DNA from: Cloacibacillus evryensis DSM 19522
GTDB lineage: Bacteria > Synergistota > Synergistia > Synergistales > Synergistaceae
Reading direction: 5' to 3'
Assembly (NCBI RefSeq): GCF_000585335.1
Contig: NZ_KK073872.1
Location: 1,417,283-1,481,282 of the forward strand
Length of the DNA stretch: 64,000 nt
Every line of letters starts with the position of its first letter. Position 1 is the first letter of the stretch. Shown here one piece after another: positions 1-64,000 of this stretch. Made by a program: the position numbers and the translations under genes. Below the pieces are notes generated by a model. That model was not told the origin of the DNA. It saw only the letters and a list, made by a program, of their open reading frames with translations, and searched no databases.

Positions 1-1
1 G

Positions 2-376
2 ACGGCGCCGCTGGTGACGCGGGCCTTCGGCGAGGCGCCTCTTGCCGGTCTCGCGCTGAATATTATAGCGGTACCGGCCTTCGGCGTCATATTTCCGCTG
101 GTGCTCCTGCTCTCGCTGCCGCCGCTCCTCGGGCTGCCCTTTTCCTGGGTCGCCGCGGAATCATCCGAGGCGATACTCTCCTTTTTTCAGAGAGCTCTTG
201 AGTGGGGAACCGATCTCTTGCCGGGTGCCGTGGGGTGGGGCGTTCCGCAGTTTGCCCTTTCGGTGGCGCTTTTTGCCGCCTGCGCCGCTCTTCGCTGCGG
301 CGCGGGGCTGAAAAGGGCCTCGATCATATCGGTTATTTTTGTACTTTTCCTATTCTATTGCCCTTCGATGTTGTAA
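2..376 (+). CDS. ComEC/Rec2-like competence membrane protein, C-terminal fragment
   Basis: The open frame enters from the left edge and ends at a TAA at 374-376, so only the last 124 or so residues are present. It starts TAPLVTRAFGEAPLAGLALN, followed by several strongly hydrophobic segments. A proline-bracketed turn after a conserved small-residue helix is typical of the membrane competence domain of ComEC, the DNA-uptake channel. No C-terminal metallo-beta-lactamase domain follows, so this would be a ComEC form that stops after the membrane domain. The identification is by resemblance only; another polytopic membrane protein is possible. It lies 43 bp upstream of coaX and is probably co-transcribed with it. 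Confidence 0.55.
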   Translation, partial: TAPLVTRAFGEAPLAGLALNIIAVPAFGVIFPLVLLLSLPPLLGLPFSWVAAESSEAILSFFQRALEWGTDLLPGAVGWGVPQFALSVALFAACAALRCGAGLKRASIISVIFVLFLFYCPSML

Positions 377-419
377 AATATAAAAATTGACCGTATAACA
401 GGCTGGGAGGAATGAGGAT

Positions 420-1190
420 ATGCTCCTCGTGTTCGACATTGGAAACACAAATACAGTTATGGGTATCTACAAAGGTGAAGAACTCATCAATAAGTGGCGT
501 CTCACATCAAAGAAGCAGACCTCGGACGAGGTCGGTTTTATGGTCCTCGGGCTGCTGGCGGCCTCCGGGATATCCAAAGGCGATATCGACGGCGCGATAT
601 TCGGCAGCGTCGTTCCCTCCCTTGACGAGATGTTCCGCGAGGGAGTGCGCAAATACCTCGGCCTGGAATGTATAAGGGTCTCCACTAAACTTGACACCGG
701 CCTCGAAATAAAGATGAAAAACCCGACCGGGCTCGGCGCCGACCGCTTGCTCAACGCCGTTGCCGGCATCGAAAAGTACGGAAAGCCGCTTATCGTCGTC
801 GACCTCGGAACGACGATCACCCTTGACGTCGTCTCCCGCGAGGGGGCCTATCTCGGCGGCGTCATCGCGCCCGGAATGGAGATCGGCATGGAATCGCTCT
901 TTTCACGGGCGGCGAAGCTGCCGCAGATAGAACTTGTCGCCCCGGAAAACTATATCGGCGGCAACACCGTCGAGGCGATACAGTCCGGCATTATTTACGG
1001 CACCGCCGGTATGGTCGACAGGATGATAAAGGGCATCTTCAAGGAGCTTGGCGGCCCCTGCCGCGTCGTCGTCACCGGCGGGCACGCGCCGATCATCGCG
1101 AAATACTCAAACCGCGTGGATACCGTGGACCAGTGGCTGACGCTTGACGGGCTGCGCATACTGTACGAGAGGAACCGCCTTGGAAAATAG
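420..1190 (+). CDS. coaX: Type III pantothenate kinase
   Basis: CoaX phosphorylates pantothenate, the first step of coenzyme A synthesis, and belongs to the ASKHA fold. At 256 residues it has the normal length. The phosphate-1 motif DIGNTNT is at residues 6-12, GADR is at 106-109 and the second phosphate motif DLGTT is at 128-132. D128 occupies the catalytic aspartate position. The ATG at 420 follows a GGGAGG at 405-410. Its end overlaps the likely start of the next gene by 11 bp, which suggests translational coupling with dus. Confidence 0.95.
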   Translation: MLLVFDIGNTNTVMGIYKGEELINKWRLTSKKQTSDEVGFMVLGLLAASGISKGDIDGAIFGSVVPSLDEMFREGVRKYLGLECIRVSTKLDTGLEIKMKNPTGLGADRLLNAVAGIEKYGKPLIVVDLGTTITLDVVSREGAYLGGVIAPGMEIGMESLFSRAAKLPQIELVAPENYIGGNTVEAIQSGIIYGTAGMVDRMIKGIFKELGGPCRVVVTGGHAPIIAKYSNRVDTVDQWLTLDGLRILYERNRLGK

Positions 1191-2226
1191 CGAAGGCCGC
1201 CTTTTCTGCCCGCGGATACCGGGCTGGCCGCGCCGCGTCGGCGGCGTGGAGGCGGAAAACCCTCTCTGGCTCGCGCCGCTCGCGGGCATTACTTTCGGCT
1301 CTTTTCGCCGTTTTCACCGCGCCCTGGGAGCCGGGCTCGTCCATACGGAGATGGTGAGCGCGCTTGGGCTGAAATACAACGGGCGCAAGACGAAAGAGCT
1401 GCTTCACGGCAGCGCGGACGAAAGTCCGTGCGTGCTGCAGATCTTCGGCTCTAACGCGGATGATATACTTCGCGGCGCGGAGATCGCGCTTGAGATAAGG
1501 AGTTTTGAGGCGCTGGAGGTCAACATGGCCTGCCCGATGCCGAAGGTCACCAAGAAGGGCGGCGGTTCAAGGCTGATGGAGAACCCCAAAGAGGCGACGG
1601 CGATAATGCGCCGCCTCAAGCAGCTGAGTCTGCCCGTGTGGGCGAAGGTGCGCATAATGCCGAAGAACGCGGAAGAACCGACTTCGGATTTCTGTGAGAG
1701 GCTTTTTGACGGCGGCGCCGACTTTGTCTTCGTGCACGGGCGCACCCCCGCGCAGAGGTATGAGGGCGCGGCCTCGCGGGATTCCGTGGAGGAGGTCGCG
1801 CGTCTTTACCCGGGCAGGATCGGCGGAAGCGGCGATTGTTACCGCCCGGAGGATTTTATCGATTATATGGACAGAGGCTGCGCCGCGGTGCTGGCCGCGC
1901 GCGGGGTGCTGCGCGACGCCTTTCTGATCCCCAGGAGCCTTAAAGCGATGGGAGGGACGGTGCCGGAAGAGTTCTGCGATCCCGCTCCCGAGGCGCAGAC
2001 AAAGATCCTTCTCGAACTCGGCGGCAGCATCTATAATACCGAAGGCGGGCCGCTTGCGCTGACGATAGCGCGGAGGATGCTCGGCGCCCTTTTCAAGGGG
2101 TTTGCGGGGGCCTCGCAGCTGCGGCGCGCGGGAGCGACGGCCAAAAGCTGGCCGGAGATGGAAGAACTGCTGAAAAATTGGCGGAACGCCGGCCCGGAAG
2201 AGCCGGGACTGAAGAGTGACGTGTAA
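1180..2226 (+). CDS. dus: tRNA-dihydrouridine synthase
   Basis: This FMN-dependent TIM-barrel enzyme reduces uridine to dihydrouridine in the tRNA D-loop. The start of the barrel, LAPLAGIT, is near residue 31. The catalytic cysteine lies in NMACPMPKV (C118), followed by the GGGSRLM turn. A TTG at 1180 is preferred to a TTG at 1144 in the same frame because it follows AGAGGA and gives a conventional short N-terminus; this yields 348 residues. The gene overlaps the end of coaX. The specificity class (DusA, B or C) cannot be assigned by eye. Confidence 0.9.
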   Translation: MENSEGRLFCPRIPGWPRRVGGVEAENPLWLAPLAGITFGSFRRFHRALGAGLVHTEMVSALGLKYNGRKTKELLHGSADESPCVLQIFGSNADDILRGAEIALEIRSFEALEVNMACPMPKVTKKGGGSRLMENPKEATAIMRRLKQLSLPVWAKVRIMPKNAEEPTSDFCERLFDGGADFVFVHGRTPAQRYEGAASRDSVEEVARLYPGRIGGSGDCYRPEDFIDYMDRGCAAVLAARGVLRDAFLIPRSLKAMGGTVPEEFCDPAPEAQTKILLELGGSIYNTEGGPLALTIARRMLGALFKGFAGASQLRRAGATAKSWPEMEELLKNWRNAGPEEPGLKSDV

Positions 2227-2283
2227 GCGCCGCGGCGGCGCTTTTCCGATAAATTTAAAAATACCATACAGGAAGTGATCCAA

Positions 2284-5905
<3,622 letters not shown>

Positions 5906-5975
5906 ATCTTATAGAGCCGGCGCTCATGACCGGCGGCACAGATAAAAAATCCTCACTACATCAGGAGGTAACGAT

Positions 5976-6302
5976 ATGATAAAAAAGATGGAAATGGATA
6001 AGGAACGGCTGAGCGAGGTGCTGACCCTCTCGCGCATCGGCCTTCCCGAAGAACAGTATCAGGAGGTCCTTGACCGCGTCAACGACATCCTCCGCCTCTG
6101 CGACAAGATGCAGGAGCTGGCTCACGAGGACGCGGCTCCCTTTGAGTGGGACGTCAGGAAGGCCCCGGCGCGCCGCGCCGACGAGCCCGTGCGCTGGACG
6201 GGGCGCGACGTTTTTCTCGAAGAGGCCCCCGTGCGCGACGGGGACTTCTTCCGCGTGCCGCGCATCATCGCGCTTGAAGACGATGCGGAGGGGGAGGAAT
6301 AA
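5976..6302 (+). CDS. gatC: Asp-tRNA(Asn)/Glu-tRNA(Gln) amidotransferase subunit C
   Basis: GatC is the small subunit that stabilises GatA in the GatCAB complex. The 108 residues include the typical N-terminal helices, with the LSRIGLPEEQ region near residues 16-25. A strong AGGAGG precedes the ATG. Its TAA is immediately followed by the gatA ATG, and the CAB gene order supports the assignment. Confidence 0.92.
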   Translation: MIKKMEMDKERLSEVLTLSRIGLPEEQYQEVLDRVNDILRLCDKMQELAHEDAAPFEWDVRKAPARRADEPVRWTGRDVFLEEAPVRDGDFFRVPRIIALEDDAEGEE

Positions 6303-7781
6303 ATGATGGAATTTCACAAACTTTCCGCGCGTGAGATAGCCGCCGGCGTCAGAGAAAAAAAATTCACCGCCGAAGAGGTTGCGCGCGGCGTCATCGAACG
6401 GATCAAAAAATACGATAAAAAGTACAATTCGATAGTCACGCTCTGCGAGGAACGGGCTGTCGCCGAGGCGAAAAAGATCGACGGGATGGTCGCGCGCGGG
6501 GAAGATCCCGGCGCGCTCGCCGGCGTTCCCTTCGCCGTCAAAGACAACTTCTGCACAGACGGCATCGAAACCACCTGCTGCAGCAAAATGCTCAAAGGCT
6601 GGGTGCCGCACTACGACGCCGCCGCCGTCAAAAATATGAAAGAGGCGGGAGCCGTGCTGATCGGCAAGGCCAACATGGACGAGTTCGCGATGGGCAGCAC
6701 CACCGAGAGCTCCATCTTCGGCCCGACACTCAACCCGCGCGACGTCACGCGCGTGCCCGGCGGCAGCTCCGGCGGCAGCGCGGCGGCGGTCGCGGCGGGA
6801 TTCGTCCCCGTGGCCCTCGGCAGCGATACCGGCGGTTCCGTGCGCCAGCCCGCCGCCTTCTGCGGCGTGCAGGGAATGAAGCCCTCCTACGGGCAGATCA
6901 GCCGCTTCGGCATCGTCGCCTACGCCTCCTCGCTCGATCAGGTCGGCCCGCTGACGAGAAACATCGGCGACATGGCCCTTCTTATGGATGTGCTCGCGAA
7001 AGAGGACCCCAACGACACCACCTGCGACGCCTATGAGCGCCCCTCCTTCACGGAAGCAGTCGCCAGCGCCTCGCTCGCCGGTAAAAAGGTAGCAGTGCTG
7101 ACGGGCTTCGACAAAGATAGTATGGACAGGCCGCTTGTTGAAGCCATTGACCGTGCCGTCGCGATATGCCGCGAGGCGGGGGCTGAAATAACCGAGGCGA
7201 AACTGCCCATAACGATGGAACACACCGTCGCCTGCTACTACATGGTGGCGCTCGGCGACGCGAGCTCCAAGCTCGCCTGCTACGACGGCATGCGCTACGG
7301 CCACCACGCCGACGGCAAAAACCTCTCCGAAATGTATAAAAAGAGCCGCATGGAGGGCTTCGGAGAAGAGGTGCGCAAGCGCATCCTCGTCGGCACCTGC
7401 ATACTTACCCGCGGTTACTACGAAAACTATTTCGTGCCCGCGACGAAGGTGCGCCAGCTCATTTCCAACGAATTCAAGGAGCTTTTCAAAGAGGCCGACC
7501 TCCTCATCTGCCCGATCTCCCCTGCCCTCGCCTACAAGCGCGGCCTGGGGGAAGAAGATCCCGTAAGGATGTACCTGGGCGACGTCTTTACGACCATCGC
7601 CAACCTTGCCGGACTGCCGAGCGTCAGCCTTAACCTCGGGTTCACGCCGGAGGGACTCCCGACCAACGTCCAGCTGCTTGCACCGCGTTTTGGAGACGCG
7701 GAACTTCTATCCTACGCCTCCGTCATCGAAAACAGGGCCGGCGCTCCGGCGGCGGCCGAGATCACGGAAGGGGAGTGCTAA
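6303..7781 (+). CDS. gatA: Asp-tRNA(Asn)/Glu-tRNA(Gln) amidotransferase subunit A
   Basis: GatA is the amidase subunit that releases ammonia from glutamine for transamidation of mischarged tRNA. The Ser-cisSer-Lys catalytic set is visible: lysine K80 in FAVKDN, the glycine/serine-rich GGSSGGSAAAV segment, and the nucleophile-bearing GSDTGGSVR segment. The length is 492 residues. Two consecutive ATGs (6303 and 6306) are possible starts. It sits directly between gatC and gatB with no intergenic space. Confidence 0.96.
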   Translation: MMEFHKLSAREIAAGVREKKFTAEEVARGVIERIKKYDKKYNSIVTLCEERAVAEAKKIDGMVARGEDPGALAGVPFAVKDNFCTDGIETTCCSKMLKGWVPHYDAAAVKNMKEAGAVLIGKANMDEFAMGSTTESSIFGPTLNPRDVTRVPGGSSGGSAAAVAAGFVPVALGSDTGGSVRQPAAFCGVQGMKPSYGQISRFGIVAYASSLDQVGPLTRNIGDMALLMDVLAKEDPNDTTCDAYERPSFTEAVASASLAGKKVAVLTGFDKDSMDRPLVEAIDRAVAICREAGAEITEAKLPITMEHTVACYYMVALGDASSKLACYDGMRYGHHADGKNLSEMYKKSRMEGFGEEVRKRILVGTCILTRGYYENYFVPATKVRQLISNEFKELFKEADLLICPISPALAYKRGLGEEDPVRMYLGDVFTTIANLAGLPSVSLNLGFTPEGLPTNVQLLAPRFGDAELLSYASVIENRAGAPAAAEITEGEC

Positions 7782-7782
7782 A

Positions 7783-9240
7783 ATGAAAAGACAGGTCGTT
7801 ATCGGACTTGAAATACACCTCCAGTTAAAGACGAAGACGAAACTCTTCTGCGGCTGTTCTTCGGACTATATCGGCGCGACGCCTAACACCAACGTCTGCC
7901 CCATCTGCCTCGCGGTGCCGGGCACTCTGCCGGTCATCAACGACCACGCCGTGGACCTCGCCGTAAAAATGGGGCTGGGGCTTCACTGCGACATTCAGGA
8001 TAACACGCGCTTCCACCGGAAACACTACTTTTACGCGGACCTGCCGAAGGCCTATCAGATAACGCAGTACGAGCACGCCATCGCCCAGGGCGGATACCTT
8101 GACGTCATCGTGGACGGCAAACCGAAGCGGGTGCATCTTGACCATCTGCACCTTGAAGAGGACGCCGGCAAGCTCGTGCATCCGACCGCGGACGGCCGCC
8201 TTTCGGGCGCGGCCTACTCGTTCGTCGACTACAACCGCGGCGGCATGCCGCTCTCCGAGATCGTCTCCATGCCGGACATGAACTCGCCGGCGGAGGCCAT
8301 CGCCTACGTGACGCAGATACGCCAGCTCGCGCGCTACCTTGGCGCCTCAGACGGCGAAATGGAATCCGGCTCGCTGCGCGTCGACGTCAACGTCTCGCTC
8401 TCGAACCCAGACGGCTCGCTCGGCACTCGCGTCGAACTGAAAAACATCAACTCGCTCAAATCGATCGAACGCGCTCTCGAATATGAGATCGCGCGCCAGA
8501 ACCGCGTCCTCGACGAAGGCGGCAGCCTCGCGCAGGAGACGCGCCTCTGGGACGACGCGGCGGGAGTCACCCGCTCCATGCGCAGCAAAGAGGGCGCGCG
8601 CGACTACCGTTACTACGTCGAAATGGACCTCGCACCGATCGACGCGAAGCCCGAATACGTCGAAAAGATCCGCGCCAGCCTGCCCGAGATGCCGTGGGAC
8701 AAGCGCGACCGCTTCGTAAAGCAGTACGGCCTTTCGCTCGAAGAGAGCCAGCAGATCACCGAACAGCGTGAAATGGCCGACTACTATGAAGAGATGGTCG
8801 CCGCCGGCGCCCCGGCCATTAAAGCGGCGAACTGGGCGCGCATGGAGGTGCAGCGCCTGCTGCGCGAAGATGCTATCGACATTGCCGCCTTCCCCGTCAC
8901 GGCGAAGGATCTCGGCACGCTGATCGCGAAGGTGGAGAAAAAAGAGCTCTCCAACACGCAGGCCAAAGATGTCCTCGCCGCGATGTACGGCGAAAAACTC
9001 AGCCTCGAGGCCGCGATGAAAAAATGCGGCGCGGCGGGCGGCCGCCTCACGGGCGACGCGCTCAAAGCCGTGATCGAAAAAGTATTCGCCGCCGAACCCG
9101 GGGCCGTCGAAACGATCAAGAGCGGAGCAGACAAAAAGGGAGCCAAGACAAAATTCCTCCAGGGACTCGTAATGCGCGAAACGCGCGGCAGCGCCGACCC
9201 GGCGGAAGTGGCGAAGACGCTCGCGGAGATGCTGAAATAA
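7783..9240 (+). CDS. gatB: Asp-tRNA(Asn)/Glu-tRNA(Gln) amidotransferase subunit B
   Basis: GatB binds the mischarged tRNA and carries the kinase-like active site for the transamidation. The N-terminus, VIGLEIHLQL, is the family signature. The zinc-type cysteines CGCSSD and CPICL follow within residues 20-45, and the C-terminal YqeY-like helical tail ends the protein. The ATG at 7783 overlaps the gatA TAA region and gives 485 residues; an upstream in-frame start at 7606 would lie inside gatA and is not credible. Confidence 0.96.
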   Translation: MKRQVVIGLEIHLQLKTKTKLFCGCSSDYIGATPNTNVCPICLAVPGTLPVINDHAVDLAVKMGLGLHCDIQDNTRFHRKHYFYADLPKAYQITQYEHAIAQGGYLDVIVDGKPKRVHLDHLHLEEDAGKLVHPTADGRLSGAAYSFVDYNRGGMPLSEIVSMPDMNSPAEAIAYVTQIRQLARYLGASDGEMESGSLRVDVNVSLSNPDGSLGTRVELKNINSLKSIERALEYEIARQNRVLDEGGSLAQETRLWDDAAGVTRSMRSKEGARDYRYYVEMDLAPIDAKPEYVEKIRASLPEMPWDKRDRFVKQYGLSLEESQQITEQREMADYYEEMVAAGAPAIKAANWARMEVQRLLREDAIDIAAFPVTAKDLGTLIAKVEKKELSNTQAKDVLAAMYGEKLSLEAAMKKCGAAGGRLTGDALKAVIEKVFAAEPGAVETIKSGADKKGAKTKFLQGLVMRETRGSADPAEVAKTLAEMLK

Positions 9241-9449
9241 CGCGCCAGCCAATCGTTGATGCGCTCCCCCGAAATAGATGAAAGAAAGCGGGCTGATAAT
9301 TTCTGCATCGCTTTCCATATACGCGGGAAAAATAAAAAAAGCCGACGCGAATCCTATGTGGAAATACAGGTTCGATCGTTCTCTGGGATAGGGATGTTGT
9401 TACTGTAAAGTCGATTTTTCAGAAGCGGAATCTTTCGCAGGCGTAATGG
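9241..9449. other. Intergenic stretch after gatB
   Basis: No recognisable gene or RNA family is seen here. A 49-residue open frame (ATG 9259, TAA 9406-9408) has no ribosome-binding site and no recognisable similarity, so I do not call it. A short GGTTCGATC segment near 9371 recalls a tRNA T-arm but no cloverleaf can be built around it. Confidence 0.5.
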
Positions 9450-9489
9450 CCGGGAGCCGTCCTTTTAAGGGGCTTCCGGTCGTTTTTTC
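9450..9489 (+). terminator. Rho-independent terminator downstream of gatB
   Basis: A 9-bp stem pairs 9450-9458 with 9471-9479 (one G-U), and is followed by a run of six T. It closes the gat unit just before the next promoter. Confidence 0.85.
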
Positions 9490-9518
9490 TTGACGTAACC
9501 TAACATTACAAGTATCAT
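9490..9518 (+). promoter_or_regulatory. Sigma-70-type promoter for the EF-G-like gene
   Basis: TTGACG at 9490-9495 and TATCAT at 9513-9518 are separated by exactly 17 bp. It lies directly after the terminator and about 60 bp before the start codon. Confidence 0.75.
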
Positions 9519-9578
9519 CAGTAGGTCAAATGCGATAACCTTATATGGAGCTTCAACAGCAAAGAAGGAGTGAAAGTA

Positions 9579-11666
9579 ATGGGGACACGTAAACCGGAAG
9601 ACATTCGCAGTATCGCACTCATTTCACACGGAGGCGCGGGAAAGACCACACTGAACGAGGCATTCCTCTTCGATGCAGGATTGATTTCGCGCATGGGCAG
9701 GGTTGAGGACAAGAACACAGTTTCCGACTTTGACTCGGAGGAACAGAAACGCGGCATTTCTATCAGTACGTCTCTTTCCACGATTCCGTATAAGAATAAG
9801 ACCTTATATATACTGGATACACCGGGCTTTGCCGACTTCGTAGGCGAGCAGCGCTGCGCGATGCGCGTGGCGGACGGCGCCCTGGTCCTTGTGAACGCCA
9901 CAGCCGGCGTTGAAGTGCAGACACAGAGCGTATGGGACTTCGCTGAGACATTTGAGACCCCCGCAATATTTTTCGTCAGCAAACTTGACCGTGAAAATAC
10001 CGACTTTGACAATGTCGTGGCAGATATACAGGAAAATATTTCCGACCGCGCGGTGCCTCTTTACCTGCCGATCGGCAGCCAGCTTAATTTCAAGGGCGTG
10101 GTGAACGTCCTTACAGGCAAGTCATATATGTATAATGGCGACGGAAGCAAGGATTATACGGAGGGCGAGGTCCCCGCCGATATGGCCGACGCCGTGGCCG
10201 CCGCGCGCGAGACGCTCATCGAGCGCGCCGTCGAGGCCGACGACGAACTGATGATGCGCTACCTCGACGGCGAGGAGCTTTCCACAGATGAACTTCTCGG
10301 AGTCCTGCGCAAGGCCGTCTGCGCCCGCTCGGTGTTCCCGATCATTCCCGGCTCGGGTACGGCCAATATAGCGGTGCCGCAGTTGATGGATATGATCGTG
10401 GAGTATATGCCGTCGCCGAAGGATATGCTGAACCGCGCGGCGCTCAAGGGCGAAGAGGTCGTCAACATTCCGCCCGACGAGAACGGCAAGTTCCTGGCTT
10501 TCGTCTTCAAGGTCATGGTCGACCCCTACGTCGGCAAGCTTTCATTCGTGAAGGTCTTCTCCGGCAAGCTGACCGCCGACCAGAGCCTCTATAACGTCAC
10601 CGAGGACCAGGAGGAGAGGATCAGCTCCTTCCGCTTCATGAAGGGCAAGGAGAGCACGGAGGGCAAAGAGATCATCCTCGGAGATATCGTCGCCATCCCC
10701 AAACTTGAGAGCACGATCGCCGGCGATACGCTCGGCGTCAAGGGAGAGGTGCTCCAGTTCCGTCCGATAAAGTTCCCGAAGCCCGTCTACAGCGTGGCGG
10801 TCATGCCGAAGAGCCGCGCCGACGAGGACAAGCTCGGCAACGCGATCACGAAGACGCTCAAAGAGGACCGTACGCTTTCATTCGTCAAAAACCCGGAGAC
10901 GAACGACGCGGTGCTCTCCGGCATGGGAGACATGCACCTCGACATAATGCTCTCCAAGATCAAGGAGCGCTATAAGGTTGACCTGGAGACACGCACGCCG
11001 AAGGTCCCCTACCGCGAAACGATAAAGAAAAAGGCCAGCGCCCAGGGCAAGCATAAGAAGCAGTCCGGCGGCCGCGGGCAGTACGGCGACGTCTGGTTCG
11101 AACTCGCGCCGCTCGATAAGAACGCCGGCATCGAGTTCATCGACAGGGTCGTCGGCGGCGTCGTGCCGAAGAACTACATCCCGGCGGCGGAGAAGGGCCT
11201 CCGCGAGGCGGCGGCGCGCGGATTCCTCGCGGGATTCCCCGCGACGGACTTCTCATGCGCGATCTTCGACGGCTCATACCATGATGTGGACTCTTCGGAA
11301 ATGGCCTTCAAGATCGCGGCCTCCATCGCCTTCAAGAAATGCATGGAGCAGGCGAACCCGATCCTCATGGAGCCGGTGATGAACGTCGAAGTCACCGTCC
11401 CAGAGGACTGCCTCGGAGACGTCATGGGCGACTTCAACAGCCGCCGCGGACGCATCATGGGCATCGACAGCGAGGGCAAACTCCAGATAGTCAAGGCCCA
11501 GTGCCCGCTTTCCGAGATGTTCCGCTACGCGATAATCCTCCGCTCCATGACCTCGGGACGCGGCACCTTCTCGATGGAGTACAGCCATTACGAAGAGGTC
11601 CCCGGCGATATCGCGAAGAAGGTCATCGAACAGGCGGCCCAGGAGCGCAAAGACGAAGAAGAGTAG
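9579..11666 (+). CDS. Elongation factor G-like translational GTPase (EF-G paralogue)
   Basis: This 695-residue protein has the full EF-G domain order: G domain, domain II, then the domain III-V region. The P-loop is SHGGAGKT at residues 16-23 and G3 is DTPGF. The G4 motif reads SKLD (134-137) instead of the usual NKxD. The P-loop differs from canonical EF-G (AHIDAGKT), which places it in the EF-G-like/FusA2 group rather than the main translocase. It is monocistronic between a promoter and a terminator. AAGGAG at 9565-9570 selects the ATG at 9579 over a GTG at 9570. The exact role (translocation, recycling or ribosome rescue) is unknown. Confidence 0.85.
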   Translation: MGTRKPEDIRSIALISHGGAGKTTLNEAFLFDAGLISRMGRVEDKNTVSDFDSEEQKRGISISTSLSTIPYKNKTLYILDTPGFADFVGEQRCAMRVADGALVLVNATAGVEVQTQSVWDFAETFETPAIFFVSKLDRENTDFDNVVADIQENISDRAVPLYLPIGSQLNFKGVVNVLTGKSYMYNGDGSKDYTEGEVPADMADAVAAARETLIERAVEADDELMMRYLDGEELSTDELLGVLRKAVCARSVFPIIPGSGTANIAVPQLMDMIVEYMPSPKDMLNRAALKGEEVVNIPPDENGKFLAFVFKVMVDPYVGKLSFVKVFSGKLTADQSLYNVTEDQEERISSFRFMKGKESTEGKEIILGDIVAIPKLESTIAGDTLGVKGEVLQFRPIKFPKPVYSVAVMPKSRADEDKLGNAITKTLKEDRTLSFVKNPETNDAVLSGMGDMHLDIMLSKIKERYKVDLETRTPKVPYRETIKKKASAQGKHKKQSGGRGQYGDVWFELAPLDKNAGIEFIDRVVGGVVPKNYIPAAEKGLREAAARGFLAGFPATDFSCAIFDGSYHDVDSSEMAFKIAASIAFKKCMEQANPILMEPVMNVEVTVPEDCLGDVMGDFNSRRGRIMGIDSEGKLQIVKAQCPLSEMFRYAIILRSMTSGRGTFSMEYSHYEEVPGDIAKKVIEQAAQERKDEEE

Positions 11667-11687
11667 TTTTCTAGCAGAAAACAAGTC

Positions 11688-11719
11688 GAGGCGCCCCCTT
11701 CGCGGAGGGCGCCTTTTTT
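11688..11719 (+). terminator. Rho-independent terminator after the EF-G-like gene
   Basis: The arms GGCGCCC (11690-11696) and GGGCGCC (11707-11713) form the stem and are followed by a T run. Confidence 0.85.
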
Positions 11720-11738
11720 AAAGGCAGGAGGAAGTTCG

Positions 11739-12905
11739 ATGAAGGACAGCCGCCAGATAATCCTGATATTCCTGGCATACTACGGCATCACCTGTGTCTC
11801 CAATATTTATTTTCTCTTCGGTCCGTTTTACGAAAAAATGGGGGCTTCCCCGCAGGCCGTAGGGCTTTTTCTCAGTATCTTTTACCTGGTGATGCTGCTC
11901 TGCCGTCCGCTCGGCAGCATCGTGATGGAAAAATTCGACATCAGGCGCTCGCTGATCGGCAGTTCGCTTCTCTGCGTCGCGATGACGGCCGGGATCGCCC
12001 TTTCGCTTGACCGCCCGCTGCTGCTGCTGTTTTTCCGAGCGATGACGGGAGTGTGCGTCAGCGTCTTCGTCGTATCCACCGTTGCGGCGCAGTCGATATT
12101 GCTTGACGAAAAGTCGCGCGGCATCGGCTTCGCCCTCTTTACGACCGGTTCGATGCTGCCGCTGGCGACTGTTGTTCCCCTGAGCGAATGGCTTTTGCTG
12201 CATGGCTGCCGCGACCTGTATATATGGTCCCCGGCGCTTGCCTCTCTGGCCTGCGCCGCCGTGAGCTGCCTTGTGAAGGATCTCAGCTATTCCGGCGGCC
12301 ATGAGAAGAGGTGGGGCAGCTATGGAGACCTCTTCAAGGCAAGGGGCGTCAAGGTGCTGCTCTTTACCGCCGCCGCGATGGGGCTCGCCGACGCGATGAC
12401 CATCTCGATGGCCTCTTTGGCGAATGCCCGCGCCGTTCCCGTCTCCTATTTCATGGTCGCCAACGCCTTTGCCGCGGTACTCATCCGCACGGCGGCCTTC
12501 CGCCTTATCTCCGGCGTCCCGCGCGTAAGGCTGGCCGCGCCCGCGGCGGCTCTGATGGGCTCCGCACTGCTGGGGCTCTCTTTCAGTTCCACTTCGTCTA
12601 TGTTTATCTTTTTTGGACTGCTCTTCGGCATCGGCATCGGGATCGGCTTCCCGACCGACCTCGCTCTTGTCGGAGATATGCTGCCCGCCGCCTATCATCC
12701 CAAGGCTACGGGGCTGGTTCTGCTTGTCATCGACTCCGGGTGGATGATAAGCCCGCTGGTATACGGCTGTTTTTCCCCCTATCTGGGGGTGAGCAATACA
12801 TTCCGCGTCATCGGCCTGGCGGTCTTCGCGGCGGCCTCCATGCTTTACCTCCGGTATTGGCTGCCGCTGACGCAGGGTAAGCTGAAAATCGACGGAGATT
12901 GTTGA
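11739..12905 (+). CDS. Major facilitator superfamily transporter
   Basis: This is a 388-residue integral membrane protein with about twelve hydrophobic segments. A charged cytoplasmic loop lies in the middle (GGHEKRWGSYGD, near residues 186-197). A basic loop between helices 2 and 3 (RPLGSIVMEKFDIRRS) fits the MFS signature position. An AGGAGG precedes the ATG. The substrate cannot be predicted. The next gene begins about 30 bp downstream with its own ribosome-binding site, so the two are probably co-transcribed. Confidence 0.85.
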   Translation: MKDSRQIILIFLAYYGITCVSNIYFLFGPFYEKMGASPQAVGLFLSIFYLVMLLCRPLGSIVMEKFDIRRSLIGSSLLCVAMTAGIALSLDRPLLLLFFRAMTGVCVSVFVVSTVAAQSILLDEKSRGIGFALFTTGSMLPLATVVPLSEWLLLHGCRDLYIWSPALASLACAAVSCLVKDLSYSGGHEKRWGSYGDLFKARGVKVLLFTAAAMGLADAMTISMASLANARAVPVSYFMVANAFAAVLIRTAAFRLISGVPRVRLAAPAAALMGSALLGLSFSSTSSMFIFFGLLFGIGIGIGFPTDLALVGDMLPAAYHPKATGLVLLVIDSGWMISPLVYGCFSPYLGVSNTFRVIGLAVFAAASMLYLRYWLPLTQGKLKIDGDC

Positions 12906-12934
12906 CGGGCACGTTGCTGCCGGAAAGGAGAATG

Positions 12935-13648
12935 GTGTCGGTGGATTTTTTTGTAGAAGCGGATGTTTTTGAGTATTTTCCCGGAATGAGGCTGGTCGTG
13001 GCGGCAGCCGAGGGGATGTCGCTCCCTGCCGGCACGGAGCCGGTGGCGGCCTTTCTCCGGGATAGCTGGCGCATTGCCGCCGAGGCTTCGACGGCCTATG
13101 GAAATCCGCAGTCGCACCCGAATATCAAGCCGTGGGGCGAGCGGATGAAAATGGCCGGAGCGCCGAGAAAAAATTTCCCCAGCTCGATCGAAGCTCTGGT
13201 CCGGCGTGCCGGAAAAAGTGAACGGCCATTCGCCATCCACCCCTTTGTAGATTTTTACAACGCGGTCTCCCTTCGTTATTTGGTCCCCGCCGGCGGCTTT
13301 GACATTGACGTTCTGCGCGACGGGCTCGCGCTACGTTTTTCGCGGCACGGCGATTCCTTTACGGCGCTTGACGAAGAGGACAGCGTCGATATTCCGCCCG
13401 GCGAGGTGAGCTATGCCGACGGCGATATAGTCGTCACCAGACATTTTGTCTGGAAGCAGTCGCGCCACGCCATTATCGCGCCGGAGAGTAAAAATATTTT
13501 CTTTATTTCGGAGATACTGGGGGAATTGCCGCCGGAGACCGCCGGCATCGTACATGAGGCTCTCGTTGAGGGGCTGAGGAACTTTTTTAACGCCAAGGTG
13601 CGCAGCGACATCCTGGATGCCGGCCGCCGGTCGATTCGGATAAAATAG
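12935..13648 (+). CDS. B3/B4 tRNA-binding domain protein
   Basis: This protein of about 237 residues resembles free-standing B3/B4 domains, which are related to the editing module of phenylalanyl-tRNA synthetase beta (COG3382-like). The supporting region runs from HPNIKPWGERM through FPSSIEALVRR to VDFYNAVSLRY. AAAGGAG ends at 12930; ATG 12932, GTG 12935 and GTG 12941 are all in frame and spacing favours one of the GTGs. Such proteins may edit or bind tRNA or free amino acids, but this is inference. It follows an MFS transporter. Confidence 0.7.
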   Translation: MSVDFFVEADVFEYFPGMRLVVAAAEGMSLPAGTEPVAAFLRDSWRIAAEASTAYGNPQSHPNIKPWGERMKMAGAPRKNFPSSIEALVRRAGKSERPFAIHPFVDFYNAVSLRYLVPAGGFDIDVLRDGLALRFSRHGDSFTALDEEDSVDIPPGEVSYADGDIVVTRHFVWKQSRHAIIAPESKNIFFISEILGELPPETAGIVHEALVEGLRNFFNAKVRSDILDAGRRSIRIK

Positions 13649-13660
13649 GGCAGGCTAAGA

Positions 13661-13700
13661 AAAATCCCCCTCGTCCTTATCGGCGAGGGGGATATCTTTA
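13661..13700. terminator. Bidirectional terminator between convergent genes
   Basis: A 10-bp perfect stem pairs 13665-13674 with 13685-13694. It has an A run on its left, which is a T run for the - strand, and a weaker T-rich side on the right. It separates the + strand B3/B4 gene from htpG. Confidence 0.8.
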
Positions 13701-13775
13701 TCGGTTTTCCGTATCGATGTTTCTGTCCTTATGCGTTTGCCTGCCCCTTTGAGCGGCCGGTTTTTCCCCGGTTGT

Positions 13776-15650
13776 TTATCTCTCCAGCAGTTTGCTGACC
13801 AGGTTCGTAAACTTCTGGCCGTCCGCCACGGGCTCGCCGTCGGCGATCGAGGCGAGGCCCATAAGGAGGTTCGACCAGTCTTCGGCGTTGAAGTCCGGTT
13901 TCTCGGATTCGTCCGCTATCTTCTTGATCAGCGCGTTGTCGGGGTTTATCTCCATCACGCGCTTTTCCTCCGGCACCTCCTGTCCCATCGAGCGGAAGAG
14001 GTTTCTCATCTGCGGCGATATTTCCTCGCCCTTCTGGACGAAGCAGACAGGTGAATCGACGAGGCGGTCTGAAACCTTTACGTCCTCGACGAGCGAGCCG
14101 AGAGCCTCTTTGAGCTTTTTGACAAGGCCGACCTTCTCGATCTCTGAATCTTTCTTCTCTTCCTTCCCGCCCTCGGGCAGCATAAGGTCCTCGGCGGCGG
14201 CGGAGATGAAGTCATACTTGTCGAACTTGCGGGCGTGGTTCACCCATATCTCGTCCACGGGGTCGCCCAGAAGCAGCACTTTGATGCCCTTTTTCCTGAA
14301 CGCTTCGAGTTTCGGCGAGTTCTTGAGGTTCTTGAGCGACGAGCCGGCAAGGTAATATATTTTGTCCTGTCCAGCCGGCATGTTGACAAGGTAGTCCTCG
14401 ATCGTCGTCTTGTCGCCCTCCGAGAGGTCGAAGAGGCATAGCTTCATGATCTCCTCCCTGTGGCGGAGGTCGGAGATGATGCCCTCTTTAAGGACGACGC
14501 CGAAGGTCTGCCAGAATTTATTGTAGCTGTCGGGCTGCTCCTTCTGCATCTTGCGCAGCGTGTCCAGGATCTTCTTTACGAGGCTGCTTTTGATCTGCGC
14601 CGTCTGGCGGTCCTGCTGGAGCATCTCGCGCGAGACGTTGAGCGAGAGGTCCTCTGAATCGACGACGCCTTTGATGAAGCGCATGTACTCGGGGATGAGG
14701 TCCTTGCAATCGTTCATGATGAAGACGCGGCGGATGTAGAGCTGCACGCCGTGCTTGCCGTCCTGATAGAAGAGGTCCATCGGGGGACGCGACGGTATGA
14801 ACAGCAGTGCGCGGAATTCGCTCGTGCCCTCGGCCTTGTAGTAGATGTGCTCGAGCGGATTTTCCCAGTCGTGCGAGATGTGGCGGTAGAAGTCGTTGAA
14901 CTCCTCGTCGCTGATCTCTTTCTGCGGGCGCGTCCAGAGGGCCTTCATGGAGTTGACGGGCTCCTCCTTCTCGTCATCCTTTTTCTCCTTTTCCGTGTCG
15001 TTCAGGTAGATCGGATAGGTCACGAAGTCGGAATATTCCTTGATGATGCCGCGCAGCGTCCACTCCGAAAGGTAGTCCTTTGCGATATCGTGCTCGTCGT
15101 CTTTTTTCTCCTCTTTTTTCATGTGGAGCGTGATCGCGCTTCCCTGCGTCGTCCGGCTGCCCCTGTCTATCGTGTAGGTCCCGTCGCCGGTGGATTCCCA
15201 CTTCCAGCTCTCGGAGCCGCCGGCCTTGAGCGTTTCCACCGTAACCTTGTCGGCGGCGATAAAACTTGAGTAGAAGCCCACTCCAAACTGCCCGATCAGG
15301 TCGCTGTTGATACCGTTTTTCGCTTCCTGCATCGCGCGTATGAATTCGCCGGTGCCGCTGCGCGCGATCGTGCCGAGGTATGAGACGAGCTCGTCGCGGT
15401 CCATGCCGATGCCGTTGTCGGAGAAGGTGAGCGTCCCCGCCTTTTTATCTATCGTGATGTCGATGCGCCCGTTCTTCGCGTATTCCGCGAGCTCGGTACG
15501 GCTCAAGCTCTCTATGCGCAGCTTGTCGATCGCGTCAGAGGCGTTCGATATCAGCTCGCGCACGAAGATGTCGGGGTTTGAGTAGACGGAGTTGATCATC
15601 AGCTCCAGAACCTGTTTTGCCTCGCTTTGAAATTCCATTTTTTCAGCCAT
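13776..15650 (-). CDS. htpG: Hsp90-family chaperone HtpG
   Basis: HtpG is an ATP-dependent chaperone dimer. The N-terminal GHKL ATPase motifs are present: ELISNASDAIDKLR, DNGIGM and IGQFGVGFYSS. A charged stretch rich in K, E and D precedes the middle domain, and the C-terminal dimerisation part is present. The start at 15650 (MAEKMEFQSE) is chosen over an upstream ATG at 15680 because GGGAGG lies 8 bases before it; the protein is 624 residues. It lies downstream of clpB on the same strand but is separated from it by a terminator. Confidence 0.96.
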   Translation of the reverse strand: MAEKMEFQSEAKQVLELMINSVYSNPDIFVRELISNASDAIDKLRIESLSRTELAEYAKNGRIDITIDKKAGTLTFSDNGIGMDRDELVSYLGTIARSGTGEFIRAMQEAKNGINSDLIGQFGVGFYSSFIAADKVTVETLKAGGSESWKWESTGDGTYTIDRGSRTTQGSAITLHMKKEEKKDDEHDIAKDYLSEWTLRGIIKEYSDFVTYPIYLNDTEKEKKDDEKEEPVNSMKALWTRPQKEISDEEFNDFYRHISHDWENPLEHIYYKAEGTSEFRALLFIPSRPPMDLFYQDGKHGVQLYIRRVFIMNDCKDLIPEYMRFIKGVVDSEDLSLNVSREMLQQDRQTAQIKSSLVKKILDTLRKMQKEQPDSYNKFWQTFGVVLKEGIISDLRHREEIMKLCLFDLSEGDKTTIEDYLVNMPAGQDKIYYLAGSSLKNLKNSPKLEAFRKKGIKVLLLGDPVDEIWVNHARKFDKYDFISAAAEDLMLPEGGKEEKKDSEIEKVGLVKKLKEALGSLVEDVKVSDRLVDSPVCFVQKGEEISPQMRNLFRSMGQEVPEEKRVMEINPDNALIKKIADESEKPDFNAEDWSNLLMGLASIADGEPVADGQKFTNLVSKLLER

Positions 15651-15689
15651 AAAATTTCCTCCCTGTAGGTAATTCGTCAATATTATAAA

Positions 15690-15716
15690 TAAAAACCGGG
15701 TTTTTTACACCCGGTC
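15690..15716 (-). terminator. Terminator between clpB and htpG
   Basis: ACCGGG (15695-15700) pairs with CCCGGT (15710-15715). On the - strand the stem is followed by a T run. Another T run to the right allows weak termination in the other direction. Confidence 0.65.
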
Positions 15717-15742
15717 CGTTTTTTTTTCGATTCCGGTCTTTT

Positions 15743-18367
15743 TTAATCTGCCTTGCGGTTTTCGAACTCCATATCGAGCGCTCCGTCCCTGGCCACTACG
15801 CGGATCGTGCCTCCGTCGCCGATGTCGCCCGCGATGATGGCCCGCGCGATGCGCGTTTCCAGCGCTTTCTGGACGTAGCGTTTGAGCGGGCGCGCCCCGT
15901 AGACGGGGTCGTAGCCGTTCCTGGCGCAGACGTCGAGGGCTTCGTCGGTGAGCTCGAGGTCGATGTTGCGGTCGTGCAGCCTCAATTCGAGCTGCCTGAG
16001 GATGAGGCGCACTATCTGCCGGATGTCCTTCAGCGTCAGCGGTTTGAAGCAGATCATTTCGTCGACGCGGTTAAGGAACTCGGGGCGGAATTTTGTGCGC
16101 ATGAGCCCCATCACCTCTTCGACCGCGCCCTCGGAGAGGGCCCCCTCGCCGTCCATGCCGTCGATCAGTACCTGGGCGCCGATATTGCTCGTCATTATGA
16201 TGACGCAGTTTTTAAAGTTTACCGTGCGCCCGTGGCTGTCCGTCACACGCCCGTCGTCCAGTATCTGCAGCATGATGTTGAATACGTCAGGGTGAGCTTT
16301 TTCTATCTCGTCGAACAGCACGACCGAGTAGGGATGGCGGCGCACGGCTTCGGTGAGCTGCCCGCCCTCCTCATAGCCGACATATCCCGGAGGCGCTCCC
16401 ACGAGGCGCGATACGGAGTGCTTCTCCATATATTCTGACATATCGATGCGCACGATGTTGTCCTCGGAATCAAAGAGCGATTCGGCGAGGGCCCTCGCGA
16501 GCTCCGTTTTGCCGACGCCGGTGGGGCCGAGGAAGATGAAGGAGCCTATCGGGCGTTTCGGGTCCTTTATGCCGGAACGCGCGCGCAGTACGGCGTCCGC
16601 CACGAGGCTGACGGCCTCGTCCTGCCCGACGACGCGTTCGTGCAGCACCGCGTCGAGGTGGAGCAGCTTCTCGCGCTCGCCCTCCATGAGCCGGGTGACG
16701 GGGATGCCGGTCCATTTCGCCACGATCTCGGCGATCTCCTCCTCCGTGACCTCTTCACGCAGCAGCTTCGTTCCGCCTTTTTCGATCCCGCTGAGGTTTT
16801 CTTCCTCTATCTTCAGGTCGCCCTCCAACTTATTGAGCGTCCCGTAGCGAAGCTGGGCGGCGAGGTTGAGGTCGTAGCTGCGCTCCGCCTCGTCTATCTG
16901 ATGGCGCACCTTTTCGATCTCTTCGCGCATCGAGCGTATCTTGACGATATTTTCTTTTTCGACCTCGTACTGGGCCCGCAGTGTGTTGGCGTGCTCTTTC
17001 ACGTCGGCGAGCTCCTTTTGCAGGGCTTCGAGGCGGTCCTTGCTGGCCTTGTCTTTTTCGAGCTTCAGCGCCGCCTCCTCGATCTCCAACTGCATCACGC
17101 GGCGGTTGACGGAGTCGAGGTCAGTCGGCAGGGAATCTATATCGGTGCGTATCATCGCGCAGGCCTCGTCGATAAGGTCGATGGCCTTGTCGGGGAGGAA
17201 GCGGTCGGAGATGTAACGGTTGGAGAGCGTCGCCGCCGCGACAAGCGCGCTGTCCTGTATCCTCACGCCGTGATGCACCTGGAAGCGCTCTTTGAGGCCG
17301 CGCAGGATCGAGATCGTGTCCTCGACGCTGGGCGGGTCCACCAGGACGGGCTGGAAGCGCCTTTCAAGAGCGGCGTCCTTTTCGATATACTGGCGGTATT
17401 CCTCGAGCGTCGTCGCGCCGATGCAATGCAGTTCGCCGCGTGCGAGCAGCGGTTTGAGCATGTTGCCGGCGTCGAGCGCGCCGTCCGTTTTTCCCGCGCC
17501 GACGATGGTGTGGAGCTCGTCGATGAAGAGAATGATGCGCCCCTCGCTCTTCTTGACCTCGTCGAGGACGGCCTTCAGACGTTCCTCAAATTCGCCGCGG
17601 AACTTAGCCCCCGCGATGAGAGAACCCATGTCAAGCGCGAAGATGATCCGGTCTTTGAGGTTCTCCGGTACGTCGCCGCGCATGATGCGGATCGCGAGCC
17701 CCTCGGCGATCGCCGTCTTGCCGACGCCCGGTTCGCCGATGAGGACGGGGTTGTTCTTCGTCTTGCGGCTGAGGATGCGGATGGTGCGGCGGATCTCTTC
17801 GTCGCGTCCGATGACGGGGTCAAGCTTGTTCTCGCGCGCGGCCTTCACAAGGTCGCGCCCGTATTTCTCAAGGGCGTCGTAGGTGTCCTCCGGATTGTCG
17901 CTGGTGACGCGCTGGTTGCCGCGGACCTCGGATAGGGTCTTGAGGAATTTGTCGGGAGTTATTCCGAAGGTATCAAAGATCCTGCCGAGCGGGCTTCCCT
18001 TGGTCTCGTAAAGTATCGCGAGGAAGAGATGCTCGACGGAGATATATTCGTCCTTCAGGCTGTCGGCCTCATCTTCGGCTCTGACGAGGATCTTTGAAAG
18101 CCGCTGCGAGACATATATCTTGCCCGTCTCCTGCCCGGCGCCAGAGACGCGCGGCTTCTTGCTTAGCTCGTTTTCGACGGCGTTGGCCAGGCTCTCCACC
18201 GGAACGTTCATCTTATCGAAAAGGCGGGGGATCAGGCCGTTTTCCTGCCTCAGCAGGGCCAGCGCCAGGTTCTCGGCGTCCACCTCCTGATGTCCGTGGC
18301 GCACCGCGATATTTTGGGCTTCGTAGAAAGCCTCCTGTGATTTCTGTGTGAGTTTGTTCATATCCAT
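15743..18367 (-). CDS. clpB: ATP-dependent disaggregase ClpB
   Basis: ClpB rescues aggregated proteins with DnaK. The protein has 874 residues in the order Clp N-domain, NBD1 (Walker [10 protein letters not shown]), a long coiled-coil middle domain (about residues 400-520) and NBD2 (Walker [10 protein letters not shown]). The start [11 protein letters not shown] at 18367 lies 11 bases after a GGGAG. In-frame codons further upstream (a GTG and the ATG at 18391) overlap or precede that site. A -10/-35 pair with a direct repeat lies upstream on the - strand. Confidence 0.95.
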
Positions 18368-18420
18368 ATCTATATCCACTCCCGAAAACATATTTTAACC
18401 AATCCTGATGTTACTGAAAT

Positions 18421-18449
18421 ATTATAATACATCAATTAACATCAAACAA
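18421..18449 (-). promoter_or_regulatory. Likely clpB promoter with direct-repeat operator
   Basis: Read on the - strand, TTGTTT (18444-18449) and a perfect TATAAT (18421-18426) are 17 bp apart. Inside and beside the spacer are two heptads with a 3-base spacer (+ strand CATCAAT at 18430-18436 and CATCAAA at 18440-18446). This is the layout of a CtsR-type operator but not its exact sequence. Confidence 0.5.
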
Positions 18450-18623
18450 TAGTTTTGACAGTGTTTTTATGAGAAAAACTCTAAGCATTTTCCACAAAAG
18501 AATAACATGGCTGAAGTCTGATCACATTTATTAAATATTATTATTTTTATGATTCGCCGGTTCTGGAATATTACTTCGTTTCATGAAAAATAGCTAAATA
18601 AGCTGAAAATTGAGTAAATGACC
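18450..18623. other. AT-rich divergent intergenic region
   Basis: This gap lies between the clpB and cold-shock promoters. It is noticeably AT-rich and contains no open frame worth calling. A TTGACA at 18455-18460 on the + strand has no convincing -10. Confidence 0.5.
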
Positions 18624-18650
18624 TTGACAATCGGTGCATTAAAGTATAAG
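18624..18650 (+). promoter_or_regulatory. Cold-shock gene promoter
   Basis: A perfect -35 TTGACA lies at 18624-18629. TATAAG at 18645-18650 is a short 15 bp away; a 17-bp alternative (TAAGGT) is poorer. The leader to the start codon is about 50 nt. Confidence 0.55.
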
Positions 18651-18705
18651 GTATGGAAGTCGGCACAAGCTGATGTATAAATATTTCCTGTTGGGAGGCA
18701 ACACC

Positions 18706-18909
18706 TTGAAAAGCAACGGCACAGTAAAATGGTTTAACGCAACGAAGGGTTATGGATTCATCACAACTGACGAAGGCAACGATGTATTTGTCCACTTCAG
18801 CGCTATCCAGGGCGACGGTTTCAAAACACTTGACGAGGGTCAGAAAGTGAGCTTCGAGATTACCCAGGGCAGCAAGGGCCCCCAGGCTTCCGACGTAGAG
18901 AAAATCTAA
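18706..18909 (+). CDS. Cold-shock protein, CspA family
   Basis: This is a 67-residue single-stranded nucleic-acid-binding protein, consisting of one cold-shock domain. RNP1 is KGYGFIT and RNP2 is DVFVHFS. The TTG at 18706 follows GGGAGG and gives the canonical N-terminus [11 protein letters not shown]; the upstream ATG at 18673 would add 11 non-homologous residues. It is monocistronic, with its own promoter and terminator. Confidence 0.95.
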
Positions 18910-18965
18910 CTTCAGCAGTATTTCTTTATATTATATCAATATTTTATAAAAGAAATCGAGATCGC

Positions 18966-19001
18966 AAAGGAGGACAGCATTTGTTGTTCTCCTTTATTTT
19001 G
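18966..19001 (+). terminator. Terminator after the cold-shock gene
   Basis: A 10-bp stem pairs 18966-18975 with 18986-18995, with one G-U, and is followed by TATTTTG. Confidence 0.75.
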
Positions 19002-19064
19002 TCCGTGCGTCCGCGCGGGATGGCGATAATTTTTGCCGTTAAGGCATAATATTAAAATTTCCCT

Positions 19065-19093
19065 TTGACTAATATTAACATTTGTTATAGATT
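19065..19093 (+). promoter_or_regulatory. Possible promoter for the Lon-like protease gene
   Basis: TTGACT (19065-19070) and TAGATT (19088-19093) are 17 bp apart. They lie about 100 bp before the start codon, after the cold-shock terminator. Confidence 0.5.
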
Positions 19094-19192
19094 AGGCATG
19101 TTGCGGTGCCTGTGCCGTGCGTTCCGACCCGCGGCCGGACGAGGTCAGGCATTTTTTTAAACTTAAATTTGAAAACGATCAGGAGGAGCTTA

Positions 19193-21745
19193 ATGTCTCT
19201 CATAAAGGATAAACAACTTTCCGCCGATAAACTTCGCCGCGCGGCCGACCTCGCGGCCCTCGGCTTTAAAACTACAAAGGGACTGGATAAGCTCGCCGGG
19301 CTGATCGGCCAGGAACGCGCCGTGCGCTCCGTCGGCTTCGGCCTCTCTGTGCAGAGCAAGGGATATAACATATTTATGGTCGGCGAGCCGGGGTGCGGGC
19401 GCACCTCCTACGCGCTGGAGGAGCTGAGGCGCGCCGCCTCGGACATGCCGGCTCCGGACGACTGGGTCTATGTCTATAACTTCGACGATCCGAGCCTGCC
19501 GCTGGCGATCAGCTTGCCGGCCGGCAAGGGGCGCGAGCTTGCGAAGGACGCCGAGGACGCGATAGAGGACCTCAAAACGGCGCTTTCAAAGGCTTTTGAC
19601 AATAATGAATTCGAGGACAACAAGGCGCAGCTCGTGAAGTCGTTCCAGGACGAGGTCAACACCATCATGGAGGAGCTGCGGAAGTGGGCCGAATCGAAGG
19701 ATTTCGCCATCAAGCGCACGCCTCAGGGTTTCGTCAATCTGCCGCTGATAATGGCGCCGCCGCTGCCCCAGCATGACGAGGGGCAGGACGAGGCCGACGA
19801 CAAGGACAATAAGACGGAAGAGGGCGAAAAACAGCTCGTTCGCCGCGAGATGCAGCAGGATGAGTTTGAAAAGCTTTCGGACGAGGAGCAGGAGGTCCTG
19901 CAGAAAGTTTCCGAGGAGATATCCCAGAAGACGCTGGAGAAGCTGCGCCTCATCCGCGAGCGCGAGAAGGAGCTCAAGGAAAAGATAAAGGAGCTTGAGA
20001 GCCAGATCTGCCGCGTGGCGATCACGCCGATCCTCGCGGAGCTGCGCGGCAAGCATATGCCGAACGAGAAGCTTGCGAAATGGCTCGACGCGCTGACGGA
20101 GGACCTCATCGCGAACTTCAGCGTTTTCCTCGCCGCCGTCCGCGACGACGCGGCGGAGGTCGATTTTTCCCGTTACGAGGTGAACGCCTTCGTCTCCAAC
20201 AACCCGAACGACGGCGCGCCCGTCATCTGCGAAACAAACCCGATCTACTACAACCTTGTCGGCAAGGTCGATTATGAGAACCGGCAGGGCAATCTCTATA
20301 CCGATTTCCGCCGCATAACCCCCGGCGCGATGCACCGCGCGAACGGCGGCTTCCTGCTGCTCGACGCCGACGAGCTTCTGCGCCAGTTCATGTCGTGGGA
20401 CGTGCTGAAACGCGTCCTGCGCTACCGCGAACTCTCGATCGAAAACCTTGGCGAACAGCTCGGCTACATCCCGGTCTCCTCGCTGCGTCCGGAGCCGATA
20501 CCGATAGAGATGAAGGTCGTGATCGTAGGTACTCCCTACCTTTATTACCTGCTCAACATATATGACCCCGAGTTTCAGAAGGTATTCAAGATCAAGGCCG
20601 AGTTTGACTCAGAAATGCCGCGGACCGGCGAAAGCGAATATCAGATCGCCCAATTTGTCGCGGGCTTCGTTGCGCGGGAGGGCAAGCTCAATTTCACCGT
20701 GACCGCCGTCGGCGAGGTGATCGAATGGGCCTCGCGCCTCGCGGAGGACCGGAACAAGCTTTCGACGCAGCTCAATAAGATCGCCGACGTGCTTGTCGAG
20801 TCGACCGCCTACGCGAAGGCGGAGGGCAAGAAGCTTGTCGGCGTCGACCATGTCCGCAGGGCTCTTGAAGAAAAGATCCACCGCGCCGATATGTGGGAGG
20901 ACAAGGTGCTGGAGGAGTACCGCAAGGGCGTCATCCGCATCGACACGGAGGGCTCCGTCGTCGGGCAGATAAACGGCCTCACGGTCTCGCAGCTGATCGA
21001 CCACTCCTTCGGCTCGCCGGTGCGCATTACCGCCAACGTCTTTATGGGCGCCGAGGGCGTCGTCAACATCGAGCGCGAGGTGAGCATGACGGGCCCGATC
21101 CACAACAAGGGGCTGATGATACTCACAAGCTACCTCGGGCGGATGTACGCGCGGGACTTCCCGCTTTCGGTCAGCGCCCGCATCGCCTTTGAGCAGACCT
21201 ACGGCGGCATCGAGGGCGACAGCGCCTCGTCGACCGAGCTCTACTGCCTGATGTCGGCGATCGCCGGCATCCCGCTCGAACAGGGGATCGCCGTCACCGG
21301 CTCCGTCGACCAGATGGGCTTCATACAGCCGATCGGCGGCGTCAATGAGAAGATAGAGGGCTTCTTCCGCTACTGCAAGGCCAACGGTTTCACGGGGAAA
21401 CAGGGCGTCATCATTCCCGTGCAGAACGAACAGCATCTGATGCTGAACCATGAGGTGACGGAAGCTGTCAGGAAGAACAAGTTCCACATCTGGAGCGTTT
21501 CGACTATAGACGAGGGGATCGAGATCCTTACGGGCGTCCCCGCGGGAACGAAGGACGAAAAGGGCGGCTATCCGAAGAACAGCGTCCACGGACGCGTGCA
21601 GGCGGCCCTCGAAGGCTGGATCGAGCGTTCCTTCCGCTACAAGAAGGTAATGACGGACCGCGTAGACCCGCCGAAGAAGCGGAGCCGCAGGAAGACGGCC
21701 CCAGCCATGAACGAAGAGCCCACCGTGGTGAAAGAGGCGGAATGA
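19193..21745 (+). CDS. Lon-like ATP-dependent protease (AAA plus Lon proteolytic domain)
   Basis: This 850-residue protein belongs to the Lon-related group with an atypical AAA module. The Walker A-like motif is GEPGCGRTS (64-72), with Arg where Lys is usual. A long charged coiled coil occupies about residues 190-280. The C-terminal Lon protease domain has the Ser-Lys dyad: S677 in GDSAS and K720 in GGVNEKIEG, the same 43-residue spacing as E. coli Lon S679/K722. The ATG at 19193 follows AGGAGG and replaces an upstream in-frame start at 19106. It overlaps nth by 4 bases. Confidence 0.88.
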   Translation: MSLIKDKQLSADKLRRAADLAALGFKTTKGLDKLAGLIGQERAVRSVGFGLSVQSKGYNIFMVGEPGCGRTSYALEELRRAASDMPAPDDWVYVYNFDDPSLPLAISLPAGKGRELAKDAEDAIEDLKTALSKAFDNNEFEDNKAQLVKSFQDEVNTIMEELRKWAESKDFAIKRTPQGFVNLPLIMAPPLPQHDEGQDEADDKDNKTEEGEKQLVRREMQQDEFEKLSDEEQEVLQKVSEEISQKTLEKLRLIREREKELKEKIKELESQICRVAITPILAELRGKHMPNEKLAKWLDALTEDLIANFSVFLAAVRDDAAEVDFSRYEVNAFVSNNPNDGAPVICETNPIYYNLVGKVDYENRQGNLYTDFRRITPGAMHRANGGFLLLDADELLRQFMSWDVLKRVLRYRELSIENLGEQLGYIPVSSLRPEPIPIEMKVVIVGTPYLYYLLNIYDPEFQKVFKIKAEFDSEMPRTGESEYQIAQFVAGFVAREGKLNFTVTAVGEVIEWASRLAEDRNKLSTQLNKIADVLVESTAYAKAEGKKLVGVDHVRRALEEKIHRADMWEDKVLEEYRKGVIRIDTEGSVVGQINGLTVSQLIDHSFGSPVRITANVFMGAEGVVNIEREVSMTGPIHNKGLMILTSYLGRMYARDFPLSVSARIAFEQTYGGIEGDSASSTELYCLMSAIAGIPLEQGIAVTGSVDQMGFIQPIGGVNEKIEGFFRYCKANGFTGKQGVIIPVQNEQHLMLNHEVTEAVRKNKFHIWSVSTIDEGIEILTGVPAGTKDEKGGYPKNSVHGRVQAALEGWIERSFRYKKVMTDRVDPPKKRSRRKTAPAMNEEPTVVKEAE

Positions 21746-22440
21746 TGGCCGAGCTGCACCATGTGCGGGAGATCCTCGACGGACTGGAGGCGCTCTACGG
21801 GAACGAAGCGCGCCCCGCTGGCGACTTCTGGTATGAGGAGCCGCTTGACGACCTCATACTGACGATACTGTCGCAGAATACCAACGATAAACTGCGCGAC
21901 AAGGCCTTCGCGAAGATGAAAGCCGCCTATTCCTCGTGGGAGGAGGTGGCTCATGCCGACCTGGAGGAGCTCAAAGAGGTGCTGCGCATCGCGGGGATGA
22001 GCAGCACGAAGCCGCCGCGCATCCAGCAGATACTGGCCGCGGTCAAAGAAAAATTTGGCGGCTACACTTTGAAGGAGCTTCGGGGCTGGAAGCAGCCGGA
22101 GGTGCGCGAATACCTCACCTCTCTGCCGGGAGTGGGCCCCAAGACCTCGGCGATCGTGGAATGTTTCGACCTGGGAATGCCCGGCTTCCCCGTAGATACG
22201 CATATCACGCGGCTCAGCAAGCGTTTTGGCTGGGCCGACGAAAAGAGTCCTCCCGACAAGATACAGGCAAGGCTGGAGGCGGCGCTGCCGCCGGAACGCT
22301 TTCGCGGCGGCCACCTGAACTTCCTTGACCACGGGCGGAGCATATGCAGCGCCCGCAAGCCAGACTGCGCCCGCTGCGCTCTGGCGAAATGGTGCGGCTA
22401 CGGAAAGAGGGCGGCGGAAGAGGCCGCCGATGGATTATAG
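21742..22440 (+). CDS. nth: Endonuclease III (DNA glycosylase/AP lyase)
   Basis: Nth removes oxidised pyrimidines. A helix-hairpin-helix LPGVGPKT contains the catalytic lysine K134. VDTHITRL contains the aspartate D152, the same 18-residue spacing as E. coli K120/D138. A 4Fe-4S cluster motif C-X6-C-X2-C-X5-C closes the C-terminus. The length is 232 residues. The ATG overlaps the Lon-like stop, and tilS starts inside its last codons. Confidence 0.93.
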   Translation: MMAELHHVREILDGLEALYGNEARPAGDFWYEEPLDDLILTILSQNTNDKLRDKAFAKMKAAYSSWEEVAHADLEELKEVLRIAGMSSTKPPRIQQILAAVKEKFGGYTLKELRGWKQPEVREYLTSLPGVGPKTSAIVECFDLGMPGFPVDTHITRLSKRFGWADEKSPPDKIQARLEAALPPERFRGGHLNFLDHGRSICSARKPDCARCALAKWCGYGKRAAEEAADGL

Positions 22441-23461
22441 GAAGAAGTTTCTCGCCGCGGCGTCCCGCCAGGGATGGCTCAACGCTCATGGCATCGTCTG
22501 CGCCCTCTCGGGCGGCGGCGATTCCGTCGCCGCTCTCTGGCTGCTGAAGAGTTTTTTTAACGGCCGCGTCGTGGCGGCTCACCTCGACCACTGCACGAGG
22601 GAGGGCGGTTCGCATGACGACGCCGCCTTTGTGCGCGAGTTATGCGCGGAGTGGCGGATAGAGTGCGCCGTCAAGGTGGTTGACGTCCATCACTGCCGCG
22701 AGACGGGCGAATCGTTCGAGATGGCGGGGCGGCGCGCGCGTTACGAACATTTTTATGAGACGGCCGCGCGTTTCGGGCTGCCCTATATCGCGGTCGGACA
22801 CAATTCCGACGACGTGGTCGAGACCCAGCTGATGAATCTCGCGCGCGGCAGCGGCCTCGCCGGACTGCGCGGCATTCCCGAGGTGCGCGGCGATATCGTG
22901 CGTCCGGTGATCGATTTCAGCCGCGAAGAACTCCGTAATATACTGAGAGAAAACGGCGTCCCCTGGCGCGACGATTTTACAAACGACGAGTCGGACTACC
23001 GGCGCAACAAGGTCCGGAACATACTTATACCATGGATAAAAGAAAACCTGAACCCGGGGTTTGAGAACGTGATGCTCGGCCTTGCGAAACAGGTCGGCGC
23101 CGAGGTCGAGGCCCGTGAGCGGACGGCGCGCCGCGAAATAGCGAAGATCGCCCTCCGCCTGCCGCCGGCGCTGGCCGCCTGGCGGACCGACGGGCTCGGC
23201 GAGCTGCCTGAACTTACTCTCGCCGAGATGCTCCGCCTGCAGGGGGCCGAGCTCTCGCTGCCGGCGCTCTCCCGCGCGCGCACGAACGGGCTTGTCGGCC
23301 TGGTGCGCCGCGGCGGCTGCTGGCGCTTCCAGTGGGCGCGCGACGTGGAGGTCTGCTATTCTGCGCGCGGCATCGGCTGGCTTCATCGGGCCGATATAAA
23401 GGCGGGGAAAAATTTTAGCAAAAATACCTGCGAAAATAGGCTTCCATGGTGGGCGAGATAA
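22430..23461 (+). CDS. tilS: tRNA(Ile)-lysidine synthase
   Basis: TilS converts cytidine 34 of tRNA-Ile(CAU) to lysidine. The PP-loop is SGGGDS at residues 27-32. The N-terminal ATPase domain is followed by a short C-terminal part, 343 residues in total. The ATG at 22430 overlaps nth by 11 bases and gives the proper start just before the PP-loop; a start at 22325 would add 35 spurious residues. The order tilS-hpt-ftsH is a widespread bacterial arrangement. Confidence 0.93.
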   Translation: MDYRKKFLAAASRQGWLNAHGIVCALSGGGDSVAALWLLKSFFNGRVVAAHLDHCTREGGSHDDAAFVRELCAEWRIECAVKVVDVHHCRETGESFEMAGRRARYEHFYETAARFGLPYIAVGHNSDDVVETQLMNLARGSGLAGLRGIPEVRGDIVRPVIDFSREELRNILRENGVPWRDDFTNDESDYRRNKVRNILIPWIKENLNPGFENVMLGLAKQVGAEVEARERTARREIAKIALRLPPALAAWRTDGLGELPELTLAEMLRLQGAELSLPALSRARTNGLVGLVRRGGCWRFQWARDVEVCYSARGIGWLHRADIKAGKNFSKNTCENRLPWWAR

Positions 23462-23529
23462 TACGAAATATGATATTATTCTTAATTGTTTGCAAGCTGC
23501 AATTATCGCCCTAAAGGGAGTGCTTTAAT

Positions 23530-24066
23530 TTGGAATACAGAATAGGCAGAATAATGCTTTCGGAAGAGGAGCTTCATAGCAAAGTAAGGGAGCTGGGGGC
23601 AAGGATACGCGAGGATTACCGCGGGAAAAAGGTGGTTTTCGTCTGTGTGCTCAAGGGGGCTGTGATATTCTTCTCCGACCTTGTCCGCGAGATAGGGCCG
23701 GACGTCGACGCCCAGCTTGACTTTCTCGCCATCTCCTCCTACGGCGCCTCTACCAGAAGCAGCGGCGTCGTGAAGATCCAAAAAGATCTGAGCACGGATA
23801 TACACGGCAAACATGTGATAATAGTTGAGGATATACTCGACACGGGACTCTCGCTTTCGTATATGAGCAAGCTCCTGCGCGAGCGCGCTCCCGAGTCGCT
23901 TGAAATATGCGTACTGCTTGACAAGGCCGAGCGCCGCACGCAGCACGTCGATGTTAAATATACCGGTTTCACGATACCTGACGAGTTTGTCATAGGCTAC
24001 GGCCTGGACTACGCGGGGCAGTTCCGCCATCTCCCCGCCGTGCATATCGCCGAGCCTCTTGATTGA
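23530..24066 (+). CDS. hpt: Hypoxanthine phosphoribosyltransferase
   Basis: Hpt salvages hypoxanthine and guanine with PRPP. The PRPP-binding motif VIIVEDILDTGLSL is near residues 97-110, and the 178-residue length fits. The TTG at 23530 is preceded by AAAGGGAG. The C-terminal region FVIGYGLDYAGQFR is the family purine-contact segment. It is placed between tilS and ftsH, a conserved neighbourhood. Confidence 0.94.
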   Translation: MEYRIGRIMLSEEELHSKVRELGARIREDYRGKKVVFVCVLKGAVIFFSDLVREIGPDVDAQLDFLAISSYGASTRSSGVVKIQKDLSTDIHGKHVIIVEDILDTGLSLSYMSKLLRERAPESLEICVLLDKAERRTQHVDVKYTGFTIPDEFVIGYGLDYAGQFRHLPAVHIAEPLD

Positions 24067-24154
24067 CGGTATTTGAACGGTCTTTGCCTGGGCCGGCGGC
24101 GGACGGTTTTATATTTGAAAAGAAGTGAAGCATAGAAAGCGAGGATAAGGGATA

Positions 24155-26140
24155 TTGAAGAAAATTTCTAAAAACGTGGGGATGTATATAGTCCTCATCG
24201 TACTGGTGGTCAGCCTGGTCAATGTGTTCCTGGGCCCTGACAGCGCTACTAAAAAGACGACGCAGAGCGAAGTGATGCCCTACAGCACATTCCTCAGCGA
24301 GGTGAACAGCGGCAACGTCACCAAGGTCAGGATCGATCATGAACAGCTGACCGGCACGCTGAAATCGGGCAAGCAATTTACTACGTATATACTCGACGCG
24401 GCGACGCTCCCCTCGACGGTAGCGGAAAAGGGCGTCGAAGTGGAGATCGTTCCGCCGCCGAAGAACTCGTGGCTCACGGCTCTTCTGACGTCGCTCCTGC
24501 CGACGCTGCTTCTGATCGGCGTCTGGATATACTTCATCTACAACATGCAGGGCGGCGGCAGCAAGGTGATGGGCTTTGCGAAGAGCAAGGCCAAACTATT
24601 CCTTGACAATCGCCCGAAGGTGACCTTCGGCGACGTCGCGGGATGCGACGAATCGAAGGAGGAGCTTGAAGAGGTCGTGCAGTTCCTCAAAGACCCAGCG
24701 AGGTTCACGAAGCTCGGCGCGAAGGTGCCGCGGGGCGTGCTTCTGCTCGGCGCTCCGGGGACGGGCAAGACACTCCTCTCCCGCGCGGTGGCGGGCGAGG
24801 CCGACGTGCCCTTTTTCAGCATCAGCGGCTCCGACTTTGTGGAGATGTTTGTCGGCGTCGGCGCGGCGCGCGTGCGCGACCTCTTTGAACAGGCCCGCAA
24901 ATACCAGCCCTGCATAATATTCATCGACGAGATAGACGCCGTAGGACGCCATCGCGGCGCGGGGCTCGGCGGCGGACACGACGAACGTGAACAGACATTG
25001 AACCAGCTGCTTGTGGAGATGGACGGTTTTGAGGCCGGTTCGGGGATAATCCTCATCGCCGCGACCAACAGGCCCGACATCCTGGACCCGGCGCTGCTGC
25101 GCCCGGGACGCTTCGACCGCCAGGTGGTCGTCGACCGTCCCGACGTCAACGGACGCCGCGACATCCTCAAGGTACACCTGCGTGACATGAAGATAGAACA
25201 TGACGTCGACCTCGACGTCATCGCGCGCCGCACTCCCGGCTTTGTCGGCGCCGACCTGGCCAACCTCGTCAACGAAGCGGCGCTGCTTGCCGCGCGCAGA
25301 GACAAGGAGATGCTTGGGATGCCCGAATTTGAAGAGGCGATCGACCGCGTTATGGCCGGGCCGGAGCGCAAAAGCCGCATAATCAGCAAGAAGGAGCGCG
25401 AGATAATCGCCTACCACGAGGCGGGACACGCCCTTGTCGCGGCTAAAATAAAGGGTTCCGACCCCGTGCATAAGATTTCGATCATCCCGCGCGGCCACAT
25501 GGCGCTCGGCTACACTCTGCAGCTCCCCGAGGAGGACAGGTTCCTCATCTCCCGCCAGGAGCTCGCGGACAAGATCTGCGTGCTGCTCGGAGGCCGCGTG
25601 GCCGAAGCCATCTGCTTCGGAGACGTGACCACGGGAGCTTCCAACGATCTTGAGCGGGCGACGCAGATCGCGCGCCAGATGGTGACGCAGTTCGGCATGA
25701 GCGACAAGCTGGGCCTCGTGACGCTCGGACGCAAGCAGCACGAGGTATTCCTCGGCCATGACATCGTTGACGACCGCAATTACAGCGAAGAGGTCGCCCA
25801 TACGATAGACCTTGAGATACGTGCGATAGTCGACGGCAGCATGAACAAGGCGCGGGAGATCCTCACCGAGAACCGCGAGCGGCTGGAGGAGATAACGAGG
25901 CTGCTGCTTGAGAAGGAGATACTCGAAGGCGACGAGCTTGACGAGCTTCTCGGCTATCCGAAGAAGGAACACAACGGCGATAACGCCGCGAAGGATAAAC
26001 CGGAAGAGGACAAGGATCAAAAAGAGGACAAGAAGAAAGACGACGACGGCCCGGACGCCGAGGCGGTCATTCATCAGGTACCGGATATAGAAGAGGCCGA
26101 TTCGGGAAACTTCAACACTCCGATGGACGAAGAGAAATAA
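24155..26140 (+). CDS. ftsH: ATP-dependent zinc metalloprotease FtsH
   Basis: FtsH is a membrane-anchored AAA protease. TM1 is near residues 7-24, followed by a small extracytoplasmic domain, and TM2 is near 108-128. Walker A GAPGTGKT is at 199-206 and the zinc site HEAGH is at 421-425. The C-terminal 60 residues are a low-complexity, Lys/Asp/Glu-rich tail, longer than in many homologues. The TTG at 24155 follows GAGGATAAGG. The gene ends before a strong terminator. Confidence 0.96.
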
Positions 26141-26150
26141 GATCACCGGT

Positions 26151-26178
26151 CGAGCCGCCCATCGGGCGGCTCGTTTTT
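26151..26178 (+). terminator. Terminator after ftsH
   Basis: A perfect 10-bp stem pairs 26151-26160 with 26164-26173 around a 3-base loop, followed by a T run. Confidence 0.92.
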
Positions 26179-26272
26179 CTCGTGTCTCCGCCGATGGCGC
26201 CGCGGGCGGGTCTGTGTTAGAATATAACGGTTTTAAATAAAATACCTGATATGAGAACAAGAAAGGTCGAAG

Positions 26273-31071
<4,799 letters not shown>

Positions 31072-31079
<8 letters not shown>

Positions 31080-31884
31080 CGACAGAAGAGAACGCGAGAG
31101 GCGCGGCGGCGCGGATAGGAGAAACGAGCGCGCGCCGTCTGAGGATATCTGCTGGGGGCGCAATCCCGTGATCGCGCTGCTCGAGGGGGACCCGGAGCGT
31201 TGTATGAAGGTGCTTGTCTCCAAAGGCGCGCAGCCCCATATAAAAGCTAAAATCACGGAGCTATGCCGCGCGAACGGCATAATATTCCAGAATGTCGAGG
31301 GCGCGGCGCTCGACCGGCTGACGAACGGCGAGAACCACCAGGGCGTCGCGGCCTACACCGCGCAGATGAAGCTCTGGGAGGCGGAAGATCTGCTGGCCTC
31401 GCTGCCGGCGGCGCCAGCGCCCGTGCTGCTGCTGCTCTGCGACCACCTGCAGGACCCGCACAACCTCGGCGCGGTGATCAGAAGCGCGGAGGCCGCGGGC
31501 GCGGCGGCGGTGATGATACCGAAACGCGGCGGCTGCCTGCCGACGGGGACCGTCGTCAAGACGAGCGCCGGCGCGGCGCTGCGGCTGCCCGTCGTCAAAG
31601 TCGGAAATATTTCGCAGACGATAAAACTGCTTCAGGAGGCGGACTTCTGGGTGACGGGACTCGCGATGGAGGGGCGTGAAACGCTCTTCAAAGAGGACCT
31701 GCCGCCGCGCAGCGTCATCGTCGTCGGCGCGGAGGGCGAAGGTCTCGGCACGGCGGTGACCAAGGCCTGCGACGATATCCGTTTCATCCCGATGCTGGGG
31801 GCGACGGGTTCGCTCAACGCCTCCGTCGCCGCGAGCCTCGCGATGTTCGAGTGGTCGCGGTCGCGGCGGCCGTCGGCGCAATAA
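31072..31884 (+). CDS. rlmB: TrmH/RlmB-family 23S rRNA 2'-O-ribose methyltransferase
   Basis: This SPOUT-class methyltransferase has 270 residues. It has an N-terminal substrate-binding domain (CWGRNPVIALL onward) and a knotted catalytic domain. The motifs are LCDHLQDPHNLGAVIRSAEA (motif 1), VVGAEGEGL (motif 2) and GATGSLNASVAASLAMFEW (motif 3). An extra basic N-terminal tail of about 20 residues is rich in Arg. It overlaps the end of uvrA by 8 bases. RlmB (G2251) is the likeliest target, but TrmH-family members differ. Confidence 0.88.
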
Positions 31885-31905
31885 AAAAACAGGAGTTTTA
31901 AAGAT

Positions 31906-31949
31906 GTGCCGCCGCGGCTATGAAAGACAGTCCGCGGCGGCGGTTTTTT
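31906..31949. terminator. Terminator between convergent rlmB and the Crp/Fnr gene
   Basis: A 10-bp perfect GC stem pairs 31908-31917 with 31932-31941, and six T follow on the + strand. It is clear for rlmB and weaker for the - strand gene. Confidence 0.85.
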
Positions 31950-32709
31950 ATTTCATCAGTTCCATGTGCTTTTGCAGGGCTTCGGCGCTTCTGACGCAGA
32001 GGTAGCAGTTTATCTGTTCGAGCAGGGATATGTCGCGCAGCTCTTTGAATTTCTTCGAGACCGTCACGCGGTTCATGCCGAGCATGTCGGCGATCGTCTG
32101 TTGGCTGAGCTTCTCGGCGATGAGGATCTTCCCGTCGTAGCCGGTGCCGTAATGCTCCATAAAGATCTGCAGCAGGCGGCATATCTTCCATTCCGCGGAT
32201 TTTTGCTGCCCGCAGCGTATTTGCCCCATCGCGGAGAGAAATTTCCCCGCCATCGATTTGCAAATGTCCATCACGATATCGATATCATGTTTGAAGGCGT
32301 GCTTCAGCGCGCATTTATGAATGCGCACGAGCGTCGAGGGCACCATCGTCTTGAAGAGGACGGGACTCGGCTTGTCGACCAGCATACATTCCTCGAGAAA
32401 GACGGAATTCGGCTCCATGAAGCTGTAGATGCGCTGTTCGCCGCCAAAGGTCAGCTCGTAGCAGATGACGCGCCCCTCCTTCACGAGGTAGCAGTATTCC
32501 GGCACCTCGTCCACCCTGTTGAGTTCGTAATCCCTGCCGACCCGGATCACCTCGCCGAGCTCCTCGAGCCGCGCGATCCCCTGCGGCAGATAGTATAGAT
32601 GGCGTATCTGGTCGTCGCACGTCCGGTCGATCTTCTTGTCATCCTCCACCGTCATCCCCGCCTTTCCGCGTAACCAAGATAACATTGTCTTTTTAACTAC
32701 ACAAGTAGC
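31948..32709 (-). promoter_or_regulatory. Note: cis region of the Crp/Fnr gene is at its 5' end
   Basis: No internal site is seen within this coding span. The inverted repeat that overlaps the start codon at 32703-32720 is listed on its own. This entry records only that the gene body shows no second promoter or operator. Confidence 0.1.
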
Positions 32710-32712
32710 CAA
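31948..32712 (-). CDS. Crp/Fnr-family transcriptional regulator
   Basis: This 254-residue protein has an N-terminal cyclic-nucleotide-binding-type beta-barrel (EYCYLVKEGRVICYEL, then FGGEQRIYSFMEPNSVFLEE). A long dimer helix and a C-terminal winged HTH (SQQTIADMLGMNRVTVSKKF) follow. FNR-like N-terminal iron-sulfur cysteines are not arranged in the usual spacing, so the effector is unknown. The TTG at 32712 follows AAGGAGGA (on the - strand). It is divergent from the molybdenum hydroxylase operon and is likely its regulator, by position only. Confidence 0.88.
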   Translation of the reverse strand: MATCVVKKTMLSWLRGKAGMTVEDDKKIDRTCDDQIRHLYYLPQGIARLEELGEVIRVGRDYELNRVDEVPEYCYLVKEGRVICYELTFGGEQRIYSFMEPNSVFLEECMLVDKPSPVLFKTMVPSTLVRIHKCALKHAFKHDIDIVMDICKSMAGKFLSAMGQIRCGQQKSAEWKICRLLQIFMEHYGTGYDGKILIAEKLSQQTIADMLGMNRVTVSKKFKELRDISLLEQINCYLCVRSAEALQKHMELMK

Positions 32713-32720
32713 GGCTACTT
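32703..32720. promoter_or_regulatory. Inverted repeat over the regulator's start codon
   Basis: AAGTAGCC (32703-32710) and GGCTACTT (32713-32720) are perfect 8-bp arms around 2 bases. The TTG start codon (complement of 32710-32712) lies at its centre, and the ribosome-binding site lies just outside. It could be a self-operator or an mRNA hairpin that hides the start. Confidence 0.55.
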
Positions 32721-32815
32721 ACTCCTCCTTTTTCAAACGTCTAAGATAAAAAACGAAGAGCCCATGGGAGAGCTTTGGAAAAATCGCCATACGATCATAA
32801 AAGGGAGGAACAAGA

Positions 32816-33697
32816 ATGACTTTGCCGAATTTTAACTATATCGCCGCCAAAAGTCTCGTGGAGGCCTCGGAGCTCGCGGCCGCCCAGGCCGGCAGATGCG
32901 TGCTGATGGCTGGCGGGACTGACGTGATCCTGCTGCTCAAGGAGAACGTTTTGAAGGGCGTGGAGAGCGTCATTGACCTGAAAAACATCCCGGGGATAGA
33001 CGGGCTGGAGTTTATCGAGGGCGAGGGACTGCGCGTCGGCGCGCTCACGAAGCTCTACGCGATCCAGAACTCGCCGCTGGTGCGCGAAAAGATGCCGGCC
33101 GTCGCCGACGCCGCGCACTATGTCGCCTCAAGCCAGATACGCCGCAAGGGGACGATGGCCGGCAACATCTGCAACGCCTCGCCCTCGGCCGATACCGCGC
33201 CGATATTGGTGGCGATGAACGCGACAGTCGCAGCCTACGGCAAAAACGGCGGGCGCGAGATACCGGCCGGGGAGTTTTTCACCGGCGTAAAGCGGACCTG
33301 CCTCGACAAGGCTGCGGGGGAGATCGTTACGGAGATAAAGATACCTGAGCTCAAGCCGCAGGAGGGCTCGGCCTACTTCAAGCACTCCGTGCGCAAGGCG
33401 ATGGATCTCGCGATCATCGGAGTCGCCGCCTGGGTGCGGATGGAGGGCTCACGGGTCGCCGACTGCCGCATCGCCATGGGCGGCGTCGGCGTGACGCCGC
33501 TGCGCGCGAAAGAGGCGGAGCGGATGCTGATCGGCGGCGAGGCGGGCGACGACCTGTTCGAGAGGGCCGGAGCCGCCGCCTCGCAGGAATGCCGTCCGAT
33601 CTCCGACGTGCGCGCCTCGGCGGAATACAGGGTGGATATGGTGCGCGTCTACACGAAGCGCGCCCTTAAAAAGGCGCTCGAGACGCTGAAGGCTTAA
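32816..33697 (+). CDS. Molybdenum hydroxylase, FAD-binding subunit (CoxM/XdhB-like)
   Basis: This is the medium subunit of the xanthine dehydrogenase/CO dehydrogenase family. It carries FAD and passes electrons from the iron-sulfur subunit to the acceptor. The two FAD motifs are LMAGGTDVIL near residues 29-38 and the TMAGNICNASPSADTAP stretch near 112-128. The C-terminal CO_deh_flav_C domain is present. The 293-residue length is normal. GGGAGGAA precedes the ATG. It is the first gene of the operon, followed 18 bp later by the 2Fe-2S subunit. Confidence 0.9.
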   Translation: MTLPNFNYIAAKSLVEASELAAAQAGRCVLMAGGTDVILLLKENVLKGVESVIDLKNIPGIDGLEFIEGEGLRVGALTKLYAIQNSPLVREKMPAVADAAHYVASSQIRRKGTMAGNICNASPSADTAPILVAMNATVAAYGKNGGREIPAGEFFTGVKRTCLDKAAGEIVTEIKIPELKPQEGSAYFKHSVRKAMDLAIIGVAAWVRMEGSRVADCRIAMGGVGVTPLRAKEAERMLIGGEAGDDLFERAGAAASQECRPISDVRASAEYRVDMVRVYTKRALKKALETLKA

Positions 33698-33715
33698 GAG
33701 GGGAGGCCCGCGAAG

Positions 33716-34198
33716 ATGAAAAGGATCATAAAATTCAAGCTCAACGGCGAGGATATCGAAGAGCTGGTACAGGACAACATTACGATGGTCGATTTTCTGC
33801 GCCAGCAGATGCACATGACGGGGACGAAACGCGGCTGCGAAGAGGGCGAATGCGGCGCCTGCACCATCCTGCTGGACGGCGCGGCGGTCGACTCCTGCCT
33901 GATGCTCGCCGTCGAGGCGGCGGGGCGCGAGGTCGTCACCATCGAGGGCGTCATGAAGGACGGCGTCCTCCACCCGCTGCAGAGGGAGTTCATGGACAAG
34001 TGGGCCCTGCAGTGCGGCTTCTGCACGCCGGGCATGATCATGTCCGCCCTCTCGCTGCTGCATGAAAACCCACACCCGATGGAGCACGAGATCCGCGACG
34101 CGATCGCCGGCAACCTTTGCCGCTGTACGGGCTATACGAAGATCGTCGAGGCGATCGACTCCGCGGCGAAGATACTCGAAAGGCAGGCGAATGCATAA
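33716..34198 (+). CDS. Molybdenum hydroxylase, 2Fe-2S subunit (CoxS/XdhC-like)
   Basis: This is the small electron-transfer subunit of 160 residues with two 2Fe-2S clusters. The plant-type cluster is ligated by C41, C46, C49 and C61. The second cluster uses C100, C103, C135 and C137 (CGFC and CRC motifs). All eight ligands are present, so the protein should be functional. It overlaps the large subunit start by one base (TAATG). Confidence 0.95.
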   Translation: MKRIIKFKLNGEDIEELVQDNITMVDFLRQQMHMTGTKRGCEEGECGACTILLDGAAVDSCLMLAVEAAGREVVTIEGVMKDGVLHPLQREFMDKWALQCGFCTPGMIMSALSLLHENPHPMEHEIRDAIAGNLCRCTGYTKIVEAIDSAAKILERQANA

Positions 34199-36636
34199 TG
34201 GCGATAAAGTCAAAGGAATATTACGCCGAGATCGAAAGCGTCTATAAAAAGCCCGAGGACTACGAGCTGGCGGGCAAGGGCAACGCCTACGTGCGCATCG
34301 ACGCCGAGGCGAAGGTGACGGGGCGCGCCGTCTACACCGACGACGTCGACCTGCCCGGCATGTATTACTGCAAACTCGTCCACAGCCCCTACGCGCACGC
34401 GCTCATCAAAAGCATCGACTTTACCGAGGCGCTCCGGCTGCCGGGTGTCAAGGGCGTGCTCACGGGACGCGACTTTCCCGAAGGGCACAACCTCGGCAAC
34501 CCCGAAGCCTTCAAGGAGCTGGCCGACAAGGAGCCGCTCTGCCGTAAAAAGGTGCGCATGATCGGCGACGAGGTCGCCGCCGTCTGCGCCGTAACTGAGG
34601 ATATCGCCGCGGAGGCCGCCGCGCTCGTTAAGGTCGAATACGAGCCGCTGCCGGTCGTCCTCGACCCCTTCGACTCGATGCAGCCGGAGGCGGAGCCGAT
34701 CCACTATCCGGGCACTAACAATCTTTCGATCTTCACGACGATGAGGGCGGGCGAACCGGACAAAGCCTTCGCCGAGGCCTATTACACCGACCGGCATTAC
34801 TATAAGACGCAGGAGATGGTCCACGCCGCCATCGAGCCGCACGGCGCGGCGGCGAAATACGAGAACGGCGAGTGGACCGTCTGGACGACGACGCAGGGGG
34901 CCTATGTGAGCCGTTTCTGGATCGCCTGGGGGCTCGGCGTGCCCGAGAGCCAGGTGCGCGTCATCAAGCCGATGGTCGGCGGCGGCTTCGGCGGCAAGCT
35001 CGACGTATTCGCGCACGAGCTCTGCCCCTGCAAATTCGCGCAGATGACGGGCCATCCCGTGAAATGCGTGCTCAAGCGCGACGAAGTCTTCACCTGCACG
35101 CGCACGCGCCATCCGATATCCTTTGAGATCGAAAGCGCCTTCACCAAGGAGGGCAAGATGCTCGCCAAACGCTGCAAGCACATTCTCGACGGCGGCGCCT
35201 ACGGCGGCTCGGGCATCGCGGCGAACACACTCTCGCTTATCTGCGCCACCTTCCCCTATAAGGTGGAAAACATCGACATGACGGCGAGACGCCCTTACAC
35301 GAACCATCCCGCCTCGGGCGCGATGCGCGGCTACTCCGCCTGTCAGGTGCACTTCGCCCACGAGATACATATGGACGAGGTGGCCAACGCGCTCGGCATC
35401 GACCCGCTCGAATTGCGCCGCAAGAATGAGATCACTCCCTACTATACGGGGCCGACGGGGCTGGAGTTCACCTCCTGCAAGTTCGACGAGTGCCTTGTGG
35501 CCTGCGCAGACGCCATCGGCTGGGCCGAGAGGGACAAATATCCCATCGGCAGCGGCGAGGCTGTCGGCCTCTCCGGCTCTGGCTTTATGTCGGGAACGGG
35601 CTTCCCCGTCCTCGTCACGCCGCATTACTGCTCGGCATCGACGATCGTGCGCCTCAACCGCGAGGGCTACGCCGTCGTCTTCTGCGGCGCGAACGACATC
35701 GGACAGGGCTGCGACACCGTAATGACGATGATCGTCGCCGAAGAGCTCGGCCTGCGCATGGACGAGGTCAAGCTCGTGCAGTCCGACACCACGACGACGC
35801 CGTGGGACGCCGGCTCCTTCGGCTCACGCGTCACCTTCCTCGGCGGCAACGCCTGCCGCCGCGCCGTCGGCGACGCGAAACTCAAACTGCTCTCGCACTG
35901 GGCCGAGGAGTGGGGCTGCAAGCCCTCGGACATCAAGATGAAGGACCACCGAGTCTTCATCGAGGGCGACGCGGAGAAGAACATCTCCTACAACGAGGCC
36001 TGCTTCGGCTACGAGGAGAGGAACTTTGGCCGCTGCGTCGCCGGCGTCGGTTCCTTCGCGCACGAGGGCGACAAGGATATCTATGTGAAAAACGTCGGCA
36101 ACTACGCGCCGGCCTATTCCTTCTCCGCCTCGGCGGCGAAGGTCAAGGTCGATATGGAGACCGGCGGCGTCGAGCTCGAGGACTTCGTCTTCGGCCATGA
36201 CTGCGGGCGCGCGCTGAACATCCGCGCCGTCGAGGGGCAGATAGAAGGTTCGGTCCTGCTCGGTCTAGGCTTCAGCTGTTTTGAGGAGTGCGTCTACAGC
36301 AAAGAGGGAAAACATCTGAACCCGAGCTTCCGCGACTACCGTTTCCCGACGGCGCTCGACATGCCGCCGATCAAGACGATCATCTGCAGCGAGGCCGACC
36401 CCGAGGGGCCGATGGGCGCGAAGGAGGCGGGCGAAGGCAGCACCGCGCCGGTCGGTTCGGCCATCGGCAACGCCGTCAACTACGCGACCGGGCTCACGCT
36501 GCGCGAGCTGCCGATCACGCCGGAGCGCATCTGGCGCGCGCTGAAGGAGCGCGAGCGCACGGGAAAGACGGCTTTCGGCGCGGAGGATCTGCGCGATAAG
36601 TTTAACAACATGCCGCCGCTCCCCGAGCGTAAATAG
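34198..36636 (+). CDS. Molybdenum hydroxylase, molybdopterin-binding large subunit (CoxL/XdhA-like)
   Basis: This 812-residue catalytic subunit binds the molybdenum-pyranopterin cofactor. The N-terminal a/b hammerhead domain begins GKVTGRAVYTDDV-like. The cofactor-binding regions include MVGGGFGGKLD, GAMRGYSACQ and NDIGQGCDT. The catalytic glutamate of the family is E746 in AKEAGEGST. The CO dehydrogenase active-site loop with a Cu-binding cysteine (AYRCSFR) was not seen, so a true CO dehydrogenase is unlikely. The substrate (purine, N-heterocycle or aldehyde) cannot be assigned. The ATG at 34198 replaces an upstream start inside the previous gene. Confidence 0.9.
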   Translation: MAIKSKEYYAEIESVYKKPEDYELAGKGNAYVRIDAEAKVTGRAVYTDDVDLPGMYYCKLVHSPYAHALIKSIDFTEALRLPGVKGVLTGRDFPEGHNLGNPEAFKELADKEPLCRKKVRMIGDEVAAVCAVTEDIAAEAAALVKVEYEPLPVVLDPFDSMQPEAEPIHYPGTNNLSIFTTMRAGEPDKAFAEAYYTDRHYYKTQEMVHAAIEPHGAAAKYENGEWTVWTTTQGAYVSRFWIAWGLGVPESQVRVIKPMVGGGFGGKLDVFAHELCPCKFAQMTGHPVKCVLKRDEVFTCTRTRHPISFEIESAFTKEGKMLAKRCKHILDGGAYGGSGIAANTLSLICATFPYKVENIDMTARRPYTNHPASGAMRGYSACQVHFAHEIHMDEVANALGIDPLELRRKNEITPYYTGPTGLEFTSCKFDECLVACADAIGWAERDKYPIGSGEAVGLSGSGFMSGTGFPVLVTPHYCSASTIVRLNREGYAVVFCGANDIGQGCDTVMTMIVAEELGLRMDEVKLVQSDTTTTPWDAGSFGSRVTFLGGNACRRAVGDAKLKLLSHWAEEWGCKPSDIKMKDHRVFIEGDAEKNISYNEACFGYEERNFGRCVAGVGSFAHEGDKDIYVKNVGNYAPAYSFSASAAKVKVDMETGGVELEDFVFGHDCGRALNIRAVEGQIEGSVLLGLGFSCFEECVYSKEGKHLNPSFRDYRFPTALDMPPIKTIICSEADPEGPMGAKEAGEGSTAPVGSAIGNAVNYATGLTLRELPITPERIWRALKERERTGKTAFGAEDLRDKFNNMPPLPERK

Positions 36637-36674
36637 GCCGGCGCGGCCCTGTTCCGGGAGAAGCGTGAAGAGTG

Positions 36675-38288
36675 ATGGACGACAAAGAGTGGGAGGTCAG
36701 CGCCGCTCAGATAAAAAAGGCGCACGGCTATTCGGCGCCCGAGAGCCAGCTCCGCCTTGCCGAGACGGCGCGCGAGGCGGGGGAGCTGGCGCGTGAGATA
36801 CTGCGCCTCTCCCGCGACACGTTGCTCATCAACCTGCGCTTCCTGGAATCGGCGCTCATAAGGTTTGTGCCGGAGAACGACACCGTCACCGCCGAAATGG
36901 CCACGGACGGACGCTTTCTCTATTACAATTCCGCGCACGTCTGCCGCCGCTTCCTGAAGGGGCGGCAGACGCCGGCGCGGGATTATCTGCATATCGTGCT
37001 GCACTGTCTCTTCCGCCATCTTTTCGTCGGCGCGAAGGTCAATCCCGACCTCTGGGATCTCGCATGCGACATCGCGGTGGAGAACGTCATCTGCGGCCTC
37101 GGCCTCCGGTCCCTTTATTGTGAAAGAGAGGAACGCCAGGCGCGGCTGCTCCGCAAGCTGCGCGGCGAGCTGCCGCACCTTTCGGCGGAGCGGATTTATC
37201 GCTGGCTGCGGGAGCAGAGCTTTCCCATTATCGAATGCGAGCGGCTGCGCGCCGACTTCTATGCCGACGATCACAAGATATGGCACAAACCGCCGGAGCT
37301 GACAGGCGGTTCGGGAAAAGGCGATACGCGCGACAGCGCCGAACCGCAGGCCGGCGAAGAGCGGGAGATCAGCGGGCTTGACGACCAGGGGGACGAGGCC
37401 GCCGCGCCGCCTGAACCCGGCGAAGAGGGGGAGCCGGCGGGGGCCGGCGGCGTGGCTGCGGACGAAAACCGCGCCGGGGAAAGCGGCGACAGCGCCGCCG
37501 GCTTGGGAGATGACGAGAAGAGCCGCGAGCCGGCGCTGACGCCCAAGGAGACGGAAGAGATGTGGCGGGAGGTATCGCGGCGCATCGAAGTCGACCTCGA
37601 GACCTTTTCCGGCAGCTGGGGTGAAAACGCTGGCGGCATCACGCAGGCCCTCTCGGAGATAAACCGCGAGAAGTGCGACTACGCGGCCTTTCTGCGCCGT
37701 TTCGCGGCGCTCGGAGAGAATATTGAGGTCAACGACGAGGAGTTCGACTATATCTTTTATACCTACGGGCTCTCGTTATATAAAAGAATGCCGCTCATTG
37801 AGGCGCTCGAGTATAAGGAGGTGCGGCGCGTGCGTGAATTCGTCGTCGCGCTCGACACCTCGGAATCGGTCGCGGGCGCTCTCGTGCAGAAGTTCGTTGA
37901 GAAGACGTGGAACATCCTCAAGCAGACGGAAAACTTTTTCACGCGGGTCAACGTGCACATCATCCAGTGCGGCGCGCGCGTCGAAGAGGACGCGAAGATC
38001 ACGAGCCAGGAGGAGTTCGACGCCTATATGCGCCGCATGTCGCTCAGGGGTTTCGGCGGCACGGACTTCCGTCCGCTCTTTGAATATGTGGACGGACTTA
38101 TAAAGAGAAATGAATTTACCAACTTTAAGGGGCTGATCTACTTCACCGACGGCTACGGCGATTTTCCCGCCATGCCGCCGGAGTACGAGACGGCCTTCGT
38201 CTTTATCGACCAGGGGCGCAAAGCTCCCGCGGTCCCCGTCTGGGCGATACGGCTGCTGCTCTCCGAGGACGAGATAGATGAACTGTGA
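36675..38288 (+). CDS. VWA-domain protein with DUF2201-like metallopeptidase N-terminus (COG3864-like)
   Basis: The N-terminal half resembles the predicted metal-dependent peptidase domain paired with VWA domains. The expected HExxH-x4-H region reads HIVLHCLFRH (106-115), so Ile replaces the catalytic Glu. A low-complexity acidic linker spans about 210-290. The C-terminal VWA-like domain has a MIDAS DxSxS (D394, S396, S398) and GGTDFRP. The length is 537 residues. ATG 36675 is preferred to GTG 36672. It lies 38 bp after the Mo subunit and overlaps the LRR gene by 11 bp. Such proteins act with MoxR ATPases, one of which is encoded two genes away. Confidence 0.75.
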   Translation: MDDKEWEVSAAQIKKAHGYSAPESQLRLAETAREAGELAREILRLSRDTLLINLRFLESALIRFVPENDTVTAEMATDGRFLYYNSAHVCRRFLKGRQTPARDYLHIVLHCLFRHLFVGAKVNPDLWDLACDIAVENVICGLGLRSLYCEREERQARLLRKLRGELPHLSAERIYRWLREQSFPIIECERLRADFYADDHKIWHKPPELTGGSGKGDTRDSAEPQAGEEREISGLDDQGDEAAAPPEPGEEGEPAGAGGVAADENRAGESGDSAAGLGDDEKSREPALTPKETEEMWREVSRRIEVDLETFSGSWGENAGGITQALSEINREKCDYAAFLRRFAALGENIEVNDEEFDYIFYTYGLSLYKRMPLIEALEYKEVRRVREFVVALDTSESVAGALVQKFVEKTWNILKQTENFFTRVNVHIIQCGARVEEDAKITSQEEFDAYMRRMSLRGFGGTDFRPLFEYVDGLIKRNEFTNFKGLIYFTDGYGDFPAMPPEYETAFVFIDQGRKAPAVPVWAIRLLLSEDEIDEL

Positions 38289-40245
38289 ACGGAAATCATC
38301 GGCGATGAAAAACGGCGATTTTGAGATAAAAGACGGCGTACTGGTAAGGTATCACGGCGAAGAGCGCTTCGTCGGGCTGCCGCCCGGGCTCTTGGCCGTC
38401 GGCGAGGGGGCTTTCCGCGACTGCCGCTCGCTCGAGGAGGTCTATATCCCCGATGGCGTGGCGGAGATAGGGCGCGAAGCCTTTCAATGGTGCGCGAACC
38501 TGAAGCGCGTGGCGGCCCCGGCGAGCGTGACGGAGGTGGGGCGCGGCGCCTTCGCCGGCACGCCCTACTATAAATTTTACTGCGAAAACGAGACGGAGTG
38601 GCGCGAGGACTTCCTCTTCATCGGCAGATGCCTCGTCAAGGCACGCCGCAACCTGCGCCGCGCCGCGATCCCCGAAGGGACGGCGGCGATCGCGGCGGAC
38701 GCCTTCGCTGAGCGCGTGCTGCTTAACGAGCTCTCGATCCCGCGAAGCGTCTCCCGTATCGGCTGGCGCGCCTTCGCCGACTGTACGGGGCTCACGCGCG
38801 CGCACATCCCCGACGGCGTCAGGCTGCTGGGCTGGCACTGCTTCAAGGGCTGCTCGCGCTTGCTGGAGGCCTCCTTTGAAGAGGGGACGGAAGAGATAGA
38901 GAACGGCATCTTCTCCGGCTGCCGCAGCCTGCGGCGCGTCGAATTCCCCGCGAGCCTCAAGAGACTTGGCGGCTGGGCCTTCTTCGGCTGCGGCAATCTT
39001 GAGGAGGTCTGCTTCAAGGGAGAGCTGGCGGCGGTCGGCGAGCGCGCCTTTTCCGGCTGCGCGGGCCTGCGCCGCGCGGAGCTGCCTGAGAGCGTCGAAG
39101 TCATCGGCGTCGACGCCTTCTATGACTGTACGAACGTAGAACTGCGGCTGCCGCGCGGGCTGCGGCGGCTGGAACGCCGCGCCTTCGCGGGCGCGCGCAG
39201 CCTCGCGGAGCCCGCGCTGCCGCCGTCGCTCGAATACCTCGGCGAAGGCGTCTTCAGCGGCTGCGGGAGCATAGAAAAAGTGACGGTCCCCGCGAAGGTG
39301 AAAAAAATTCCCGGCCACGCGTTCGGCGGCTGCGAAAAGCTGGCGAAACTCACGCTGGAAGAGGGCGTCGCGGAGGTCGGCCCATACGCCTTTGCCGGCT
39401 GCCGCGCTCTGCGTGGGCTCGCAGTGCCCGAGGGCGTGACGGAGATAGGAGAAGGGGCTTTCGCAAACTGCCGGGCCTTAGAAAAGATAAAACTGCCTAA
39501 ATCCCTGTCACGGCTGGGCGAGAAGGCCTTCGCCTCCTGTCCCTCCCTGCGCGAAGCGGAGATGCCGGAGGAAATCGCGGAGATCGGCGGCGGCCTCTTT
39601 GACGGCTGCCGCGCCCTCGCGGACGAAGAGGGCTTTGTGATCATCGACGGCGTCTGTTACGGCTGTCAGAGAACGGCCTTTGAGCTCGTCCTTCCCGCCG
39701 GCGTCCGCGCCGTGGCGAGCGGAGCTTTCAGGGACGGCGCGGGATACCGGGGCGTCACGCTGCCGGAGAGCGTCGAACGTGCGGGCGTCCGCGCCTTCGC
39801 CGGCTGCGCGGAGCTGCGCCGTCTCGTCCTCCCGGAAAAGGTGAAGGCGTTGGGACCGGAGCCCTTTGCGGGGTGTTCTTCGCTGCTCGTCGTGGAGGCT
39901 CCGGGGATCGCGCCGCGCGGCTTTGACGAAGAACGGGCGCGCCTTGCGGCGGCGCTCGGCTTCTGCGGCGCGGAGGAGAGGTATCGCGGCGGCGTTGCGC
40001 GCTCCTATTCCGTCTACGCGGAGGAGGAAAAAGAAAACCTCCTCAATGCCGCCATCGACAACGGCCTCGCGGATGCCGCCGCCTATTTCACGCGCCGCGC
40101 GCTGCTTTCGGCGGCGGAGTTCCGCGCGGCGCTGGAGCGCGCACAGCGGAAAAAAGAGGCGGAGATCGTGGCGCTGCTGCTCGCGTACGGCAACGACAAA
40201 CTGCGCGGAGAAGACATCTTCGCCAAATATTCTTTAGACGATTGA
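38278..40245 (+). CDS. BspA-type leucine-rich repeat protein
   Basis: This 655-residue protein is made of about 20 LRR_5 repeats of 22-24 residues (consensus IPDGVxxIGxxAFxxCxxLxxV), from about residue 30 to 545. A helical C-terminal tail (residues about 570-650) resembles the ankyrin-like tail of some BspA proteins. No signal peptide or membrane anchor is visible, so it is probably cytosolic, unlike surface BspA adhesins. It is translationally coupled to the VWA gene (11-bp overlap) and followed 25 bp later by the AAA ATPase gene, suggesting a scaffold or recognition part of that system. Confidence 0.8.
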   Translation: MNCERKSSAMKNGDFEIKDGVLVRYHGEERFVGLPPGLLAVGEGAFRDCRSLEEVYIPDGVAEIGREAFQWCANLKRVAAPASVTEVGRGAFAGTPYYKFYCENETEWREDFLFIGRCLVKARRNLRRAAIPEGTAAIAADAFAERVLLNELSIPRSVSRIGWRAFADCTGLTRAHIPDGVRLLGWHCFKGCSRLLEASFEEGTEEIENGIFSGCRSLRRVEFPASLKRLGGWAFFGCGNLEEVCFKGELAAVGERAFSGCAGLRRAELPESVEVIGVDAFYDCTNVELRLPRGLRRLERRAFAGARSLAEPALPPSLEYLGEGVFSGCGSIEKVTVPAKVKKIPGHAFGGCEKLAKLTLEEGVAEVGPYAFAGCRALRGLAVPEGVTEIGEGAFANCRALEKIKLPKSLSRLGEKAFASCPSLREAEMPEEIAEIGGGLFDGCRALADEEGFVIIDGVCYGCQRTAFELVLPAGVRAVASGAFRDGAGYRGVTLPESVERAGVRAFAGCAELRRLVLPEKVKALGPEPFAGCSSLLVVEAPGIAPRGFDEERARLAAALGFCGAEERYRGGVARSYSVYAEEEKENLLNAAIDNGLADAAAYFTRRALLSAAEFRAALERAQRKKEAEIVALLLAYGNDKLRGEDIFAKYSLDD

Positions 40246-40270
40246 CAGTATTTGTCAGGGAGGGATCTTT

Positions 40271-41788
40271 TTGAACATAGCGGAGGCCAAAGAGCAGATA
40301 AAGGACGCGATGACCGCCTACTTTACAAAGGACGAATTCGGCGCTTACCGCATCCCGGTGGAAAAACAGCGCCCCATATTCATGATCGGGCCGCCCGGCG
40401 TCGGCAAGACCGCCGTCATGGAGCAGGTAGCCGCGGAGCTCGGCGTTGGCCTCGTCTCCTATTCCATGACCCACCATACGCGCCAGAGCGCGCTGGGCTT
40501 GCCCTACATCACGACGCGGGAGTTCGGCGGCGAAAAGTACCAGGTCTCCGAATATACGATGAGCGAGATAATCGGCTCCGTCTACCGCCTGATGGAGGAG
40601 ACGGGGGTGAGGGAGGGCATCCTTTTCCTCGACGAGATCAACTGCGTCTCCGAAACGCTCGCCCCCTGTATGCTCCAGTTCCTTCAATATAAGGTATTCG
40701 GCCAGCACCGCGTCCCCGCGGGCTGGATCGTCGTCACCGCCGGCAACCCGCCGGAATACAACAAATCGGTGCGCGATTTCGACATCGTCACCTGGGACCG
40801 CCTGAAACGCATCGACGTCGAGCCCGATTACGAGGTCTGGAAGGCCTACGCGGAGAAAAAGGGCGTCCACCCCGCCGTCACCACCTACCTCGCGGCGCGC
40901 CGGAAGGATTTTTACAAGGTCGAAAGCGCGGCGGACGGCAAACGCTTCGTCACCGCGCGCGGCTGGGACGACCTCTCGGAGATGATGCGCCTCTGTGAGG
41001 AAAACGGCCTTGCCGTCAATGAAAAACTCATCGGCCAGTATCTGCAGGAGCCGAAGATCGCGAAGGACTTTGCCATCTATTACGACCTCTTCAATAAATA
41101 CCGCGGCGACTATCAGGTAGGAGCGATCCTCGCCGGCGCGGCGGATGAGGCGGTGCTCTTTCGCGCGCGTCAGGCTCGGCTCGACGAGCGGCTGTCGCTG
41201 ATCGGACTGCTCTTCGACGCGCTGACGGCGGAGCTGCGCGGCGTCTGTGACAGCGAGGATGCGCTTGATTCGCTGACCGCCGAACTGAAAAAACTGTGCG
41301 GGCTGCTGGCGGAGGAAGAGGGCGCGCCGGCTGATACGCTTGACAGGCAGATCGCCGGACTGCGCGCGGAGCTTGAAAAGGGCCGCCGCGCCTCTTCGCT
41401 GCCGGCGGCGAAACAGCGGACGCTGCTGCGCGTCATCGCCGCGCTGGAGGAATACCGCGCTTCGGTCATCAAAAGCGGCGCGGCGGACGGCAGGGCGGCC
41501 TTCGCCCTCGTCAGTGAGAGCTTCGCGAAATCCGTCGCGCGGCTCAAAGAAAGCGCGTCGGCGGCGGGCGCGGCGCTTGACAACGTATTTGACTTTTGCG
41601 GGAAAGCCTTCGGCGAGGGGGACGAGATGCTGATCTTCGTCACCGAGCTGACGGCGGGCTACTACAGCGCGCGCTTCATCGGCCACTACGGCTGTGAGAA
41701 ATATTATCTGCATAACAGAGAACTCCGTTTTCAGGAGCGGGACCGGGAGCTGCGCGACCGCGCCGGCAAACTGGACTGGACGATATAG
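40271..41788 (+). CDS. MoxR-type AAA+ ATPase
   Basis: This 505-residue AAA+ protein has Walker A GPPGVGKT (40-47), Walker B ILFLDEIN (near 117-124) and the sensor region VVTAGNPPEYN. A helical C-terminal extension of about 200 residues follows. MoxR ATPases work with VWA proteins to mature or activate metalloenzymes and other complexes; CoxD with CoxE is the Mo-hydroxylase precedent. The TTG at 40271 follows GGAGGG. The VWA partner is two genes upstream. Confidence 0.85.
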   Translation: MNIAEAKEQIKDAMTAYFTKDEFGAYRIPVEKQRPIFMIGPPGVGKTAVMEQVAAELGVGLVSYSMTHHTRQSALGLPYITTREFGGEKYQVSEYTMSEIIGSVYRLMEETGVREGILFLDEINCVSETLAPCMLQFLQYKVFGQHRVPAGWIVVTAGNPPEYNKSVRDFDIVTWDRLKRIDVEPDYEVWKAYAEKKGVHPAVTTYLAARRKDFYKVESAADGKRFVTARGWDDLSEMMRLCEENGLAVNEKLIGQYLQEPKIAKDFAIYYDLFNKYRGDYQVGAILAGAADEAVLFRARQARLDERLSLIGLLFDALTAELRGVCDSEDALDSLTAELKKLCGLLAEEEGAPADTLDRQIAGLRAELEKGRRASSLPAAKQRTLLRVIAALEEYRASVIKSGAADGRAAFALVSESFAKSVARLKESASAAGAALDNVFDFCGKAFGEGDEMLIFVTELTAGYYSARFIGHYGCEKYYLHNRELRFQERDRELRDRAGKLDWTI

Positions 41789-41798
41789 GAGGTCAATA

Positions 41799-42272
41799 AT
41801 GAACGACGACAATCGGAGACTGGCGGAAAAATTCCTGCCGCTGATAGAGGAGGAGCGCCGGGCCTTTATCAGGGCGGAGCATGGACGGCTGCTGCGGCTC
41901 ATCGGGGCGGAGTATTGGCGGCCGCGCGGAGAGAAGGCATACTTTTTCCATCGCGGCGCGGAGGAGGAGGCCCTTCCCGCCGACCCATACGAACTGAGCC
42001 TTGGCGAACTCGCGATGCTTCCCGGCCTTGAAAAGCGTGTGGAGCGGCTGGGGACCTACAGTTACCTCGCTTTCTTTCAGATGTTCCCCCGTGACAGGGA
42101 GCGCCTAGCCTTTCTCTCCGGCCTCTGGCTCAGGCTGACCAAGGGGCTCGGCTGCACGGAGGCGGAGGCGGAGAGACTCACCGGCGGACACGACGGTTAT
42201 CTGGCGTGGAAACGCGGCGATACGGTGAGGGTGATCGTGCCGGAGGGCTGGGGCGCCCATGCGTGTAATTGA
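41799..42272 (+). CDS. Uncharacterised protein in the MoxR/VWA operon
   Basis: I do not recognise this 157-residue protein. It is soluble, charged, predicted mainly helical, and rich in Glu, Arg and Leu. There is no signal peptide, metal motif or nucleotide-binding motif. AGGAGGT precedes the ATG at 41799, which replaces an upstream start inside the AAA gene. It starts 10 bp after the AAA gene and overlaps the trigger-factor-like gene by 14 bp, so it is very likely part of the same functional unit. Confidence 0.7.
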   Translation: MNDDNRRLAEKFLPLIEEERRAFIRAEHGRLLRLIGAEYWRPRGEKAYFFHRGAEEEALPADPYELSLGELAMLPGLEKRVERLGTYSYLAFFQMFPRDRERLAFLSGLWLRLTKGLGCTEAEAERLTGGHDGYLAWKRGDTVRVIVPEGWGAHACN

Positions 42273-43371
42273 TAAAAAAACGGACGGAGAAACGCTTGCC
42301 GTCACGCTGCTGATAGAGCCGGAAGAATTCGCCGAGGCGCTGCGCGAGGCCTATCTCGACGACAGTGAGCGCTATGTCGTTCCCGGCTATGCTCCCGGCC
42401 TCGCGCCCCGCGCGGCGATCGAAGCCGTGTACGGACCGGAGGCCCTGTTCGACGAAGCGATCGCCGCCGCCCTCCCGGCGGCCTACGGAAAATTTCTTGC
42501 GGAAGAAAAGCCGCGTACCGTGGGCAAGCCCGAAGCGTCGGATATAACCCTCCTCGCGGGCGGCGGCCTGCGCTTTCGGGTAAGGGCCGACCTCTGCCCG
42601 CGGGTACGCCTCGGAGCCTATAAGGGGCTGCGGATAACTCTTCCGGAGGGCGCGGACGAGGAAAATTTCAGGATGGCGGCGCTAAGGGCGGCCTGCAAAG
42701 AGATGGAGGGACGTCCCTCGGAGGCGATGGTCGAGGAGAGACTCGACGCGACGGCGGCGCGGGAACAGCTCAACGTCTCCCGTGACGCCGTCTATCACCT
42801 GCTTGCCGATTCTGCCTGGCTCCTGCGCGAGACATACCTCGCGGCGGGGCTTTCGCGCCCTCCGGCGCAGGTGCGCGCCGAGGCGCTTGACGTGATGCTT
42901 GAGGCCGCCTCGGGCGGCAACGCCGACCCCTCTTGGGAATTTATCGCGCGGCGGCTGCGCGGGCTTGCCGCGCGCTACCGTGCGCTGCCCGATGATTTTG
43001 ACGAGACTCTCGCGGGGTTATTCAAACGCCGCGCCGCCGTCAAAGAGGGAATGACGCCGGAAGAGCTTGCGGCGGATGCCTTCGGCGCCTACCTTGGCTC
43101 CATCGGCCTCGACGAGAAGAGGTGGCGCGCTGAGCGCCGCGCCGAGGCGGAGGAGTCGGCGCGCTGCGACCTGCTGCTTGAGGCCGTGGCGGAGGCGGAG
43201 GGGATCACGGCCTCCGGGGACGAACTGCTGGCGCTGACCGCGGAGATCGCCGCGCGCTGCGGCATGGAGACTGCGGAGGCCGCGGCGCGTATCGACGCTG
43301 AACCGCTGCGCCGCAAGATAGCGCGCGACAAAGCCTGTCGCCTCATTGTCGCGAGCGCCGTGCGGGCGTGA
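42259..43371 (+). CDS. Trigger-factor-like protein lacking the PPIase domain
   Basis: The first ~125 residues follow the trigger-factor ribosome-binding domain: a TLLIEPEEFAEALREAYLD helix, a PGYAPGLAP loop at the signature position (42-50), AIEAVYGPEAL, and RVRLGAYKGL. The C-terminal half follows the chaperone arms, ending with the characteristic EAEESARCDLLLEAVAEAEG helix (about 294-313). The FKBP-type PPIase domain is absent: 370 residues against about 430-450. The basic GFRxGxxP ribosome contact of true trigger factor is replaced by a loop with no Arg or Lys. A client-specific assembly chaperone is inferred. Confidence 0.7.
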   Translation: MRVIDKKTDGETLAVTLLIEPEEFAEALREAYLDDSERYVVPGYAPGLAPRAAIEAVYGPEALFDEAIAAALPAAYGKFLAEEKPRTVGKPEASDITLLAGGGLRFRVRADLCPRVRLGAYKGLRITLPEGADEENFRMAALRAACKEMEGRPSEAMVEERLDATAAREQLNVSRDAVYHLLADSAWLLRETYLAAGLSRPPAQVRAEALDVMLEAASGGNADPSWEFIARRLRGLAARYRALPDDFDETLAGLFKRRAAVKEGMTPEELAADAFGAYLGSIGLDEKRWRAERRAEAEESARCDLLLEAVAEAEGITASGDELLALTAEIAARCGMETAEAAARIDAEPLRRKIARDKACRLIVASAVRA

Positions 43372-44753
43372 TGAAGCCCGGAGCGGAGGATCTGGAGCGC
43401 GGAGACCTGCACCGGCTGCTGCGCGGTTACTGCGTCCCCGCGCTTGCCGCGGGCCTCGTCACATCTTTCTATAATATCGTTGACCAGATCTTCATCGGGC
43501 GCGCCCTCGGAGTCGTGGGGAACGCCGCCGCCGGCGTGGTCTTTCCCGCCGTCACCGTCATCACCGCGCTCTCGCTGATGTGCGGCGTCGGCGCCGCCGC
43601 CGTCATGAGCCTCTCCCTTGGGCGCGGGGATGTGGAGGGCGCGCGCCGCGGCGCCGGCTGCGGCTTCGTCCTCATGGCGCTCTGCGGCGGGGCCGCCTCG
43701 CTCGCGATGCTTTGCCTGACGGCGCCGCTGCTTCGCCTCTTCGGCTGCACGGAGACGGTACTGCCGTACGCCGCGCCCTACGCGCGGATAACGGCCCTCG
43801 CCTTCGTCTGCGCGATGACCGGCGCCGCGGGGCCTTTTCTCCTGCGCGCCGACGGCAGCCCCAAATACGCCCTCTGCTGCACGGCGGCGGGGGCGCTGCT
43901 CAACGTCGCGCTCGACGCGCTCTTCATCAGCGCCTGCGGGTGGGGGATAGCTGGCGCGGCCTGGGCCACGGCGCTGGCACAGAGCGTCAGCGCCGCCATG
44001 GTGCTTGCCTACCTGCCGCGCTTTAAGACCATGCGGCTGAGGGCGGCGGACTTTATCCCCGACCTCCGGCTCTGCGCGCGCATCGCCGCGCTTGGCGCGG
44101 GGCCGATGTGCAACTTCCTCACGCAGGCCGTCGTACAGATATTTTTAAACGCCGCGCTGAGAAAATACGGCGCGGCCTCAGCCTGCGGCAGCGAAGCCGC
44201 GCTGGCCGCGGCCGGCGTCGCCAACAAGGCCAACACGCTGGCCGCCGCCGTCGTTACGGGCCTCACGAACGGCATGCAGCCAATCGTCGGCTACAACTTC
44301 GGGCGCGGAAATTACACGCGCGTGAGGGAGGCCGGCCTCCTCGTCGTTAAAACGGTGATCGCCGTATCCTTCTGTATCTTCCTCTGCTATCAGTTGATCC
44401 CGCGGCAGATCGCCGCGCTCTTCGGCGCGGGGACGGAGGCCTACTTCGACTTCGCCGCCCGTTTTTTTCGCATCTTCCTGATGATGACCTTCCTCAACGG
44501 CCTGCAAAGCTCCGTCGGCGGCTTCTTCTCCGCGCAGGGGAAGCCTCTTTTCAGCATCCTCATCTCCGTCGCGCGCCAGATCATATTCCTGCCGCCCCTT
44601 TTGCTGCTCCTGCCGGCGCGCTTCGGCCTTGACGGCGTCCTCTGGTCCGGCCCCATAGCCGACCTTGCGACTGCCGCGATCGCCATCTTTCTTATGGCGC
44701 GCCGCTGCCGTCTGCTGGAGGAAATGCGGCGAGCGGGAGAATTGCGCCGGTAA
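43371..44753 (+). CDS. MATE-family multidrug/metabolite exporter
   Basis: This 460-residue polytopic membrane protein has about twelve hydrophobic segments in two halves. The N-terminal start VPALAAGLVTSFYNIVDQIF and the second-half motif GLTNGMQPIVGYNFG are characteristic of MATE transporters. Its ATG overlaps the preceding stop by one base, so it belongs to the same transcript. The substrate is unknown. It closes the co-directional cassette; downstream DNA is AT-richer and degenerate. Confidence 0.88.
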   Translation: MKPGAEDLERGDLHRLLRGYCVPALAAGLVTSFYNIVDQIFIGRALGVVGNAAAGVVFPAVTVITALSLMCGVGAAAVMSLSLGRGDVEGARRGAGCGFVLMALCGGAASLAMLCLTAPLLRLFGCTETVLPYAAPYARITALAFVCAMTGAAGPFLLRADGSPKYALCCTAAGALLNVALDALFISACGWGIAGAAWATALAQSVSAAMVLAYLPRFKTMRLRAADFIPDLRLCARIAALGAGPMCNFLTQAVVQIFLNAALRKYGAASACGSEAALAAAGVANKANTLAAAVVTGLTNGMQPIVGYNFGRGNYTRVREAGLLVVKTVIAVSFCIFLCYQLIPRQIAALFGAGTEAYFDFAARFFRIFLMMTFLNGLQSSVGGFFSAQGKPLFSILISVARQIIFLPPLLLLLPARFGLDGVLWSGPIADLATAAIAIFLMARRCRLLEEMRRAGELRR

Positions 44754-44771
44754 AGGCAGGATAAATATAGC

Positions 44772-44816
44772 GAACGGGGCTCCGGTCGGTACAAATACCG
44801 ACATGAACGGGGCCGG
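44772..44816. repeat. Direct repeat flanking a perfect hairpin
   Basis: GAACGGGGC occurs at 44772-44780 and 44805-44813. Between them GTCGGTA (44785-44791) and TACCGAC (44796-44802) form a perfect 7-bp stem with a 4-base loop. There is no T tract, so it is not a standard terminator. Confidence 0.6.
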
Positions 44817-44907
44817 TTGACTGAACTCAAACGTTAAATCAGAAATAAATGTTAAATAACTCCTTTTAGTGATTATCGCAGTTTGATAATTACTGATTTA
44901 TGACTTT

Positions 44908-44923
44908 TGGCGGACGACCGCCA
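44908..44923. repeat. Short perfect hairpin
   Basis: TGGCGG (44908-44913) pairs with CCGCCA (44918-44923) around ACGA, inside the small ORF at 44900. Confidence 0.5.
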
Positions 44924-44947
44924 CTTAAAAATGTGAAAAAACTCAAA

Positions 44948-44965
44948 ATGGCAGTCGACTGCCAT
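44948..44965. repeat. Perfect 18-bp palindrome
   Basis: ATGGCAGTCGACTGCCAT reads identically on both strands with no spacer. It lies in a non-conserved AT-rich stretch. It may be a protein-binding site or a relic of an element end. Confidence 0.7.
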
Positions 44966-45178
44966 CAGAATGGCGGAATCCCGACGTATGCAAAACCGGG
45001 AAAAAATGCTAACGTAATGGCGTTCAGCCACCTCAAAAAGAATTTCCGGCGCTGGTTCACGATAGAAAAATGAAATCACGAAAGGGCAGCGGATGAATAG
45101 TACCCATTTGTTCATCAGCCGCGTGCGCCGGGCCGGAGGCGCGCGCCGTGAAAAACTTTTTGAAGGGAGCTGCTGCAA

Positions 45179-45586
45179 ATGAGAGAAGGGCCAAAGGCAA
45201 GAGTCCTCACAGAGGGCTGGCGAAACATAAGTATCGGAAAAGGGGGGGGGGCGCACAATAGCGGAAGGGCAAGTTTTTTTGAGAAACGAAACCCTGGCGA
45301 TTCCTCCAAACGCCAGCAAATCATCCGTATAACGGCCCCGATAGACCTCTCGGCGCATCTGTGGGAGCCGATAGGCAATGGTATCGACAGCAGCCTAACT
45401 TTTTGTGGAATCTTCGACGGAGGCGGCTTTCCGATAACCGGAATGAAGGTCGTCAGCAGCGCGCAATACGCGGGGTTTTTCGGCGTTGTAGGCGCCAGTG
45501 GCATTGGCCCCACCCTGCTCAGCATCAACCTCAGCGGAAACGTCAGCAACTCCAACAGTGGTGACACTTCACGGCGCCGCCTCTGA
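45179..45586 (+). pseudogene. Remnant of a GLUG-repeat/adhesin-like surface protein
   Basis: The 135-codon frame contains ITAPIDLSAHLWEPIGNG, FDGGGFPITGMKVVS and YAGFFGVVG. Together these match the repeat unit of GLUG-type surface proteins (IDLS..W.PIG.....FDG.G..I.G......aGlFG). Only about one repeat remains. There is no signal peptide or anchor, and the N-terminal part is unrelated low-complexity sequence containing a G10 tract. A GAAGGGAG precedes the ATG with wide spacing. I call it a pseudogene fragment, although a short expressed protein is possible. Confidence 0.5.
45242..45251 (+). repeat. Homopolymeric G10 tract
   Basis: Ten consecutive G lie within the reading frame of the adhesin-like remnant. 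Tracts of this length slip during replication and, in surface-protein genes of other bacteria, cause phase variation. A T7 run follows at 45274-45280. Confidence 0.8.
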
Positions 45587-45714
45587 CCTGGTGGCTGTAG
45601 GACGGCGGCACGGGGCCGCGGGAACGCCTGCCGAAGCCCCGCGCCTATTATGCAAAAAATAAAATTGATGTTACAATAGCGCGAGTGACATAAATATTAT
45701 GGAGGTGTTTGAAC

Positions 45715-46917
45715 ATGAGCAAAGAAAGGTTTCTTATTTCGTCGGAATCGGTGACGGAGGGACACCCGGACAAACTCGCGGATCAAATATCCGACGCGGT
45801 GCTTGACGCTATTCTCGAAGCCGACCCGATGGGACGCGTGGCCTGCGAAACGCTGGTCTCCACGGGGCTGATAGTGGTCGCGGGAGAGATAAGCACGACC
45901 TGCTACGTAGATATTCCGAAGATCGCGCGCAAGACGGTCAAGGATGTGGGCTATACGCGCGCGAAGTACGGCTTCGACGGCGATACCTGCTCCGTGCTGA
46001 CGACGATAGACGAACAGTCTCCCGATATCGCGCTCGGCGTGGATAAAGCGAAGGAGGCCAAGGAGCTCTCCGACGACGAGATAGACGCCATCGGCGCGGG
46101 CGACCAGGGATTGATGGTCGGTTACGCCTGCAATGAGACGGAGGAGCTTATGCCTCTGCCGATCTCGCTCGCGCAGAAGCTGACGCGCCGCCTGTCGGAG
46201 GTCCGCAAGAATAAGACGCTGCCCTACCTGCGTCCGGACGGCAAAAGCCAGGTGTCGGTCGAGTACGCGGACGGTAAGCCGCTGCGCGTAGATACGGTGG
46301 TCATCAGCACGCAGCACCATCCCGCGATCGACCAGAAGCAGATAGAGGCCGATATTATCGAGCACGTCATCAAGCCGGTCATTCCCGCGGCTCTCATCAC
46401 AGCGAAGCCGCGCATTCTCGTGAATCCGACGGGGCGTTTCGTGATGGGCGGCCCTCAGGCCGATACCGGACTCACGGGACGCAAGATAATCGTCGACACT
46501 TACGGCGGCGCGGTGCCGCACGGCGGCGGAGCTTTTTCCGGCAAGGACCCGACGAAGGTCGACCGCTCGGGGGCCTATATGGCGCGCTACGCGGCGAAGA
46601 ACGTCGTCGCGGCCGGGCTCGCCGACGCCTGCCAGGTGCAGGTAGCCTACGCGATCGGCGTCGCCAAGCCGGTATCGATCATGGTCGAGACCTTCGGCAC
46701 CGGCAGGATAAAGGACGGGGAGATCACGAAGCTGCTGCGCGAGAATTTTGATTTCCGCCCCGCGGCGATAATCCGCGACCTCGACCTGCGCAAGCCGCAG
46801 TACAGACGCCTTGCCGCCTATGGGCACATGGGGCGCGTCGATCTTAACCCGATGCCGGCCTGGGAGCGCACCGATAAGGCCGAGACTTTGAAACGGGCTG
46901 CGGAGCGTTTCGCGTAA
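45715..46917 (+). CDS. metK: S-adenosylmethionine synthetase
   Basis: MetK makes SAM from methionine and ATP. The N-terminal signature [21 protein letters not shown] and the P-loop-like [19 protein letters not shown] segment are both present. The length is 400 residues. ATG 45715 is 9 bases after GGAGG; a TTG at 45709 is too close. A TACAAT at 45672-45677 may be its -10 box. No SAM riboswitch was recognised upstream. A strong terminator follows. Confidence 0.96.
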
Positions 46918-46937
46918 GTATCAGGATGGATAGGATC

Positions 46938-46964
46938 CGGGCGGCTTCATGCCGCCCGTTTTTT
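46938..46964 (+). terminator. Terminator after metK
   Basis: CGGGCGGC (46938-46945) and GCCGCCCG (46951-46958) form an 8-bp stem with a 5-base loop, followed by TTTTTT. Confidence 0.9.
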
Positions 46965-46978
46965 GATTTTTGAACGTC

Positions 46979-47680
46979 ATGCGGCGGTTTTTTTCTTATC
47001 TTTCGCACATAGTCTTTCCCCAGCATTGTCCGGTCTGCGGCCGGCTGTCGGCAGCCTACTGTCCCGGCTGTCTGCGCGGGGCGGCGGAAAAACCGCTTCC
47101 TCCTTTCTGCGCCGACTGCGGCGGGGCGTACGGCGCGGACTGCTGTTATGAGAGCGTGCCCTGTTACGCGGCGGCTCTGCACGACGGCGACGCGCGCCGG
47201 TTCATACTTGCCTTAAAGTACAGGAATATGAGGCCGCTCGGAGAGGCGATCGGGAGGGAGATGGCGCGCCTGATACCCAGGCAGGAGGCGGAGCTGCTTG
47301 TCCCCCTGCCGCTTCATTCCGGCAGCCGCCGCGCTTTCAATCAGACGGAGCTGATGGCGCGCGGGATCTCTTCGCGCTGGGAGATCCCGGTCGGCGAAGG
47401 GCTACTCAAATGGCGTGTCAGCAGCGGAGCGCAGACGGAAAAACGGGGGAAGGCGCGACGGGCGCTGACCTTTGATTCATTCGAGGGCTCGCCGGCGCTG
47501 GCGGGCAGGAGCGTCGTTCTTGTGGACGACGTTTACACCACGGGCGGCACCGTGCGGGCGGCGAAGTTTGCTCTGCAGAGGGCCGGAGCCATTGTAAAGG
47601 CGGTGCTCGTATGGACGCGGCGGGTCTCCGCGCCGGAGCGCCCGGGAGCCTGGCCGGAGGATGGGGAATATTGGTTATAG
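46979..47680 (+). CDS. comF: ComF-family phosphoribosyltransferase-like protein
   Basis: This protein of about 233 residues has an N-terminal zinc-ribbon-like region (C17, C20 in CPVC; CPGC; CADC) and a C-terminal PRTase domain with the PRPP loop VVLVDDVYTTGGT. ComF is needed for DNA uptake in competent bacteria and may link to the ComEC-like fragment at the window start. The ATG at 46979 gives the usual N-terminus (hydrophobic segment then FPQHCPVCG), but no Shine-Dalgarno is visible because the metK terminator ends about 15 bp before it. TTG 46970 is an alternative start. Confidence 0.85.
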   Translation: MRRFFSYLSHIVFPQHCPVCGRLSAAYCPGCLRGAAEKPLPPFCADCGGAYGADCCYESVPCYAAALHDGDARRFILALKYRNMRPLGEAIGREMARLIPRQEAELLVPLPLHSGSRRAFNQTELMARGISSRWEIPVGEGLLKWRVSSGAQTEKRGKARRALTFDSFEGSPALAGRSVVLVDDVYTTGGTVRAAKFALQRAGAIVKAVLVWTRRVSAPERPGAWPEDGEYWL

Positions 47681-47728
47681 GCAAAGTTTGTTATAATAGA
47701 ACGCGCATAAAAATAAAAGATGAGAAAT

Positions 47729-47743
47729 ATGCCGGGACGGCAT
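47729..47743 (+). promoter_or_regulatory. Hairpin in the pfkA leader
   Basis: ATGCCG and CGGCAT form a 6-bp stem with a 3-base loop, just before the ribosome-binding site. A TATAAT at 47692-47697, with a weak -35, may start this leader. Confidence 0.35.
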
Positions 47744-47760
47744 GATAAGGGGGACGAAAG

Positions 47761-48723
47761 ATGCTTCGCAGAATCGGGGTTTTGACGAGCGGCGGCGACG
47801 CGCCGGGGATGAACGCTTCCATACGCGCCGTCACGCGCACGGCTTTATATCATGGTTTGCAGGTGGTCGGCATACGCCGCGGATACGAGGGGCTGCTGGA
47901 GGGAGACTTTGTCCCTCTGACGCGCAGTTCCGTCGGCGGGATACTGCTCCACGGCGGGACGATGCTCCGTACCGCGCGCTGTCCCGCCTTTATGAGGCCG
48001 GAGGGGATAAACGCCGGCGTATCGAAATTGAGGGAAAGCGATATCGACGCGCTGGTGGTGATCGGCGGCGACGGTTCTTTCCGCGGGGCGAAGGAGCTTC
48101 ACGACCGCGGCATTCACGTAGTCGGCGTTCCCGGCACGATCGACAACGACATGGCGGGCACGGACTGCACGATCGGCTTTGATACGGCCTGCAATACCGC
48201 GCTTGAGTGCATCAGCAAGCTGCGCGATACGGCCTCGAGCCACGACCGGATGTTCATCGTCGAGGTGATGGGCCGCCACGCCGGTTTTCTCGCGCTTGAA
48301 ACGGGCGTCGCCTGCGGCGCGGAGTTTGTGCTGATACCGGAACTTCCGGTCGACCTGGAGGCGATAGCGAACAAGATCCACTACGCGAAGCAGCGCGGCA
48401 AGACGCATTCGCTGATCGTCCTCGCCGAAGGGGTGATGTCCGCTTCAGAACTCGCCGAAAAATTGAAGGGGCATTGCGATTATGACCCGAGGATCGTAGT
48501 CCTCGGCCACTTGCAGCGCGGCGGCGCGCCCTCCTGCTTCGACACCGTCCTCGCCTCGCGCCTGGGGGCGGCGGCTGTGGAGGCGCTGCTTGACGGCAAA
48601 CGCGGCATGATGGTGGGGAGGACGAAGGGCGAGATCGTGACCGTGCCGCTGGAAACGGCGTGGACGCAGCGCCATCCGCTTGACGCGGATATGCTGCGGC
48701 TGGTGGAGACGCTGAGCATTTAG
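47761..48723 (+). CDS. pfkA: ATP-dependent 6-phosphofructokinase
   Basis: PfkA phosphorylates fructose 6-phosphate in glycolysis. It has 320 residues, the normal bacterial length. LTSGGDAPGMN starts near residue 8, and GGDGS at 102-106 has Gly at the ATP/PPi selector position, which indicates ATP use. PGTIDND carries the catalytic aspartate region. The ATG at 47761 follows GGGGGACG. Confidence 0.95.
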   Translation: MLRRIGVLTSGGDAPGMNASIRAVTRTALYHGLQVVGIRRGYEGLLEGDFVPLTRSSVGGILLHGGTMLRTARCPAFMRPEGINAGVSKLRESDIDALVVIGGDGSFRGAKELHDRGIHVVGVPGTIDNDMAGTDCTIGFDTACNTALECISKLRDTASSHDRMFIVEVMGRHAGFLALETGVACGAEFVLIPELPVDLEAIANKIHYAKQRGKTHSLIVLAEGVMSASELAEKLKGHCDYDPRIVVLGHLQRGGAPSCFDTVLASRLGAAAVEALLDGKRGMMVGRTKGEIVTVPLETAWTQRHPLDADMLRLVETLSI

Positions 48724-48786
48724 ATATCTGTCCGGATCTGTTTGCCGGCAGATATCCGTACCCGTTATCGACAAGGAGGAGATATC

Positions 48787-49674
48787 GTGACCGCTGAAAA
48801 GAGCCTACCGGAGGCCTATGCCAGAAAGTTGATCTCGATCGTTTCGCGAGATAGGGGCGGACGGGGCGTTTCCAAGCTCAGCCGTCCCGACGATTGGCAG
48901 GCGGCGGCCGCGGCGTTTGCTCCGTTGAGGAAGGTCGCCGTCGTCTCCGGGTTTTATATTCCCGGGGCCGGAGCCCCAGAGACGGACGGCCCCGGCGGCG
49001 CGGTGATGCTGGCGCGCGCTTTTTTGCGCGAGGGGCGCGGATCGGAGGTATGGACCGACGAGCTGTGTCTCGATGTGATGAAGGGGGCCGCCGCCGCCGC
49101 CGGATATCCCGAACGGCTGGTGAAGGTCGCGCCGGAGCGGCTCGACGACGATCCGCCCGAAGGCGTTATCTTTACGGAACGTCTAGGCCGCGCGGAGGAC
49201 GGGGGCTATTACAACTTCCGCAAGGCGGATATCACAAAGTGGACGCCGCCCCTGGACGAGCTGGCCATCGCCGCCGGAGAACGCGGGATACCGACGCTCG
49301 GCATCGGCGACGGAGGCAATGAGGTCGGTATGGGAAACTTTTATGAGGAGCTGAAAAAACTGCTCCCCGCCTATGCCTCCTGCCTTTGTACGGTGCGGAC
49401 GGACTACGCGCTCGCCGTGGACGTCAGTAACTGGGGGGCCTACGCGATGACCGCGGCGCTTTCCTTTATGTGGGGAAGCTGGCGCGGGCCGGAGGCCGGA
49501 GAGGAGCTGGCGATGCTTGAGGCCATGAAGGAGCTGGGCGCGGTCGACGGCATCAGCCGTCTGCCCGATATCACCGTCGACGGTTTTGATATAATATTGC
49601 AGGATAGGATAATATCCTCGCTCAATGAGCTCTGGCGCCTTTACAGTTTTGACCGGGGCCCGAGCTCTTCGTAG
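48787..49674 (+). CDS. D-glutamate cyclase-like protein (DUF4392 domain)
   Basis: This 295-residue protein resembles the C-terminal domain of mitochondrial D-glutamate cyclase (DUF4392). The key segment is LGIGDGGNEVGMGNF, with VSGFYIPGAGAPETDGPGGA near the N-terminus. In bacteria such proteins occur free-standing and may convert D-glutamate to 5-oxo-D-proline; activity here is inferred from family only. GTG 48787 follows AGGAGGAGA. It is co-directional with pfkA, 64 bp downstream. Confidence 0.75.
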   Translation: MTAEKSLPEAYARKLISIVSRDRGGRGVSKLSRPDDWQAAAAAFAPLRKVAVVSGFYIPGAGAPETDGPGGAVMLARAFLREGRGSEVWTDELCLDVMKGAAAAAGYPERLVKVAPERLDDDPPEGVIFTERLGRAEDGGYYNFRKADITKWTPPLDELAIAAGERGIPTLGIGDGGNEVGMGNFYEELKKLLPAYASCLCTVRTDYALAVDVSNWGAYAMTAALSFMWGSWRGPEAGEELAMLEAMKELGAVDGISRLPDITVDGFDIILQDRIISSLNELWRLYSFDRGPSSS

Positions 49675-49781
49675 GATGCGCTATATAATATTTTCAAATT
49701 TTCGTGGGCTTTACGTAGAAAAGTATATATATTTTCCGGCAAACTCATGATAGAATAATAAGTTAGAGACTGGTGGAACAT

Positions 49782-50237
49782 ATGGATCAGAATTACCAAA
49801 AGCGTTCCGGTAAGGGACCGTTGATACTGCTGGGCGTTGCGGTCATAGTGCTGGTAGTGTTGGTTGCAGCAAGTCTCAAGACGGGTCTCTTGGGAAGTTC
49901 TTTCCGCATAGATAAGGCCGTTGTCTGTGTGGAGCTTGACCGCGACAGGCTTCCCCATAAAGTGATGAACACCATTCAATACGGAACACGTCAGGTCTGC
50001 TTGTGGTTCCAATATTCTTCCGCACCGGAAGGAAACCATCTGGAAGTTTCATGGTATTACGGAAAAGACATCGTCTTGTCCGAGCCTCTGAAATTGATGA
50101 CCAAGGACGGTGTCAGGGCGTTCTATCTGCTGCGGGAAGAGGGTACGCCGCTTCCCGTCGGAAAGTACCGCGTAACAATCTCATCACCCACAAAACGGCT
50201 GAGCGAACTGGAATTTGAGATCATACGAAAGAATTGA
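49782..50237 (+). CDS. Single-pass membrane-anchored protein of unknown function
   Basis: This is a 151-residue protein with a short basic N-terminus, one TM helix (about residues 13-34) and an extracytoplasmic beta-rich domain. The domain has alternating strands and ends VGKYRVTISS...LSELEFEI, a shape reminiscent of DUF2914-like or Ig-like modules, but I cannot name the family. ATG 49782 is taken as the start; a GTG at 49773 is possible. It directly precedes rho by 36 bp and may share a transcript with it. Confidence 0.65.
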   Translation: MDQNYQKRSGKGPLILLGVAVIVLVVLVAASLKTGLLGSSFRIDKAVVCVELDRDRLPHKVMNTIQYGTRQVCLWFQYSSAPEGNHLEVSWYYGKDIVLSEPLKLMTKDGVRAFYLLREEGTPLPVGKYRVTISSPTKRLSELEFEIIRKN

Positions 50238-50273
50238 TATTTTATTCTTCATATTAAAACGGAGGCTAATGAT

Positions 50274-52247
50274 TTGCCAAGGAAAAAGACAGAACCCACA
50301 GAGGAACCGAAGGCTGCTGTGAGCCGGCGCGCCGCCTCAAAGAAGAGCGAAGCCGCGGAAACGGCCGAGAGCGCCGAGGAGACGAAGGAGAGCGCCGTAG
50401 CGGCTCCCGAGGAGGCGGAAAAGGCCGTCCGTAAAAAAAGGACTTACGTCAGAAGGAAGAGCGCCGAAGAGACGACCGAGACCGAGGCCCCGGAACAGCC
50501 TGCCGCCGACGCCACCAAGGGACGCCGCGGCAGGAAGAAGGCCGTAGAAGAGGCCTCCGGAACGTTGTTCCCCGAAGAGGATAGGATTGCCGCCGCTGAA
50601 GAGGAAAAAAAGACGGTAAGAAGGTCTCGCCGCCCATCCGTGAAGGAGGAGCCCCCCGTCAAAGAGGCGGCCGCCGATGATTCCGCGCCGGCGACGCAGG
50701 CGGAAGCTCTCCCCGTGGAAACGCCCGCCGCTCCCGAGGCCGCTGCGGAAGCCGATGAGATCACACCTGAAGCGGCTCTGCTTGCTCAGGCCTCCGACGG
50801 CGCCGCCGCCGCCGAAGAAGGCGGCAAAGGTAAAGAAGAAAAAGACGAAGAGCTTGCAATAGCAAAAGAGATAGAGGCCGCCGCGGAGACGCAGGACGGC
50901 GCGGAGGCGGAAGCAGAAAACGCCCCGGAGGACAACAGAAACCTTCCCGTAGTCGATTCTCAGAAAAATGACAGAGGACAGATACGACATCAGCATCCGA
51001 AGCTCGGCTTTAATCAGCTGGCCGGCCAGACGCTCGCCGAACTGCGCAAGATAGCGAAGGAGATCGGCGTGAGCTCGATAACGACACGCCGCAAGGATGA
51101 CCTGATAAACGATATATTGAAGACGCAGGCGGAGGCGCTCGGTTATCGTTTCAACGGCGGCACGCTCGAGTGTATGAGCGAGGGATACGGTTTCCTGCGT
51201 CCGTCGGGACTCCTCCCGAGCAGCAACGATATATATGTCTCCGCTTCACAGATAAGGCGTTTCGGCCTGCGCAACGGCGACGTCGTGTGGGGCATCATCC
51301 GTCCTCCGAAGGATCAGGAGCATTACGAAGCCCTGCTCCGCGTGGAGAACGTCAACTTCACCGACCCCGAGGCGGCGCGACGCCGTCCGCATTTTGAGGC
51401 GCTGACGCCGATATTCCCGACAGAAAAACTTGAACTTGAGACTGACCGCAAGCAGATAGCGACGCGCATCGTCGACATATTCGCGCCGATCGGCAAGGGG
51501 CAGCGCGCTCTGATCGTATCTCCGCCGAAGGCCGGAAAGACGACGCTCCTCAAGAACCTCGCGCACTCCATAACCACAAACCACCCGGAGGTCATCCTCA
51601 TGGTGCTGCTCATAGACGAGCGCCCAGAAGAGGTGACCGATATGGCGCGCTCCGTCGACGGGGAGATCATCGCCTCCACCTTCGACAGACCGGCGGAGGA
51701 GCACCTTCGTGTCGCGGGGCTTGCCCTCGAAAAGGCAAAACGGCTGGTCGAGGTTTCCAAGGACGTCGTGCTGCTGCTCGATTCGATAACAAGGCTTGCG
51801 CGCGCCTCGAACCTCATCGTTCCCCCCTCCGGACGCACGCTCTCCGGCGGTATGGACCCCGCCGCGCTTTACTTCCCGAAGAAATTCTTCGGCGCCGCGC
51901 GAAATATTGAAAACGGCGGCAGCCTGACGATAATCGGCACTTCGCTCGTGGAGACGGGGAGCCGCATGGACGACGTGATATATGAGGAATTTAAGGGGAC
52001 GGGCAACATGGAGGTCCATCTTTCGAGAAAGATATCCGAACAGCGTATCTTCCCGGCTCTCGACATCACGCGTTCAGGGACGCGCAAAGAGGAACTGATG
52101 GTGCCGGAGGCCGATCTGCAGCGCATCTGGGGCCTTCGCAGGAAGATCGCCAACATGGACGAGGCCGAAGTCTTAAATCTCATCCTCGACAAGCTGAGAA
52201 ATACGCCCACGAATCGCGATTTTCTTGCTACAATAAAGGCTGGTTAA
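50274..52247 (+). CDS. rho: Transcription termination factor Rho with long N-terminal extension
   Basis: Rho is a hexameric RNA helicase that terminates transcription. The canonical protein starts near residue 243 (KLGFNQLAGQTLAEL) with the Rho N-terminal domain, then the OB-fold (GYGFLRP) and the RecA-type ATPase with Walker A SPPKAGKTTLL. The first ~240 residues are low complexity, rich in Ala, Glu and Lys with short basic KKxRR-type patches. The TTG start at 50274 is 8 bases after GGAGG. The total length is 657 residues against about 420 in E. coli. Confidence 0.94.
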   Translation: MPRKKTEPTEEPKAAVSRRAASKKSEAAETAESAEETKESAVAAPEEAEKAVRKKRTYVRRKSAEETTETEAPEQPAADATKGRRGRKKAVEEASGTLFPEEDRIAAAEEEKKTVRRSRRPSVKEEPPVKEAAADDSAPATQAEALPVETPAAPEAAAEADEITPEAALLAQASDGAAAAEEGGKGKEEKDEELAIAKEIEAAAETQDGAEAEAENAPEDNRNLPVVDSQKNDRGQIRHQHPKLGFNQLAGQTLAELRKIAKEIGVSSITTRRKDDLINDILKTQAEALGYRFNGGTLECMSEGYGFLRPSGLLPSSNDIYVSASQIRRFGLRNGDVVWGIIRPPKDQEHYEALLRVENVNFTDPEAARRRPHFEALTPIFPTEKLELETDRKQIATRIVDIFAPIGKGQRALIVSPPKAGKTTLLKNLAHSITTNHPEVILMVLLIDERPEEVTDMARSVDGEIIASTFDRPAEEHLRVAGLALEKAKRLVEVSKDVVLLLDSITRLARASNLIVPPSGRTLSGGMDPAALYFPKKFFGAARNIENGGSLTIIGTSLVETGSRMDDVIYEEFKGTGNMEVHLSRKISEQRIFPALDITRSGTRKEELMVPEADLQRIWGLRRKIANMDEAEVLNLILDKLRNTPTNRDFLATIKAG

Positions 52248-52292
52248 AAACGGACTTTTTATAGTTAAAGAGAATTGCTGAGAGGTGGCGCT

Positions 52293-53705
52293 ATGAAGGC
52301 CGGAGATGGTATGCATAAAACAAATCAACGGAAGACCGTTTGCCTCATCATCTTTTTGATGGCCGCGGTAGGAGGCGCCGTCGTCTTCGCCGCTAAGGCG
52401 GCAGAGCATACAGGCATGTACTGGATCGGACTTGACAGTGAATTTGTAACGGAACGCCCCGAAGACAACCGGGGCTTCTTTACTGTGGACGTCTCTGATT
52501 TTCTGAACAGCGCGGGGACCGCGCCGGCGGACGCCGCCGCGGCGGAGGGTACCGAGGTAGTGCCGCTGGCGATCGGGCCGCTGCCCAGCATCCCCACACT
52601 TACCGAAGAGGAGCTTAAACTTTATGGGATACTCTCGAAGAACGACGGACGCATATCCAGCTCCGATCAGAGCGTTCTGGACGAGGACATACACTGGACG
52701 GAGGTCGTGCTTGAGCCCGGGGATACCGTTGAGTCGATAGCCGGAGAATTCGGCGTCAGCGAAGAGGATATCCGCCAGGCCAACGGCCTCCGGAAAAATG
52801 AGAAGGCCAATCCCTCCGAAGTGCTCTATGTGCCGGACAGCCACAACGACGTCGTCGCCACGCTCCTTTTTGTCAGAAAGCTTCAAAAAGAAGAGCTGCT
52901 CCTCGCGAAGAAGGGCAAACTGCTGGAGATCTCGGAGTATGTGGTGAAAGAGGGCGACACTCTCTGGGGGATATCCGATAAATTCAACCTTGACGTCGAC
53001 ACTCTGGTGGGGTCCAACCAAAAGATCCTCGGCGGCAACATAAATCACCTTAAGCTGGGGATGAAGCTGCGCATACCGAACCAGGACGGCGTATTCGTAA
53101 AGGTGGCGAAGAAAGACACTCTCGCCAAGCTTGCCGATAAGTATGGCTCGACGAAGGAATCGGTCCTGCTCGCCAACGCGATGAAGAGCGATTCTTTGGT
53201 TGCCGGCAGCGAGATATTCCTGCCCGGCGGCAAGCTGGTGGCAGTTACCGAGGTACGCATAGCGACCAATAAAAACGGACGCGTCCGCACCGCGACGGTA
53301 AAAATATCAAGCGGCGCGGTCAGGGGCTTCCGCTGGCCGGTCCTCGGCCAGATATCAAGCCCGTTCGGATGGCGCAAGAGCCCCTTCGGAAGGCGCAGGG
53401 TCTTTCATTCGGGCCTTGACATACGCGCTCCGCGCGGTACGGTTATCAAAGCCGCCTCTTCCGGCGTGGTCGTCCACTCCGGCTGGATGGGCGGCTACGG
53501 CAAGACGATCGCCATCTCACATTCAAAGGGGCTGACGACGCTCTACGGCCATTGCAGCAAGCTTATAGCGGCAAAAGGCACTAAAGTATCTCAGGGACAG
53601 ACGATCGCCCTCGTGGGCAGCACGGGACGTTCAACGGGAAACCACCTGCATTTTGAGGTGCGCGTAAACGGCTCGCCTCAGAATCCGTTAAGGCATCTCA
53701 GATAA
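52293..53705 (+). CDS. LysM-domain M23 family endopeptidase
   Basis: This 470-residue secreted or membrane-anchored cell-wall hydrolase has an N-terminal TM/signal segment (CLIIFLMAAVGGAVVFAA). Three LysM repeats follow: EPGDTVESIAGEFGV, KEGDTLWGISDKFNL and AKKDTLAKLADKYGS, at about 145, 215 and 265. The C-terminal LytM/M23 domain carries HSGLD, LYGHC and HLHFEV, the zinc and catalytic residues. It probably cuts or regulates peptidoglycan. ATG 52293 follows AGAGGTGG; a TTG at 52275 is less likely. Confidence 0.9.
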   Translation: MKAGDGMHKTNQRKTVCLIIFLMAAVGGAVVFAAKAAEHTGMYWIGLDSEFVTERPEDNRGFFTVDVSDFLNSAGTAPADAAAAEGTEVVPLAIGPLPSIPTLTEEELKLYGILSKNDGRISSSDQSVLDEDIHWTEVVLEPGDTVESIAGEFGVSEEDIRQANGLRKNEKANPSEVLYVPDSHNDVVATLLFVRKLQKEELLLAKKGKLLEISEYVVKEGDTLWGISDKFNLDVDTLVGSNQKILGGNINHLKLGMKLRIPNQDGVFVKVAKKDTLAKLADKYGSTKESVLLANAMKSDSLVAGSEIFLPGGKLVAVTEVRIATNKNGRVRTATVKISSGAVRGFRWPVLGQISSPFGWRKSPFGRRRVFHSGLDIRAPRGTVIKAASSGVVVHSGWMGGYGKTIAISHSKGLTTLYGHCSKLIAAKGTKVSQGQTIALVGSTGRSTGNHLHFEVRVNGSPQNPLRHLR

Positions 53706-53750
53706 AGATCGACAAATTTAGAAATGCGAAAAAGGGGCGTTCTTAATTCA

Positions 53751-55370
53751 ATGACTAAGTACATTTTTGTCACCGGAGGGGTAGTTTCTTCACTTGGAAA
53801 GGGAATCACCGCCGCGTCGCTCGGCGTATTGCTGAAACGCCGCGGCTACAGGGTGAGCATCATAAAGATGGACCCATATATCAACGTTGACGCGGGAGCC
53901 ATGAGCCCATTCCAGCATGGAGAGGTATTTGTCACCTGCGACGGGGCGGAGACGGATCTGGACCTGGGGCACTACGAGCGCTTCATCGACGAGGCGATCA
54001 TGGGCGAGAACAGCTGCACTACCGGCAAAGTCTATTCCTCCGTCATCCAGCGCGAACGGGCTGGCGGCTACAACGGCGCTACCGTGCAGGTCATTCCGCA
54101 CATCACGAACGAGATCCAGGACAGGATAGAACATGTCGGCGCCACTAAAGACGTCGTCATCGCCGAGATAGGCGGCACGGTCGGAGACATAGAGGGGCTT
54201 CCCTATCTGGAGGCGATACGCCAGTTTGCTGGGCGCGTCGGCCGTGAAAATATCCTCTACTGTCACGTAACGCTCGTTCCCTATATCGCCGCCTCCGGCG
54301 AACTGAAGACCAAACCTACGCAGCACAGCGTCAACGAGCTGCGCCGCATCGGCATACAGCCCGACGTCATCGTCTGCCGTTCGCAGTATCCGGTGGGACC
54401 GGATCTCAGAGAGAAGATCGGTCTTTTTTGCAGCGTCCCCGCCGGCGCGGTATTCGAGGCGATTGATTCGGACTCGATCTACCGGATCCCGATAGTGCTC
54501 CACTCACAGAAGTTTGACAATCTCGTACTCAAAAAACTCGGAATGCCGACGCATAAGGCTCCGGATATGAAAGATTGGAAGGAATTCCTGCATCGCTACG
54601 ACACCCGTAAGGGCGAGCTCGTCGTCGCGCTGGTAGGGAAGTACACGGAGACTAAAGACGCCTATCTCAGCGTCAACGAAGCGGTCTCGCACGCTGGTAT
54701 CGTCAACGGCGTAAAGGTCAGGATGTTCCCCGTCGAATCAGGAGATCTCGAGAACGGCAATGTCGAGGAGATTTTGGGCGGCGCCGATGCGATACTCGTC
54801 CCCGGCGGCTTTGGCCAGCGCGGGGTCGAGGGCATGATCGCCGCGGCTAAATACGCCCGCGAAAAGGGTATTCCCTATTTCGGGCTCTGCCTCGGCATGC
54901 AGGTCGCCGTGATCGAATTCGCGCGCAACGTGCTTGGACTCAAGAGGGCGAACAGCCTGGAGATGGACGAGAAGACGCCCGATCCCGTCATCTACCTGAT
55001 GGAAGAGCAGAAAAACGTCAAGGACATCGGCGGCACTTCCAGGCTCGGAGCGTATCCCTGCAATATCAGCGCCGGCTCAAAAGCCGAAAGGATATACGGC
55101 GCCAATAAGATCGAGGAGCGCCACCGTCACCGCTTTGAGTTCAACAACAAGTACATCAAAGAGTTTGAGGCCGCCGGAATGAAGGTCGCCGGGATCTGCC
55201 CGGCCGGCGGACAGGTGGAGATAATGGAGAACGTCAACCATCCCTGGATGATCGGGGTACAGTTCCACCCGGAGTTCCTTTCGCGTCCCGTCAAGCCGCA
55301 TCCGCTCTTTAAAGATTTCATCGCGGCGGCGCTTGAGAGGCAGAAAAAACTTAAAAAGGAGGCAAAATAA
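53751..55370 (+). CDS. pyrG: CTP synthase
   Basis: PyrG aminates UTP to CTP. The N-terminal synthetase P-loop is [13 protein letters not shown]. The C-terminal class I glutamine amidotransferase has GLCLGMQ with the nucleophilic Cys and a QFHPE motif. ATG 53751 gives the conserved [10 protein letters not shown] start and 539 residues, although the Shine-Dalgarno is weak (AAAGGGG). An upstream ATG at 53724 would add nine residues. It is followed 2 bp later by the secreted-protein gene. Confidence 0.96.
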
Positions 55371-55372
55371 AG

Positions 55373-56527
55373 ATGAAAAAACGCATACTGGCCATATCAC
55401 TGACCGTAAGCCTTATTCTGTCCGCCGCGGCGGCGTTCGCGGCGACGAGTACGACCCCGGTAACGGCACCCGCCGCCAACACCGCGCCGGCTAATACAGC
55501 CGCGTCCACCGCGCCGTCCGCCGTCCCGGCGGCGGCCCCGGAGCCGGCCGCACAGGTCCCGGCTACCGTATCGACCGGCACGCAAAATACGATAATCAAG
55601 CCGATGAATACGGCGCCCGCCTTTCAGATGCTTGAGAGGATAGAGACTATAGTATACGGGAGGCCCCGTGACGGCGGCCTTATGAACAGGCTCAACGACG
55701 TGGAAAAGTCGGTATTCGGCAGAGAGCTTCCGGGAAGCCTGACCGAGCGCCAGACGGCCCTGATCGATTTTCTTGAAAAAGGCACCGGCACCCAGCCCTC
55801 GCTGCTCTTCAAGCTTTCCGTCGCCGAATGGGGGATCGAGCAGCAGATACATCCGACCTGGTCGCTCTCGAAGCGTGTCGATTCTATGGAGGGCATCCTT
55901 GAAGGGGCTATCCAGTCCGGCCCGCTGGTCTCCCGCGTGGAGCGCCTGCTGACGAAACTGCTCCCAGACGGCATCACCGCAGTGCGCTTCGACCTGCCGA
56001 AGGAGACCATCGTAAAAGCCGAGCTGCTTGATACCCTTACGGTGCGGAATGTCAAAGTCGACGATATTATAATCCTCGGCCTCAACGAGCAGATCGTTGT
56101 TGGAGACGTGCTCGTCGCGCCGAAGGGCAGCCGCGTATTCGGCCATATAACGAAGGTCAAGCCGCCGCGCAGCTTCGGACGCTCTTCCGAGATAGAGATG
56201 CGGATAGACAGCGTCGAAGTGCTGGGACCCTCCGTCGTCCCCGTCAATCTCGGAGAGGCGGCCAAGAAGGCGATGGAGGTGGACAGCGGCATTATCGGAG
56301 CCGCGGGAGCCAGCTTTGGGGGCGCGCTGCTGCTTGGCCCTGTAGGCCTGGCGGGCGGCTTCCTCATTCGCGGCAATGACAAGCAGCTCAAGGCTGGTAC
56401 GGCCTTCTATGTCCAGACGGTGGATAGCGCCTCCATCTCCGGCTATAAGATACCGCAGCAGATAACGCCGATCACACAGACGGAGGATTCCGCGCCGCAG
56501 GGGACTCAATCCGCGCCTTTGAATTAG
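55373..56527 (+). CDS. Secreted envelope protein of unknown function
   Basis: This 384-residue protein has a clear signal peptide (MKKRILAISLTVSLILSAAA, cleavage near AFA-A at residue 22-24). An Ala/Pro/Thr-rich linker runs to about residue 68. A helical domain of about 120 residues follows. A C-terminal beta-rich domain has the VLVAPKGSRVFGHITKVKPP segment and a glycine-rich hydrophobic stretch (about 295-325). I cannot name the family. It starts 2 bp after pyrG and lies immediately before lptC, which suggests an outer-envelope role. Confidence 0.7.
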   Translation: MKKRILAISLTVSLILSAAAAFAATSTTPVTAPAANTAPANTAASTAPSAVPAAAPEPAAQVPATVSTGTQNTIIKPMNTAPAFQMLERIETIVYGRPRDGGLMNRLNDVEKSVFGRELPGSLTERQTALIDFLEKGTGTQPSLLFKLSVAEWGIEQQIHPTWSLSKRVDSMEGILEGAIQSGPLVSRVERLLTKLLPDGITAVRFDLPKETIVKAELLDTLTVRNVKVDDIIILGLNEQIVVGDVLVAPKGSRVFGHITKVKPPRSFGRSSEIEMRIDSVEVLGPSVVPVNLGEAAKKAMEVDSGIIGAAGASFGGALLLGPVGLAGGFLIRGNDKQLKAGTAFYVQTVDSASISGYKIPQQITPITQTEDSAPQGTQSAPLN

Positions 56528-56541
56528 AGAAAGGCCAGATT

Positions 56542-57087
56542 GTGTTTAAAGGGAAAATATCCGGAAAGAAACTTATCGTCCTGACGGTGATCCTCGTGAT
56601 CGCCGTCGGGGCATTTTATCTTTGGCGCGACCTCAACCTCAGCGCCATGAACAAGATACCGATCCCCGATCTGGTCGTCGAAAATATTGAGATAGAACGG
56701 ATGATCAACGGTAAAAAGTGGAAATTGATCTCTCCGCGCGTGGAACACAAAGACGGCATCGTCTACGGAGATTCTATGGATGTGACGATCACCGACCCGG
56801 CCGGCAGGGTGACGCACATATACGCCGACAAGGGAACATTTACCCGCGAGAACAACGATGTATCGCTTACAAGCGCCGACGGCGTCATGAAAGAAAACGC
56901 CAAGGAATATAATCTCAAATCGGGCAATGTAAAATACGAGGCGGCGGCGGAGAAGTGGAACTTCGACGACGGAGTCGCGCTCAGCGACGGCCGCATGCTG
57001 ATAGAGGGCAAAAAGGGATACTATGACACAAAGAGCGGCGAATGCCGGCTTACAGACGGAGGGACTATAACATGGAGCGATCGCTGA
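56542..57087 (+). CDS. lptC: LPS export periplasmic protein LptC-like
   Basis: This 181-residue protein has an N-terminal TM anchor (LIVLTVILVIAVGAFYLW, near residues 11-28) and a beta-jellyroll domain. The domain has the VENIEIERMINGKKWKLISP entry strand typical of LptC. LptC passes LPS from LptBFG to LptA. The GTG start at 56542 has AAAGGCC upstream. It overlaps the LptD-like gene by 16 bases. Confidence 0.82.
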   Translation: MFKGKISGKKLIVLTVILVIAVGAFYLWRDLNLSAMNKIPIPDLVVENIEIERMINGKKWKLISPRVEHKDGIVYGDSMDVTITDPAGRVTHIYADKGTFTRENNDVSLTSADGVMKENAKEYNLKSGNVKYEAAAEKWNFDDGVALSDGRMLIEGKKGYYDTKSGECRLTDGGTITWSDR

Positions 57088-58808
57088 TGAAAGGCGGAAG
57101 GGGATTGCTGGCGGTCCTTTTCTGCGCGATGATATTTTTTGCGCAGGCCGCGCCATCCCGCGCGGAAGACAAAGGCGAGCCCGCTCCGATGGCGGCTCCC
57201 GCGGAAGAGGATGCAGGGACGGCAAAACAGCCGCCGAACGAGGTATTCCTTGATGCCGATGAGGTCAGTTATGACGAACATACCGGCGTTGCCGTGGCCG
57301 AAGGCAATGTGAAGGTACGCAATAAGCAGGTGCGCCTTTTCGCCCCCTACGCCGAATATAACGCCGATACGAATATAGTGGACGCTTACTCCGACCACCG
57401 TGAAAACGTCGTTATTTTCTCCGGCGGCGATAAATTTACCGGTAAGCATCTTAAATATAATATGGAGACGCGCCGCGGCGTACTGACGCAGGTCTCCGGC
57501 AAATCGGAAGCGATGTACATGCAGGGCGGCACCGTGAGGCTTATGCCCATAGAAGAGGCCGTTAAGCTCGGCATAGTGCGTGCGCCGAAGAAAAAGAAGA
57601 AGCAGAGCGGCTCTGAAGACGTCGCCGAATGGCTCGGCGTCACCTCTACGACCTGCGACTTCACCAACCCTCACTACCGGCTCGTCTCGAAAAAAGTGGT
57701 CGTCTATCCCGGCAAGAAAACAGTCATCAAAAAACCGAAATTTTACATCGGCAAGACTCTGATAATGGCCTACCCGTTCGATTACATCGCCAACAGCAAG
57801 AAAAACCGGGACGCTCTGATGCCGATCATCCGTTACAGTTCGAACAAGGGGATGGGGTTTGGAATAAAAGGCCCCATCGACATGGGCGATCTGGGCGAAC
57901 TTGACGTCGCGGGTCTTTACTGGAGCAAGGGGATCTGGGAGGCCCGATTCAACTATAACTATGAAATAATGGACTCCCTATCTCTCTTTGCGACCGTGAA
58001 ACACCTTTACAACGAAGATACGGACGATACTATGTGGCGTCCGGCCTGGGGGCTGTTATATGAGAAAAACGGCTGGCTCGCCAGGCTCTGGTGGGCTGAG
58101 CGCGACCTCGTCGGCAACGAGATAGAGCCCGACGTCTCCGTCGACTACGACGTCTGGCGCAAACCGGAATTTTACCTGCACACGCCATGGTTCAGCGACG
58201 GCGTTTCCGGCGGCCAGTTTCGCCTCTTTGGCATTTTGGGAAAATACAGCGACAACTTCTCCAAAGACGGCGAGTGGACGGAACGTCTTGCCTACGGAGC
58301 GGAATATCGCGGACAGCCGAAATGGTCCCTGTGGATATTCAAACCATTTTATGGCGCTAGATACACGCGCTATGATTATTATGACAAGGACAGGACCCAG
58401 GACGTGACCAACGCCTGGTTCGGCTTCAGCTACAAGATCGGCGATATCAGTTTTTCAAGCTCATACTACCGGCGCTGGGCCGACGGCGGCAGCCCTATGA
58501 GTTGGGATTACTACTCTGACAGCGAATCATTCAGCCAGAGCGTATCCATCCCGCTGCCGATAGGCGCTTCGTGGGAAAAGTGGTATCTGGCGGTCAGCGG
58601 CAACTATGACCTTCAGGCCGATAAGATATCATCCATGCGTTACGCGCTCACCTACGATAAACACTGCATGACCTGGCAGGTATGGTACCGTGACAACAAG
58701 TCGGACAACGAGACCCAGTTCGGACTGACATTCTATATCAACGCCTATCCGGAATACAAGCTTGAGTTTGGCTCCGACAGCAACGAAAGCGTAAAAGAAG
58801 ATTTCTAA
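57072..58808 (+). CDS. LptA/LptD-like LPS-assembly outer-membrane protein
   Basis: This 578-residue protein has a signal peptide (LLAVLFCAMIFFAQAAPSRA) and an N-terminal OstA/LptA jellyroll (EVFLDADEVSYDEHTGVAVA, then AEGNVKVR). A central TTCDFTNPHYRL segment matches the LptD TC motif. The C-terminal region alternates aromatic and polar residues as in a beta-barrel, ending in EYKLEFGSDSNESVKEDF. It is much shorter than E. coli LptD (784 residues). GGAGGG before ATG 57072 decides the start; ATG 57087 is the alternative. No separate lptA is seen nearby. Confidence 0.8.
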   Translation: MERSLMKGGRGLLAVLFCAMIFFAQAAPSRAEDKGEPAPMAAPAEEDAGTAKQPPNEVFLDADEVSYDEHTGVAVAEGNVKVRNKQVRLFAPYAEYNADTNIVDAYSDHRENVVIFSGGDKFTGKHLKYNMETRRGVLTQVSGKSEAMYMQGGTVRLMPIEEAVKLGIVRAPKKKKKQSGSEDVAEWLGVTSTTCDFTNPHYRLVSKKVVVYPGKKTVIKKPKFYIGKTLIMAYPFDYIANSKKNRDALMPIIRYSSNKGMGFGIKGPIDMGDLGELDVAGLYWSKGIWEARFNYNYEIMDSLSLFATVKHLYNEDTDDTMWRPAWGLLYEKNGWLARLWWAERDLVGNEIEPDVSVDYDVWRKPEFYLHTPWFSDGVSGGQFRLFGILGKYSDNFSKDGEWTERLAYGAEYRGQPKWSLWIFKPFYGARYTRYDYYDKDRTQDVTNAWFGFSYKIGDISFSSSYYRRWADGGSPMSWDYYSDSESFSQSVSIPLPIGASWEKWYLAVSGNYDLQADKISSMRYALTYDKHCMTWQVWYRDNKSDNETQFGLTFYINAYPEYKLEFGSDSNESVKEDF

Positions 58809-58836
58809 ATTTTACAGTGAGAGGAACACCACGATC

Positions 58837-59781
58837 ATGAAAGTTGTTATATTATGCGGCGGAGTAAGCCCGGAGCGCGAGGTCTCGCTGAATTCAGGGG
58901 CCGCGGTCGCGAAGGCTATGGCCGATTTCGGCTACGAGGCAGAGCTGTGCGATATCACCTCCATAAGCGAGTTTGTCAAAAACTGGCCGGGTTATAAGGC
59001 GGACGGCGTCTTTATCGCCCTCCACGGAGGCTGGGGCGAAGACGGCAGGATACAGGCCGTCCTTGAAGCCTTTGGGATCCCCTACACCGGTTCGGGCCCC
59101 GAAGCCTGTATGCTCTCGATGGATAAGGCCGCCGCGAAGCTTCTCTTCGCCAACGCCGGAGTGCCGGTGCCGCGCGGTTTTATCGCCACAAGAGATGACG
59201 ACAAGAGAAAACTTGCCGGGGAATACATCCAAAACCACGGGAAGATAATCGTGAAGCCCAACGGCGGCGGAAGCACAGTCGGCGTTACCATCGTCTCTGA
59301 GATCGCTGAATACGGCGCGGCGCTGGAGCTTGCCTGGCAGTCGGAGGCAAAGGCGCTCGTCGAAGAGTTCATTGACGGTGAAGAGGTCACTGTGCCCGTG
59401 ATGGAGACCGCGGACGGAAAGGCGCTGGCGCTGCCGGCGATACATATAAAACCGAAGAGCGGTTTTTATGACTATAAAAATAAGTATACCTCCGGCTGTA
59501 CCGAGTATATCTGCCCTTCCGACCTTTCTGAGGAGATAAATTCACGGCTGGCCGATGCCGCAGTCATCGCCTACAGGGCGCTGGGCTGCCGCTCCTACAG
59601 CCGCGTCGACTTCCGCGTCACGCCGGAGGGCGCGCTTTATGCGCTGGAGGTCAACACCGCCCCCGGAATGACCGCGACGAGCCTTGTGCCGAAGTCGGCG
59701 AAGAGCAGCGGGTTTTCTTTTGGAGAGTTTTTAGACGAGGTGGTCAGATTCTCATTCGCGATCGACAGGGAAGAGAGATAG
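58837..59781 (+). CDS. ddl: D-alanine--D-alanine ligase
   Basis: Ddl joins two D-alanines for peptidoglycan. The ATP-grasp protein of 314 residues begins VVILCGGVSPEREVSLNSG, has the HGGWGEDG motif and ends with the metal-binding EVNTAPGMT segment. The length is typical. It is placed after the LPS-export genes, which supports an envelope cluster. A shared terminator with greA follows. Confidence 0.95.
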   Translation: MKVVILCGGVSPEREVSLNSGAAVAKAMADFGYEAELCDITSISEFVKNWPGYKADGVFIALHGGWGEDGRIQAVLEAFGIPYTGSGPEACMLSMDKAAAKLLFANAGVPVPRGFIATRDDDKRKLAGEYIQNHGKIIVKPNGGGSTVGVTIVSEIAEYGAALELAWQSEAKALVEEFIDGEEVTVPVMETADGKALALPAIHIKPKSGFYDYKNKYTSGCTEYICPSDLSEEINSRLADAAVIAYRALGCRSYSRVDFRVTPEGALYALEVNTAPGMTATSLVPKSAKSSGFSFGEFLDEVVRFSFAIDREER

Positions 59782-59805
59782 CCGGACTAATATTTTCCTA
59801 AACGA

Positions 59806-59844
59806 CAAAAGAGCCCGCGTGATATTCCGCGCGGGCTCTTTTTC
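59806..59844. terminator. Bidirectional terminator between ddl and greA
   Basis: GAGCCCGCG (59811-59819) pairs with CGCGGGCTC (59830-59838). A runs on the left and T runs on the right serve both strands. Confidence 0.9.
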
Positions 59845-59860
59845 TTCTGAGTATGCTCCG

Positions 59861-60349
59861 CTACTTGAGCTGGATCTTGACGACCTTGAGATGGCGGATG
59901 CCGCGCGGGGTCCTCACCATGACCTCGTCGTCAGCGTGCTTGCCCATTACCGCCTTGCCTACCGGGCTGGCCGCAGAGATGCGGTTATCTTTGATGTCGG
60001 CCTCTTCCGTGCCGACCAGCGTATAGACGAATGACTTTTTAAGGTCAAGGTCCTCGAACGTTACCGTCGTGCCGAGGCTGACGACGCTGGTGTCGATATC
60101 CTCTGTCTCCACTATCTGGGCCTTGCTCAGCTGATATTCGAGCTGCAACACGCGGTTCTCAAGCTTTTCCTGCTCTTCTTTTGCCGCGTGGTATTCCGCG
60201 TTTTCACTGAGGTCTCCGAAAGCGCGCGCCTCTTCGAGCTTAGCGGCTATCTCCGCACGTCCGTCGCCGCGTAGGGAAACAAGTTCCGCCTTCAGCTTCT
60301 CATAGCCGTCCCGAGTCATTATCACTTTATCGTCTGCCGCTTTGGCCAT
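59861..60349 (-). CDS. greA: Transcription elongation factor GreA
   Basis: GreA rescues backtracked RNA polymerase by stimulating transcript cleavage. The 162-residue protein has the N-terminal coiled coil with the acidic tip (EARAFGDLSENAEYHAAKEEQ) and a C-terminal FKBP-like domain. The start MAKAADD at 60349 lies after GGTGGGA and is preferred to an upstream ATG at 60367. It is isolated on the - strand between ddl and the threonine operon. Confidence 0.96.
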   Translation of the reverse strand: MAKAADDKVIMTRDGYEKLKAELVSLRGDGRAEIAAKLEEARAFGDLSENAEYHAAKEEQEKLENRVLQLEYQLSKAQIVETEDIDTSVVSLGTTVTFEDLDLKKSFVYTLVGTEEADIKDNRISAASPVGKAVMGKHADDEVMVRTPRGIRHLKVVKIQLK

Positions 60350-60433
60350 TGATATCCCACCTAACAAGAAGTCTCTCTAAATTCTTGTGAATTCTAACAG
60401 AAAGAGAGAAAAATATCAAACATAAAATTTAGC

Positions 60434-60462
60434 TTGACAATTTCGGTGGGGAGTAGTATAAA
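60434..60462 (+). promoter_or_regulatory. Promoter of the threonine operon
   Basis: A perfect TTGACA (60434-60439) and TATAAA (60457-60462) are 17 bp apart. Transcription would start near 60469, just before the T-box leader. Confidence 0.85.
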
Positions 60463-60469
60463 TTCCACC

Positions 60470-60741
60470 AACGAACTTAATAATCACGATGCGATGACGG
60501 GGATAGTAAAGTTCACAACCTTCACAGAGAGAAGATCGAATTGCTGAAAGATCTTTGTCGGAATGGATTTGAAGACCACCCCTGAGCGGATGCCGAAGCG
60601 GAGACAGTGCCGATAAGGCGTCAGGGTGCGCCCTGTACAGCGCGGATGAGGGCCGTCCTTGTGCGGCTGAATGGAGTGGAACCGCGACGCTGTTTGTTAT
60701 GCCGCCTCCTGTACCGCCGGTACGGGGGCGGCAATTTTTAT
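60470..60741 (+). promoter_or_regulatory. Threonine-specific T-box riboswitch
   Basis: The leader carries the AGTA motif (near 60506), the AGAGAG bulge region (near 60525) and the T-box sequence GGAGTGGAACCGCG (60673-60686), close to the consensus TGGNACCGCG. A specifier segment GAAGACCACCCCTGAGC has ACC (Thr) at 60575-60577 and again at 60578-60580. A terminator follows. Uncharged tRNA-Thr would favour the antiterminator. Structure limits are approximate. Confidence 0.85.
60701..60741 (+). terminator. Attenuator terminator of the thrC T-box
   Basis: GCCGCC and downstream bases (60701-60714) pair with 60719-60732, with minor mismatches, and ATTTTTA follows. It lies 15 bp after the T-box sequence. 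Confidence 0.75.
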
Positions 60742-60776
60742 ATTTGCGCGAAGTGCATAAAAGGAGGAAATTTATT

Positions 60777-61817
60777 ATGGGAGTAATCGAAAGATATTCG
60801 GAACTGTTGCCGGTAACGGAAAAGACGCCGAAGCTGACGCTGGGCGAAGGCTCGACGCCGCTCGTCCATCTCGACAATATAAGCGAGATGCTTGGCATTG
60901 AGCTTTGGGCAAAACTTGAGGGCTGCAATCCCTCCGGCTCGTTTAAAGACAGGGGCATGGTCATGGCCGTAGCGAAGGCGCTGGAGAGCGGCGCCAAGGC
61001 TCTCGTATGCGCCTCCACGGGTAACACCTCCGCCTCCGCCGCGGCCTACGCCGCCGCCGCCAACGTGCCCTGCTTCGTCCTGCTGCCGGCGGGAAAGGTG
61101 GCGCTGGGAAAGCTGGCCCAGGCTCTTATGTACGGAGCTACGGTCATTGCCGTCAACGGCAACTTTGACCGCGCGCTCGAAATGGCGCGCGAAGCCGCTG
61201 AAAAAGAGGGATATGCGATCGTCAACTCTGTCAACCCCTATCGTCTCTGGGGACAGAGGAGCGGCGCCTGGGAGATCTGCGAAGCGCTTGGCAAGGCTCC
61301 CGACTGGCACGCGATACCCGTCGGCAACGCCGGCAACATCAGCGCCTACTGGGCCGGTTATAAACAGTATCAGGAACTTGGAAAGATAGACAAGCTGCCG
61401 CGCATGATGGGCTTCCAGGCGGCGGGCGCCGCGCCGCTCGTGACGGGCGAACCCTGCCCCAATCCGGAGACGGTGGCGACGGCGATCCGCATCGGAAACC
61501 CGGTGAGCGCCCACCTCGCTAAAGAGGCGGTAGCCATGTCAAGCGGAGAATTTAACTCCGTTACTGACGAAGAGATACTGGCAGCTCAGCTGCTGCTCTC
61601 TTCAAAGGGCGGTATCTTTGCCGAGCCCGCCTCCTGCGCCCCGCTGGCCGGACTTATAAAGTTCAAGAAAGAGGGGCGCCTGCCGCGGGGGATCACCGCG
61701 GTCATGATCTTGACCGGGAACGGTTTGAAGGACCCCGACACCGCGATGTCCCAGGTCGGACGTCCGCTGGAGATCGGCGACAGCCTTGAAGAGCTCCTGG
61801 CGGTGATGAAAAAATGA
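60777..61817 (+). CDS. thrC: Threonine synthase
   Basis: ThrC converts O-phosphohomoserine to threonine with PLP. The PLP lysine is in SGSFKDRGM (near residue 60), and a phosphate-binding glycine cluster follows. It has 346 residues, the shorter bacterial type. ATG 60777 follows AAGGAGGA; an upstream in-frame codon at 60699 lies in the attenuator. The Thr T-box controls it directly. Confidence 0.95.
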   Translation: MGVIERYSELLPVTEKTPKLTLGEGSTPLVHLDNISEMLGIELWAKLEGCNPSGSFKDRGMVMAVAKALESGAKALVCASTGNTSASAAAYAAAANVPCFVLLPAGKVALGKLAQALMYGATVIAVNGNFDRALEMAREAAEKEGYAIVNSVNPYRLWGQRSGAWEICEALGKAPDWHAIPVGNAGNISAYWAGYKQYQELGKIDKLPRMMGFQAAGAAPLVTGEPCPNPETVATAIRIGNPVSAHLAKEAVAMSSGEFNSVTDEEILAAQLLLSSKGGIFAEPASCAPLAGLIKFKKEGRLPRGITAVMILTGNGLKDPDTAMSQVGRPLEIGDSLEELLAVMKK

Positions 61818-62848
61818 ACCCGCTGATAACACTGCGGGTGCCCGCCACCAGCGCGAACCTCGGCTCCGGCTTCGACGCGATCGGGATGGCGGTCTCCCTC
61901 TACAACATATTCAAGGTCATGGAACTTCGCCCCGAAGGCGAATACGAGGTAGAGGCGCACGGCGAAGGCTGCCGTGAACTCTCCTCGCCAAAGGCGAACC
62001 TCGTCATCGTAGCCTATGAGGAGACCTGCAAACGCTGGAATGTGAAAGGGCCGGGATTCTCCCTCTGGTGCCACAACATAATCCCGCTCTGCCGCGGCCT
62101 CGGCAGCTCCGCCGGCGCCGTCGTCGCCGGAGTCCTCATAGCCAAATATCTCACCGGCTATGAGGCCGGCGAGGACGAACTGCTGCGCGCGATGACCGTC
62201 ATCGAGGGCCATCCTGACAACGTCGCTCCCTGCTACCTCGGCGGCATGGTCGTGAGCTGCTGGGACGGGCAGGACCTTCGCTACGTCAACCTGCCGGCGC
62301 TGCCGCCAGAGGTGCTCTGCGTCGTCGCCGTACCCGACGAGAGGGTCAAGACCTCCGACGCGCGCAAGGCGCTTCCCAAAGAGGTCCCCTTCGGGGACGC
62401 CGTTTTCAACGTAGGGCGCGCGGCGCTGCTCACCGCCGCCTGGGCCACCGGCAAATGGGATTACCTCAAATGGGGAATGGACGACAAGCTCCATCAGCCC
62501 TACCGCAGCAAGCTTTTCTCCGGCGGCGAAGTCATCTTCTCGCGCGTGGAGGCGCTGCCGGAGTGCCTCAGCGTCGCGATCAGCGGTTCGGGGCCCAGCG
62601 TCATCGCGCTCGTCAAGGGAACGACCCACCGTGTCGCGGAGGCGATGTGCCGCACATTCACCGAACATGGGGTGCGCTCGCAGTTCTTCGTTCTCGACGG
62701 AAGTGCCCAGGGCGCGCGCGTCGACATAAGCATGGAGCTTAAGGAAGCGCTGGAAGCGGTAAATTCACCGGCAGGCCCGTCCTCGGAAATTTCCGCCGCT
62801 CGCGCAGGCGAACAGGGGACTGCGAACAAAGCCGGGGGGTGCAGATAA
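61814..62848 (+). CDS. thrB: Homoserine kinase
   Basis: ThrB makes O-phosphohomoserine, the ThrC substrate. It is a GHMP kinase of 344 residues with VPATSANLGSGFDAIG at the start, the ATP-binding GLGSSAGAVVAG motif near residue 97 and a C-terminal GSGPS motif. A ~30-residue Ala/Gly-rich C-terminal tail lies beyond the usual end. The ATG overlaps the thrC stop (ATGA), so the two are translationally coupled. Confidence 0.95.
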   Translation: MNPLITLRVPATSANLGSGFDAIGMAVSLYNIFKVMELRPEGEYEVEAHGEGCRELSSPKANLVIVAYEETCKRWNVKGPGFSLWCHNIIPLCRGLGSSAGAVVAGVLIAKYLTGYEAGEDELLRAMTVIEGHPDNVAPCYLGGMVVSCWDGQDLRYVNLPALPPEVLCVVAVPDERVKTSDARKALPKEVPFGDAVFNVGRAALLTAAWATGKWDYLKWGMDDKLHQPYRSKLFSGGEVIFSRVEALPECLSVAISGSGPSVIALVKGTTHRVAEAMCRTFTEHGVRSQFFVLDGSAQGARVDISMELKEALEAVNSPAGPSSEISAARAGEQGTANKAGGCR

Positions 62849-64000
62849 ATGGAATGGGAAAAATTGCCGCTTACGGTCCTTAAATTCGGCGGCTCCTCGG
62901 TCGCCGATTCCGAGAGGATGAAGCATGTGGCGCAGATAGTCAAAAAGATACGCGACAAGGGCTTCCGCGTCGCCGTCGTCGTCTCCGCGATGGGCAACAT
63001 GACGGACGAGCTGCTCGCACTCGCGAGCGACGTCGCCACGGAGAAGGACGGACGCGAGATGGACCAGCTGCTCGCCACAGGAGAGCAGCAGAGCGTGGCG
63101 CTGCTTTCGCTTGCGATAAAGCAGTACGGCATCCCGGCGCAGTCCTTCACGGCGCTGCAGGCCGGCATAAAGGCCGCGGGTTTCCCGATGGAGGGCCGTA
63201 TCTACAGAATAGAGCCTGATGCCGTGGAAAGGGCGCTTAACGAAGGCACCGTAGCCGTCATCACCGGATTTCAGGCGATAACGGACAACGGCGACGTCAT
63301 CACACTCGGACGCGGCGGCTCCGACCTTTCGGCGGTCGCGCTGGCGGCGGCGCTGGGGGCCGACTCATGTCAGCTACTTAAGGACGTAACGGGGATAATG
63401 ACCGGCGACCCGCGCGTCGTGAAAAAACCTAAAAAGCTGGCGCAACTCGGCTTTGACGAGTGCATGGAGATGGCGGTGCAGGGCGCGAAAGTGCTGCAGG
63501 CGCGCAGCGTCGAAATGGCGGCGCGCTACGAAATGCCGCTTTACGTCGGTTCAAGCTTTGTGGAAGAGGAGGGTACTTGGGTAATGAGCAATCCGGTAAC
63601 AGAGGGACTTATAATAAAAGCGGTCATACAGGACATGAAGGTGGCGAAGGTGGTGCTTCTCGGAGTGCCTGACATCCCCGGCATCGCGGCGCGCCTCTTT
63701 GCGAACCTTGCGGAGAAGGGCGTCGGCGCGGAGATGATAATTCAAAACAACATGCGCGGCGGCGTCAACGACATTGGCTTCCTCGTTAAAAAGACGAGTT
63801 TGGAGGTGGCGAGCCAGGTCTGCCGCGAACTTTGCCGCGAGATCGACGCGCAGGGCGTCTCCTTCGATACGGAGATCGCACGCGTCTCCATTGTCGGCGC
63901 CGGCATCGCGAACCACCCGGAGATACCTTCAAAAATGTTCAACATTCTCGCCGAGGCGGGCATCAACATCGAGATGATCGCCTCCACGGCGCTGTCCATC
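62849..64000 (+). CDS. Aspartate kinase (3'-truncated by window edge)
   Basis: Aspartokinase starts the aspartate-family pathway. The frame begins one base after the thrB stop and stays open to the window edge (384 codons seen). The LKFGGSSVAD motif is at residues 11-20, LGRGGSDLSAVALA is near 152-165, and the ACT regulatory region begins near residue 262 (GVPDIPGIAAR, then FNILAEAGINIEMI). The ACT domains suggest feedback control by threonine and/or lysine. It is in the same operon as thrC and thrB, under the Thr T-box. Confidence 0.95.
   Translation, partial: MEWEKLPLTVLKFGGSSVADSERMKHVAQIVKKIRDKGFRVAVVVSAMGNMTDELLALASDVATEKDGREMDQLLATGEQQSVALLSLAIKQYGIPAQSFTALQAGIKAAGFPMEGRIYRIEPDAVERALNEGTVAVITGFQAITDNGDVITLGRGGSDLSAVALAAALGADSCQLLKDVTGIMTGDPRVVKKPKKLAQLGFDECMEMAVQGAKVLQARSVEMAARYEMPLYVGSSFVEEEGTWVMSNPVTEGLIIKAVIQDMKVAKVVLLGVPDIPGIAARLFANLAEKGVGAEMIIQNNMRGGVNDIGFLVKKTSLEVASQVCRELCREIDAQGVSFDTEIARVSIVGAGIANHPEIPSKMFNILAEAGINIEMIASTALSI

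Follow-up and report, generated by a model that had tools for sequence, protein, structure and literature searches.

A 64,000-nucleotide stretch of the Cloacibacillus evryensis DSM 19522 genome, hereafter the window, encodes a 370-amino acid trigger factor (TF) homologue that lacks the prolyl-isomerase (PPIase) domain, has changed ribosome-contact residues, and is linked to an operon for a molybdoenzyme of the xanthine-oxidase family. We consider it probable, at roughly 0.6, that this TF-like protein works off the ribosome as a private, TF-derived holdase that matures the operon's molybdoenzyme together with a MoxR ATPase and a VWA protein. TF is taught as a general ribosome-bound chaperone; the protein described here would be a conserved version with neither ribosome contact nor prolyl-isomerase, linked to a single enzyme and a single AAA+ machine.

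An earlier note on this DNA had held that the N- and C-terminal halves of the protein follow TF while the PPIase domain is missing, and both points were borne out by domain profiles. In Pfam, Trigger_N matched residues 1-129 (8.3e-19; 68.7 bits against a cut-off of 22.2) and Trigger_C matched residues 282-364 (3.9e-9; 37.2 bits against 22.7). The latter match covered profile positions 75-161 only, although structure comparison found the whole C-terminal domain to be present. No FKBP domain was found up to E = 1. The NCBIfam tig model (TIGR00115) scored 91.5 bits (5e-26), about half of its cut-off of 180.2, and the protein is thus not a tig equivalog. Across the family, both Trigger_N and Trigger_C were matched in Pfam by all 14 members (the window's protein plus 13) and FKBP by none of the 14, while 5 of them additionally matched SurA_N, a chaperone module. 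Profile-profile comparison with 28 canonical TFs gave an hhalign probability of 99.2 over 350 columns, of which the middle part, the canonical PPIase region, is untrustworthy.

Structure prediction pointed the same way. An AlphaFold2 model built on the family alignment (pLDDT 90, pTM 0.74) had trigger factors as all of its top eleven Foldseek matches, the best being 2vrh at 1.7e-8. Compared with 3gu0 and 1w26, the model gave a VIA-align Z of 13.3 over 257-262 residues at an rmsd of about 7 Å, a deviation that plausibly arises from domain movement. Taken alone, the N-domain reached a VIA-align Z of 11.9 to 1oms, the E. coli ribosome-binding domain, and the C-domain a Z of 9.6 to 2nsa. Between the N-domain and the C-terminal arms, residues 134-263 were modelled as helices and loops, with no sheet and no PPIase fold. 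Hence, the two checks that the note had suggested, a profile-profile search and a structural comparison with E. coli TF, returned significant Trigger_N and Trigger_C matches and a TF-like fold with its C-terminal arms.

The signature loop of the protein, reported previously as GYAPGLAP, was found to be in register with the GFRxGxxP of TF: In the alignment to the PDB structure, G43-Y-A-P-G-L-A-P50 fell on GFRKGKVP 43-50 of E. coli TF. Of the 14 aligned proteins, 12 have the loop, and all 12 carry Ala at the position of Arg45; the basic positions on either side were mostly lost, and both loop glycines were kept in each of the 12. The other two (L057:11722-12708 and L059:12004-13014) have lost ~30 residues in frame, including the entire ribosome-contact loop, with the remainder of the protein intact. 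Since L059 stems from a named strain and not from a metagenome bin, its loop loss is less likely to be an assembly artefact. The 28 Synergistia canonical TFs used for comparison, which were chosen with a relaxed motif, retained GFR[KR]Gx.P. Replacement of FRK44-46 by AAA prevents E. coli TF from associating with ribosomes. Of the claim that the protein has left the ribosome, the loss of the contact residues stood as observed, and from these sequence changes we strongly infer that it no longer binds ribosomes.

The window genome also contains the second, canonical tig that such a reading calls for (G000:C1:1690895-1692175, locus L003). Its 457-amino acid frame has both TF domains and carries GFRKGKIP, and a gene that reads by eye as clpP adjoins it. 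Among the relatives' genomes that carry the operon, 15 of 16 have a canonical TF, and the sole carrier without one is a 2.1-Mb metagenome-assembled genome that may be incomplete. A third, weaker Trigger_N match was seen in two clostridial genomes (G184:C16:18255-18440 and G196:C44:4950-5105), possibly marking another TF-derived family.

The gene lies in an inserted cassette whose features are collected in Table 1. From left to right, a divergent CRP regulator is followed by the FAD, [2Fe-2S], and Mo-cofactor subunits, the DUF2201/VWA protein, the LRR protein, the MoxR AAA+ ATPase, P160, the TF-like protein, and the MATE exporter. MoxR AAA+ and VWA genes thus sit in one operon beside a xanthine-oxidase-family enzyme. 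The start of the large subunit (MAIKSKEY) is our own reading, the mechanical open reading frame beginning at 34117. Its closest solved structure was 4-hydroxybenzoyl-CoA reductase (1rm6, 5.9e-112), and it scored below every NCBIfam equivalog cut-off; on these two counts, an identity as a true xanthine dehydrogenase was not established. No signal peptide was evident by eye on the LRR protein. P160 occurred in each of the 16 enzyme-linked loci that extend to its position, and its AlphaFold2 model (pLDDT 86) found no PDB fold match under E 3 (best VIA Z 4.8). The regulator family F5 occurred in 11 of the 17 loci compared. MATE neighbours, which are co-located in most loci, were 56-67% identical in L058, L059, L062-L064, L068, L086, and L113. 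At the right end of the cassette, a short open reading frame (45179-45586) resembles, by eye, a fragment of a repeat-containing surface protein.

Table 1. Features of the cassette, in window coordinates.
Feature	Position	Strand	Evidence
Inserted cassette, 13.8 kb, between rlmB and metK	31864..45647	.	Empty site in same-genus genome G001
CRP/FNR-family regulator (family F5), divergent	31948..32712	-	cNMP_binding 3.1e-7, HTH_Crp_2 6.7e-10
Molybdenum hydroxylase FAD subunit (XdhB-like)	32816..33697	+	FAD_binding_5 2.4e-43, CO_deh_flav_C 1.7e-30
Molybdenum hydroxylase [2Fe-2S] subunit	33716..34198	+	Fer2_2 6e-33, Fer2 3.6e-6
Molybdenum hydroxylase large (Mo-cofactor) subunit, 4-hydroxybenzoyl-CoA-reductase/XdhA-like	34198..36636	+	MoCoBD_1 6.4e-69, MoCoBD_2 1.2e-64
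VWA protein with DUF2201_N putative metallopeptidase domain (MoxR partner)	36672..38288	+	DUF2201 1.8e-10, DUF2201_N 2.9e-10
BspA-type leucine-rich-repeat (LRR) protein	38278..40245	+	LRR_5 2.6e-95
MoxR-like AAA+ ATPase, 505 aa	40271..41788	+	AAA_5 4.2e-8, AAA 8.9e-8, bpMoxR 1.8e-4
P160, conserved 157-aa protein	41799..42272	+	No Pfam family over cut-off
TF-like chaperone (Trigger_N plus Trigger_C, without PPIase)	42259..43371	+	Domain profiles, predicted fold
Degenerate ribosome-contact loop GYAPGLAP, residues 43-50	42385..42408	+	Alignment to TF
MATE-family exporter	43368..44753	+	MatE 1.9e-36

Scanning named genomes with the window's AAA+ protein led to 61 loci, which belong almost entirely to Clostridia and other Bacillota, and 14 of these encode the TF-like protein (the copy in L065 being cut by the contig). 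The operon gene set recurs in these 14 clostridial loci, often including MATE, and the core gene order is common to them, with extra genes between P160 and the TF-like gene in L060, L061, L066, and L081. In two of these, the insertion includes a type I 3-dehydroquinase-like gene (L066:12346-12996, Pfam 1.9e-14; L060:11188-11847, by resemblance only), possibly a clue to the kind of substrate that the enzyme handles. P160 preceded the TF-like gene in every TF-like locus with sufficient contig, and the same molybdenum hydroxylase lay upstream wherever the contig reached that far (11 loci). The 17 enzyme-linked rows formed one clade of the AAA+ tree, with support of 100/99; three of them (L067, L071, and L111) are on contigs that end before the TF-like position, and the L111 genome has a Trigger_N match in a 386-amino acid frame on another contig. 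The AAA+ relatives outside this clade are accompanied by VWA and often LRR genes, without TF-like, P160, or enzyme genes. Such VWA - MoxR AAA+ - BspA-type LRR sets are widespread in Clostridia (L069-L117, e.g., L082, L084, and L095), often with many LRR proteins nearby.

We also searched for the gene away from the operon. In one order, a TF-like profile matched 5 of 394 genomes; across the class it matched 1 of 391, and in a second order 1 of 387. All of these were known operon carriers, and no TF-like gene was found outside the operon in these about 1,170 clostridial genomes. Since the samples partly overlap and operon carriers are few, this test of co-occurrence is limited, but it is clean. 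With the enzyme large subunit as the query and E up to 1e-180, 5 of 345 genomes of the first order matched, and these are the five that have the TF-like gene. The recruitment to one operon that the earlier note had suggested is thus upheld by 14 further loci, a single-origin AAA+ clade, and no member found outside it; the molybdenum hydroxylase, the MoxR and VWA content, the horizontal origin, and the wider distribution go beyond what it had described.

Within the Synergistia, the cassette appears to be a foreign element. In the same-genus genome G001, metK directly follows rlmB, such that window position 31863 corresponds to G001 1556644 and window position 45648 to G001 1556645, with rlmB 90% and metK 96% identical between the two. 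The 13,784 bases were either gained in the window lineage or lost in that of G001, and in view of the clostridial relatives we favour insertion. No flanking direct repeat or mobile-element signature was found at its ends. Apart from the window's own genome, 61 genomes were searched, G001 among them, and none yielded a close TF-like homologue; what matched did so weakly (20-30% identity), nearly always in frames of canonical-TF length. Given this absence and the empty site in G001, we rejected a native Synergistia gene.

The cassette proteins diverge at very different paces. Between the window and its clostridial counterparts, the large subunit is 80-90% identical and the AAA+ protein 63-73% (54% for the truncated L113), while the LRR, VWA, P160, and TF-like proteins evolve fast, at 36-76% and mostly 40-60% identity, with 39-51% for the TF-like protein. 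The TF-like gene is nevertheless under purifying selection and is functional in the evolutionary sense: Its dN/dS was 0.20 in the least saturated pair (L066/L081, dS 0.28) and 0.05-0.06 in two pairs with larger, partly saturated dS. All 13 complete clostridial homologues have Met at the same aligned start and a full open frame, and 32 columns are invariant when the window's protein is aligned with the 13 others of the family. The domain scores and the fold, together with the conserved start codons and the dN/dS values, led us to reject a pseudogene or a chance resemblance.

How might such a protein serve the operon? The protein is a TF paralogue that has lost the PPIase and the ribosome-contact residues but has kept its N-terminal domain and, at the C-terminus, the substrate cradle with both arms. 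We propose that it acts as a holding chaperone off the ribosome, dedicated to one operon. From the operon linkage and the precedent of CoxD and CoxE, its likeliest client would be the molybdoenzyme, most probably the large cofactor subunit. The TF-like protein may keep this subunit, or a partly assembled complex, open, while the MoxR ATPase and its DUF2201/VWA partner would spend ATP in remodelling the client so that the molybdenum centre can be inserted or activated, with the LRR protein and P160 as possible adaptors. In CO dehydrogenase, which belongs to the same enzyme family, the molybdenum site is completed by the MoxR-type CoxD and the VWA protein CoxE (PMC4240915), and MoxR proteins are generally tied to the maturation of dedicated complexes (PMC3893208). 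Enzymes of the xanthine-oxidase family require system-specific chaperones, and their Mo centre is deeply buried (PMC2997495), so the apoenzyme must stay accessible, a step that a holdase would fit. A bolder idea, to which we give somewhat less than even odds, is that these parts form a new kind of molybdoenzyme maturation machine: A ribosome-free TF would hand the apoenzyme to a remodelling complex of MoxR, VWA, and LRR proteins, P160, which matched no known fold, would serve as an adaptor, and the whole would have spread between phyla as one cassette.

Several observations weigh against a private holdase for the enzyme. An XdhC-type chaperone is encoded elsewhere in 13 of the 15 host genomes, and this known insertion route may serve the enzyme; the same finding weakens the notion that the TF-like protein replaces XdhC, and it more likely adds to it. 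The VWA-AAA-LRR core is widespread without enzyme or TF-like protein, which leaves room for another partner, and a tight client interface would be expected to be better conserved than the TF-like protein, at about 40% identity, is beside its 80-90% conserved enzyme. An off-ribosome chaperone that assembles the remodelling machine itself (VWA, LRR, or P160) and not the molybdoenzyme would account for this uneven divergence, with the enzyme conserved and the LRR, VWA, P160, and TF-like proteins changing fast, as well as for the place of the TF-like gene, which in most loci comes immediately behind AAA+ and P160, and for P160 and TF-like genes co-occurring wherever contigs allow. We nonetheless regard it as unlikely, since the sister VWA-AAA-LRR sets do without a TF-like protein, and what distinguishes the TF clade is the enzyme plus P160.

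The remaining alternatives concern the protein's location, its function, and the nature of the cassette. It is improbable that the protein still binds ribosomes via other contacts and acts co-translationally on its own operon's products: The N-terminal domain fold (Z 11.9) and, in members with the loop, its glycines are kept, but every aligned member with a loop has Ala in place of the central arginine, the flanking basics are mostly gone, and two members deleted the whole loop while keeping the rest. Still more improbable is a MoxR-VWA-LRR conflict or defence system with the TF-like protein and the enzyme as effector or regulator. Predicted ternary conflict systems are indeed built around MoxR-VWA pairs (PMC8195603), the AAA+ protein has a weak bpMoxR match, and the cassette is sporadic and mobile. 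Yet PADLOC was unconvincing (AAA+ only, partial, best 1.4e-5), and conservation is highest in the linked enzyme, a better fit to metabolism. Among the proteins scanned, effector-associated domains, VMAP, iSTAND, and TERNS3 had no match in Pfam or PADLOC, which remote versions could escape. A decaying, functionless tig duplicate, as fewer domains and rapid divergence might suggest, is already contradicted by dN/dS of 0.05-0.20, the shared start and open frame in 13 complete homologues, the 32 invariant columns, and the same operon position across two phyla, and we give it hardly any credence. A private holdase for the molybdoenzyme remains our preferred reading.

In the open-access literature, no TF-like protein encoded in a MoxR/VWA/molybdoenzyme operon turned up, and nothing that combines TF with xanthine dehydrogenase, an operon, and an AAA ATPase. 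The cassette resembles the CoxD/CoxE arrangement in that a MoxR AAA+ and a VWA protein are encoded with a xanthine-oxidase-family molybdoenzyme; the Cox systems use the XdhC-like CoxF, however, and TF-like, LRR, and P160 components are undescribed there (PMC4240915). With XdhC-family chaperones (PMC2997495), the TF-like protein would share the role of a system-specific chaperone for such enzymes, but domain searches revealed no similarity, and XdhC is encoded elsewhere in most host genomes. If confirmed, the operon may help explain how substrates are handed over to MoxR/VWA pairs, an open question for the MoxR family.

Compared with Tig itself (Trigger_N-FKBP-Trigger_C), the protein shares the N- and C-terminal domains by sequence and predicted fold, but it has neither the FKBP PPIase nor the GFRxGxxP loop, and its gene belongs to a metabolic operon, beside a separate canonical tig. 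Extra TF copies without the ribosome-binding motif next to one complete copy are known, many of the genomes being Clostridia, of which 209 were counted with several TF copies; the copies described there mostly lack the N-terminal domain, and those of M. xanthus keep the PPIase (PMC11559001). Here, in contrast, the N-domain is kept with changed contact residues and the PPIase is gone, and the passages of that study consulted here describe no operon context, although its data set may include some members of our family without context. Chloroplast Tig2 is likewise a truncated TF with a new dedicated task, but it consists of the ribosome-binding domain only and acts on ribosome assembly (PMC11731035), whereas the TF-like protein has lost the ribosome contact and kept the cradle. 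In this protein, the TF cradle would thus be naturally separated from the part that TF plays on the ribosome, and there is a defined candidate for its client.
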